Below are positions 1 to 39,214 of a DNA stretch of 39,214 nucleotides, in pieces. The stretch covers positions 1 to 39,214 of the forward strand of contig JABXHW010000042.1 in assembly GCA_013373425.1 (NCBI GenBank), read 5' to 3'. The notes beneath the pieces are model-generated. The model made no database searches. It saw only the letters and a program-made list of their open reading frames with translations, and was not told where the DNA came from. The stretch's first letter is position 1. Every line of letters begins with the position of its first letter. Position numbers and translations under genes: made by a program. Origin of the DNA: Flavobacteriia bacterium (GTDB lineage: Bacteria > Bacteroidota > Bacteroidia > Flavobacteriales > Schleiferiaceae).

Positions 1-340
1 ATTGCAGCAATTAGTGGTACTGTGATTGAAGTGACCCTCCTATTCATTCTTCGATGTTTAACTCTGCTCTTCATGAGCATAGCTTCGCAGTTTTCTTTCT
101 CGAAGGAATTCAAAGGAATTCAATTGTGCGAAGTATAAGTTATGAAAACCTAATCACCAATAAGAAAGTCTTCGCAACATCGATTCAGTCTTCCTACTAC
201 ACACGCGAAGAGATGCGAAATGAATTTTTATCTAGAGCCTCAACTTCAGTACGGTAAGTTGCATGCTAATCAATGCTGATTTCATATGAGCTATGAAGCT
301 AATTATCATCATTTCAACTTACGCAATAATACGTTCTTGC
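1..340. other. Intergenic stretch with no gene recognised
   Basis: I see no convincing gene here. A 67-codon plus-strand reading frame (54-257) has no family resemblance and no start signal. A direct duplication of AAGGAATTC lies near 104-121. A small hairpin, TTCATA-tgagc-TATGAA (281-297), sits downstream of the minus-strand gene that ends at 341, but it has no T-tract on either strand, so it is a poor terminator candidate. The gene to the left lies outside the window. Confidence 0.5.
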
Positions 341-2431
341 CTAGTCCAGTAGAACCAACCTTTCTTCAAAGTATCCAGAATCTGCCATTCCGCGGATGAC
401 GTAAGTTCCAGACTTCAAGTGTTGCAACGAAAACACAATGTTCTCTTCAGCATTGTCATACTGTGCTTTAAAAACGATCCTACCCATCATATCTACGACC
501 TCGATTTCACACTGACTTGATCTGTTAGGCCAGTGAACTGTCAAGTCACCCTGTGTCGGGTTGGGATAAACGACAATCGGTACGGAAATGAGTTCTTTAT
601 CACCCAAGTTGGAAATATTGAAACAAGCAGTGGTATCCAAACAACCATTGACATCCACAACCGCGGCATACTGTCCATCACTCGTTACTTTCAATTGCTG
701 TTGAACGGCGCCGGTAATCACCGTAAACCCTGAATCACATCGATACCATTGATAACTTGCATTGCTTTCTCCAACCGTTAATATTGAGTCTCCATAACTG
801 AGCTGCAGTGCGGTGTCTATGGGAGAGATGGTTACAATCAAATGAACAGTATAGTTACATCCATAGGCATTGCTCAGTGTAATAATAGTGTCTGTTGTTT
901 GGTCAATGATGAAGGTTGGCGTCACTTCATAAGAACGGCAAGTAGTAAACTGATTTACCACAGTATCCGTTTGGCATTCTGAAATTGTAGTCACAAATGC
1001 CGTCTCGATGTTTGAGTAATTATCAACCCCAGGGCCAGGGTTAAGGTCTCCTGTGCCTTCTGTCATTCCCGAATAGTGATAAACATGACCAGGAGCAGAA
1101 GCTAAACGAACAAGGATATCGTCTGCACTAAGTCCCGAAGTAAATGCCGTTTGCAGCACACCAGTGCTGTCAAATCGCTGCATGAATATATCAGCGAATC
1201 CATTACTCACCCGATAATCTATCGGAAAACCTGGGTGAATATCTAACGAATCTCGAAACACTCCTGCCGCTAGTACTCCTCCGTCTTCAACTGAGACTAT
1301 ATCCACATATCGAAATCCGAAGCTGGGGGTCTCAGGAGTGATTTGATTCCAAAGTCTGGAGCCATTGTTCGGGTTCAATTTCATTAGAAATAATGCATCT
1401 CGGAATGCACTGGAGGTAGATTGAATATCTGTTCCAGATGTAGGGTCGAAATCTATAGATTCCGCAAAATCACCGCATATATATACTTGACCAAGACTAT
1501 CAACCAATAGCTGATCTGTTTCGACGGACCCACTACCTGTCAATACATTGTGCCACAGCAGAAGGCCTGAAGAGTCCACCTTATAGGTGACATTGGCCCA
1601 TTTAGGCGAAAGAGAAGGTTGACGGTATACATTCGTCACACCAGGTCCCCACTCTATATCAACCAGACCTTCAAATTCAAAGGAACAGTAGATTGATCGA
1701 TCAGCATCTATCGCCAATTCAATCGTTGACACATAAGAAGTATCCGTTCCTATCCGATCAAATGATTGAAGCACACCAGAGGTGTCAATTCTTAGCAGCG
1801 CCGCGCTGGGGTCGGGTGTATTGAACCCATAAGCGGTATTGTTGGTGTTTAGATAGATTGAATCTCTTCCACTGAGGGCGATTACCCATTCATCTCGATC
1901 AAATACGAAATCTTGGAATCTAGGACGACCTCCAGAAAAATAACCTTTGACCCAATGTCCCCATTGATAAGTTCCACTGGTGTCGTAGCTCAGCACAAAG
2001 GCACCATCCGAAGCTACACCATTAGTTGTCGGCGAAGCGTGCGGAGTGAAGTCGGTCATCCCCGTGAAACGGCCGGTAGCAATAATCTGCCCATGTTCGT
2101 TTAAGCCAATTCTACTGAACTGACAGGTTGAGGTCGACTCAATTAATCTGTACCAAATAAGATTTCTGGCGGAGTCTAGTTTTAATATGAATCCATTGTC
2201 CTCCAACAAATCGGGTGACTGAATAAAGCTGGAACTTGGGCCTGGATCGATATCCAAATAGCCGTTGTAATGACCAACAACATAGGCGTTGTTATCTTCA
2301 TCAATTACCATATCATTGACCACAACATTGGAAAAAGGCTCCCAAAGAGCGGAACCACCATATCCTATATTTTGTCCGAGTAGAGGCAGTGTTAGAACAC
2401 AAAAAAGAGCAACTGCAATTGATCTATTCAT
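341..2431 (-). CDS. T9SS-secreted beta-propeller-like repeat protein
   Basis: 696 residues. A signal peptide is visible (M-N-R, then a hydrophobic run to about residue 19, ending LLGQ). The body holds at least six spaced copies of a motif of the form D(I/F/L)-x-P, usually followed by G-x-G (DIDPGP, DFTPHA, DIEWGP, DFDPTS, DIHPGF, DLNPGP). Each precedes a segment like 'D-x-F-(V/L)-x-(K/R)-x-D-x-(T/S)-G', which resembles SBBP/delta-60 beta-propeller repeats. An Ig/PKD-like cysteine-containing stretch follows (about 500-600). The last ~80 residues form a type A T9SS sorting domain (VVYPNPTQG, then a VVDMMGR strand and a GTYVIRG strand). It is therefore likely exported by the Sec and T9SS pathways and then cleaved and anchored or released. 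The ligand is unknown. A TATATTTC sequence 16 bases upstream of the start (2447-2454) matches 7/8 of the Bacteroidota -7 element. Confidence 0.85.
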   Translation of the reverse strand: MNRSIAVALFCVLTLPLLGQNIGYGGSALWEPFSNVVVNDMVIDEDNNAYVVGHYNGYLDIDPGPSSSFIQSPDLLEDNGFILKLDSARNLIWYRLIESTSTCQFSRIGLNEHGQIIATGRFTGMTDFTPHASPTTNGVASDGAFVLSYDTSGTYQWGHWVKGYFSGGRPRFQDFVFDRDEWVIALSGRDSIYLNTNNTAYGFNTPDPSAALLRIDTSGVLQSFDRIGTDTSYVSTIELAIDADRSIYCSFEFEGLVDIEWGPGVTNVYRQPSLSPKWANVTYKVDSSGLLLWHNVLTGSGSVETDQLLVDSLGQVYICGDFAESIDFDPTSGTDIQSTSSAFRDALFLMKLNPNNGSRLWNQITPETPSFGFRYVDIVSVEDGGVLAAGVFRDSLDIHPGFPIDYRVSNGFADIFMQRFDSTGVLQTAFTSGLSADDILVRLASAPGHVYHYSGMTEGTGDLNPGPGVDNYSNIETAFVTTISECQTDTVVNQFTTCRSYEVTPTFIIDQTTDTIITLSNAYGCNYTVHLIVTISPIDTALQLSYGDSILTVGESNASYQWYRCDSGFTVITGAVQQQLKVTSDGQYAAVVDVNGCLDTTACFNISNLGDKELISVPIVVYPNPTQGDLTVHWPNRSSQCEIEVVDMMGRIVFKAQYDNAEENIVFSLQHLKSGTYVIRGMADSGYFEERLVLLD

Positions 2432-2618
2432 AGAGAGAGATTTTTTTGAAATATACAGATTCTAGGAAGATAATATGCTAGGCTGATTGTGCCTCGTGGC
2501 ATCCCCTTGCACATTGGATTTAATCCCACAAAAAGATGCTTCGTGCCTCAGAGTCTTCATTACAATTCTCCTCGTCAAAATGCTCAAGCAAAGCTTGGCA
2601 TTTCACCCTGCCGGGAAT

Positions 2619-2650
2619 AAAAAAAGCCAAGGTAAAACCTCGGCTTTTTG
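2619..2650 (-). terminator. Intrinsic terminator of tRNA-Arg
   Basis: On the minus strand AAAAAGCCGAGG-TTTTA-CCTTGGCTTTTTTT forms a GC-containing stem with one G-T wobble and a T-run, starting directly at the 3' end of the tRNA. Confidence 0.85.
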
Positions 2651-2724
2651 TGACCCCGCAGGGATTCGAACCCCGAACCTCCTGATCCGTAGTCAGGTGC
2701 TCTATCCAGTTAAGCTACGGAGCC
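2651..2724 (-). tRNA. tRNA-Arg (anticodon ACG)
   Basis: A 74-nt cloverleaf on the minus strand. The acceptor GGCTCCG pairs with CGGGGTC (two G-U pairs), discriminator A. The anticodon stem CCTGA/TCAGG encloses the loop CTACGGA, giving anticodon ACG, which the adenosine deaminase TadA normally converts to inosine to read CGU/CGC/CGA. The T loop TTCGAAT is canonical. The 3' CCA is not encoded. A terminator follows immediately and a consensus promoter lies about 65 bases upstream, so it is probably a single-gene unit. Confidence 0.95.
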
Positions 2725-2788
2725 TTTTTGTATATGTAGTCGGCTGTCCAGCCGGTGCTCGCAAACGGGTTTGTTGCTTACGAGGCTG

Positions 2789-2818
2789 CAAATATACACC
2801 CCATTTTTAACCCCGCAA
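2789..2818 (-). promoter_or_regulatory. Bacteroidota-type promoter for tRNA-Arg
   Basis: On the minus strand TTG (2818-2816), 19 bases, then TATATTTG (2796-2789), a full match to TAnnTTTG. It lies a few bases beyond the clpS stop codon, so tRNA transcription would start about 60 nt upstream of the mature 5' end, leaving a leader to be removed by RNase P. Confidence 0.65.
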
Positions 2819-2823
2819 GGGGT

Positions 2824-3126
2824 TCAGTGAATTTCTGCGGATAAACCTCGGCGCTGTAAGGCATCGCACTTCGGACGCAGGTCGTCGAGGCTGCCACTAA
2901 GTACCTCACACTTACCTTTGTAATGGGTAATCATAGCGCATTGCTGAGCCTGCTCTAATTTGTGGTCACAAACCTCAATCAATGCTTCGATGACATCATC
3001 AAAAGTGTTTACATCGTCATTGTACAACACAATCACATTCTCTAAGTACTCCTCAACAAGCACATCCACCTGAGAGGCTTCTTCCCTCTCCGGCTCCATC
3101 GCATTTATGTGTCTATTCCATTCCAT
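2824..3126 (-). CDS. clpS: ATP-dependent Clp protease adaptor ClpS
   Basis: 100 residues, the usual ClpS size. The core runs from about residue 30: LYNDDVNTFDDVIEAL contains the conserved NDD motif, followed by HYKGKCEVLSG, where family members have H-x-x-G-x-A/C. ClpS binds N-degron substrates and delivers them to the ClpA/ClpC unfoldase in the cytoplasm. The first 25 residues are acidic and variable, as in the family. The start at 3126 overlaps the upstream gene by 14 bp; a second ATG at codon 10 (3099) would avoid the overlap and is a fair alternative. It is the last gene of the minus-strand run beginning at DUF1599. Confidence 0.9.
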   Translation of the reverse strand: MEWNRHINAMEPEREEASQVDVLVEEYLENVIVLYNDDVNTFDDVIEALIEVCDHKLEQAQQCAMITHYKGKCEVLSGSLDDLRPKCDALQRRGLSAEIH

Positions 3127-6100
3127 GTCTGCGCAAGAATAAGCTCACTCGTCCTCTAGAGGTTGGTCCGTACACGTAACGTGCATTGTCATCATCGCGT
3201 TCGATAGTACGGTCGTCTGGCTCCACATCTCTCATCAACACCATCGTTTCGGTATCTGGAGTGAAGAACTGTAGACTGTTGCGAACGTATTGCCAGTAGT
3301 AGTAATCTCTGCTTGGCTCCAAGAACAAGTACGTCTCAAAACGTCTTCTATTCCTCGTAATTTCAAACAAGCCCTCCACCTTTCGGTTCACAGGAATGTC
3401 GCCAATATTGCCAATGCCAATCGGACCTTCACTCAAGAATGAGCGCTTCTCTTCATTCCAAGCTAAACTCATTTGTGAGATGAAAATCTTGTTCTCCAAC
3501 TCTCTTGGGACATCTTCCGTGGCACCAAAATTATTCACTTCTTCAAAATAATCTGCTCGATCATCTTCATCATCAAACATGTAGCTCATGGCAATTCCAT
3601 AGGCTTCCCTATCCAAGTTGATGGTTGATGCACTCGGATCTGCATTGATGTCTGTCGCCACTCGATCCATGATATCCTCCAAGAAGAAGAAATCGAATTC
3701 CAAGGCCACATCCATGGTTAATTCATCGGAATTCAAATCGTGCTCTATCACACCATAGGCCTGAATTTCCGCTCTACCCGGCTCTGGATGCAACGTGATC
3801 TTACCTTTACCAGTCATCACACAAGTAGCGTTATTGAAGGCTACATACGAACCTGGATAGTATTCATTCTCCAATCGTTCTCTAGGCGTGATGATATAGC
3901 TGCTCAACTCATAGTCGTAGTACAACACTCCCGTCGCGGAAATCAATTCCTGATCGAGTCTCGATGCATCCCTGTTCAAGAATCCAGTGTAAATACTCGA
4001 GCTGTCTGGCGCCAAGTAAATACCGGTGTAAACGTTATCGGCTGCGGTACTCGGATTGTCTTCCGGTAAGTCAATGATGATATCGTCCGGATCAATCTTG
4101 CTGTCAATTCTAAACCAATCGGTCTCCAAGTTCTCACAGGTATGCTGAATCAAGATAAAGCCCTTGTAATCCAGCACGCGATCAGGAGCCCTGAGGTCCA
4201 CCTGACCATAGTACCCAAAGAAGGACGACAAGTAGAAGGCATCTTCCTGAGTCACATTTGCGTGCCCGACAGTGATACCGTGATCTGCTTTCACCGATTC
4301 AAAATACAATGGCCAAATCACGCCATCGGCATCGATATATTCATACACGGCATTGCCGCGATAGTCGTTTCTCGCTTTTACCTTCAACGACCCCTCGCTA
4401 AAGGTGTGAAGCTGCGTTTCGCGGTTGGCAATCAAGCGTGCATTCTGCAACCTTCGCATGTCGGCTTCGGCCTCAATGGCCACGTAACCAGAGTCTGGGA
4501 AGATGCGAGCATCAGCCACATCCATATGTGGAACTTCATAAGCTTCGAGCAAGCTCGGCACTAAGTCGAATCGCGCACGTTGAGCATCAAATCGAAGAGA
4601 ATCTTGGGTGCGGTTTACACTGATCATCGGGCTCAATTCGCCGCTCACGTGGTTTACCTCAAGCCACTTTTCCTGTATGTCCCAATCGGCATGGTCCATC
4701 AAACTGATGTACTCATTTGCCTTGAACTCCATGTACTCCTCTCCTCCATTCAAGGTGAACTCCCCTTTCATGCGGTTGAAATCAACCGATCCTCTAGCAT
4801 CGCCCATTCTAAAGGCCCAATCGCTAGATGCATCTGGCCTCACTTTGAAGTTCATGCTCTGCGCCTCAAAACTTCGGTTGTAGAACTGGAAGTCGTCTGA
4901 AACGGTACGAGCATCCAAGAAATCCAATGTGGCATCACCGCGTAAGTCAGAGCTACTGTAGGCAATTGTGCCTTCAGCGGTCATATTCACATCTTCATCA
5001 TACATGCGGAATGGTGTCTGCTGTGAGGTGGCATACATCACATCGTCGTACGGGCGCCAATCCAAAATCACATTGCTGTTTGTCGCCTGTGGTGTGCTTA
5101 CCTGTCCCAACCGGGCTTCGGCGAGATAGCTCTGCGCCACGCCGTAGGTGCTGTCTGGGAAAAATAAGAATCGTTCACCTTGGGCGGTGACCGTCTGGTA
5201 TTCAATGATTCCAGTACCCACCAAGCCTCGGTTCGACAAGGCCAAGTCATTGGTAAACGTACCCACTCCACCATAGGCAGGCAACCCTTGAGGCGGTGTC
5301 GAAGTTTTAAATCCGAGGGAATAATCTTCCTGAACGCGAATGTCCTGCTGCATATCTGGGAAGATTCCAGCGGATACAAACACACCAGAGAATTTCAAAC
5401 CAGCCGTAGATGTATTGTCGAGTGAATCGATTTCGAAGGGCTCTAACTCCACATAGAACTCATCTCTATCGTAAGCACCATTGTGGATGTTCTTTTTATC
5501 GTAGTAAACGAAGCTACCCGTACCCGACTTGAAGATGGGATAGTCATGGTATTGTTCCTTACCTGATTTGTTATTCGGCCGGTCAATCAGCAGCTCCCCG
5601 TTGATATCCTGCAAAGTATTTCGGACCTGAACCAATCTCGGACGGGTACCCGGTAATGTTCTCGCATTGAACTCTGGTACTTTGAATCGCATGGAATCGA
5701 TATCCGGCATGCTGATACGGAACATGTCGTAATCGAAGAAGTTGTTCTGCGCGAAGTAGGTAAATCGACCTGCTACCACCACTCCATCAAAATCAAAATC
5801 AAGTCCTTCGTGAACGGTAATCATTTGTCGAGCAGGGAAGAGTGCCACCTCCTGGCTATCCGAGAGTGCAATACCACGGATACCAGCTATGGTCATGTCA
5901 TAGTTGAGCAGGGACACTTCCGCGTTAGGCCCTGTAGGTGCCGTAGATACAAATCGAATCACATCAAAATCACGTCGACCTCTTGAGTTCAGAATGTAGT
6001 CGAACAACTTATCGGTAAAGGAAACTGTGCGGTTGAATCGGTTGTATTCCACAAAACCTTGAATCGACATGAGGAGCAAGAATCGCTCTGCCGAAGCCGC

Positions 6101-7537
6101 GCTCATGTTCAGCATACTAGCGGCCATCTCAATGGGCATATCGGCGGTATCTCTCGCCAAGGCGACACGACGCAGCTCGAAGAGTGGGTTATCTCCGAAG
6201 CCGCCACTCAATGCATCGAATCTCTCATTTCTGAAGTATTCTGTCGACTCGAAGACCATAGTTTCCTCCGAGCTTGTCTGCATTTTTTGGAAATAGAACT
6301 TCGGATCGTTCATCTGCCAAATGATCTGCTCACCAAAAATATCGAGGTTGTGAAAGGTGTTGTGGAAAGGGGTAGGTCCGATGCCTTCCGTTGGACGAAC
6401 AATGCTTAAGTTGCCCGTTTCAATCTTGTAACTCAAGGCACATTTAGGGTGGTACATGCTATCGGTTTCCCCGAGCATCACTGAAACGTAGGCTTCACTC
6501 GCAGCGATTTGTTGCTGGTTGATCAAGAATAGATCCGAGCGAAACTTGAACAGGGGTTTGCCTTCATATTTAAAGGTGAACTGAGCTGTTTTGGGCAAGT
6601 TCTCTGATGCCACGAAATTCTCACCAATCACCGAGAAACCGCCTCGATAGTCCACGTTTGGAATGATTTCAGGAATGACCAAGGATTGATAAGACGTGAA
6701 GACCGGAAAACGGCGTCCCACTTGATTTTCAGAAATCACCAATCGGTCTTGATAGTCACCCAAAAGCGGACTTGTCAAATAGAGCTTACTGTGCAAGCGC
6801 GCACTGTCTACTTCGTAATACTGTCGGGATAAATCCAGGTCGAACGAAAAGAGCTCAGCATAGAGCGAATCTTCAGAATAGCCTGATTTCTCCCAAGTAA
6901 CGGTTCCTCCATCGCCGTGGAACTTCAAATCGGCCACGTCGTACAAACCGGTTACATTTTTAATCACCATGGAGTCTGTCCCATTCGAACAGAACATATT
7001 CACATCCGTGTAGGCGATTGAAATCTTATCTTCTACAATAATATCAGGAGCCGCATAGCGTGCTTCCCAGTAGAATTGCGATTCGACATTCAATACTTCT
7101 CCAGAAACTGCTTTGAGAAGATTGTGAATTAAATCGACATGTTGCCGTTGATTACCACGACGTGTGAACTCTGCGAAGTAGTTCCAAACGTCCTGACTCA
7201 GTTCAAGCGTTTCGAAATTGTGGAAATAATTGATGAGTCGGATGTAGTCGCTCCACGAGCTGTAATCCTTTAAATTCCGACGGAGTAAATTATCGGTAAC
7301 CGAATATACATTGCCACGAACAGACTCATCTAGATTGGTCCATACCGGCTGGAAGCTCAACATGAGGGCTTCTACACTGTCTCGTTCAACATCATCGATG
7401 TCTCTGAGATACTCATTGAGTTCTTCGTAGAAAGCCTGAGGTTCATGAGTAAAGGATCTCGGTTGTGCGTAGGCAAGTGTTGAAAATGCCAGTATGCACA
7501 GAGTTGCGAGCCCTTTGAGCTTCGTAAATCTGATCAT
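3113..7537 (-). CDS. Very large exported protein of unknown function
   Basis: 1474 residues from the chosen start. I do not recognise a named family. A clean signal peptide begins at this ATG (MIRF-TKLKG, a hydrophobic stretch, then LAYAQ, cut near residue 25). An in-frame ATG nine codons upstream (7564) would overlap prmA by 16 bp and make a longer n-region. After a helical N-terminal part (to about 140), most of the chain is short beta-strand-like segments. A helical patch at about 452-526 (LFELRR...ASMLNMS...GFVEYN...DYDV-like) resembles a winged-helix fold, which would be unusual outside the cytoplasm. Later segments, such as LQDINGELLID near residue 690 and RGDATLDFLDA near 880, recall AsmA or LPS-transport-like beta repeats, but only weakly. 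There is no T9SS tail and no transmembrane helix after the signal. It sits between prmA and clpS with overlaps on both sides, so it is co-transcribed with cytoplasmic housekeeping genes. A periplasmic or outer-membrane location is inference. Confidence 0.85.
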   Translation of the reverse strand: MIRFTKLKGLATLCILAFSTLAYAQPRSFTHEPQAFYEELNEYLRDIDDVERDSVEALMLSFQPVWTNLDESVRGNVYSVTDNLLRRNLKDYSSWSDYIRLINYFHNFETLELSQDVWNYFAEFTRRGNQRQHVDLIHNLLKAVSGEVLNVESQFYWEARYAAPDIIVEDKISIAYTDVNMFCSNGTDSMVIKNVTGLYDVADLKFHGDGGTVTWEKSGYSEDSLYAELFSFDLDLSRQYYEVDSARLHSKLYLTSPLLGDYQDRLVISENQVGRRFPVFTSYQSLVIPEIIPNVDYRGGFSVIGENFVASENLPKTAQFTFKYEGKPLFKFRSDLFLINQQQIAASEAYVSVMLGETDSMYHPKCALSYKIETGNLSIVRPTEGIGPTPFHNTFHNLDIFGEQIIWQMNDPKFYFQKMQTSSEETMVFESTEYFRNERFDALSGGFGDNPLFELRRVALARDTADMPIEMAASMLNMSAASAERFLLLMSIQGFVEYNRFNRTVSFTDKLFDYILNSRGRRDFDVIRFVSTAPTGPNAEVSLLNYDMTIAGIRGIALSDSQEVALFPARQMITVHEGLDFDFDGVVVAGRFTYFAQNNFFDYDMFRISMPDIDSMRFKVPEFNARTLPGTRPRLVQVRNTLQDINGELLIDRPNNKSGKEQYHDYPIFKSGTGSFVYYDKKNIHNGAYDRDEFYVELEPFEIDSLDNTSTAGLKFSGVFVSAGIFPDMQQDIRVQEDYSLGFKTSTPPQGLPAYGGVGTFTNDLALSNRGLVGTGIIEYQTVTAQGERFLFFPDSTYGVAQSYLAEARLGQVSTPQATNSNVILDWRPYDDVMYATSQQTPFRMYDEDVNMTAEGTIAYSSSDLRGDATLDFLDARTVSDDFQFYNRSFEAQSMNFKVRPDASSDWAFRMGDARGSVDFNRMKGEFTLNGGEEYMEFKANEYISLMDHADWDIQEKWLEVNHVSGELSPMISVNRTQDSLRFDAQRARFDLVPSLLEAYEVPHMDVADARIFPDSGYVAIEAEADMRRLQNARLIANRETQLHTFSEGSLKVKARNDYRGNAVYEYIDADGVIWPLYFESVKADHGITVGHANVTQEDAFYLSSFFGYYGQVDLRAPDRVLDYKGFILIQHTCENLETDWFRIDSKIDPDDIIIDLPEDNPSTAADNVYTGIYLAPDSSSIYTGFLNRDASRLDQELISATGVLYYDYELSSYIITPRERLENEYYPGSYVAFNNATCVMTGKGKITLHPEPGRAEIQAYGVIEHDLNSDELTMDVALEFDFFFLEDIMDRVATDINADPSASTINLDREAYGIAMSYMFDDEDDRADYFEEVNNFGATEDVPRELENKIFISQMSLAWNEEKRSFLSEGPIGIGNIGDIPVNRKVEGLFEITRNRRRFETYLFLEPSRDYYYWQYVRNSLQFFTPDTETMVLMRDVEPDDRTIERDDDNARYVYGPTSRGRVSLFLRRHGME

Positions 7538-7548
7538 AGCGCTTGTGT

Positions 7549-8382
7549 TCAGTCTTTGTTCCATATCAACGCAGCCCAGCCGTCTTTCGTCTGCGTTTTC
7601 AATGGAGTCATTCCCAATTGACGTCCCGTTTCCTCGAGTAGCGAGATATCGCTCTCGTAGAAGCCACTCAAAAGTAAAGCCCCTCCAGGATTCAATACGT
7701 CAGTATAGGATTGCATATCTCTTATGAGAATGTTTCTGTTGATATTGGCGATAATCACATCGAAAGTCCGTTCGCCAAGAAGACTTGCATCTCCGTGAAA
7801 AATGGCGATATCTCCTACTCCATTGCGCTCACAATTCTCTTTCGAATTCTCAGCAGCCCACTCTTCAATGTCGATTCCTTCGGTATATCCGCTACCCTTC
7901 ATCTTAGCTAGAATGGCAAGTACTGCCGTTCCACAGCCCATGTCAAGGACAGACTTATCCTGCAGCTCCATGTCTAACAAATAAGAGCACATTAACCAGG
8001 TAGTTTGATGATGTCCTGTTCCAAAACTCATCTTTGGTTCAATCACAATCTCGAAATCAAACTCGCCCTTTTTACTTTCGTGGAATGGAGCGCGGATGTA
8101 GAGTTTCCCGTCGACATCAATAGGATTGAAATTCTTCTCCCATTCTGCATTCCAGTTTTGTTGAGCCACTTCTTCTTCTTCCCACTGAAGCTCGGAAACA
8201 GCCATAGTCATCGGAAAATCTTCGGATGACACCTCTGTATAATCCTCTTTGGGAATGAAGGCTTCAAGTCCGTTCTCTGTATCTACAACCGTCTCCACTG
8301 GAAGTCCATCGAGCTCTGCGTAGAGAATCTCTCTTCCTGGATCCAAAGGTTCAACTTGAAATGTCAGTTTGATGTAGTTCAT
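7549..8382 (-). CDS. prmA: Ribosomal protein L11 methyltransferase PrmA
   Basis: 277 residues. An N-terminal substrate-recognition domain is followed by a class I SAM methyltransferase. Visible motifs are FGTGHHQTTW (about residue 130), the SAM-binding VLDMGCGTAVLAI, an acidic GIDIEEWA strand, and the PrmA signature NINRNIL. The C-terminal LSGFYESDI is also typical. The enzyme N-methylates ribosomal protein L11 in the cytoplasm. It overlaps tpiA by 4 bp and is followed closely by the large exported protein, which indicates one transcript. Confidence 0.95.
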   Translation of the reverse strand: MNYIKLTFQVEPLDPGREILYAELDGLPVETVVDTENGLEAFIPKEDYTEVSSEDFPMTMAVSELQWEEEEVAQQNWNAEWEKNFNPIDVDGKLYIRAPFHESKKGEFDFEIVIEPKMSFGTGHHQTTWLMCSYLLDMELQDKSVLDMGCGTAVLAILAKMKGSGYTEGIDIEEWAAENSKENCERNGVGDIAIFHGDASLLGERTFDVIIANINRNILIRDMQSYTDVLNPGGALLLSGFYESDISLLEETGRQLGMTPLKTQTKDGWAALIWNKD

Positions 8383-9173
8383 ACTGCGCGTAATCCTCCT
8401 TTAGCGGTTTGCATGGCATGAACAATACTCACAAAGTCGCTGGCATCCAAAGATGCACCTCCTACTAAACCTCCGTCAACATCAGGCTTTCCAAAAATCT
8501 CTCTTGCATTCGAAGGCTTCACTGAACCTCCATAAAGGATGCTGATTTCTTCAGCGAGATCGCCATACTTCGAACTAAGATGTGCACGGATGGCTGCATG
8601 CATTTCTTGCGCCTGTTCCGGAGTGGCTGTCTCCCCTGTACCGATAGCCCAAACTGGCTCATACGCTACAATCACAGATTTCATCTGCTCTGGAGAAAGG
8701 TGGAAGAGACCGTTAGTCAATTGCTCGGTAACCACTTTCTCATGATTTCCAGATTGACGTTGTTCTAGCGATTCTCCAACACAGAAAATCGGCATCAAGC
8801 TATGTCGAATGGCTGCATCTACTTTCGAAGCGAGGAGCTCATCCGACTCTTTAAAGTATTCTCTTCTTTCAGAGTGTCCGATAATCACTGCATCAATATT
8901 CAAATCGGCGATCATGCCTGCTGAAATCTCACCGGTGTATGCCCCAGAATCCTCATGGTGACAATTCTGTGCAGCGACAGAAATATGCCCTTCTTCCCAA
9001 ACGTGATCAATCACATCGATAAGGTGAGTGAACGGCGGTGCGATAATCACTCTCGTATCCCCCATCTGTGTAGGATTCAACTTCTCCAAAATGTCTACAA
9101 CTAAGGAAACCCCATCTGAAGGAACGGTATTCATCTTCCAGTTTCCGGCTACAATTTTCGCTCTCATATTCAA
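8379..9173 (-). CDS. tpiA: Triosephosphate isomerase
   Basis: 264 residues including a two-residue extension; the family start is often at the Met at codon 3 (9167; MRAKIVAGNWKMN). It interconverts dihydroxyacetone phosphate and glyceraldehyde 3-phosphate in glycolysis and gluconeogenesis. Catalytic features are the Lys in GNWKMN, the His in IGHSERRE and the Glu in AYEPVWAIGTG; the phosphate-binding YGGSVKP is near the end. It overlaps prmA by 4 bp. The gap to the upstream permease gene carries a dispersed repeat, and no consensus promoter was seen there. Confidence 0.97.
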   Translation of the reverse strand: MNMRAKIVAGNWKMNTVPSDGVSLVVDILEKLNPTQMGDTRVIIAPPFTHLIDVIDHVWEEGHISVAAQNCHHEDSGAYTGEISAGMIADLNIDAVIIGHSERREYFKESDELLASKVDAAIRHSLMPIFCVGESLEQRQSGNHEKVVTEQLTNGLFHLSPEQMKSVIVAYEPVWAIGTGETATPEQAQEMHAAIRAHLSSKYGDLAEEISILYGGSVKPSNAREIFGKPDVDGGLVGGASLDASDFVSIVHAMQTAKGGLRAV

Positions 9174-9247
9174 TTTGATATTGAAGATGCAAGGTAGGAT
9201 TTTGAGAGGAGAGAATTTGCAAATCGGAGCAGGGTTCTGGGTACGAG

Positions 9248-9333
9248 GTACAAACTAACACGAGAAGGGAAAGCTCGACTGACGGGGCGAGTTTGTTCTG
9301 AACAGATACCGGATACTGGATACTCAATACTGG
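9248..9333 (+). repeat. Dispersed intergenic repeat, copy 1 (core plus TACTGGN heptads)
   Basis: 86 bp that align by hand to 20871-20957 with about ten mismatches and one single-base indel. The core begins GTACAAACT, contains CGAG...CTCG and ends AGTTTG; CAAACT (9251-9256) and AGTTTG (9290-9295) are inverted repeats. Four heptads of the form TACTGGN follow (TACCGGA, TACTGGA, TACTCAA, TACTGG). The left heptad array seen in copy 2 is degenerate here (TTCTGGGTACGAGGTAC). It lies between the 3' end of the permease gene and the start of tpiA. Confidence 0.85.
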
Positions 9334-9357
9334 TGGCTGCGTGCTAAGTGCTAAACG

Positions 9358-10440
9358 CTATCCCCTCCTCACCCTCGGATCCAACCACCCGTAAACAAAG
9401 TCCACCAAAATATTGATGATTACGAACAGTGCAGAAATGGTAAGAACAGCTCCCATGACCACAGGTAAATCCTTTTGATTGAGGGCATCTACGATTTGTT
9501 TACCTAGGCCGTTCCATCCAAAGATGTACTCCACAAAGACCGCTCCCGCTAACATACTAGCGAACCATCCAGAAACTGCGGTTACGACCGGGTTTAAGCT
9601 GTTTCGCAAAACATGCCGACGAACCACTTGAATGGTGTTCAACCCTTTGGCTCTTGCCGTGCGGATATAATCTTGATTGAGGGTTTCTAGCACACTGCTC
9701 CGAGTCAGCTGAATGATTACACCCAAGGGACGAATCCCGAGCGTGAGTGCGGGAAGAATAAGGTTGTCCAAAGCGAGATATCGACCTGTACCGTAATCGT
9801 CCACTTCATACAAACTACCGGTCATACTCAAGCCGGTCCAACTCGACCAGATAAAACCGAATAGCCAAGCAATTAATATAGCGGAGAAGAATGATGGCAA
9901 AGACATCCCCAAGGTTCCAACGACCGTCCAGAATCGGTCGAACCATCCATCTTTGTACAAGGCAGAGATGACTCCTATGAGTATTCCGAAAAGGACTGCA
10001 ATCAAGATACTTGTGACTGCCAATACAGCTGTATTCGGAAGCGTTTCACCAATCACATCTCGAACGCCTCTACCCTGCTGTTGCATAGATTCGCGCAGAT
10101 AGGGCCACTTCAGCGCGAGGTGCCCCTCACCAATACCCACAAACTCAAAACCTGAATAATTGTGATTCTCAAAGTGCGTGTAGCTCTGTGCTTCGTCGCT
10201 ATGCCAACTGAGTGGCGACAAATCGTTCAGGTAATAGAAATACTGCGTAGGTAGCGATTGATCCAAGCCGTACTTTGCACGGATGGCCGCCAATACTTCC
10301 TCGTCTTCTCGCTGATCCATCATCATTCGTGCAGGATCGCCCGATAGAACATTAAATAGAATGAAGATCAGAGTAGCTACTCCAAACAGGACGCCAATGG
10401 CTTGTCCGATTTTACGAAGTAAGCCACTCAATATGCTCAT
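9358..10440 (-). CDS. DppB/OppB-type ABC transporter permease (orphan)
   Basis: 360 residues, slightly longer than typical DppB. The N-terminal helix with FNVLSGDPARMM and GLDQSLPTQYFYYL is characteristic of the peptide/nickel permease family. The EAA-loop signature is visible as DYIRTARAKGLN...RHVLRNSLNPVVT. About six membrane segments, with a large outside loop containing YTHFENHNYSGFEFVG before residue 110. In other systems it pairs with a DppC-type permease, ATPases and a binding protein; none is encoded in this window, so the substrate is unknown. It overlaps the DoxX-like gene by 4 bp, and the same neighbours recur in Bacteroidota (recalled, not searched). Confidence 0.88.
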   Translation of the reverse strand: MSILSGLLRKIGQAIGVLFGVATLIFILFNVLSGDPARMMMDQREDEEVLAAIRAKYGLDQSLPTQYFYYLNDLSPLSWHSDEAQSYTHFENHNYSGFEFVGIGEGHLALKWPYLRESMQQQGRGVRDVIGETLPNTAVLAVTSILIAVLFGILIGVISALYKDGWFDRFWTVVGTLGMSLPSFFSAILIAWLFGFIWSSWTGLSMTGSLYEVDDYGTGRYLALDNLILPALTLGIRPLGVIIQLTRSSVLETLNQDYIRTARAKGLNTIQVVRRHVLRNSLNPVVTAVSGWFASMLAGAVFVEYIFGWNGLGKQIVDALNQKDLPVVMGAVLTISALFVIINILVDFVYGWLDPRVRRG

Positions 10441-11576
10441 TGAAACAGACCTTGCAATTCTTCAACTGAAGGTGCATCGTTCCAATGCCATTTCCCTACA
10501 ATTACTCCGTTTTTAAGCGCCATTACACCCGGGTTACTTCGGATTACCGTCTTAATTGCGGTACCATCTCCCGTTGTGAAATCGATAGGAATTTGTGCTT
10601 CGTGCTTCGCCGCTTCCACCACTTCATACGAAGAGCTTGTCCAGCCGATAGTTTGAATGCCCGCTTCATCCAAGGTCCAAGCCCATTCGCCAATGGCCTT
10701 CATTCCTTCTTCGCTGGCTTTCTCCATCTCGTAAGAGAGCACCATAACAATTGCATCCTGACTCAACAACCACTGAGTGATATCGCCTCTATCCGTATTC
10801 AACGAGAAATCGTGAATTGGCGGCTCATATCCATCGCTGATCTTTCTGCTTTCAGTGAGGTCGTTCTGAATTTCCCATTCCGGCTTCTCCCACCACTTGT
10901 CGTCGATGTACTGCTTATCAGTAATCTCAACCATTTCACCTGTACTCGCATTCTTCATGGTGTACATGATTTCATATTGAGGTCCTTCCTTACCCAACTC
11001 ATCGGCGGATTTCATGCCTTCGGCGATATCAGTTCCGACCTTGTAAGCTCGGAAATCTACCACTGGCAGGTGATTCAGTACATGATGGGTATAGAATCCA
11101 GACGCAATCAGAAGCACAACTGTGATTCCAATAGCGGTCTTGCTTGCTACGAGAGGATTGATAAATCGCTTACCCGCAAACAGGATGACGATTAGAACGG
11201 TCAAGATCACGTCTTTGACAAAGGACTGGAACGGCGTTAATGGGATAGCATCCCCGAAGCAACCACAATCGGTTACAACATTGAACCACCACGACCAGAA
11301 GGTGAGGAATGTAAAGAACACGATCATCAAAAGAAGAGCCCGGACCGTAAGTTTTCGCCACAATCCGAGGAGAAGAGTAATCCCCAATGCGATTTCAATA
11401 ACGCAAATGAAAATTGCGAAAAACAAGGCCGCTGGAAGGAGGAACGACATGTTCAGTTCCACGAAATATTCTTCCAACTTGAATCCAAATCCCATTGGAT
11501 CATTCAACTTTACCCATCCCGAGAAGATGAATAGTACGCCCACAAGAATTCTGCTAATCTGAACCAAGTACTTCAT
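10437..11576 (-). CDS. DoxX/MauE-like membrane protein with thioredoxin-like C-terminal region (BT_3928 type)
   Basis: 379 residues. Residues 1-165 contain four or five membrane helices with ISRILVGVLFIFSGWVKLNDP at the start and DCGCFGDAIPLTP (Cys104, Cys106) after the third, both typical of the DoxX/MauE family. The remaining ~210 residues are soluble; VMVLSYEMEKASEEG and NPGVMALKNGVIVGKWHWND near the end look like a thioredoxin fold without a CxxC motif. MauE-type proteins take part in disulfide or quinone-linked membrane redox, but the role of the Bacteroidota form is not established. It starts 5 bp after the DUF1599 gene and overlaps the permease. Confidence 0.8.
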   Translation of the reverse strand: MKYLVQISRILVGVLFIFSGWVKLNDPMGFGFKLEEYFVELNMSFLLPAALFFAIFICVIEIALGITLLLGLWRKLTVRALLLMIVFFTFLTFWSWWFNVVTDCGCFGDAIPLTPFQSFVKDVILTVLIVILFAGKRFINPLVASKTAIGITVVLLIASGFYTHHVLNHLPVVDFRAYKVGTDIAEGMKSADELGKEGPQYEIMYTMKNASTGEMVEITDKQYIDDKWWEKPEWEIQNDLTESRKISDGYEPPIHDFSLNTDRGDITQWLLSQDAIVMVLSYEMEKASEEGMKAIGEWAWTLDEAGIQTIGWTSSSYEVVEAAKHEAQIPIDFTTGDGTAIKTVIRSNPGVMALKNGVIVGKWHWNDAPSVEELQGLFQ

Positions 11577-11581
11577 CGGTC

Positions 11582-12130
11582 TTATTTCTTTTTGAGTTCT
11601 TCCATTTGAATCAGAGCGAAAACGGAATAGTTAATCATATCCATATAATTCGCGTCTACACCTTCACTAACGAGCGTTTGCCCGGCATTGTCTTCAATCT
11701 GCTTCACTCTTAGGAGCTTTTGCAAAATCAAATCTGTAAACGACGGAACGCGCATGTCTCGCCAAGCCTCACCATAATCGTGATTCTTGTCCAACATCAA
11801 TTGCCTTGTAGCCTGAACGTGCTTGTCGTAATACCCCATCGCTTCATCTGGCGACATATCAATCTGGTCTGCCACGCCGAGTTCGAGTTGCACAAGCGCA
11901 ATGATGGAGTAGTTCAAGATTCCGATAAACTCACCGCGTAAATCATCCGCAACCTTCTGTGTGCCTTTGTCTTCAATACTGCGAAGACGTTGGGCTTTAA
12001 TGAAAATCTGATCGGTCAAGGATGGAAGTCGTAGAATTCGCCAAGCGGCACCGTAGTCCTTCAGCTTTTTCTCAAAAAGGGTTCTGCATTCTTGAATGAC
12101 TTGGTCGAATTGCGCGGGTGTATCGCTCAT
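11582..12130 (-). CDS. DUF1599 protein with two tandem domains
   Basis: 182 residues made of two related halves. The first has KDYGAAWRILRLPSLTDQI...QRLRSIED...NYSIIALVQLE, the second HDYGEAWRDMRVPSFTDLI...LRVKQIED...NYSVFALIQME. This duplicated architecture is the DUF1599 family, common in Bacteroidota beside folP. The all-alpha pattern with conserved acidic residues resembles MazG-like nucleotide pyrophosphohydrolase folds, but that is inference and no substrate is assigned. It is first in the minus-strand run and divergent from folP. No consensus -7 element was found for it. Confidence 0.85.
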   Translation of the reverse strand: MSDTPAQFDQVIQECRTLFEKKLKDYGAAWRILRLPSLTDQIFIKAQRLRSIEDKGTQKVADDLRGEFIGILNYSIIALVQLELGVADQIDMSPDEAMGYYDKHVQATRQLMLDKNHDYGEAWRDMRVPSFTDLILQKLLRVKQIEDNAGQTLVSEGVDANYMDMINYSVFALIQMEELKKK

Positions 12131-12142
12131 TTGCTACTTTTG
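12110..12142 (+). promoter_or_regulatory. Promoter of folP-cdaA
   Basis: TTG (12110-12112), 22 bases, TACTTTTG (12135-12142), a full match to TAnnTTTG. It lies across the 5' end of the divergent DUF1599 gene and about 37 bases before the folP start, and so excludes the upstream ATG at 12092. Confidence 0.65.
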
Positions 12143-12178
12143 ATGCTCGGCACGAAACCGTTAGTAAGAGGTGTAAAA

Positions 12179-13051
12179 ATGATGAATTGGCGAGCGAAAG
12201 ATACCAAATTCACTAGGAAATCGACCATCAGAATTGGAGGTCGTTTAATGGACCTGAGTACGCCTAAAATCATGGGGATTGTGAACATCACTCCCGACTC
12301 ATTTTACGACGGAGGAAGCAGCGAGACCATAGATTCAGTCTTGGCCAAAGTGCAGCGATACGTGGATGAAGGTTCAGATATTCTCGACCTCGGTGCGCAA
12401 AGCACGCGTCCTAAAGCGGAGCAAATCGGACCGATGGACGAATGGAAGAGATTGGAAGGTCCACTTCGTGAAATCGTGAATTCTTTTCCGGATCGGACCA
12501 TATCCATCGACACGTACCACAGTTCAGTAGCAGAACGCGCTTTAGAAAACGGTGCGCACATCATCAACGACATCAGCGGTGGAACTTTAGACGACAACAT
12601 GTTTGCGACGGTCGGCAAATGGAAGGTGCCTTACATTTTGATGCACATTCAGGGCGCACCGGAGAATATGCAAGACAACCCCCACTATAATCACGTGGTA
12701 GAGGATGTCGCTACCGACCTTGCATCCAAGTGCAAATCCCTTATTCAAGCCGGTGTTGATGATATAATAATCGATCCAGGATTTGGCTTTGGAAAGACCA
12801 CCGAACACAACTATGTACTGCTTCGCGATCTTGATTACTTAATTGAAATTGGTCACCCCCTACTCATCGGCATCAGCAGAAAGTCGATGATATGGAAAAC
12901 CCTCCAAACGTCGGCTAGCGAGGCGCTGAACGGAACCTCTGCACTACACATGCACGCCCTTCAGCAGGGTGCTTCCATCCTACGCGTTCACGATGTGAAA
13001 GAAGCGGTGGAAGTACGTACCTTGTGGCAACAACTTCAAGCAAAAGCCTGA
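12179..13051 (+). CDS. folP: Dihydropteroate synthase
   Basis: 290 residues from the chosen ATG (a second ATG follows directly at 12182). The enzyme condenses 6-hydroxymethyl-dihydropterin diphosphate with p-aminobenzoate in folate synthesis and is the sulfonamide target. Signatures are IMGIVNITPDSFYDGG, DEGSDILDLGAQSTRP, SIDTYHS, NDISGG, ILMHIQGAPENMQ, DIIIDPGFGFGKT and IGISRKSM. The frame extends upstream to 12092, but that would run inside the divergent DUF1599 gene and upstream of the promoter. cdaA starts 2 bp after the stop, so the two form an operon. Confidence 0.95.
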   Translation: MMNWRAKDTKFTRKSTIRIGGRLMDLSTPKIMGIVNITPDSFYDGGSSETIDSVLAKVQRYVDEGSDILDLGAQSTRPKAEQIGPMDEWKRLEGPLREIVNSFPDRTISIDTYHSSVAERALENGAHIINDISGGTLDDNMFATVGKWKVPYILMHIQGAPENMQDNPHYNHVVEDVATDLASKCKSLIQAGVDDIIIDPGFGFGKTTEHNYVLLRDLDYLIEIGHPLLIGISRKSMIWKTLQTSASEALNGTSALHMHALQQGASILRVHDVKEAVEVRTLWQQLQAKA

Positions 13052-13052
13052 A

Positions 13053-13844
13053 ATGATCGAATACATCCAAGCTCTTTTTGATCACGCAGGAGTCATCGAC
13101 ATCCTTGAGATTATCATCCTCGGACTCGTACTTTTCAGTTTATATCGACTTGTGCGCGGGACCCCTGCCATGTACATCTTTGGAGGCATCGTGGCTATTT
13201 ATGTAGCCTGGAAATTATTCGAAGCTCTGGGAATGCAGGTCCTTCCGGAAATCATGGATAAGTTCCTGGGAGTTGGTTTCATCGCCATCATCATTGTCTT
13301 CCAACAAGAAATCAGGAAGTTCCTTTTGGTGATTGGTTCCAGCAGTTTCGGGAAGCGAAGAACCTTCCTGCGTCAGTTCCTCTTTCTTCGTCAGGAAGAG
13401 GCTGAGCTAGATGTCGACCCCATCGTGCATGCCGTTGGACTTCTCAGCGAGCACAGAACGGGAGCATTAATCGCGATTGAACGCAACATGCCTCTGGGGT
13501 ATTACGCTCAAACGGGTGTTACGCTGAATGCGCGTATCGGCTCTCGACTCATTCAAAGTATATTCTTCAAAGACGCACCACTCCACGATGGTGCCGCTAT
13601 CATTTCTCAAGATAAAGTCGTCGCTGCTTCTGCCATCCTACCGGTTTCAGAGAGCAGCAACATCCCAGGTCGCTATGGCCTACGTCACCGTGCTGCCGTC
13701 GGACTCTCAGAAAAGACTGATGCCATTTGCATTGTAGCCTCAGAAGAGACGGGAAAAGTCACTATTGTTGTTGAAGGTGAGATTACGATGATCAAGGATA
13801 AGGATGAGTTGCGTAGGAGGCTGACTGAACTTCTGAAATACTAA
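13053..13844 (+). CDS. cdaA: Diadenylate cyclase CdaA
   Basis: 263 residues with the CdaA layout: three membrane helices in the first ~90 residues, then a DAC catalytic domain. The catalytic DGA (179-181, in APLHDGAAI) and RHR (211-213, in GLRHRAAVG) motifs are intact. It makes the second messenger c-di-AMP from two ATP, controlling potassium and osmotic balance and envelope stress in many bacteria. Pairing with folP is common in Bacteroidota. Only 17 bp separate its stop from the convergent comEC stop, and no terminator is visible there. Confidence 0.95.
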   Translation: MIEYIQALFDHAGVIDILEIIILGLVLFSLYRLVRGTPAMYIFGGIVAIYVAWKLFEALGMQVLPEIMDKFLGVGFIAIIIVFQQEIRKFLLVIGSSSFGKRRTFLRQFLFLRQEEAELDVDPIVHAVGLLSEHRTGALIAIERNMPLGYYAQTGVTLNARIGSRLIQSIFFKDAPLHDGAAIISQDKVVAASAILPVSESSNIPGRYGLRHRAAVGLSEKTDAICIVASEETGKVTIVVEGEITMIKDKDELRRRLTELLKY

Positions 13845-13854
13845 AAGGGGAGTT

Positions 13855-13897
13855 AACGGGCTCAGGGACTTAAGGGACTCAGGGAGCTCAGGGGGAA
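13855..13897 (-). repeat. CCCTGAG-type tandem repeat over the comEC 3' end
   Basis: On the minus strand the units CCCTGAGCT, CCCTGAGTC, CCTTAAGTC and CCTGAGCC follow one another. They encode the last residues and the stop of comEC and run into the 17-bp gap before the cdaA stop. The units are imperfect, 7-9 bp, and unrelated in sequence to the TACTGGN elements. Confidence 0.65.
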
Positions 13898-15589
13898 AAG
13901 TGTGTCTGTTTGTAGGGGTTCGAAGTGTTGCGGGAGTGGTTTGAGATGGATGAACTTTATTCTGGCGGATTGATGCCAGACTCGGGTAGCGTATTCTACT
14001 TTGCTCCATTGGGATGTATCGCTGAGAAAGACCGTTGCTGAATCACCGTGCCAGACCTCGATTCCCTGTAGTCCTCTGTAATTAAAATGATACACTTCAC
14101 CTGATTTGGGGCTCTCAAACGATATTAAACCCAGAGCGAAAATGGGCAGGACGTAAAGCCATGTCTTTATTCGCGTGTGGAGGATTAAGAATGTCAGAAT
14201 GAGTAAAACAACAAGAGTAACAGATTGAAGCACGCTCGGAAAAACACCTTCTGTTACGGCTCCTGGCCAATGTGCAATCCAGTGAACCAGGGAAAAGAAA
14301 ACATCTATAACCCAATCCAAAATCCTCCAAAATACAAGCGGCAGATTCCACAAGTATTGGATCATCAACGCAACTATCCCCACGCAAAGTAGAATGGGAA
14401 TGAGCGGAAGCAATAGCAGATTGGAAAGGAGAAAGTAATTGGGGAACTGGTGAAAGTAGAATAGCGTGAATGGCGTAGTAGCGAGTTGTGCCCAAAAGCT
14501 GACAGACAGGGCCTCGAATATGCGCCTCTTTACGAATTTCAATTCATTAAAAAAGAGTCGCTGAACCTGCGAATGACCGTACACAATTCCGAATACCGCC
14601 ATAAAGCTCAACTGAAATCCCAAGTCGAATAGCGAAGACGGATCAAATGCAAGAATGATAAAACCAGCCATCCACACCGCTTCGGAGGTTCTGGCTTCTC
14701 TGCCTTCCAATCGCGCCAATTGGATTAAACTGAAAAGCAAAGCAGCACGCACTACTGAGGAACTCATGCCGGCAATCCATGCGAACCCCCATAGACCAGA
14801 TATCACAAATATCACCTGTATCCACCTCCACTTTTTAGGCAATAGCTTTCCGACAATAAACTGGAGCATCCAAGCAATCAAACCAACGTGCAATCCCGAA
14901 ACGGCCAGAATATGGACGAGTCCCGCATTCGAAAAATTAGCCTTATCGGACGAAGCGATGTCGGTCTTCGAGCCCAACAGCAATGCTTTGTAAAACCCCT
15001 TCGTTCTGTCAGTCGCCGGCCATTCATCTATTCGGCTGTTCAATTGCCAGCGAACGGGAATAGCACCAGGCCTCACCTTCTCCCAGCTCCAACACCAAAG
15101 CCGGAAGGTCCATCCTTTAGACTCAGCATATCGCACTTCATCAAACTCAAAGGGAAACACGCTTTCATTGAAGCCTGATTCATCCCCTTCCACTCGAATG
15201 ATTTCTCCAATCTCCGGTTGAGCTTTTTCACTCGCTATCAGTATTAAACCCCGGCATTCGTCGAGTACAGACCGACATTCATACTGAACGAACCTCCCCT
15301 TGATCCTGCCCATATCAAGCACTTCAAGCAACTCATGAGAAGAGCAAGTTGCACTTGAAGTCCTACTGGCACTTGTCCAGCCAAAAGAGATCAAAAGAAA
15401 AAAAGCACATGCTGTCCACAGGGCTCCAAGTGCATGTCGAAGTCGACCAACACCTAAGAGAACTGTAACAAGGAGTACAAGGATTATCGCCACGACACTC
15501 GGAGGGCTCCAAATTTTATGAAGACCGATACCTACGGCATAGGCCAACACCCATGGCGCAAGACGAAATGTTTCATGATAAGAAGACAC
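13862..15589 (-). CDS. comEC: ComEC/Rec2-family membrane protein
   Basis: 575 residues. It has N-terminal membrane helices, a soluble OB-like (DUF4131) segment at about 85-170, then the competence domain with the hallmark VHILAVSGLHVGL (about 225-238) and eight or so further helices. ComEC forms the inner-membrane channel for DNA uptake. The chain ends soon after the last helix with a short FNYRGLQGIEVWHG...VWHQSARIKFIHL part, so the C-terminal metallo-beta-lactamase domain of long ComEC proteins is absent. The last ten or so residues (FPLSSLSPLSP) are encoded by a short CCCTGAG tandem repeat. It begins 38 bp after the SpoIID-like gene. Confidence 0.88.
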   Translation of the reverse strand: MSSYHETFRLAPWVLAYAVGIGLHKIWSPPSVVAIILVLLVTVLLGVGRLRHALGALWTACAFFLLISFGWTSASRTSSATCSSHELLEVLDMGRIKGRFVQYECRSVLDECRGLILIASEKAQPEIGEIIRVEGDESGFNESVFPFEFDEVRYAESKGWTFRLWCWSWEKVRPGAIPVRWQLNSRIDEWPATDRTKGFYKALLLGSKTDIASSDKANFSNAGLVHILAVSGLHVGLIAWMLQFIVGKLLPKKWRWIQVIFVISGLWGFAWIAGMSSSVVRAALLFSLIQLARLEGREARTSEAVWMAGFIILAFDPSSLFDLGFQLSFMAVFGIVYGHSQVQRLFFNELKFVKRRIFEALSVSFWAQLATTPFTLFYFHQFPNYFLLSNLLLLPLIPILLCVGIVALMIQYLWNLPLVFWRILDWVIDVFFSLVHWIAHWPGAVTEGVFPSVLQSVTLVVLLILTFLILHTRIKTWLYVLPIFALGLISFESPKSGEVYHFNYRGLQGIEVWHGDSATVFLSDTSQWSKVEYATRVWHQSARIKFIHLKPLPQHFEPLQTDTLFPLSSLSPLSP

Positions 15590-15627
15590 AGCAAGAGGTT
15601 TGGTGTCTTCAAGTTAGTTTGAACGAA

Positions 15628-16791
15628 TTACAAAGTGCTCGAACTCACGAGGTCAATTCCAGGGAAGTAATGTCGAAGAATACTCTTCCATTCGTATCCA
15701 TCCTGAGCCATGATGTTGGCTCCCTCTTGCGACATGCCCACGCCATGGCCGAAGCCACGTCCTTTTAGAAGAACGGTTTGCCCCATATCGGTAACGCTAA
15801 ACCATGCGCTACGAAGGCGGAATCGATTGCGCACATCCTTCCATTTGAGTCGGCGTCCGTTGTACTCAAACACTCCTTCCCTTTCTCTGGGTTGATAGTC
15901 GAGCAAGGCCACCCTGAAGTTCGTATCTGATGCTGAAACTCCGAGTTGGGAGGCAACATAGGAAACGAATTCTTCCTTGGGAACTTGAACCTCCCAAAAC
16001 GCCTGGCTGCCGCGCATTGAAAAGGTATCTGAGATGCTCTGCAGATAGGAAATAGGTCGACTCCACGCATCCTGAGAATTGGCCGTTTGTCCACCGCTAT
16101 TGGCATGAAACACTCCTAATATCACTTCACCGTCGGGTCCGACTACTACTGAATCGCCCACTTCATTCACTGCCTGGCGAATGAGAGCGGCGTTGATGTT
16201 ATCGGCTCGACCGTAATACGCCTGAGACGTCACATCATCCTTTACATTGTAGCCCTCATTACTATGCTTGTTCAAGTTCGCCAAGAGCCAGGTATGTGCC
16301 AGTACAGCTTGTGCTTTGAAAAACTCAATCTCCCTAAAATGACCTGCCTCGGATTGAACCACTCCTGCCAAATACTGCGGGATTGGAATGTGGTTGATGA
16401 GCTGAAGCTCTCGCCCACTCACTTTGAACCATATCTCCCCCTCGTAGGAGCGTGTTCGGCCGGCGGCAGTGATTTGGAAGTGAGCTGAATCACCTAATGG
16501 GACAACCCTTAAATGGGCATATTTTCCCAGCGGTCTTGTTTCACGATTGAGCACAAGCTCACCACCCGACAGTCGGACATCCATCAACCGCTTCAAGCGC
16601 GGGGTTGAAATGGCCACGGTGTCGATCACTTGTTGATCTGACGTATAGGCTACCCAGGCGTAGTACCCTGAAGCAGTCCGCCATTGTGCCTGAGTAAAGG
16701 ATCGATTTGAAAATACGCGAACATCCACGTGATCTGTGGCACTCGTGGTAAAGGCCACCAAAAAGGCGAATATGGCGTAGGTCCATCTCAA
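15628..16791 (-). CDS. Exported SpoIID/LytB-domain protein
   Basis: 387 residues with a signal peptide (MRWTYAIFAFLVAFTTSA). The SpoIID/LytB domain covers about 130-385: IPQYLAGVVQSEAG carries the conserved glutamate, then EFFKAQAVLAHTWLL (family: K-AQAVAARTY), VFHANSGGQT (family: FHSxSGGxT) and GRGFGHGVGMSQEGA near the end. In Bacillus, SpoIID is a lytic transglycosylase acting on denuded peptidoglycan; the Bacteroidota homologues are probably cell-wall modifying, which is inference. It overlaps lpxB by 4 bp, in an envelope-related operon. Confidence 0.88.
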   Translation of the reverse strand: MRWTYAIFAFLVAFTTSATDHVDVRVFSNRSFTQAQWRTASGYYAWVAYTSDQQVIDTVAISTPRLKRLMDVRLSGGELVLNRETRPLGKYAHLRVVPLGDSAHFQITAAGRTRSYEGEIWFKVSGRELQLINHIPIPQYLAGVVQSEAGHFREIEFFKAQAVLAHTWLLANLNKHSNEGYNVKDDVTSQAYYGRADNINAALIRQAVNEVGDSVVVGPDGEVILGVFHANSGGQTANSQDAWSRPISYLQSISDTFSMRGSQAFWEVQVPKEEFVSYVASQLGVSASDTNFRVALLDYQPREREGVFEYNGRRLKWKDVRNRFRLRSAWFSVTDMGQTVLLKGRGFGHGVGMSQEGANIMAQDGYEWKSILRHYFPGIDLVSSSTL

Positions 16792-17894
16792 GATGCTATA
16801 TCGCTTTGAATGACTTCAGCCGCTCGGTCAGAGGCACCTGGTCCACCCAACAGTTTCTGAAGAATCACAAAATCAGCAAGCATCTGCTCTCGACCTTTTC
16901 CTTCTAGAATATTCTCGAGCTCTCCTTTTAACTTTTTCTCATTCATCTCTCCTTGAATGAGCTCTTTAACCACTTCTCTATCTGCAATCAAATTAACGAG
17001 TGAAATGTACTTGACCTTCACTACGCGTTTTGCAATTTGGTAAGAGATTGAATTGGCTTTGTAACACACTACTTCGGGAACGTTGAATAGTGCCGTTTCG
17101 AGTGTGGCGGTTCCTGAGGTAACACATGCAGCATGTGAGATGCTCAGCAAATCATACGTTCGATTCATCACCACTTCAACTTCGCCTAAGCCAAGGGATT
17201 GATAATACGATTCAGATTGACTAGGCGCACCGGCAACCACAAACCGATAATCGGGAAAATGCTTCGGCATCTTGAGCATAGTGCTCAACATAGCGTCGAT
17301 TTCTTGCTTTCTAGATCCTGGCAAAAGTGCCACAACTTTTCGTCCATCGTCGGAGCCGAGAACATCCGAAACGGTTGGTGAAGTACGATTCTGTACTGCA
17401 TCCAAAAGTGGGTGTCCCACAAAATCTACATCCATTCCGAAACCTTGATAGAATTCCCGTTCGAAAGGAAGGATGGTCAGCATCCGAGTCACATCGCGCT
17501 TTATCGCGTGCACTCTATTCTGTTTCCAAGCCCAGATTTGTGGACTGATGTAGTAGTAAATTTTGATATTTCGCTGCTTCGCCCATTCGGCAATCCGCAT
17601 GTTGAAACCCGGATAGTCGATAAGAATGAGCGCATCGGGTTGATACGACTCGATATCACGCTTTGCCAACTTCAGGTTGCCGAGGATGGTTCTCAGATTC
17701 ATGAGTACCTCAACAAATCCCATGAAAGCGAGTTCCTTGTAATGCTTGACGGGCTCTATTCCGCTCACCTCCTGCATATGATCTCCACCCCAATAGCGGA
17801 ACTGACAATCGCTGTCGTTCTTCTTGAGCGACTTCATCAAATTGGAGGCGTGCAAATCGCCTGAAGCTTCACCGGCAATGAGATAATACTTCAT
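16788..17894 (-). CDS. lpxB: Lipid-A-disaccharide synthase
   Basis: 368 residues, typical length. It joins UDP-2,3-diacylglucosamine and lipid X at the inner-membrane surface in lipid A synthesis (GT19). Signatures are YYLIAGEASGDLHASNLM at the N-terminus, YRYWGG-like FRYWGGDHM, LIDYPGFNMR, YYISPQIWAW, FVGHPLLD, LLPGSRKQEI and ATLETALFNVPEVVCYK. Its ATG overlaps the stop of the upstream small membrane protein (TAATG), implying translational coupling. Confidence 0.96.
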   Translation of the reverse strand: MKYYLIAGEASGDLHASNLMKSLKKNDSDCQFRYWGGDHMQEVSGIEPVKHYKELAFMGFVEVLMNLRTILGNLKLAKRDIESYQPDALILIDYPGFNMRIAEWAKQRNIKIYYYISPQIWAWKQNRVHAIKRDVTRMLTILPFEREFYQGFGMDVDFVGHPLLDAVQNRTSPTVSDVLGSDDGRKVVALLPGSRKQEIDAMLSTMLKMPKHFPDYRFVVAGAPSQSESYYQSLGLGEVEVVMNRTYDLLSISHAACVTSGTATLETALFNVPEVVCYKANSISYQIAKRVVKVKYISLVNLIADREVVKELIQGEMNEKKLKGELENILEGKGREQMLADFVILQKLLGGPGASDRAAEVIQSDIAS

Positions 17895-18229
17895 TAGGCG
17901 ATGAACTTAAAGTAGATGAGGCAGGCTGCCGCCGCAAACGATCCAAGCAACACTCCTCGAGCTAGTCCGTCCCGCTTTAGTCGAAGACCAATACCGAAAA
18001 TGATGGAATTGAGAATCACCGAAATCATCAAGACATTGGAGATGAAAAAGTTGAATTCAACATTATTCATCGCGGTAAGGTCCAGCAGAGGATAGCGCTC
18101 TTTAAAAATTGAAGCCACGAATGCCGGGATGACGAGGGCGACTACAATGCCCACCCACTGTTCTTTGCGATTGCGCTTCAGAATGCGCAGCTCCTCGCGA
18201 GTAATCTGAGGTTTATTCGGCTTATTCAA
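17894..18229 (-). CDS. Small membrane protein, unknown function
   Basis: 111 residues. A charged, probably cytoplasmic N-terminus (ITREELRILKRNRKEQ) is followed by three hydrophobic segments at about 26-42, 60-80 and 90-108. No catalytic motif was seen and I do not recognise a named family. It overlaps surE by 8 bp and lpxB by 1 bp, so it is certainly expressed with them, and a link to envelope or lipid A biogenesis is possible but not shown. Confidence 0.75.
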   Translation of the reverse strand: MNKPNKPQITREELRILKRNRKEQWVGIVVALVIPAFVASIFKERYPLLDLTAMNNVEFNFFISNVLMISVILNSIIFGIGLRLKRDGLARGVLLGSFAAAACLIYFKFIA

Positions 18230-18998
18230 TGTCCCAACTATTCAATGATGAAATGGCGTGATGCGCCGTAAAGTCTGATGTAACGGGAACAATAGAGATG
18301 TAATTGTTCTCCAAAGCCCATTCGTCGGTATCCTCACCGTGATCGTAGTTCACAAACTTACCGGTCAACCAATAGTAGTTTCTATCTCGTGGATCCTTGC
18401 GCTCGTCGAATTCTTCTTCCCAATTTGCTCGAGCTTGGCGACAAACCTTCAATCCTTTGTAGCCATCTCCTTCGTTCTTCGGGATATTCACATTGAGGCA
18501 AACCCCTTGTGGAAGTCCATTCTGCAAAATCTCTTGAGCAATCTTTTTGATATACGGCGCTCCAGATTTAAAATCGGCGTCCCATGCATAGTCGCAAAGC
18601 GAGAACCCTACTGAAGGAATGGATTCCAAAGCACCTTCCATTGCAGCCGACATGGTTCCTGAATAAATCACATTGATGGAAGAGTTCGACCCGTGATTGA
18701 TTCCTGACACCAACAAGTCTGGCTTTCTCGGCAGGATGACATTCACTGCCAGTTTGACACAGTCTACGGGCGTTCCCGAACACGCATATTCTGTTTGCGG
18801 GCCATCGTCGTGTTTCTGTGGATCACAGCGCAACGTTGAGTTGATGGTAATGGCGTGTCCCATGCCCGACTGTGGTGAATCTGGCGCTACGACTACAACT
18901 TCGCCAAGTTCATTCATGATATGAATCAGTGTGCGAATACCTGGTGCGGTTATACCGTCGTCGTTACAAACCAGAATCAAAGGGCGCTTGTCCGTCAT
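18222..18998 (-). CDS. surE: 5'/3'-nucleotidase SurE
   Basis: 258 residues from the chosen ATG (MTDKRPLILVCNDDG). SurE removes phosphate from nucleoside monophosphates and short polyphosphates. The metal-binding CNDDGITAPGI, the APDSPQSGMGHAIT loop, CSGTPVDCVKL and SGINHGSNSSINVIYSGTMSAAMEG are all present. An in-frame ATG at 19049 was rejected, because a TAGATTTG -7 element lies between the two starts and would leave a leader of only about 15 nt. It heads the surE / small membrane protein / lpxB / SpoIID-like / comEC run. Confidence 0.95.
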   Translation of the reverse strand: MTDKRPLILVCNDDGITAPGIRTLIHIMNELGEVVVVAPDSPQSGMGHAITINSTLRCDPQKHDDGPQTEYACSGTPVDCVKLAVNVILPRKPDLLVSGINHGSNSSINVIYSGTMSAAMEGALESIPSVGFSLCDYAWDADFKSGAPYIKKIAQEILQNGLPQGVCLNVNIPKNEGDGYKGLKVCRQARANWEEEFDERKDPRDRNYYWLTGKFVNYDHGEDTDEWALENNYISIVPVTSDFTAHHAISSLNSWDIE

Positions 18999-19015
18999 AG
19001 TTGTAAAATATGTTA

Positions 19016-19051
19016 CAAATCTACCGAACACATAAGAATAGGTCGGCACAA
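19016..19051 (-). promoter_or_regulatory. Probable promoter of the surE-lpxB-comEC run
   Basis: The minus strand has TAGATTTG (19023-19016), a full TAnnTTTG match, with a TTG at 19051-19049. The 25-base spacing is a little long, so the -33 assignment is tentative. Confidence 0.5.
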
Positions 19052-19095
19052 GAATTGTAATTTTAGAATCGACTTAAAAATATGACACTTAAAAC

Positions 19096-19782
19096 ATGGA
19101 ATGGTTAATATTATTTATCGTTCTAATGATTGTTTCGGCAGTCGTACAGAATAGATTACGCTCAAAATTTGAAGAATACTCGAAGGTACCGGTTGAAGCC
19201 GGCTTGACGGGGCGTGAAGTGGCTGAGAAGATGCTTCGCGACAGTCACATTCACGATGTGAAGGTGGTATCCGTTCCAGGTCAGTTGACCGACCACTACA
19301 ACCCTAGAGAAAAGACAGTGAACTTGAGTCCGGATGTATTTAACGGACGCTCAGTTGCGGCGGCGGCAGTTGCGGCACACGAATGTGGTCACGCCGTTCA
19401 GCACGCTACCTCTTATGCTTGGCTCAATATGCGAAGTGTTTTGGTTCCTATGGTGAACGCCAGCTCAAGGTTGATGAACATCCTAGTTATCATGATGATT
19501 TTCGGAGTGGCAACGAGCTTCATGCCTTGGACTACAGGTGTTTGGATTTTAGTTGCAGCTCAAGCGGTGATCACACTCTTTGCATTAGTTACACTACCCG
19601 TTGAATACGACGCATCAAGCCGTGCTTTAGTGTGGCTGCGCGATGCAGGAATCACTTCGTATCACACACAAGAGAAAGCAGAGGATGCTTTGAAGTGGGC
19701 CGCTCGTACTTACTTGGTGAGCGCGTTAGCAGCAGTGGCAACACTGATGTACTGGTTGTCGATGGTTATGGGCCGAGACTAA
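19096..19782 (+). CDS. YugP-like membrane zinc metallopeptidase
   Basis: 228 residues. One N-terminal membrane helix, a cytoplasmic or periplasmic catalytic segment with HECGH (His95, Glu96, His99; zinc ligands and base), then two or three helices and a C-terminal helix. The motif RSVAAAAVAAHECGHAVQH and the later ALVTLPVEYDASSRAL are typical of the neutral zinc metallopeptidase (YugP/DUF) family. The substrate is unknown; a role in membrane-protein quality control is inferred from the fold and from the SPFH gene next door. It is divergent from surE. A terminator follows. Confidence 0.88.
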   Translation: MEWLILFIVLMIVSAVVQNRLRSKFEEYSKVPVEAGLTGREVAEKMLRDSHIHDVKVVSVPGQLTDHYNPREKTVNLSPDVFNGRSVAAAAVAAHECGHAVQHATSYAWLNMRSVLVPMVNASSRLMNILVIMMIFGVATSFMPWTTGVWILVAAQAVITLFALVTLPVEYDASSRALVWLRDAGITSYHTQEKAEDALKWAARTYLVSALAAVATLMYWLSMVMGRD

Positions 19783-19801
19783 CCCAACAAAAGATTGAAA
19801 G

Positions 19802-19833
19802 AAATCCTGGCCTCAGCGTCAGGATTTTTTTTT
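19802..19833 (+). terminator. Intrinsic terminator after the YugP-like gene
   Basis: AAATCCTG (19802-19809), ten-base loop, CAGGATTT (19820-19827) followed by a run of T. It separates the metallopeptidase from the SPFH gene. Confidence 0.9.
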
Positions 19834-19900
19834 GCCCCTACCTCAGAATCCCTCTTGCGGTTCGTATCTTCATACCTCAACAATTTATACTCTCATTATC

Positions 19901-20842
19901 ATGGACGAACTTCCATTCAATCCATTCTTGGTGGTCGGCGGGGTTGTACTCGTTTTGATCATCCTTTCCGGTTTCTTTATCGTAAAGCAGCAACAGGCGG
20001 CTTTGGTAGAGCGACTCGGTAAATTCCACAGCATTAGAAATCCTGGCTTTCATTTCAGAATTCCTTTGGTTGATAGAATCTCAGGTCGTGTTTCTTTGAG
20101 AATTCAACAGCTCGATGTAATGGTAGAAACCAAAACGAAGGACGACGTATTCATTCGTATGAAGGTTTCCGTGCAGTACCTCATTTTGGTGAACGGTATC
20201 TATGATGCCTTCTACAAGCTTCAGTCGCCACACGATCAGATTACATCCTATGTATTTGATGTGGTGCGTGCTGAAGTTCCGCGTTTGCGTTTGGACGATG
20301 TTTTCTTAAAGAAAGATGATATCGCAATTGCCGTGAAACGCGAGCTACAAGAAGCAATGAACGAATACGGTTACGACATCATCAAGGCATTGGTGACTGA
20401 CATAGATCCTGCCGAACAAGTGAAACAAGCGATGAACCGAATCAATGCAGCTGAACGTGAAAAGGTTGCTGCAGAATACGACGGGGAAGCAGAACGTATC
20501 CGCATCGTTGCAAAAGCAGCTGCAGAGGCTGAATCCAAGCGCCTTCAAGGTCAGGGTATCGCCGATCAGCGTCGCGAGATTGCACGCGGTCTGGAAGAGT
20601 CGGTTGAAGTATTGAACAAAGTGGGCATCAACTCCCAAGAAGCTTCATCACTCATCGTAATCACCCAGCACTACGACACACTCAGTGCCGTAAGTGAAAA
20701 CAGCCGAAGCAGCTTGATACTTCTTCCAAACAACCCATCAGCCGCGAGCGATATGCTCAACACAACCACGGCTTCCTTCATTGCTGCCAATGAGATTGGT
20801 GAGTTGAATAAAGGAAACTTGGGGCCGGAGGAGAAGAAGTAG
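19901..20842 (+). CDS. SPFH/band-7 domain protein
   Basis: 313 residues from the ATG at 19901; an in-frame start at 19832 was rejected because it lies in the T-run of the preceding terminator. One N-terminal membrane helix (VVGGVVLVLIILSGFFIV) is followed by the band-7 domain (about 25-200: QQAALVERLGKFHSIRNPGFHFRIP) and a charged coiled-coil (AAEREKVAAEYDGEAERIRIVAKAAAEAESK). It resembles the stomatin/HIR-like group, which form oligomeric membrane scaffolds and often partner proteases. The role here is inference. A heptad repeat begins exactly at its stop codon. Confidence 0.9.
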   Translation: MDELPFNPFLVVGGVVLVLIILSGFFIVKQQQAALVERLGKFHSIRNPGFHFRIPLVDRISGRVSLRIQQLDVMVETKTKDDVFIRMKVSVQYLILVNGIYDAFYKLQSPHDQITSYVFDVVRAEVPRLRLDDVFLKKDDIAIAVKRELQEAMNEYGYDIIKALVTDIDPAEQVKQAMNRINAAEREKVAAEYDGEAERIRIVAKAAAEAESKRLQGQGIADQRREIARGLEESVEVLNKVGINSQEASSLIVITQHYDTLSAVSENSRSSLILLPNNPSAASDMLNTTTASFIAANEIGELNKGNLGPEEKK

Positions 20843-20957
20843 GTACTGGGTACTGGGTACTGGGTACTGGGTACAAACTTACACGAGTAGGGGTAATCTC
20901 GACTGAAGGGGTGAGTTTGATTTGAACAAATACTGGATACTGGATACTCAATACTGG
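20842..20957 (+). repeat. Dispersed intergenic repeat, copy 2 (heptads, core, heptads)
   Basis: The left array has four perfect GGTACTG heptads plus GGTAC (20842-20874), starting at the last base of the SPFH stop codon. The core (20871-20930) has CAAACT (20874-20879) and AGTTTG (20914-20919) as inverted ends with CGAG/CTCG inside. The right array of TACTGGA, TACTGGA, TACTCAA, TACTGG ends at 20957. The core and right array match copy 1 at 9248-9333. Confidence 0.88.
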
Positions 20958-20985
20958 CGCTACGCGCGCACGTCCCCACAAACAA

Positions 20986-21025
20986 CAAACCCCTCACGCG
21001 CAGAAATGCCATGAGGGGTTTTCTT
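20986..21025. terminator. Bidirectional terminator between SPFH gene and sulP-type gene
   Basis: AACCCCTCA (20988-20996) and TGAGGGGTT (21012-21020) form a 9-bp stem with a 15-base loop. T-rich sequence follows on the plus strand and a mixed T/G run (GTTTGTTGTTTG) on the minus strand, so it could serve both convergent genes. Confidence 0.85.
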
Positions 21026-21040
21026 ATTTGGGACTTACCA

Positions 21041-22597
21041 TTAGTTCACGTAATAGTCCTCTTTCTTCGGAATATTCTTCAATTCTAGCTTAATGTCTCG
21101 CTCTTCGACGACACCTTGGAAGTTGTAGATGACCTCAGCGGCATCGTAATCGATGTCCTTGGTGTAGGTTCCATCTATCACCACGTGAGCTCCATGAGGA
21201 ATCTTATCCAATCTCAATTGAAGCTTCGCCTTATTGAGGAATGAAACGTGCTCAGAAAGCTTGATATGAATCGTTTTCACCCCTGTTTCATGCTCGCCTT
21301 CTTCATCGGATTGTGTCGTAACGATGTAGTTAGAACGAAGGATGAAGAAAATACCCACGATCAAACCTATGATAACCCCATAAAGCAGGTTGCTGAATAG
21401 AATCGCCAAGATGGTTACGATGAATGGGATGAATCGATTCCAACCGAGTTTGTATTGTTCTTTATAAAGTGATGGACGAGTTAGCTTATAACCTACCATC
21501 AAAAGAATGGCTGCCAAAGAGGCCATTGGAATCAAATTGATAATAAAAGGAATTAATACAACGGTGATAAGCAATAACAAACCGTGATAAACAGCAGACA
21601 TTTTAGACTGAGCCTTTGCCTCGAGGTTAGCCGTACTTCGAACGATTACGGCTGTAATTGGGAGTCCGCCGACCAACCCGCTCAGCGCATTTCCTATGCC
21701 TTGTGCGCGAAGCTCCGTGTTTTGAGGAGTCCGACGCTTATGTGGATCCAATTTATCCACCGCTTCAATACTCAAGAGTGTTTCTAGGGATGCCACCAGG
21801 GCCAAGGTCACGGCCACCTCATACACTTTAAAGTTACCAAGTGCACTAAAATCGGGCGTTCTCAACTCACTTTGAAATTGATCCCAACTTTCAAAAATGG
21901 GAACGTTTACCAAGTGTTTGCCGGTCACAATTAAATCTGGACTAGACATTTTGAAAATTTCATTGATTAATGCACCAATGACTACAGCGAGAACAGCACC
22001 AGGGATTTTACCCAATACTTTGTGTTTCTTGATAGTGCCACTTGCCCATAAAATCAATAGAGCCAAACAGATGAATCCAATAATGATGGGCCCCATCTGC
22101 GGATCTTCAAATGGCTTAAACAGACCAGTGAATGTATTTTCACCATCGGGCTGGATAAAGGATATCTCTCCCATCGGATCATCATCATAACCAAACATGT
22201 GTTGAACCTGCTTCAAAATCAAGATCAAACCGATAGCGGCTAGCATTCCCTTGATTACCGACGATGGGAAAAAGTGACCGATGATTCCGGCGCGAATCAA
22301 TCCCAATAGGAGCTGCATTAAACCAGCAACGAAAACGGCAAGTAAGAAGGTCTCATAGCCCAAATCGAGAATAGCCGCACTCACAATTGTTACCAAACCT
22401 GCAGCCGGACCACTCACGCTCAAGTGAGATTTAGACAGCGAACCAATCACGATACCACCGATGATACCGGAGATCAAGCCTGCAAACGGCGATGCTCCAG
22501 ATGCAACTGCAATACCTAAACAGAGGGGAAGGGCGACTAGAAATACAACAATAGAAGCAGGAAAATCCTGCTTAAAATGTTTTAGATACTTAAACAT
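21041..22597 (-). CDS. SulP-family anion transporter
   Basis: 518 residues. About 12-14 membrane helices starting QDFPASIVVFLVALPLCLGIAVASGA, with the SulP signature around SVSGPAAGLVTIV and a second around AQGIGNALSGLVGGLPITAVIVRSTANL. A short C-terminal STAS domain lies at about 440-510 (IHIKLSEHVSFLNKAKL...VVIDGTYTKDIDYDA). Family members carry sulfate, bicarbonate or other anions; the substrate cannot be read from sequence, and no carbonic anhydrase or sulfate gene is adjacent to guide it. Confidence 0.92.
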   Translation of the reverse strand: MFKYLKHFKQDFPASIVVFLVALPLCLGIAVASGASPFAGLISGIIGGIVIGSLSKSHLSVSGPAAGLVTIVSAAILDLGYETFLLAVFVAGLMQLLLGLIRAGIIGHFFPSSVIKGMLAAIGLILILKQVQHMFGYDDDPMGEISFIQPDGENTFTGLFKPFEDPQMGPIIIGFICLALLILWASGTIKKHKVLGKIPGAVLAVVIGALINEIFKMSSPDLIVTGKHLVNVPIFESWDQFQSELRTPDFSALGNFKVYEVAVTLALVASLETLLSIEAVDKLDPHKRRTPQNTELRAQGIGNALSGLVGGLPITAVIVRSTANLEAKAQSKMSAVYHGLLLLITVVLIPFIINLIPMASLAAILLMVGYKLTRPSLYKEQYKLGWNRFIPFIVTILAILFSNLLYGVIIGLIVGIFFILRSNYIVTTQSDEEGEHETGVKTIHIKLSEHVSFLNKAKLQLRLDKIPHGAHVVIDGTYTKDIDYDAAEVIYNFQGVVEERDIKLELKNIPKKEDYYVN

Positions 22598-22715
22598 AAG
22601 CGAATTAGGATGTGTGGTTTTTCAGGATGTCGGAACCTGTAAGATATAGAATCCTTCCCGATTCAGAGTGCCCTCTCGAACATATTAATAGGCCTTGTCT
22701 TAGCGACATTCCCAA

Positions 22716-22746
22716 TAAAAAAGGGCAACCCAAGCGGGCTGCCCAT
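22716..22746 (-). terminator. Intrinsic terminator of the large T9SS gene
   Basis: On the minus strand GGGCAGCCC-GCTT-GGGTTGCCC forms a stem followed by TTTTTTATT. It lies 24 bases past the stop of the gene that ends at 22770. Confidence 0.88.
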
Positions 22747-22769
22747 TTCATTTCACTTCTATTCTGGCT

Positions 22770-25064
22770 CTATCGAAGAATCTGAATTTTTTCAGTCTGT
22801 TCTCCTATTCGAATTAAATAGAACCCTGTATTCAATGCAGTGAGATTGAGCTCTTCACCTTCTAGTCTGCCCGTCACAAGCTCCCTTCCCATCAGGTCGA
22901 GAACAGACCATGAAGCACCTTCATCTGCGCCTTCAATCGTGATGAATCCTGTGGTCGGATTAGGATAGAGCTTCCAAGAAGAAACTTCAGCTTCTTCAAG
23001 TCCAACGCCCGGATAGGTACGAATGACAATCGGCATAAGCTGCGATGCACCTGGAATGCTTGTGCATCTTCTCATTCTCACATCTCCATAAACTGAATTG
23101 TTGATCACAGTATCGCCGGCGGGAATGATCTGAGTGCCAGAAGTCACCTCGAAAACAAATCGAAGTGTATCGAACGCTTGCCAGAGCAAGTTGGCACCTG
23201 ATCCGTTGTGAGGTAAATCGAATTCTACGGCCATTCCGTTCAAATCTTGTCCAACGCTAGTGAACTCTAAGTTACTACCGCGGTAAACGCGCATCTCCAT
23301 TGTTGAGTTAAGATTAATACCAGGAATAAGCACAGATTGTGGCCAGACGGTTAACGGACCGTCCTTCTCAACCAAATAGGAAATGGTATCTCCCGTTACA
23401 AGTTGAGCCGTATCGTTGACGAAAGAGCCTCTGTTGAAGATCGAGAGAAGCGATTGTGGCATATCCACGCCTACGATGTTACTTGATCTCTGACATGATG
23501 TAGCTAAATAAGTAGAGCGCCCTTGATACAGTCCCCATGGAGCCCCGGTAAGGATTCCATTCGACTGATTCGGTACTCTCACCCCAAAGTGGTACCATTC
23601 GAAGTTGTTCCAATCATTTCCGTTTTGTACAGTAATATCTCCAGTCGTAGTAGAAATCGCCGGTCGAGGGATGGCGATGACTTCTATGAAGACTCGGTGA
23701 GTGACATAACCATCCACATGATATTCCAGTAGGGTATCATTCAGAAGAACTGTGGTGCAACCCGTTGTTGGTCCGCATACTACTAAGTTGTTCGGTGACC
23801 AATTGGGTACAGTGCCTGCCACAAGTGGAACGGGTAACGTTACAACTTCACCCATGCATCCACGGATTGTATCTGTGGGGATAACTGGATCGTTCGTGGT
23901 TACATCAATCACAATCATCTTCCTTGCTGGAGGACAAGCATCATTTTCCAGATAAACTGTTGTTCGATTATGCGATGGCGAAAGACTATCAGGTGCCCAA
24001 ACGTATTCAAAATCAATTTGAGGTAAGAAGGTTGGATTGTTGAATCCTTGCTTCGGCTGCACGGTAGGAACTGAAGGACCGGATGCGGATGAGGCACTGG
24101 TAAAGCCTATTCCTACACCGCCCGTTGTGGCTGCCCGTAAATCGATTCTAAGGGTGTCGCCATGAAGCACGTGAGCATTGATATACACTGCTGACGTGTC
24201 CACAGTCATACTCGAAGAACTTCCACCCAGAACCTGAACATCTACAGTTGTACTCCCCGGCCAAGATGTGAAGGCGATAAATCCTCTGTCCCATCTCACC
24301 ACACTCGACAATTGACCGTTGTAATGAGATCGAGCTTCTTGTGTAATGAAATAGCGCGTACCAGAAGTTAGGCCAGAAGATTTCACATTCCCAACATTTG
24401 CATCGTAATTGGTCATTGGAACAGGTGCGCTACCTGAAAGTGGGGCAACATATGGAATAGGACCTGAAAGACTTCTGGAACTCACCAAACTAGAAGATGT
24501 TGAATCTGATTGAGGATGATAGAATGGCATCAACATTTCGACATTAGTGCCGGCCGCTCTATAATCGCCTCCAATAAAAGTGGTTTGAACACTAGAACGT
24601 GGATATCCCGCTGCATGCATTTCAACACCAACTATTCCAGGAAGATGTGTGGTACCGACATCCAAGTTGCTCGTAGGAGCGTAGCGCTCACCCGTCAGAT
24701 CAAACTCAAACACGTGTGGGGTTCCTGCAGATGGCTTAGCAATGGTTTGAGGGTTGGTTCTCAATACCACTAGGAAAGTTCGGGAGAAAGAACTCCCACT
24801 CACAAAGCAAGGCCCCGCTCCGGCACAAGTGCTGTCGAGCGCGATTATGGTATCCACGAAAAGGGTAGTCCCGTCTACAAGGGAGAGATTCCCCCATGAA
24901 ACGGCACTATCTTGACAATTCACTGTGAGTTGAACCTGAAATACGAATTGATTATTGCCAACATATTCATACGTCAATGAGGCGCCAGTGATACTCCTGT
25001 GGGATGCAAAAGTAAAGGTGGACAATACCATCAAGGCGCTAAGTAAAGCGAGTCTAGCTTTCAT
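22770..25064 (-). CDS. Large T9SS-secreted surface protein
   Basis: 764 residues with a signal peptide (MKARLALLSALMVLSTFTFA). The mature start SHRSITGASLTYEYVGNN, followed by VNCQDS, resembles the 'SHIxGGEITYxCLGNNQY' N-terminal module common in Bacteroidota adhesin-like and gliding-associated secreted proteins. The middle is beta-rich with Ser/Thr-rich linkers and a few Cys pairs. The tail is a type A T9SS sorting domain (WKLYPNPTTGFITIEG, VLDLMGREL, NTGFYLIRIG). Its ligand is unknown. A TAGCTTTG -7 element lies 22 bases before the start. Confidence 0.85.
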   Translation of the reverse strand: MKARLALLSALMVLSTFTFASHRSITGASLTYEYVGNNQFVFQVQLTVNCQDSAVSWGNLSLVDGTTLFVDTIIALDSTCAGAGPCFVSGSSFSRTFLVVLRTNPQTIAKPSAGTPHVFEFDLTGERYAPTSNLDVGTTHLPGIVGVEMHAAGYPRSSVQTTFIGGDYRAAGTNVEMLMPFYHPQSDSTSSSLVSSRSLSGPIPYVAPLSGSAPVPMTNYDANVGNVKSSGLTSGTRYFITQEARSHYNGQLSSVVRWDRGFIAFTSWPGSTTVDVQVLGGSSSSMTVDTSAVYINAHVLHGDTLRIDLRAATTGGVGIGFTSASSASGPSVPTVQPKQGFNNPTFLPQIDFEYVWAPDSLSPSHNRTTVYLENDACPPARKMIVIDVTTNDPVIPTDTIRGCMGEVVTLPVPLVAGTVPNWSPNNLVVCGPTTGCTTVLLNDTLLEYHVDGYVTHRVFIEVIAIPRPAISTTTGDITVQNGNDWNNFEWYHFGVRVPNQSNGILTGAPWGLYQGRSTYLATSCQRSSNIVGVDMPQSLLSIFNRGSFVNDTAQLVTGDTISYLVEKDGPLTVWPQSVLIPGINLNSTMEMRVYRGSNLEFTSVGQDLNGMAVEFDLPHNGSGANLLWQAFDTLRFVFEVTSGTQIIPAGDTVINNSVYGDVRMRRCTSIPGASQLMPIVIRTYPGVGLEEAEVSSWKLYPNPTTGFITIEGADEGASWSVLDLMGRELVTGRLEGEELNLTALNTGFYLIRIGEQTEKIQILR

Positions 25065-25086
25065 AAAGATGAATTTTGAGCGAAGT

Positions 25087-25094
25087 CAAAGCTA
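25087..25094 (-). promoter_or_regulatory. -7 element of the large T9SS gene
   Basis: TAGCTTTG on the minus strand is a full TAnnTTTG match, 22 bases upstream of the ATG. No TTG or TTTG was found at a usual distance, so only the -7 part is supported. Confidence 0.4.
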
Positions 25095-25173
25095 CTCAAC
25101 GAAGCCCAGTATTCGCGCTCTTCGATTACAAAATGATTGTGAGAATGATTTCAGTAAGTCTTCGAGGGTAAGA

Positions 25174-25908
25174 TTACTCACGATACCATGTCGCTTGCCT
25201 TAGCAGCAAGGGTTCATAAGGTTCAAATTGAAGCAATTTCAAGAACAGCGCATACAGCTTCGGATGTTCCTCTTTAAGTCGATCCGCTCTTTCCATCATT
25301 TCCTCAATAACGCAAGCAAAGAACTCATGCTCATTGGTCAAGGAATAAGGTCGAAGGAGTCTGCTGTTCTGAACTTCTGATGACTTCAGCATATGGGTCA
25401 AGTGCCTATTCACCAATTTCACAAATCGTTTATCCTCTCTGAAGCGATAGCCGGATTTGGAAATCATTAAGGCATGTGCGTACTCATGATAGAGCAAGTG
25501 CAACGCGTCATCTGGGTCTTCTATCCCTTCTTTCACCCTCTTCCAGTTCACGACAATCACCCCTCGCGGACTGGTCTCTCCATGAAAATATTGATTGCTT
25601 CCCTTCTTTCGGTATGCCCTTGGATACACAAAAATCTTATCGAAATTACCGGCGTGAAATCGTCTATACCCCATGGTTAGGATAACGGCAGGAGCCGCGA
25701 TAAGAAGTCGGTCTTCTCGCGTGAGTTCTACTCCCTTTTCAATCAGGTCCACCGATCGCATCAATGCACAGAGCCGCTTGTAGAAACGTCGTCGATCACT
25801 TGGACTCAAAAGACCCACAAAGGGATAGTGTACTTCAATTTCAAGTCGATCTGACGGACGAAAATTGCAAGGCCTAGAATATGGAGAGCTAAAGAGAAAG
25901 TTCAGCAT
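25174..25908 (-). CDS. MtfA-like zinc-dependent peptidase (M90)
   Basis: 244 residues. The HEYAH motif (His141, Glu142, His145) supplies two zinc ligands and the general base. The downstream NEHEFFACVIEEMMERADRLKEEHPKLYALFLKLLQF matches the family region in which the third ligand (a Glu) lies before the P-x-LY segment. In E. coli, MtfA binds the repressor Mlc and has aminopeptidase activity; the role here is unknown. The start is ten bases after the stop of the FAD oxidase gene, so the two are probably co-transcribed. Confidence 0.85.
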   Translation of the reverse strand: MLNFLFSSPYSRPCNFRPSDRLEIEVHYPFVGLLSPSDRRRFYKRLCALMRSVDLIEKGVELTREDRLLIAAPAVILTMGYRRFHAGNFDKIFVYPRAYRKKGSNQYFHGETSPRGVIVVNWKRVKEGIEDPDDALHLLYHEYAHALMISKSGYRFREDKRFVKLVNRHLTHMLKSSEVQNSRLLRPYSLTNEHEFFACVIEEMMERADRLKEEHPKLYALFLKLLQFEPYEPLLLRQATWYRE

Positions 25909-25917
25909 GCACTAAAG

Positions 25918-27330
25918 TTAGGCATCTGGAAATATTTTGCCCGGATTGAGGATTCCATTCGGGTCGAGTGCCTTCTTGATTGCCTTCTGAGCCGCCATGT
26001 TTGCTGAGTTGAAAACCACGTCGAGGTAATTTTTCTGAACCCAGCCGATGCCGTGTTCACCAGAAATGGTTCCACCCAAGCTTTTCACCAATTCGAATAT
26101 CTCGCGAATTCCCTTTGGAAGCTCATCGTTCCAAGCTTGGTCGCTCATGTCCGCTTTCACAATATTGACATGGAGATTTCCATCGCCCGCGTGTCCGTAA
26201 CACACTGATTTGAATCCATACTTCTCCCCTATTTTCTTTACTCCTTTCAAGAGCAAAGGCAACTCTGCACGTGGAACTACGGTATCCTCTTCTTTGTATA
26301 TGCTGTGGCTCTTGACGGCCTCTCCTACTCTCCTTCTGAGTTTCCAAAGGGCGTCACGTTGGGCTTGGCTATCTGCAAGGAGTGCCTCTTTAGCATCATA
26401 ATCCTCTACGATTTCGGCGATTTTCTCCGCATCTTGGAAGAGTTGCTCTTGAGAATTGCCGTCTAATTCTATCAGTAAGTGCGCTTGAATATCATCACCG
26501 GTTGGAACCTGCACATCATTGACATACTTCAAGGTCCAGTCGATCGCATCTTTCTCCATAAACTCCATTCCTGCCGGTACAATTCCCGCGCGGAAAATAG
26601 CCTCAACTGCAGCGCAGGCCTTTTCGGCTGAAGTAAAAGGAACGAGAAGAGTAAGATCTTCGGTAGGATGTGGAATCAGCTTGAAGACGGCTTTTGTAAT
26701 GATACCCAAGGTGCCTTCACTTCCGACCATTAACTGAGTAAGGTTGTATCCAGTGCTGTTCTTCAACACATTCGCTCCGGTCCAAATCACCTCTCCATTG
26801 GGAAGAACCACCTCAAGGTTAAGAACATATTGATTCGTTACACCATATTTCACGGCCTTTGGACCACCTGAATTATAAGCTAGATTGCCCCCGAGTGTGC
26901 AGCTACCCCAACTGCTCGGATCTGGCGGATAGAACAATCCTTTCTCTTTGCAGGCATCGTAGAACACCTGAGTAATGACCCCTGGCTCAACAGTAGCTTG
27001 GTAGTTTCGCTCATCGATATCAAGGATTCGGTTGAAGCGTTTCATGCTCAATCCGATTCCGCCGAAAACAGACAATGCTCCACCTGAAAGTCCGGTTTGT
27101 GCACCGATAGCCGTTACCGGAATGTGCTTTGAATTGGCATAGGAAACGACTTTAGAAACCTCTTCTACGGAACCTGGAATTACCACAACTTCAGGAGGGT
27201 AGTTAAAGTCTTCGGTTTCATCGTGACCGAAATCTTTTCGAGAATCTAAATCGGTGATGACATATTCTTCTCCAACAATGGAAATCAATTCAGCAATATC
27301 TTCCTGCGCTATATTCTTTAGTTCGTCCAT
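25918..27330 (-). CDS. GlcD-type FAD-linked 2-hydroxyacid oxidoreductase
   Basis: 470 residues, typical of the glycolate oxidase subunit D / D-lactate dehydrogenase group. It has an N-terminal FAD-binding PCMH domain (VVVIPGSVEEVSKVV, IPVTAIGAQTGLSGGA, PPDPSSWGSCTLGGNLAYNSGG, MVGSEGTLGIITK) and a C-terminal FAD-oxidase domain (YGHAGDGNLHVNI, SGEHGIGWVQK, LDPNGILNPGKIF). It probably oxidises D-lactate, glycolate or a similar acid to the 2-oxo acid. GlcE and GlcF partners are absent here, which favours the single-subunit D-lactate/2-hydroxyglutarate-type. A consensus promoter lies upstream inside the divergent dpp4 gene. Confidence 0.9.
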   Translation of the reverse strand: MDELKNIAQEDIAELISIVGEEYVITDLDSRKDFGHDETEDFNYPPEVVVIPGSVEEVSKVVSYANSKHIPVTAIGAQTGLSGGALSVFGGIGLSMKRFNRILDIDERNYQATVEPGVITQVFYDACKEKGLFYPPDPSSWGSCTLGGNLAYNSGGPKAVKYGVTNQYVLNLEVVLPNGEVIWTGANVLKNSTGYNLTQLMVGSEGTLGIITKAVFKLIPHPTEDLTLLVPFTSAEKACAAVEAIFRAGIVPAGMEFMEKDAIDWTLKYVNDVQVPTGDDIQAHLLIELDGNSQEQLFQDAEKIAEIVEDYDAKEALLADSQAQRDALWKLRRRVGEAVKSHSIYKEEDTVVPRAELPLLLKGVKKIGEKYGFKSVCYGHAGDGNLHVNIVKADMSDQAWNDELPKGIREIFELVKSLGGTISGEHGIGWVQKNYLDVVFNSANMAAQKAIKKALDPNGILNPGKIFPDA

Positions 27331-27364
27331 TCGAAATGCTTATTTTCGGCGGATTATCCCACAC

Positions 27365-27377
27365 TTGATATTATCAA
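27365..27377. promoter_or_regulatory. Palindrome between divergent FAD oxidase and dpp4
   Basis: TTGATA-T-TATCAA is a perfect 6+1+6 palindrome. It overlaps the TSS region of the minus-strand promoter at 27375-27403 and lies 11 bases before the dpp4 start, so a protein bound here could affect both genes. No regulator is assigned. Confidence 0.4.
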
Positions 27378-27403
27378 AAGTACATCATATGCGTTGGAAC
27401 AAA
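27375..27403 (-). promoter_or_regulatory. Promoter of the FAD oxidase-mtfA pair
   Basis: On the minus strand TTTG (27403-27400), 17 bases, TACTTTTG (27382-27375), a full match. The -33 element lies inside the first codons of dpp4. The expected leader is about 40 nt. Confidence 0.6.
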
Positions 27404-29569
27404 GCACTGTTGGGTCTGGCTATTCTCTCTTTTTTAGGAGGAAGTGTTGAGGCTCAAACCGATATCACGCTCGAGAATGTTTGGCTCCGAAATCCTTTTG
27501 TAGGAAGCGGACCAGAAAATTTTGAATCCATGCCTGATGGGGTTCACTACACCATGGTGAAGTCAAAAGGAGGCGACCGATTCATTTGTCAGTATGATTT
27601 CGCCAGTGGAGATTCCTTAGGTGTTGTTTTGTCTCAAAGTGAACTCACAGAGGCCAACGGAGGAACTGCAATTCGCTTTTCTTCATACAGCTTCAACGCA
27701 GATCAGAATAAAGTGCTCATTGGAACGAATGTTCGCGGCATTTACCGCAGGAGTAGTATCGGAGACTACTATGTGTATGACTTAGAGACGCAAGCGCTCT
27801 CAAAAATCACCGAAGGTCAGGTTCAATATCCAACCTTCTCTCCCGACGGGTCGATGGTAGCTTATGTTACTGAAAACAACCTTTACTATCTAGACTTGGC
27901 CAGTGGAGAAGCTACGGCTATTACAGCAGATGGTGAGAACAACGCCATCATCAATGGTTCCACCGACTGGGTTTATGAAGAAGAATATGCTTTCACCAAA
28001 GCCTTCTGGTGGTCGCCGAACAACGAATACATCTCGTTCTTGAGATTTGATGAAAGAGAAGTACCAGAATTTTCAATGGATGTTTACGGTACTTCGCTCT
28101 ATCCACAACAAGACGTATTCAAGTACCCTAAAGCAGGAGAAAAGAACGCGGACGTTACCGCTCACATCTTCGTCCTAGAAAACGCCACTACAACTCCAGT
28201 TTTGGGAGATGTGGATTACGAATACATCCCACGAATGATGTGGACTCCCGAGTCGGAAGCTGTTTTCTTCACTCAGAACCGTCACCAAAACCGCCTCGAC
28301 CTTTGGGAGGTTGATGTGGAAGAGGATTTTGAGGTAGAGTTGTTCTTGACAGACCAGGATGAGGCCTATGTTGAGATTTCAGACAACTTCGTATTCACTG
28401 AAGACGGCGACTTGGTTTTCACGAGTGAGCGCGACGGCTACAATCACCTTTATAAAGTAGACGACGATGGCGAAAATCTTCGTCAGATTACCAGCGGCGC
28501 ATGGGATGTCCTAACACTATATGGTGTCGATGACGACTATGTATACTTCCAAGCAGCGGCGGTTGATCCATCGGAGCGAGAAGTTTATCGCAAGCAGTTG
28601 AATGGACGTGGCAGAATGGCCCGTTTGAGCACTGGACACGGTTCAGCGTCTGCACACTTCAGCGAAGGAATGAACTACTACATGCTCACTTTCTCCAATG
28701 TTGAGCGCCCTTCTATGTACACCATGCACGAAAACGACGGAGATCAGCTTCGTGTCTTGGAGGACAATGCAGAACTCATTCGCGATATGGAGAACTTCAC
28801 TTATGTTCCAAAGGAATTCTTTACCCTCACTACTGAAGATGGTGTTGAGTTGAACGCATGGATGATTAAGCCTGCGGATTTTGATGAAACTAAGGAATAC
28901 CCTCTCTTGATGTTCGTTTATGGCGGTCCAGGGTCACAGCAAGTGGTTAACTCTTGGGACCCTGGTAATGGTATGTATTATCAATATTTAGCAAGTCTCG
29001 GTTACATCGTGGCATGTGTGGATAACAGAGGTACAGGAGCGAGAGGTAGAGACTTCAAGAAGATTACTTACCAAGAATTGGGTCATTACGAAACCATCGA
29101 TCAGATTGCTTCTGCTCGTTACTTTGGTAGCTTGGATTACATCGATGCTAACCGTATCGGTATTTGGGGATGGAGCTACGGCGGCTACATGAGTTCGAAC
29201 TGTATCGCTCAAGGTGCAGACGTGTTTAAGGCCGCTATTGCTGTTGCTCCAGTGACCAATTGGAGATTCTACGATTCGATTTACACTGAGCGCTATATGC
29301 GTACTCCACAAGAGAATCCAGATGGATATGACGACAATTCTCCGATCAATCATGTTCGAGGAATCAAAGGGGCATATCTTTTGGTGCACGGTAGCGCAGA
29401 CGACAATGTTCACGTGCAGAACACCATGCGTATGGTAGAAGCATTGGTTCAGTCAAATGTTCAATTCGATCTATTTATTTATCCAGATAAGAACCACAGC
29501 ATCTACGGTGGATACACCAGATATCACCTCTACACGAAGATGACGAACTTTCTACTGGAAAATCTCTAA
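27389..29569 (+). CDS. Dipeptidyl peptidase IV (S9 serine peptidase), exported
   Basis: 726 residues from the ATG at 27389, which opens a signal peptide (MRWNKALLGLAILSFLGGSVEAQ). Upstream in-frame starts would lie in the divergent gene. It has an N-terminal eight-bladed-propeller region (DPPIV_N; SDWVYEEEYAF-like TDWVYEEEYAF carries the Glu pair that binds the substrate amino terminus) and a C-terminal alpha/beta hydrolase. The catalytic triad is Ser596 in GWSYGGY, Asp in GSADDNVH (about 671) and His703 in DKNHSIYGG. It releases N-terminal X-Pro/X-Ala dipeptides in the periplasm. The peptide carrier gene follows after 39 bp, with a palindromic hairpin between. Confidence 0.95.
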   Translation: MRWNKALLGLAILSFLGGSVEAQTDITLENVWLRNPFVGSGPENFESMPDGVHYTMVKSKGGDRFICQYDFASGDSLGVVLSQSELTEANGGTAIRFSSYSFNADQNKVLIGTNVRGIYRRSSIGDYYVYDLETQALSKITEGQVQYPTFSPDGSMVAYVTENNLYYLDLASGEATAITADGENNAIINGSTDWVYEEEYAFTKAFWWSPNNEYISFLRFDEREVPEFSMDVYGTSLYPQQDVFKYPKAGEKNADVTAHIFVLENATTTPVLGDVDYEYIPRMMWTPESEAVFFTQNRHQNRLDLWEVDVEEDFEVELFLTDQDEAYVEISDNFVFTEDGDLVFTSERDGYNHLYKVDDDGENLRQITSGAWDVLTLYGVDDDYVYFQAAAVDPSEREVYRKQLNGRGRMARLSTGHGSASAHFSEGMNYYMLTFSNVERPSMYTMHENDGDQLRVLEDNAELIRDMENFTYVPKEFFTLTTEDGVELNAWMIKPADFDETKEYPLLMFVYGGPGSQQVVNSWDPGNGMYYQYLASLGYIVACVDNRGTGARGRDFKKITYQELGHYETIDQIASARYFGSLDYIDANRIGIWGWSYGGYMSSNCIAQGADVFKAAIAVAPVTNWRFYDSIYTERYMRTPQENPDGYDDNSPINHVRGIKGAYLLVHGSADDNVHVQNTMRMVEALVQSNVQFDLFIYPDKNHSIYGGYTRYHLYTKMTNFLLENL

Positions 29570-29586
29570 TTTGGGAGCTTCCCAAA
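29570..29586 (+). other. Hairpin immediately after the dpp4 stop codon
   Basis: TTTGGGA-GCT-TCCCAAA is a perfect 7-bp stem with a 3-base loop, starting at the base after the stop. There is no T-run on either strand, so it looks more like a 3'-end-stabilising or partial-termination hairpin between dpp4 and the transporter gene than a full terminator. Confidence 0.5.
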
Positions 29587-29608
29587 AGGAACCTAATTAA
29601 GAACTACT

Positions 29609-31441
29609 ATGAGTAACACATCAAGCGATTCAGCCATGAGTAACAATTCCCCGGCTGCTACTATTGAAAGAAAAGAGTTACTAGGGCACCCTGTCGGACT
29701 CTACATTCTTTTCTTCACAGAAATGTGGGAACGCTTCTCCTACTATGGAATGCGTGGTATCCTTACCCTCTATATTGCAGCGTCTGCCACAGGTGTTGAT
29801 CCTGGCCTTGGTTGGTCGAATAAAGATGCACTTTGGCTTTATGGATGGTATACAATGCTCGTCTACGTGGCTTCTATTCCAGGAGGCTGGATTGCAGATA
29901 AGTTCTTAGGTCAGAAAAAAACTGTGCTTTGGGGCGGTATCCTCCTCTGTTTAGGGCATGGTACATTGGCTATTCCTCAGGACTGGGCGTTCTTCACTGG
30001 ACTTGCGCTCATCATCCTTGGTGTAGGTGGCCTTAAACCGAATATTTCTACCATGGTTGGTGGTTTGTATAAGGAAGGTGATATCCGCCGTGATAGCGGT
30101 TTTACCATTTTCTACATCGGTATTAACATCGGTGCATTCCTTTCTAGTATTACCGTTGGTTTGGTAGCCTATTACTACGGATGGCACTACGGCTTTGGCC
30201 TTGCTGGTATCGGTATGTTGCTTGGACAGATTGTGTACATGGCGGGTCAGAAACACCTTAAAGGGGTAGGCGAACACATCGGTTCAGCAGACTCTGGCAT
30301 TGACCCTGAGGTGGCAAAGCGTCCACTTACCAAGATTGAGAAAGATCGAGTAATCGTTCTTCTGATCTCCTTCCTAATTGTCGTTGTATTCTGGGGAGCT
30401 TTTGAACAAGCTGGTGGTTTGATGAACCTGTATACAGATGCAAAGGTCGACCGCTTTATCGGTATGAGTTGGCTTGAAGAAATTCCAGCAGCAGTGTTCC
30501 AATCTCTAAATGCTGGATTCATTATCATCTTCGGTACTATTGTCGCAGCTTTCTGGGCGCGCATGAAGAGAAAAGGAAGAGAATCATCTTCACTATTCAA
30601 GATGGCTATTGGTACCATCATCATGGGGCTAGGTTATGTATTCATGATGTTCGCTAGTCAAGAAGCTTCAAGTGAAGCATTCGGAAAAGCAGCTATGATC
30701 TGGATCGTACTTGCCTACTTATTCCACACACTTGGTGAGCTCTCAACTTCACCTGTTTCACTATCATTCATCACGAAATTGGCACCGATGAAGTATGCAT
30801 CATTAATGATGGGTGTTTACTTCGCGGCAACTGGGTTTGGTAACAAGCTCGCGGGTTCTATTGGTGAAAGCTCTCAGTTGGAGCCTTATTCAGGCACGAT
30901 GACCGCTTCTATTGAAGAAGTTTATGAAGTGACTGAGGTTCAGGAGTTTGAAATCAAAACTACTGATGGAATTGAAGACGTAGAAGACTACGCCATCAAT
31001 CTAGATAAGAACTTCTCCTTCAAGACTGAAGTATACCTTCAAGATGGATCTATCGTATATGAGCGGATGGATTCTGATGAAAAGATGGGTAACCTTTTCG
31101 AAATGGACGCCGAAGAACAAGGTAGGTTAAAAGCTTACTTGGAAGAGGTAAACGCAACACCAGATGCGCCTTACCATGCTCAGCTTCTCTTTGAAAAAGA
31201 TAAGGATGCTGCTCAGGTAGCAGAGAATGTTGGCGATGGTAAGGACTACGGCGTTAGCTTCGTAATTGAAGAAGAACAAAGCGCGCAGGAATACAAGACA
31301 TTCCGCATGCTTGTAATCTTTACAGTAGCCTTTGGTATTCTTCTAATTCTCTTCTTGAAGAGATTGAAAAAACTCACTCATGGTGCGGAAGAAGCCGAGA
31401 GAGATTTGAGCTTAGAAGAGGCTGAAGTAGAGTCTCACTAA
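29609..31441 (+). CDS. POT-family proton-coupled oligopeptide transporter
   Basis: 610 residues. The family motif ExxERFxYYG is visible as EMWERFSYYGMRG near residue 38, with GGWIADKFLGQKKTV and the LGVGGLKPNISTMVGG region following. About 12-14 membrane helices. Between the penultimate and last helix (about 420-560) is a hydrophilic, acidic domain of roughly 140 residues (VTEVQEFEIKTTDG...LQDGSIVYERMDSDEKMG), longer than the loop of typical POT carriers. The protein should import di- and tripeptides with protons. It starts 39 bp after dpp4, which supplies such peptides. A strong terminator follows. Confidence 0.93.
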   Translation: MSNTSSDSAMSNNSPAATIERKELLGHPVGLYILFFTEMWERFSYYGMRGILTLYIAASATGVDPGLGWSNKDALWLYGWYTMLVYVASIPGGWIADKFLGQKKTVLWGGILLCLGHGTLAIPQDWAFFTGLALIILGVGGLKPNISTMVGGLYKEGDIRRDSGFTIFYIGINIGAFLSSITVGLVAYYYGWHYGFGLAGIGMLLGQIVYMAGQKHLKGVGEHIGSADSGIDPEVAKRPLTKIEKDRVIVLLISFLIVVVFWGAFEQAGGLMNLYTDAKVDRFIGMSWLEEIPAAVFQSLNAGFIIIFGTIVAAFWARMKRKGRESSSLFKMAIGTIIMGLGYVFMMFASQEASSEAFGKAAMIWIVLAYLFHTLGELSTSPVSLSFITKLAPMKYASLMMGVYFAATGFGNKLAGSIGESSQLEPYSGTMTASIEEVYEVTEVQEFEIKTTDGIEDVEDYAINLDKNFSFKTEVYLQDGSIVYERMDSDEKMGNLFEMDAEEQGRLKAYLEEVNATPDAPYHAQLLFEKDKDAAQVAENVGDGKDYGVSFVIEEEQSAQEYKTFRMLVIFTVAFGILLILFLKRLKKLTHGAEEAERDLSLEEAEVESH

Positions 31442-31467
31442 GTCACACCTTTGAAAGGATAAACTTG

Positions 31468-31509
31468 GCGGAACGTTAACATGGGTAACGTTCCGCTTTT
31501 TTTATTTTT
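31468..31509 (+). terminator. Strong intrinsic terminator of the POT gene
   Basis: GCGGAACGTTA (31468-31478), loop, TAACGTTCCGC (31486-31496) followed by TTTTTTTATTTTT. The end of the T-run forms TATTTTTG (31503-31510), a -7-like sequence for the next gene. Confidence 0.93.
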
Positions 31510-31513
31510 GAAT

Positions 31514-32056
31514 ATGATGAAGAACATTTGGATAGCAGCTCTAGCACTTCTCTCAATTGGAGTCGGAGCACAGGAAGAAGGAAACTCAGGCATTGAGTGG
31601 ATGACGTTTGAAGAGGCTGTGGCTCTTCACGAGGAAGGCGATCCTCGCATGGTATTTATCGATGTATATACCGATTGGTGTGGATGGTGTAAGCGCATGG
31701 ATGCCACCACATTCTCCAATCCGGAAGTCGCTGCATTTATGAATGAGCACTTCTTAAATGTGAAACTCGATGCTGAACAGCGTGAAACCATCACATTTAG
31801 AGGACACGATTTTAACTTTGTAAACAGCGGCAGACGTGGCTATCACGAGTTGGCAGCGAACTTACTTCAAGGTAGACTCAGCTACCCGACCGTAGTGTTC
31901 CTCGACAGTGATTTCAATATGATTCAGCCTGTTCCTGGATACCAGCAAGTGCCACAATTCTTAATGATTGCGGAATACATCGGAGATGGTCATTATACTA
32001 ATACTCCGTGGGATGAATTTAAAAACAGTCAGCAATCGGAAGAGTCGGAAGGGTAA
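31514..32056 (+). CDS. Exported thioredoxin-like protein (CGWC)
   Basis: 180 residues from ATG 31514 (a second ATG follows directly). Upstream in-frame ATG 31481 lies inside the terminator stem and was rejected. Signal peptide MMKNIWIAALALLSIGVGAQ. The thioredoxin fold carries WCGWCK (Cys56, Cys59), an insert with GYHELAANLLQGRLSYPTVVFLD giving the cis-proline, and ends in an acidic tail. Such periplasmic thioredoxin-like proteins reduce or transfer disulfides in exported proteins; the partner is unknown. The stop is back to back with the convergent DUF6495-like gene, with no gap. Confidence 0.88.
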   Translation: MMKNIWIAALALLSIGVGAQEEGNSGIEWMTFEEAVALHEEGDPRMVFIDVYTDWCGWCKRMDATTFSNPEVAAFMNEHFLNVKLDAEQRETITFRGHDFNFVNSGRRGYHELAANLLQGRLSYPTVVFLDSDFNMIQPVPGYQQVPQFLMIAEYIGDGHYTNTPWDEFKNSQQSEESEG

Positions 32057-32518
32057 CTAGAGTAACGATTTGAGTTGCTTGAACAGGTCGCCTTTGGAGA
32101 AAGTTGCACCTTGTTGAATCAACTCGAACATCTCTTGCTCTTTCAGTTTGGAATAGGATTTCTGACCTGTTAGAACTTCAATAGCCTTGGTCTCCAAGGC
32201 TTTTTTCATTTCTGCACTTGTCATTTGAGTCGGTAACGGACCAGTAGTCGAGCGCAGCAGAATCATTTCAGCCTGATTATCACCAAAGTGAGCGGCCATG
32301 TACTCCTTTTCGGCAATGCGCTCCACATAATCGTTTTGTGAAAGTACTTTCTCGAATGCAATATCACTGAACATATCGAGTAGCTCTTCGGCCTTCTCAG
32401 GAGTTTCCTCCTTAATCCTCTTCCAATCCTCACCTGTAATGGTGTTGGCAGAAAGGAAGTAGATAAACTCCTGGTGGAACTCTTCGAATTCTTCTTTTGT
32501 AAGTCGGCGATACTTCAT
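32057..32518 (-). CDS. DUF6495-like protein, unknown function
   Basis: 153 residues, no signal peptide, mainly helical and acidic. It begins MKYRRLTKEEFEEFHQEFI, and I recall this opening from the Bacteroidota family DUF6495, but the match is from memory. No catalytic motif is seen. A TACCTTTG -7 element ends only four bases before the ATG, suggesting a leaderless transcript. It lies 13 bases downstream of the arsenite transporter stop, so read-through from the ars genes is also possible. Confidence 0.7.
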   Translation of the reverse strand: MKYRRLTKEEFEEFHQEFIYFLSANTITGEDWKRIKEETPEKAEELLDMFSDIAFEKVLSQNDYVERIAEKEYMAAHFGDNQAEMILLRSTTGPLPTQMTSAEMKKALETKAIEVLTGQKSYSKLKEQEMFELIQQGATFSKGDLFKQLKSLL

Positions 32519-32522
32519 GCTG

Positions 32523-32530
32523 CAAAGGTA
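32523..32530 (-). promoter_or_regulatory. -7 element almost on the DUF6495-like start codon
   Basis: TACCTTTG on the minus strand, a full TAnnTTTG match, ends four bases before the ATG. The predicted start site would be at or one base before the start codon. No -33 element at a standard distance was found (TTTTG is 26 bases away). Confidence 0.4.
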
Positions 32531-32531
32531 A

Positions 32532-33569
32532 CTACCAAGACAGTTTCGACCTCAGCCAAAACGACACCCTGACTAATAAGATTAATGCAGGCACCTCAAC
32601 GAGCGGTCCGATTACGCCAGCAAATGCCTCACCACTGTTCAATCCGAATACGGCAATGGCCACAGCTATCGCCAACTCAAAGTTGTTTCCTGCAGCTGTG
32701 AAGGCAATGGAAGCGGTTTTATCATACTTTGCCCCTAATGCCTTGCTCAGTAGGAATCCGATTAGGAACATCAATGTGAAATATACCAACAATGGAATGG
32801 CAATCTTAACCACGTCCAATGGGATAGCTACAATCAGCTCGCCTTTCAATGAGAACATCACAACAATCGTGAACAGCAGAGCAATCAAAGTTATTGGTGA
32901 AATCTTGGGTGCATAAACCGTATTGAACCATTTCTCCCCTTTCCATTTTATCAGAAGAGTTCGTGACAGAATCCCAAGGGCGAATGGAACACCAAGGTAA
33001 AGGGCCACGCTTTCAGCAATCTGGCCTATGGAGATATCAACTATGGCTCCCTCCAGACCAAAGTACGGTGGTAATATGGTGATGAAAATCCAAGCGTAGA
33101 AACTGTACGCGAATACTTGGAACACACTGTTCAACGCAACTAGTCCTGCTCCGTACTCCCTACTTCCATCGGCCAAATCATTCCAAACCACCACCATGGC
33201 AATACATCGAGCTAAACCAATCAAAATCAAGCCTGTCATGTATGCCGGTTCATCTCGCAGGAATATTAGAGCTAAAGCAAACATCAGAACAGGTCCGACA
33301 ATCCAGTTAAGGAACAGCGACAATCCCAATGTTTTCACATCCTTAAACACCCTAGGCAATGCTGTATAATCCACTTTCGCCAAAGGAGGGTACATCATCA
33401 AGATAAGTCCAATGGCAATCGGAATATTCGTTGAGCCAGAGCTGAATTGATTGATAAAGTCTGGAGTTTCAGGAATAAAATATCCAATCCCTACTCCGAT
33501 GAGCATCGCTGCAAAAATCCAGAGGGTTAGATATCGATCTAAGAAACCTAGTCGCTTTACAGTAGCCAT
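32532..33569 (-). CDS. acr3: ACR3-family arsenite efflux transporter
   Basis: 345 residues with about ten membrane helices. The family motifs are visible: [57 protein letters not shown] (the Cys in GLARCIAMV is the conserved arsenite-relevant cysteine) and [15 protein letters not shown] near the end. It exports arsenite across the inner membrane. It starts exactly one base after the stop of the ArsC-like gene, so both are on one transcript. Confidence 0.94.
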
Positions 33570-34181
33570 TTACAAAGCAGTTTTAACGGAGGAATAAACA
33601 AAGAACAGCTCAGCTCCAATCTGACGAGAGCGCTCCAGGTACTTATCTAACTCTTCAGGGGTACCATCAGCAACCTTTGGATCTTCGTAATTCAGTGAAA
33701 TCTGCTTGACTGCATTTGGAACATACGGACAATTCTCTTCTACATCAGCGCAGGTCATAACCGCAGTAAAGGACTCCCCTTCTGGCGTGCTATCTCCAAA
33801 CTCCTTGGAGTACAATTCAATGGAGTCGCACTCTTCAGAGAACGTTATGTTCATCCTTCCTTCTTCAATAAACTCCACTGACATACCCTGCGCTATAAAT
33901 GTTGAGCCTACCGTCTTGTAGGCACCGGTGGCAACCGTTCCGCCAGACACGCTGGTTATGGGTAGTTCAAAGTACTTCGACAGCACCTCAGACCACACTT
34001 GTGATAGCATGCTTCTTCGGCTGTTATGGGTGCAAATGAAATTGAGTATTACGTTTTCTTTGCTCTGCAGCTCTTCGAGTAAGTGGTTTTCCAAAACCGA
34101 CAACCTGTCGATTCGCTCCTCGGAAATTTCCATTTCACTGAGTAGGTCGATCTCCTTCTGAAGCTCTTTTGAAATGCGCAT
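33570..34181 (-). CDS. ArsC-like low-molecular-weight phosphatase (putative arsenate reductase)
   Basis: 203 residues. The phosphatase signature C-x5-R-S is CTHNSRRS (Cys50, Arg56, Ser57). About 45 charged, helical residues precede the domain, which is unusual for ArsC and typical of the Bacteroidota 'THNSRRS' variant. Further cysteines (in TCADVEENCPYVPN) could serve in a reductive relay of the thioredoxin-coupled kind. With acr3 it likely detoxifies arsenate to arsenite for export. No arsR is present near it. A promoter with an operator-like palindrome lies upstream. Confidence 0.85.
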   Translation of the reverse strand: MRISKELQKEIDLLSEMEISEERIDRLSVLENHLLEELQSKENVILNFICTHNSRRSMLSQVWSEVLSKYFELPITSVSGGTVATGAYKTVGSTFIAQGMSVEFIEEGRMNITFSEECDSIELYSKEFGDSTPEGESFTAVMTCADVEENCPYVPNAVKQISLNYEDPKVADGTPEELDKYLERSRQIGAELFFVYSSVKTAL

Positions 34182-34201
34182 GTACTTTTCGTTTTGAGCT
34201 G

Positions 34202-34229
34202 CGAATATACTTCATCGGTATATTACGAT
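34202..34229 (-). promoter_or_regulatory. ars promoter and candidate ArsR operator
   Basis: On the minus strand the imperfect palindrome ATCGTAATATACCGAT (34229-34214) sits directly upstream of TATATTCG (34209-34202, 7/8 of TAnnTTTG). Outer arms ATCG/CGAT pair and the centre is TATA. Position over the promoter suits a repressor of the ArsR/SmtB type; the identification as an ArsR site is inference. Confidence 0.5.
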
Positions 34230-34574
34230 TATTAAGTGAAGTTGAATATTTTGGGGAAGCACAAATGAAATATACAGAAACGCTTAAGGTATTGATAGCG
34301 AGCCTAGAACACTGTGCAGGTTCAGGGGGCTATCGCCCAGCCCCAGTCTCAAGTTCGTGATTCCTCACCATAATCGTCCAATCTCAAAAAACTTTCCCTC
34401 TTGGTTGAAAACTAACCGATTACAAACGTCTATTCAACGAGTAGCGAGCATGGAATTCGGAACTTTGCGATGGAGGGTGGCTGGAGGCCGGCCCCGAGCC
34501 AATCGCTCCGAAACCTCCACTTCTTTTGCATCTTCCCCCACTTCTCATCTACGTTCACCGTCCCAATCCACCAA
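34230..34574. other. Intergenic stretch between the ars genes and tRNA-Pro
   Basis: No gene is supported. It holds a GC-rich hairpin GGGGCT-ATCGCCC-AGCCCC (about 34327-34345) without a T-run and a GGCCGGCC palindrome near 34490, more GC-rich than its surroundings. Short reading frames here (34169-34360 and 34357-34701) have no family resemblance, and the second runs across the tRNA gene. Confidence 0.5.
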
Positions 34575-34608
34575 CAAAAAAAGCCCGACACGATTTCATG
34601 TCAGGCTT
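34575..34608 (-). terminator. Intrinsic terminator of tRNA-Pro
   Basis: On the minus strand AGCCTGACA-TGAAATCG-TGTCGGGCT pairs along nine positions (one wobble) and is followed by TTTTTTTG. Confidence 0.88.
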
Positions 34609-34621
34609 CTCTATATGTTCG

Positions 34622-34696
34622 TCGGGATGAGAGGATTCGAACCTCCGCTCTCACGCCCCCCAGACGTGCGCTTTAACCGGGCTAAGCTACATCCCG
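34622..34696 (-). tRNA. tRNA-Pro (anticodon GGG)
   Basis: 75-nt cloverleaf. Acceptor CGGGATG pairs with CATCCCG, discriminator A. The anticodon stem CACGT/GCGTG encloses loop CTGGGGG, giving anticodon GGG. T loop TTCGAAT. 3' CCA is not encoded. A near-consensus promoter lies a few bases upstream. Confidence 0.95.
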
Positions 34697-34706
34697 TTTA
34701 GAAGTG

Positions 34707-34738
34707 CGAAAATAAGGCATAGAAGCAGATGCAACAAA
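34707..34738 (-). promoter_or_regulatory. Promoter of tRNA-Pro
   Basis: On the minus strand TTTG (34738-34735), 20 bases, TATTTTCG (34714-34707), 7/8 of the -7 consensus. The predicted start gives only about a 7-nt leader before the mature 5' end. Confidence 0.55.
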
Positions 34739-34758
34739 CATTGAGGCTCTCAAACTAC

Positions 34759-35670
34759 CTAGTTCTGCTGGCGAAATTCTAGAGGCGTTAGTCCAGTTTT
34801 TGATTTGAAAAGTCGACTGAAATAATGAGGGTAATTGAAACCAAGTCCGTAGGCAATTTGAGAAATGGAATCATCCGTAGTGAGAAGGGCTGTTTTCGCT
34901 CTGCCAACTAAGAACTCATTGATATGATCTTTCGCAGACCGCCCCGTTTCCTTCCTTAGCATATCACTGAGATAATTCGGCGAGAGATGGATTGCATCAG
35001 CGAGAAACTGAACAGACGGTTGACCATTCATTGAGAGCTCACCTGAGTCCATGTAGTCCTTCAACAGCTTGTTCACTTGAGTAACTGTGGCCTTGTGCTC
35101 AGTAGTTCTCGTGTTAAACTGACGTTCGTAGTATCTGTTGATGTAGTTGAGTAAGAGTTCTAAGTTCGTGACAATCACTCTCTGACTGTGATTGTCAATT
35201 CGGTCTGAAATTTCTTCGACAATTCTATCAAAGGTGTCCCTCATCATCGCTTTCTCCTTGTCCGACAAGTGTAGCGCTTCGTGCGACTCATAACTGAAGA
35301 AGGAATAAGTGTCCATATTCTCTCCAAGTGGGAATGAACGGATCAAATCAGGATGAAAGGAAATAGCCCAGCCACCATCATTTTCAAATGCTATTTGCTC
35401 TGTGATGGTCATCATCTGATTGGGAGCAGCGAATGTCATCACTCCTTCCTCGAAATCGTAATGTCTGCGACCGTATTGCACACCACAATGACCGCCTTTC
35501 ATCCAAATCTGGTATAAGTTCATTGAAATCGAAGTGCCTTCTGGAAGCGGTTGCATTTTACGGAGTACCGATCCGTCAATTGCTGAAATTAATGGATGGT
35601 CTGGCTTGGGAGCTCCTGCAATTTCATGCAGTTGGGAAATCGACTTGATGCGGATAATGGAATCAGACAT
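34759..35670 (-). CDS. AraC-family transcriptional regulator
   Basis: 303 residues from the ATG at 35670 (MSDSIIRIKSISQLHE); an in-frame start 18 codons earlier adds a sequence unlike family members. The N-terminal ~180 residues are a cupin-like sensor with GTSISMNLYQIWMKGGHCG and FAAPNQMMTITE. The C-terminal ~100 residues carry two helix-turn-helix motifs (FLADAIHLSPNYLSDMLRKETG and ISQIAYGLGFNYPHYFSRLFKSKTGLTP), the standard AraC architecture. The effector and targets are unknown; an ATTTA-n7-TAAAT repeat is found 56 bases upstream (35726-35742). The small T9SS gene upstream reads the same way. Confidence 0.92.
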   Translation of the reverse strand: MSDSIIRIKSISQLHEIAGAPKPDHPLISAIDGSVLRKMQPLPEGTSISMNLYQIWMKGGHCGVQYGRRHYDFEEGVMTFAAPNQMMTITEQIAFENDGGWAISFHPDLIRSFPLGENMDTYSFFSYESHEALHLSDKEKAMMRDTFDRIVEEISDRIDNHSQRVIVTNLELLLNYINRYYERQFNTRTTEHKATVTQVNKLLKDYMDSGELSMNGQPSVQFLADAIHLSPNYLSDMLRKETGRSAKDHINEFLVGRAKTALLTTDDSISQIAYGLGFNYPHYFSRLFKSKTGLTPLEFRQQN

Positions 35671-35761
35671 GACGTGAGTTTTGACAATACAAATGTCGAA
35701 AGACTTCCTACAGAAGACTAACACAATTTAATTCATCTAAATCACAAAATGAGTCTTGAGC

Positions 35762-36643
35762 CTACTCCAACGTGATTCTCTGAACGTGACTGTCTGAAAA
35801 CTTAAGCAGATACAATCCCGGAGCTGTTGTTGGGAGAGTAAATTCCTGACGATCAGTAGAGTAAACATCCCAGTTCTGAATAAGTCGCCCATCTATTGAT
35901 AGCATTTCAATGATGTCTCCCTCCTCTATTTCTCCCTCTACGATGAGTACCCCATCACGCTGCCAAACTTTGAATTCCGCGGGAAGAAATTCCTCCTTTG
36001 AGAGGACATATGAGCAATCCGCTGGCGGGTTTAAATCTACACGAGGTTCATAAAGTATCTGACCCGACGAATCGGTTATACACACAACCATGTTGCTGTA
36101 ATGCCAATTGGTAAACCATTTGGAAAGCGGGTAAGATGCACTTCCATATCCCTCTGTAAATTCATCGCCCCCGATCCAGATTCTTCTGTGCTCTGTATTT
36201 CCAATTGTTACCGTATCAACCATATCTACAGGCGAGGCTGAGCCATTGAAAATATTGGTTGTCATCGTGTCCCCAACTTGCAAACTGTAGTCGATGAGAG
36301 GGATATCCACATTGTACTGGACATCGTTTCCACCCGCAAACATTGATGAGTCGAATCGTACGTACAATACATCACCAACTTGACGTGAAAAATAGATGCT
36401 CTGGATTCCTCCTGGAATTTCATCAACACCGGCCTGCGAACACTCCACCAACATATAGCTATTCCCATTAATGAGTGTATCACCTACTACAGTGAAATAC
36501 GAAAATGTCCCTTGCCCCCAGAGTTGTGGGTTTGCACCTTCTTCTGCAATCTTGTATACTCGACCAAGAGCGTCGGGTGTCCCTTGACCTATTGCAAGGA
36601 TCGAAAAACAAAGAAATGAGACGATGAACAGAGAGCGTTTCAT
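35762..36643 (-). CDS. Small secreted protein with T9SS-like C-terminus
   Basis: 293 residues from ATG 36643, which opens a signal peptide (MKRSLFIVSFLCFSILAIGQ). An upstream in-frame ATG at 36688 has no signal-peptide shape and was rejected. The body (TPDALGRVYKIAEEGANPQLWGQG...) is beta-rich with no recognised domain. The last ~70 residues (FKVWQRDGVLIVEGEIEEGDIIEMLSIDGRLI, then TTAPGLYLLKF and VQRITLE) have the strand pattern of a type A T9SS sorting domain, but the usual YPNP motif is missing. Export by T9SS is likely, not proven. Confidence 0.78.
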   Translation of the reverse strand: MKRSLFIVSFLCFSILAIGQGTPDALGRVYKIAEEGANPQLWGQGTFSYFTVVGDTLINGNSYMLVECSQAGVDEIPGGIQSIYFSRQVGDVLYVRFDSSMFAGGNDVQYNVDIPLIDYSLQVGDTMTTNIFNGSASPVDMVDTVTIGNTEHRRIWIGGDEFTEGYGSASYPLSKWFTNWHYSNMVVCITDSSGQILYEPRVDLNPPADCSYVLSKEEFLPAEFKVWQRDGVLIVEGEIEEGDIIEMLSIDGRLIQNWDVYSTDRQEFTLPTTAPGLYLLKFSDSHVQRITLE

Positions 36644-36837
36644 GAGATTCACGATTTGATAATGAAAGTACGGAAATCGATGTAGCACAAGGGTCTATTT
36701 AGTGAATAACTATTCATAAATCTTTGTGGGAATCAAGCGGTACTTTCAGTGAGATAGTAAATTTGTAACCATACATTCTGTTGATTTTCACCCTACGGCA
36801 TTCAATAGACTGTAAGCCTGAATTATCAATATCGTCA

Positions 36838-36870
36838 TTGTTTATGTCGATGAAGTTTGGGCTACTTTTG
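36838..36870 (+). promoter_or_regulatory. Promoter of trxB
   Basis: TTG (36838-36840), 22 bases, TACTTTTG (36863-36870), the same two boxes and spacing as the folP promoter. It leaves a leader of about 30 nt. Confidence 0.65.
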
Positions 36871-36903
36871 ACCCAGAATTAAGCGACTCAAAGAAATAGA
36901 GAT

Positions 36904-37890
36904 ATGAGCGACAACAATATCGAAAGACACGAATGTGTAATCATTGGTAGCGGACCTGCTGGTTATACTGCTGCTATTTACGCATCACGCGCAGACCTCA
37001 AGCCTGTAATGTACACGGGTATGGAACCAGGTGGACAGCTAACTACAACCACAGAAGTAGAGAACTTCCCTGGTTACCCTGAAGGTATCGACGGTCCTGC
37101 TATGATGGAGGACCTCAAGAAACAGGCGGAGCGTTTCGGAACCGATGTTCGCTTTGGTCTTGTGACAGAAGCTAAATTCAGCGACACTCCAGGCGACTAC
37201 CACACGTTGGTCGTAGATCAAACTAAGACGATTCAAGCGCGCACAGTAATCATTTCTACAGGTGCATCCGCGAAGTACCTCGGATTAGAGTCAGAACAGC
37301 GCCTGCAAGGCCACGGCGTTTCAGGTTGTGCCGTTTGTGACGGATTCTTCTACAAAGGGCAAGAAGTAGTTATCGTAGGTGGTGGTGATACAGCCGCTGA
37401 AGAAGCGACTTACCTTGCGAACCTTTGTCCGAAAGTAACTATGCTCGTTCGCCGCGATGAGCTGCGTGCTTCGAAAGCCATGCAACACCGCGTTATGAAC
37501 AACAAGAAAATTGAGGTTCTATGGAACACTGAAACCGTTGAAGTTCTTGGTGACAAGACCGTAGAAGGTGTTCGTGTGAAGAACAACAAGACCGGCGAGG
37601 AAAAAGATATTCCTGCAACCGGATTCTTCGTGGCAATTGGTCACAAACCCAATACAGACATTTTCAAAGGGCAGTTGGATATGGACAGCGTGGGCTATCT
37701 TCTCACAAAAGCGGATTCAACTAAGACCAACAAGCCGGGAGTTTTTGCATCAGGCGACGCTCAGGACAAAATCTTCCGTCAGGCTGTTACTGCTGCAGGA
37801 ACAGGCTGTATGGCTGCACTCGAGGCAGAGCGCTACCTCGGCGAGCACGAAATGGAAACAACAGAAGTGGAAGCCGAAGCGGCAAACTAA
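36904..37890 (+). CDS. trxB: Thioredoxin reductase
   Basis: 328 residues. The FAD-binding GSGPAGYTAAIYASRA, the redox-active CAVC (Cys142, Cys145) in GCAVCDGFFY, and the NADPH-binding GGGDTAAEEATYL are in place, with GVFASGDAQD near the C-terminus. It passes electrons from NADPH to thioredoxins in the cytoplasm. A glutamate-rich C-terminal tail is added. It has its own promoter and terminator; a thioredoxin-like gene lacking the second Cys lies 800 bp downstream, on the opposite strand. Confidence 0.97.
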   Translation: MSDNNIERHECVIIGSGPAGYTAAIYASRADLKPVMYTGMEPGGQLTTTTEVENFPGYPEGIDGPAMMEDLKKQAERFGTDVRFGLVTEAKFSDTPGDYHTLVVDQTKTIQARTVIISTGASAKYLGLESEQRLQGHGVSGCAVCDGFFYKGQEVVIVGGGDTAAEEATYLANLCPKVTMLVRRDELRASKAMQHRVMNNKKIEVLWNTETVEVLGDKTVEGVRVKNNKTGEEKDIPATGFFVAIGHKPNTDIFKGQLDMDSVGYLLTKADSTKTNKPGVFASGDAQDKIFRQAVTAAGTGCMAALEAERYLGEHEMETTEVEAEAAN

Positions 37891-37908
37891 TTCCACTCCT
37901 CCTCAACT

Positions 37909-37940
37909 CAAAACTCCGGCTTTAGTCGGAGTTTTTTTGT
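37909..37940 (+). terminator. Intrinsic terminator of trxB
   Basis: AAACTCCG (37911-37918), eight-base loop, CGGAGTTT (37927-37934), followed by a T-run. Confidence 0.93.
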
Positions 37941-37975
37941 TTCATAACCTTCCGGAAATATAGCACTCCATACAA

Positions 37976-37994
37976 AAGTGTAACTTTGACACTT
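37976..37994 (+). promoter_or_regulatory. Inverted repeat around the -7 element of the Nudix-type regulator
   Basis: AAGTGT-AACTTTG-ACACTT is a perfect 6-bp inverted repeat with a 7-base centre. The centre and left arm contain TAACTTTG (37981-37988), a full TAnnTTTG match, so a bound repressor would block the promoter. It is nine bases before the ATG of the regulator, and autoregulation is the simplest reading. Confidence 0.55.
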
Positions 37995-37997
37995 AGT

Positions 37998-38696
37998 ATG
38001 AAGGTATCAATTGAACAAGCCGACTATCATGCGGCGTTGGCTACAAGCGTAGTCATTTTCGGATTTGATGGTGAGTCGTTGAACGTACTTACCGCAACAA
38101 AAGAGAATCCTCCATTTGAAGGAGCCAGTATTCTTCCAAGTGCTATCGTATCGCCGCACAGAGATGTGCATGAGACAGCCACCTCCTTGCTTAAAAAAGT
38201 GACTGGAGTCGACCATTGGTATTTAGAGCAATTGAACGCGTTCGCCAAACTCTATAGGAATCCTGATGGGCGCGTAGTGAATATTGCGTTCTATGGTACA
38301 GTAAAACTCGACGATAAACTGCTCACACAGTTGAAGAGGAAGGGATACTCTTGGGTACCATCAAACGAGGTACCACCTCTCGCCTATGATCACGACGAGA
38401 TTCTCGAGTTTGCAAAAGAAAGGTTGAAGCGCCGAGTAAAGCGAAGACCTATAGGATTTAGCCTGCTTCCAAAAGAGTTCACTTTGAAAGATTTGCAAAC
38501 GCTTTACGAATGCGCCCTAGGAAAGTCCTTCGATAAGAGGAATTTTAGAAGAAAAATCATCGGCACAGAGATTCTGATTGAGTTGGATAAGAAGACCAAA
38601 CCAACATCAGATCACAAGAAACCAGCACAACTGTACAAGTTCGATGAAGACAAGTATCAAAAAATGACACTCAAGGGATATCCTTTTGTCTTTTAG
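37998..38696 (+). CDS. Nudix-fold transcriptional regulator (NrtR-like) with degenerate Nudix box
   Basis: 232 residues from ATG 37998; a TTG four codons earlier lies inside the -7 element and was rejected. Residues 10-140 follow the Nudix fold (TSVVIFGFDGESLNVL...), but the catalytic box (about 47-70, ending TSLLKKVTG where enzymes have RELxEExG) has lost the glutamates. Residues about 155-232 look like a winged helix (FTLKDLQTLYECALGKSFDKRNFRRKI), as in the NrtR/AraR/XylR-type regulators of Bacteroidota. It should bind a nucleotide or sugar ligand and DNA rather than hydrolyse anything. Its stop overlaps the convergent thioredoxin-like stop. Confidence 0.85.
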   Translation: MKVSIEQADYHAALATSVVIFGFDGESLNVLTATKENPPFEGASILPSAIVSPHRDVHETATSLLKKVTGVDHWYLEQLNAFAKLYRNPDGRVVNIAFYGTVKLDDKLLTQLKRKGYSWVPSNEVPPLAYDHDEILEFAKERLKRRVKRRPIGFSLLPKEFTLKDLQTLYECALGKSFDKRNFRRKIIGTEILIELDKKTKPTSDHKKPAQLYKFDEDKYQKMTLKGYPFVF

Positions 38697-39067
38697 ATGG
38701 CCGACTTTAAATTACAGAGTAGAATTCTTGAAATCAATTCGCGAGCGACATCCTCGCGAATTTCTCCAGGCTGCATCATGGGCTCTCCTTGAGATGGAAT
38801 GAACAACACGGATGGAATGTGCATCAAGCCAAACTCTAGTGCTAGCTCCTGCTCCTCATCCACATTCACTCGGTAAAAATCAATAAGATCCCCGTACTCT
38901 ACTGATAGCTCTCGAAGCACCTTCTTCACACGTTGACTCGGACTGCACCAGTCTGTCCAGAAATGAATAATTGCGGGCTTCTCTCCTTTGTAAATCCATT
39001 CGCGATGATGAACGTAATCGTGAATGCTAGAAATGAAGTTCTCGGTGTTAAGCGTTTTCGGTTGCAT
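38693..39067 (-). CDS. Thioredoxin-fold protein with CxxS active site
   Basis: 124 residues, no signal peptide. The thioredoxin fold is clear (PAIIHFWTDWC..., VNVDEEQELALEFGLMHIPSVLFI with the cis-proline), but the active site reads WCSPS (Cys41, Ser44), so the resolving cysteine is replaced by serine. DNA at this codon is AGT, not a misread of TGT in the given strand. Such CxxS proteins cannot complete dithiol reduction but can form mixed disulfides, act as isomerases or bind partners. A terminator/tRNA-His lies upstream on the same strand. The function is unknown. Confidence 0.88.
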   Translation of the reverse strand: MQPKTLNTENFISSIHDYVHHREWIYKGEKPAIIHFWTDWCSPSQRVKKVLRELSVEYGDLIDFYRVNVDEEQELALEFGLMHIPSVLFIPSQGEPMMQPGEIREDVARELISRILLCNLKSAI

Positions 39068-39115
39068 AGCATAGGTGGTTTAATTACCTAAGCGACAGAC
39101 CCATAGAAAGTCCGC

Positions 39116-39150
39116 AAAAAAAAATCCTCAAGACAAAAATGCCTTGAGGA
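39116..39150 (-). terminator. Intrinsic terminator of tRNA-His
   Basis: On the minus strand TCCTCAAG-GCATTTTTGT-CTTGAGGA is a perfect 8-bp stem followed by a T-run of nine bases. Confidence 0.93.
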
Positions 39151-39153
39151 CTT

Positions 39154-39214
39154 TGGGGTGGAAGACCGGGTTCGAACCGGCGACCTCTGGAACCACAATC
39201 CAGCGCTCTAACCA
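39154..39214 (-). tRNA. tRNA-His (anticodon GTG), cut by the window end
   Basis: Minus strand; the 5' acceptor and first bases lie beyond the window. The anticodon stem CTGGA/TCCAG encloses TTGTGGT, giving anticodon GTG. The T stem and loop (TTCGAAC) and acceptor CTTCCAC are followed by C73, the discriminator used by bacterial tRNA-His, and then an encoded CCA (39156-39154). Confidence 0.93.

Follow-up and report, generated by a model that had tools for sequence, protein, structure and literature searches.

The window, as the whole stretch of 39,214 nucleotides analysed here is called, carries a giant gene for an exported protein lodged between prmA and clpS. This position raises the question of whether such a protein belongs to a conserved family, whether that family has been described before and what it may do in the cell envelope. 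The features discussed below are collected in Table 1.

Table 1. Features of the giant gene and of its gene run in the window. Residue numbers follow the 1483-residue reading (P0001).
Feature	Positions	Strand	Residues	Remarks
Giant exported protein gene	3113..7537	minus		1474 residues from the likely start at 7537
Signal peptide	7466..7537	minus	10-33	predicted from sequence
N-terminal helical solenoid	7106..7441	minus	~42-153	six helices; AlphaFold2 pLDDT 59-86 save at the very start
Winged-helix domain	5987..6187	minus	~460-526	three helices, beta-hairpin wing, helix
Most conserved core	5255..5914	minus	~551-770	stretches NKSG, YPIF, PFxIDSLDN, SAGIFPD, DYSLGF
Internal repeat copy	5792..5932	minus	545-591	resembles 994-1037 (hhalign, 45-62%)
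Internal repeat copy	4454..4585	minus	994-1037	partner of 545-591 (hhalign)
Internal repeat copy	5114..5311	minus	752-817	resembles 843-910 (hhalign, 95%)
Internal repeat copy	4835..5038	minus	843-910	partner of 752-817 (hhalign)
Cys1143 codon	4136..4138	minus	1143	kept in 73 of 73 rows
Cys1248 codon	3821..3823	minus	1248	kept in 73 of 73 rows
clpS	2824..3126	minus		PF02617, 1.6e-16; directly downstream, start overlapped by the end of the giant gene
prmA	7549..8382	minus		PF06325, 3.2e-44; directly upstream of the giant gene
tpiA	8379..9173	minus		upstream, same gene run
ABC-type permease (BPD_transp_1)	9358..10440	minus		upstream, same gene run
DoxX/MauE membrane protein	10437..11576	minus		upstream, same gene run
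DUF1599 protein	11582..12130	minus		first gene of the run

The gene and its export signal

A sequence-only reading of this locus had described a protein of 1474 residues with a signal peptide, lying between prmA and clpS and overlapping the latter. That description holds, with the precision that the gene is on the minus strand and that its longest reading (3113-7564) is an intact frame of 1483 residues, while the plus-strand frame of 3113-7537 contains many stops. Regarding the start, 7537 is likely a better choice than 7564, because the signal peptide opens there and the prmA stop directly precedes it. The starts of the relatives, taken by a script as the Met ahead of the most hydrophobic stretch, match the position of 7537, and their N-termini are similar to the signal peptide of the giant, except for L020, which is at a contig end, and L027, which has no clear Met.

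The signal peptide reads MIRFTKLKGLATLCILAFSTLAYA, followed by Q, and its cleavage is predicted between AYA and Q34, a glutamine that is invariant in 73 of 73 rows of the family alignment (76 rows, 74 of them distinct; owing to gaps, the columns cited here contain 73 or 74). The best hydropathy window reaches 1.36 within the signal compared to 1.08 elsewhere, and the hydropathy scan found no further membrane-spanning stretch in the window copy beyond the signal. The source genome holds a single match to the giant. A chance open reading frame or a local oddity was ruled out, as the frame is open and conserved across hundreds of genomes.

In the window, the gene order is DUF1599, DoxX/MauE, ABC permease, tpiA, prmA, giant and clpS, all on the minus strand. 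The run is therefore not one of translation and proteolysis genes alone, as had been proposed, since it includes the ABC permease and the DoxX/MauE membrane protein upstream.

Spread of the family and its neighbours

Searches with the single sequence found the giant in 27 of 31 near genomes, the source genome counted, with a relative in Phaeocystidibacter luteus (order Flavobacteriales according to NCBI) at 58% identity. The giant profile, built from 27 rows, matches 324 of the 395 genomes sampled from the class of the host, in searches where few candidates per genome were scored and distant relatives may escape; among the best-scoring matches listed, nearly all are close to full length. At least one carrier occurs in 69 of the 79 families of this sample. 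In a draw from the phylum, 6 of 148 genomes were matched, all six of the same class, and the misses may include further members of that class. The ten families without the giant are f3 (13 genomes), f6 (2), f37 (1), f44 (6), f47 (8), f52 (14), f68 (3) and f78, f83 and f89 (one each), accounting for 50 of the 71 misses, and some of the remaining 21 are incomplete drafts. Since 71 genomes are unmatched, including all 13 sampled from f3 and all 14 from f52, the envelope of the class can do without this protein. The importance attributed to it from sequence stays an inference, tempered by these unmatched genomes and families.

Most copies have about 1430-1600 residues, some being shorter (L027 with 1363, L028 with 1017) and some open frames reaching 1763. 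Adhesins are commonly variable in length and diverge fast. Their habits bear on the proposal that the giant is a surface-exposed structural or adhesive protein sharing a housekeeping gene run by chance, for which its size, its beta-rich repeats and the acidity of the window copy (132 K+R versus 230 D+E) can be brought forward. However, the net charge of the family varies from -95 to +26, with a median of -15, most copies keep to the narrow length range and carry many near-invariant residues, and no Por_Secre_tail, the C-terminal sorting domain of the type IX secretion system (T9SS), was found in the giant or in the 27 and 33 family members scanned, making such a surface role very improbable. 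As a separate observation, another protein of the window does match Por_Secre_tail.

The neighbours had been called fixed, and this is truer of prmA than of clpS. Among the 27 loci of close relatives (L002 left out as a repeat of L003), 24 have prmA in the roughly 1.5 kb of flanking sequence and 9 have clpS there; of the three loci without prmA, one is cut off by a contig end. In a wider set of 42 loci, consisting of best-scoring matches, biased to typical members and with some families represented more than once, prmA is directly upstream in 27, while clpS is directly downstream in three and anywhere in the region in ten. The commonest direct downstream neighbour is instead PlsY, in at least 16 of the 42, a lower bound because the gene caller missed a PlsY adjoining the giant in G038. 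In the 26 loci without an adjoining PlsY, prmA still adjoins the giant in 14, and PlsY adjoins it without prmA in three (L065, L078 and L104). With starts taken from the longest open reading frames, the spacing to prmA goes from an overlap to 89 nt and that to PlsY from -14 to 71 nt. A PorE-like protein with TPR, PD40 and SPOR domains occurs in the region in 11 of the 42 loci and an M48 peptidase in six, the fullest order observed being tpiA-prmA-giant-plsY-PorE-like-clpS-M48 (L100). The adjoining genes are mostly housekeeping ones, and their proximity to the giant may stem from nothing more than a gene order that has remained stable.

Loci lacking the giant were also informative. Among 18 of them with a clear prmA, clpS directly follows prmA in 14 (13 of f3 and G021 of f4, where the absence rests on a single-sequence search and the empty site), with 7 to 115 nt between the hit ends, and in the remaining four loci (two from f6 and one each from f44 and f52) the flank does not contain clpS. 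In one lineage of flavobacteria the giant is then missing precisely at its site, with prmA and clpS on either side, which fits a loss, because the same site is occupied in many families. In addition, the distance matrices of the giant and PrmA show a modest correlation (Mantel r 0.352, a value not reached in any of 999 permutations) over the 44 loci that have PrmA among 59 with a giant sequence, a pattern consistent with shared descent.

PlsY, an enzyme of phospholipid synthesis, brings in a second explanation, in which the giant would be a lipid-handling bridge or shuttle whose beta body forms a stack of jellyrolls or beta-grooves moving phospholipid or lipopolysaccharide across the periplasm, like LptA or AsmA/TamB but without demonstrable kinship. 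Besides being the commonest downstream neighbour, PlsY is more frequent in genomes with the giant (22 of 38 carriers versus 4 of 22 non-carriers, p 0.003), in hand-chosen genomes and by a test that ignores relatedness over few independent losses and is therefore weak. On the other hand, PlsY was not found in the window's own genus; together with the four giant-less genomes that have it, this led to the rejection of a PlsY partnership as a general rule. The structural evidence for the same explanation is given below.

The T9SS was considered as well, with the giant as one of its accessory parts. SprA is present in 320 of 324 carriers and 63 of 71 non-carriers (Fisher p 2e-4, again a weak test, ignoring relatedness and with few independent losses), the four carriers without SprA are draft genomes, 56-95% complete, and 8 of the 12 genomes without SprA also lack the giant; a PorE-like neighbour in some loci points in the same direction. 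Nevertheless, most of the SprA absences coinciding with a missing giant lie in families without it, and SprA occurs in all 15 genomes of the giant-less families f3 and f6. A dependence on the T9SS as a general rule was rejected, as the giant is not found wherever SprA is. Moreover, the PorE and CHU_0125 models score 78.5 to 89.6 bits on the PorE-like neighbour compared to cut-offs of 600 and 620, and the domains of these TPR-PD40-OmpA proteins are absent from the giant family members scanned. A part in the T9SS thus appears improbable.

Anatomy of the protein and comparison with known folds

The giant had been described as lacking any named domain, which is correct for the whole chain, since no family covering it was found in Pfam, NCBIfam, PHROG or the PDB, but not for its winged-helix patch, which matches helix-turn-helix families. 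An ordinary named family was rejected, the stray matches being below cut-off or limited to few members (for example, DUF4487 at 0.23 and Borr_BB0208 at 0.064 with the window protein). Its characterization as undescribed agrees with the libraries searched, and a literature search, with most subscription journals outside its coverage, gave no title or abstract opening concerning the gene. Neither a strong match to a characterised family nor poor conservation, the findings that would have spoken against a distinct family, was encountered.

Most of the chain is modelled unreliably: the AlphaFold2 model from a two-sequence alignment (window and L002) has a mean pLDDT of 36.9, with about 20 to 30 over most of the beta body, the part outside the helical modules being beta-rich by inspection. 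At the N-terminal end, the solenoid is better modelled, and it matched no known fold in the structure-comparison lists, which the winged helix filled.

The winged helix suspected from sequence was confirmed by several approaches: AlphaFold2, Foldseek, VIA-align, a PDB profile search and a scan of the patch. The model of residues 435-554, also from two sequences, reaches a pLDDT of 75-86 at residues 475-524 and a lower one in its first helix. Foldseek places MarR/IclR winged helices at the top, with probabilities of 0.92-1.00 in the 50 matches listed and a best E-value of 0.0036, none of those listed being below 0.001, and VIA-align gives a Z of 8.9. Using a patch profile of 65 rows against the PDB, 3cta (0.0016) and transcription factor E (0.0057) were retrieved in a list of 14, four of which are an unrelated histone chaperone, whereas a two-row patch alignment gave chance matches only (E 0.72 and worse). 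When the 65 patch sequences were scanned alone, HTH_IclR was matched by 10 members and TFIIE_alpha and Fe_dep_repress by 8 each, the best at 1.2e-5, besides single-member strays to unrelated families; the window's own patch matches HTH_IclR at 0.007, below the cut-off, and full-length relatives match helix-turn-helix models, somewhere along their chains, in 1 to 3 of 33 for each model. The winged helix is thus regarded as real, its fold and sequence both placing it in the superfamily.

This fold is shared, in structure and sequence, with MarR/IclR regulators and archaeal RbkR (PDB 7kk0, 1mkm and 3cta); in the giant, unlike those regulators, it is one module of an exported protein of 1474 residues. 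DNA binding is unlikely for it, because the protein carries a predicted signal peptide, and the domain probably serves for protein docking, a DNA target being implausible outside the cytoplasm.

The winged helix is followed by the most conserved core of the protein. The row counts per column come from the family alignment; regarding the other alignments, A7, with 72 rows, comprises 71 of 75 relatives (two repeats were deliberately omitted, and L045 and L066 dropped out at the look-up) and A6 comprises 64 picked from 75. The long beta-rich repeats of the earlier reading are present as internal repeats recovered in both comparison directions, but they are weak. Both conserved cysteines would likely form a disulfide. 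The polar motifs N665 K666 S667, D713 S714 and D988 S989 are conserved in 70-73 of the 74 rows, as could be expected if the giant were a periplasmic enzyme of unknown activity, its gene order being kept without a shared pathway. However, no enzyme family was significantly matched by its members in the family libraries, and DS pairs recur in the protein (13 in the window copy) and suit turns as well as active sites, so that an enzymatic role has only a slight probability.

A faint resemblance of the repeats to AsmA or lipopolysaccharide-transport proteins had been noted, and it finds no support in sequence from the TamB, AsmA and OstA profiles, built from the same class, its sole trace being a weak match to LptA in structure. 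Kinship with these families is not supported, as no profile-profile match is significant. Compared as a whole chain, the giant scores 27.8 with TamB (PF04357; decoys 22.0 and 23.7, probability below 1%), 23.0 with AsmA (PF05170; decoys 29.7 and 30.3, below 1%) and 23.4 with OstA_2 (PF13100; decoys 17.5 and 20.0, 0.3%). TamB and OstA thus slightly exceed their own decoys, which the lipid-handling explanation may claim for TamB, yet both stay under the highest decoy score of all (30.3, from AsmA). Of nine slices of the giant, none exceeds 2.7%, the value of residues 985-1180 with TamB (score 26.5 against 22.7 for the decoy), and with OstA_2 none exceeds 0.6%; by comparison, a reversed decoy rises to 8.6% and the AsmA-TamB positive control to 87.7%. 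These values are to be read with a tool that does not link OstA with TamB (0.1%) or AsmA (0.3%), being blind to a shared fold alone, and with TamB and AsmA profiles clipped by the fetched flanks, which left parts uncompared.

In structure, residues 160-267 (126-233 of the model) match two LptA entries of E. coli in VIA-align, with a Z of 7.8 and an rmsd of 2.8-2.9 over 88 residues; the model is largely of low confidence there, a Z below 8 can mean merely a common arrangement, and good sampling was confined to the winged helix, so that other folds may have been missed. This match is a lead, and with the internal repeats it is the structural argument for lipid handling.

TamB is rich in beta structure. 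The giant resembles AsmA/TamB proteins in being a very large envelope protein (most TamB open frames have about 1430-1790 codons) and beta-rich, but it differs in having a signal peptide with a predicted AQ cleavage site and no N-terminal inner-membrane anchor. Compared to LptA/OstA, it is about 2-3 times longer than the OstA_2 frames (499-810 codons). These proteins are encoded separately from the giant: OstA_2 has a gene of its own in 13 of the 14 genomes tested, AsmA occurs in 13 of 14 (12 above the cut-off) and TamB likewise has its own gene in 48 of 50. The two exceptions for TamB (G025 and G028) both bear the giant, which favours a lipid-handling role, while the presence of TamB in the remaining 48 and the lack of a membrane anchor in the giant count against it, as do the non-significant profile comparisons. 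Taken together, lipid transfer is a plausible but doubtful explanation.

A possible role in the envelope

The reading that we prefer, tentatively and with a confidence a little short of even, is that the giant is a large, soluble, periplasmic or outer-membrane-associated protein without enzymatic activity, acting as a modular scaffold or assembly factor for envelope biogenesis. The features set behind it are the signal peptide, the predicted solenoid, the weak repeats, the winged helix, the two cysteines, the class-wide spread and the site after prmA, often before plsY. Set against it are the lack of a homologue of known role, the mostly housekeeping neighbours, the unmatched genomes of the class and the low confidence of most of the structure model, in which the solenoid resembles no known fold in the lists obtained.

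As a scaffold, the protein would be exported by means of its signal peptide and would stay in the periplasm, where the solenoid and the winged helix may act as protein-docking modules rather than binding DNA. The beta body would then hold or carry an envelope component, such as a lipid, an outer-membrane protein or a part of a secretion system, and a disulfide between Cys1143 and Cys1248 may be formed.

A bolder form of this idea, which we consider unlikely, sees in the giant a new type of envelope machine belonging to this class. It would be a soluble protein of the periplasm, built as a stack of beta units with an embedded winged helix, and would act on lipids or outer-membrane components alongside TamB and Lpt, to which no sequence kinship was detected; in one flavobacterial lineage it is missing exactly at its own locus.

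The giant belongs to a real, widespread and overlooked family, apparently an envelope component that has so far escaped notice. A winged helix is an unusual module to find in an exported protein, and the flavobacterial lineage in which prmA and clpS adjoin without the giant offers a natural comparison. A signal-peptide protein of about 1470 residues, encoded by 324 of the 395 genomes sampled from the class, often next to prmA, and named in no curated library searched, marks a sizeable gap in the present picture of the envelope.

Downstream neighbours of the giant gene

A second giant protein, ranging from approximately 1480 to 2300 residues, is encoded downstream of the giant or of plsY in 11 of the 42 loci, with PD40, TPR and SPOR matches that each come from single copies (loci L062, L078 and L073; see table). 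When the models of the TPR-PD40-OmpA proteins PorE and CHU_0125 were compared with this second giant, the match was weak and far below the cut-off. Regarding PlsY (PF02660), it is present in genomes G022, G025, G028 and G030, belonging to the same order as the window's genus, while no match was found in the three genomes tested of that genus (G000-G002), nor in the 13 f3 and two f6 genomes tested, from families without the giant.

Coordinates of the features described (L, loci from other genomes, own numbering)
Feature	Position	Strand	Remarks
Second giant	L078:601-6972	-	PD40, TPR
Second giant	L062:13099-18567	+	PD40
Second giant	L075:635-7555	-	
Second giant	L073:12333-16778	+	TPR, SPOR
Open frame antisense to giant	L060:6333-12158	-	1942 codons
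folP-like pterin-binding gene, directly followed by CdaA-type diadenylate cyclase gene	window 12155-13844	+	
Protein with type IX secretion sorting tail	window 341-2431	-	
Protein with type IX secretion sorting tail	window 22770-25064	-	

Antisense frame and genomes lacking the giant

The long antisense frame, observed in one genome, might stand open simply as a consequence of base composition. In the giant-less genomes G064, G049 and G027, prmA gave weak hits or none; as no clear prmA is seen there, the giant and this neighbour may be absent together.
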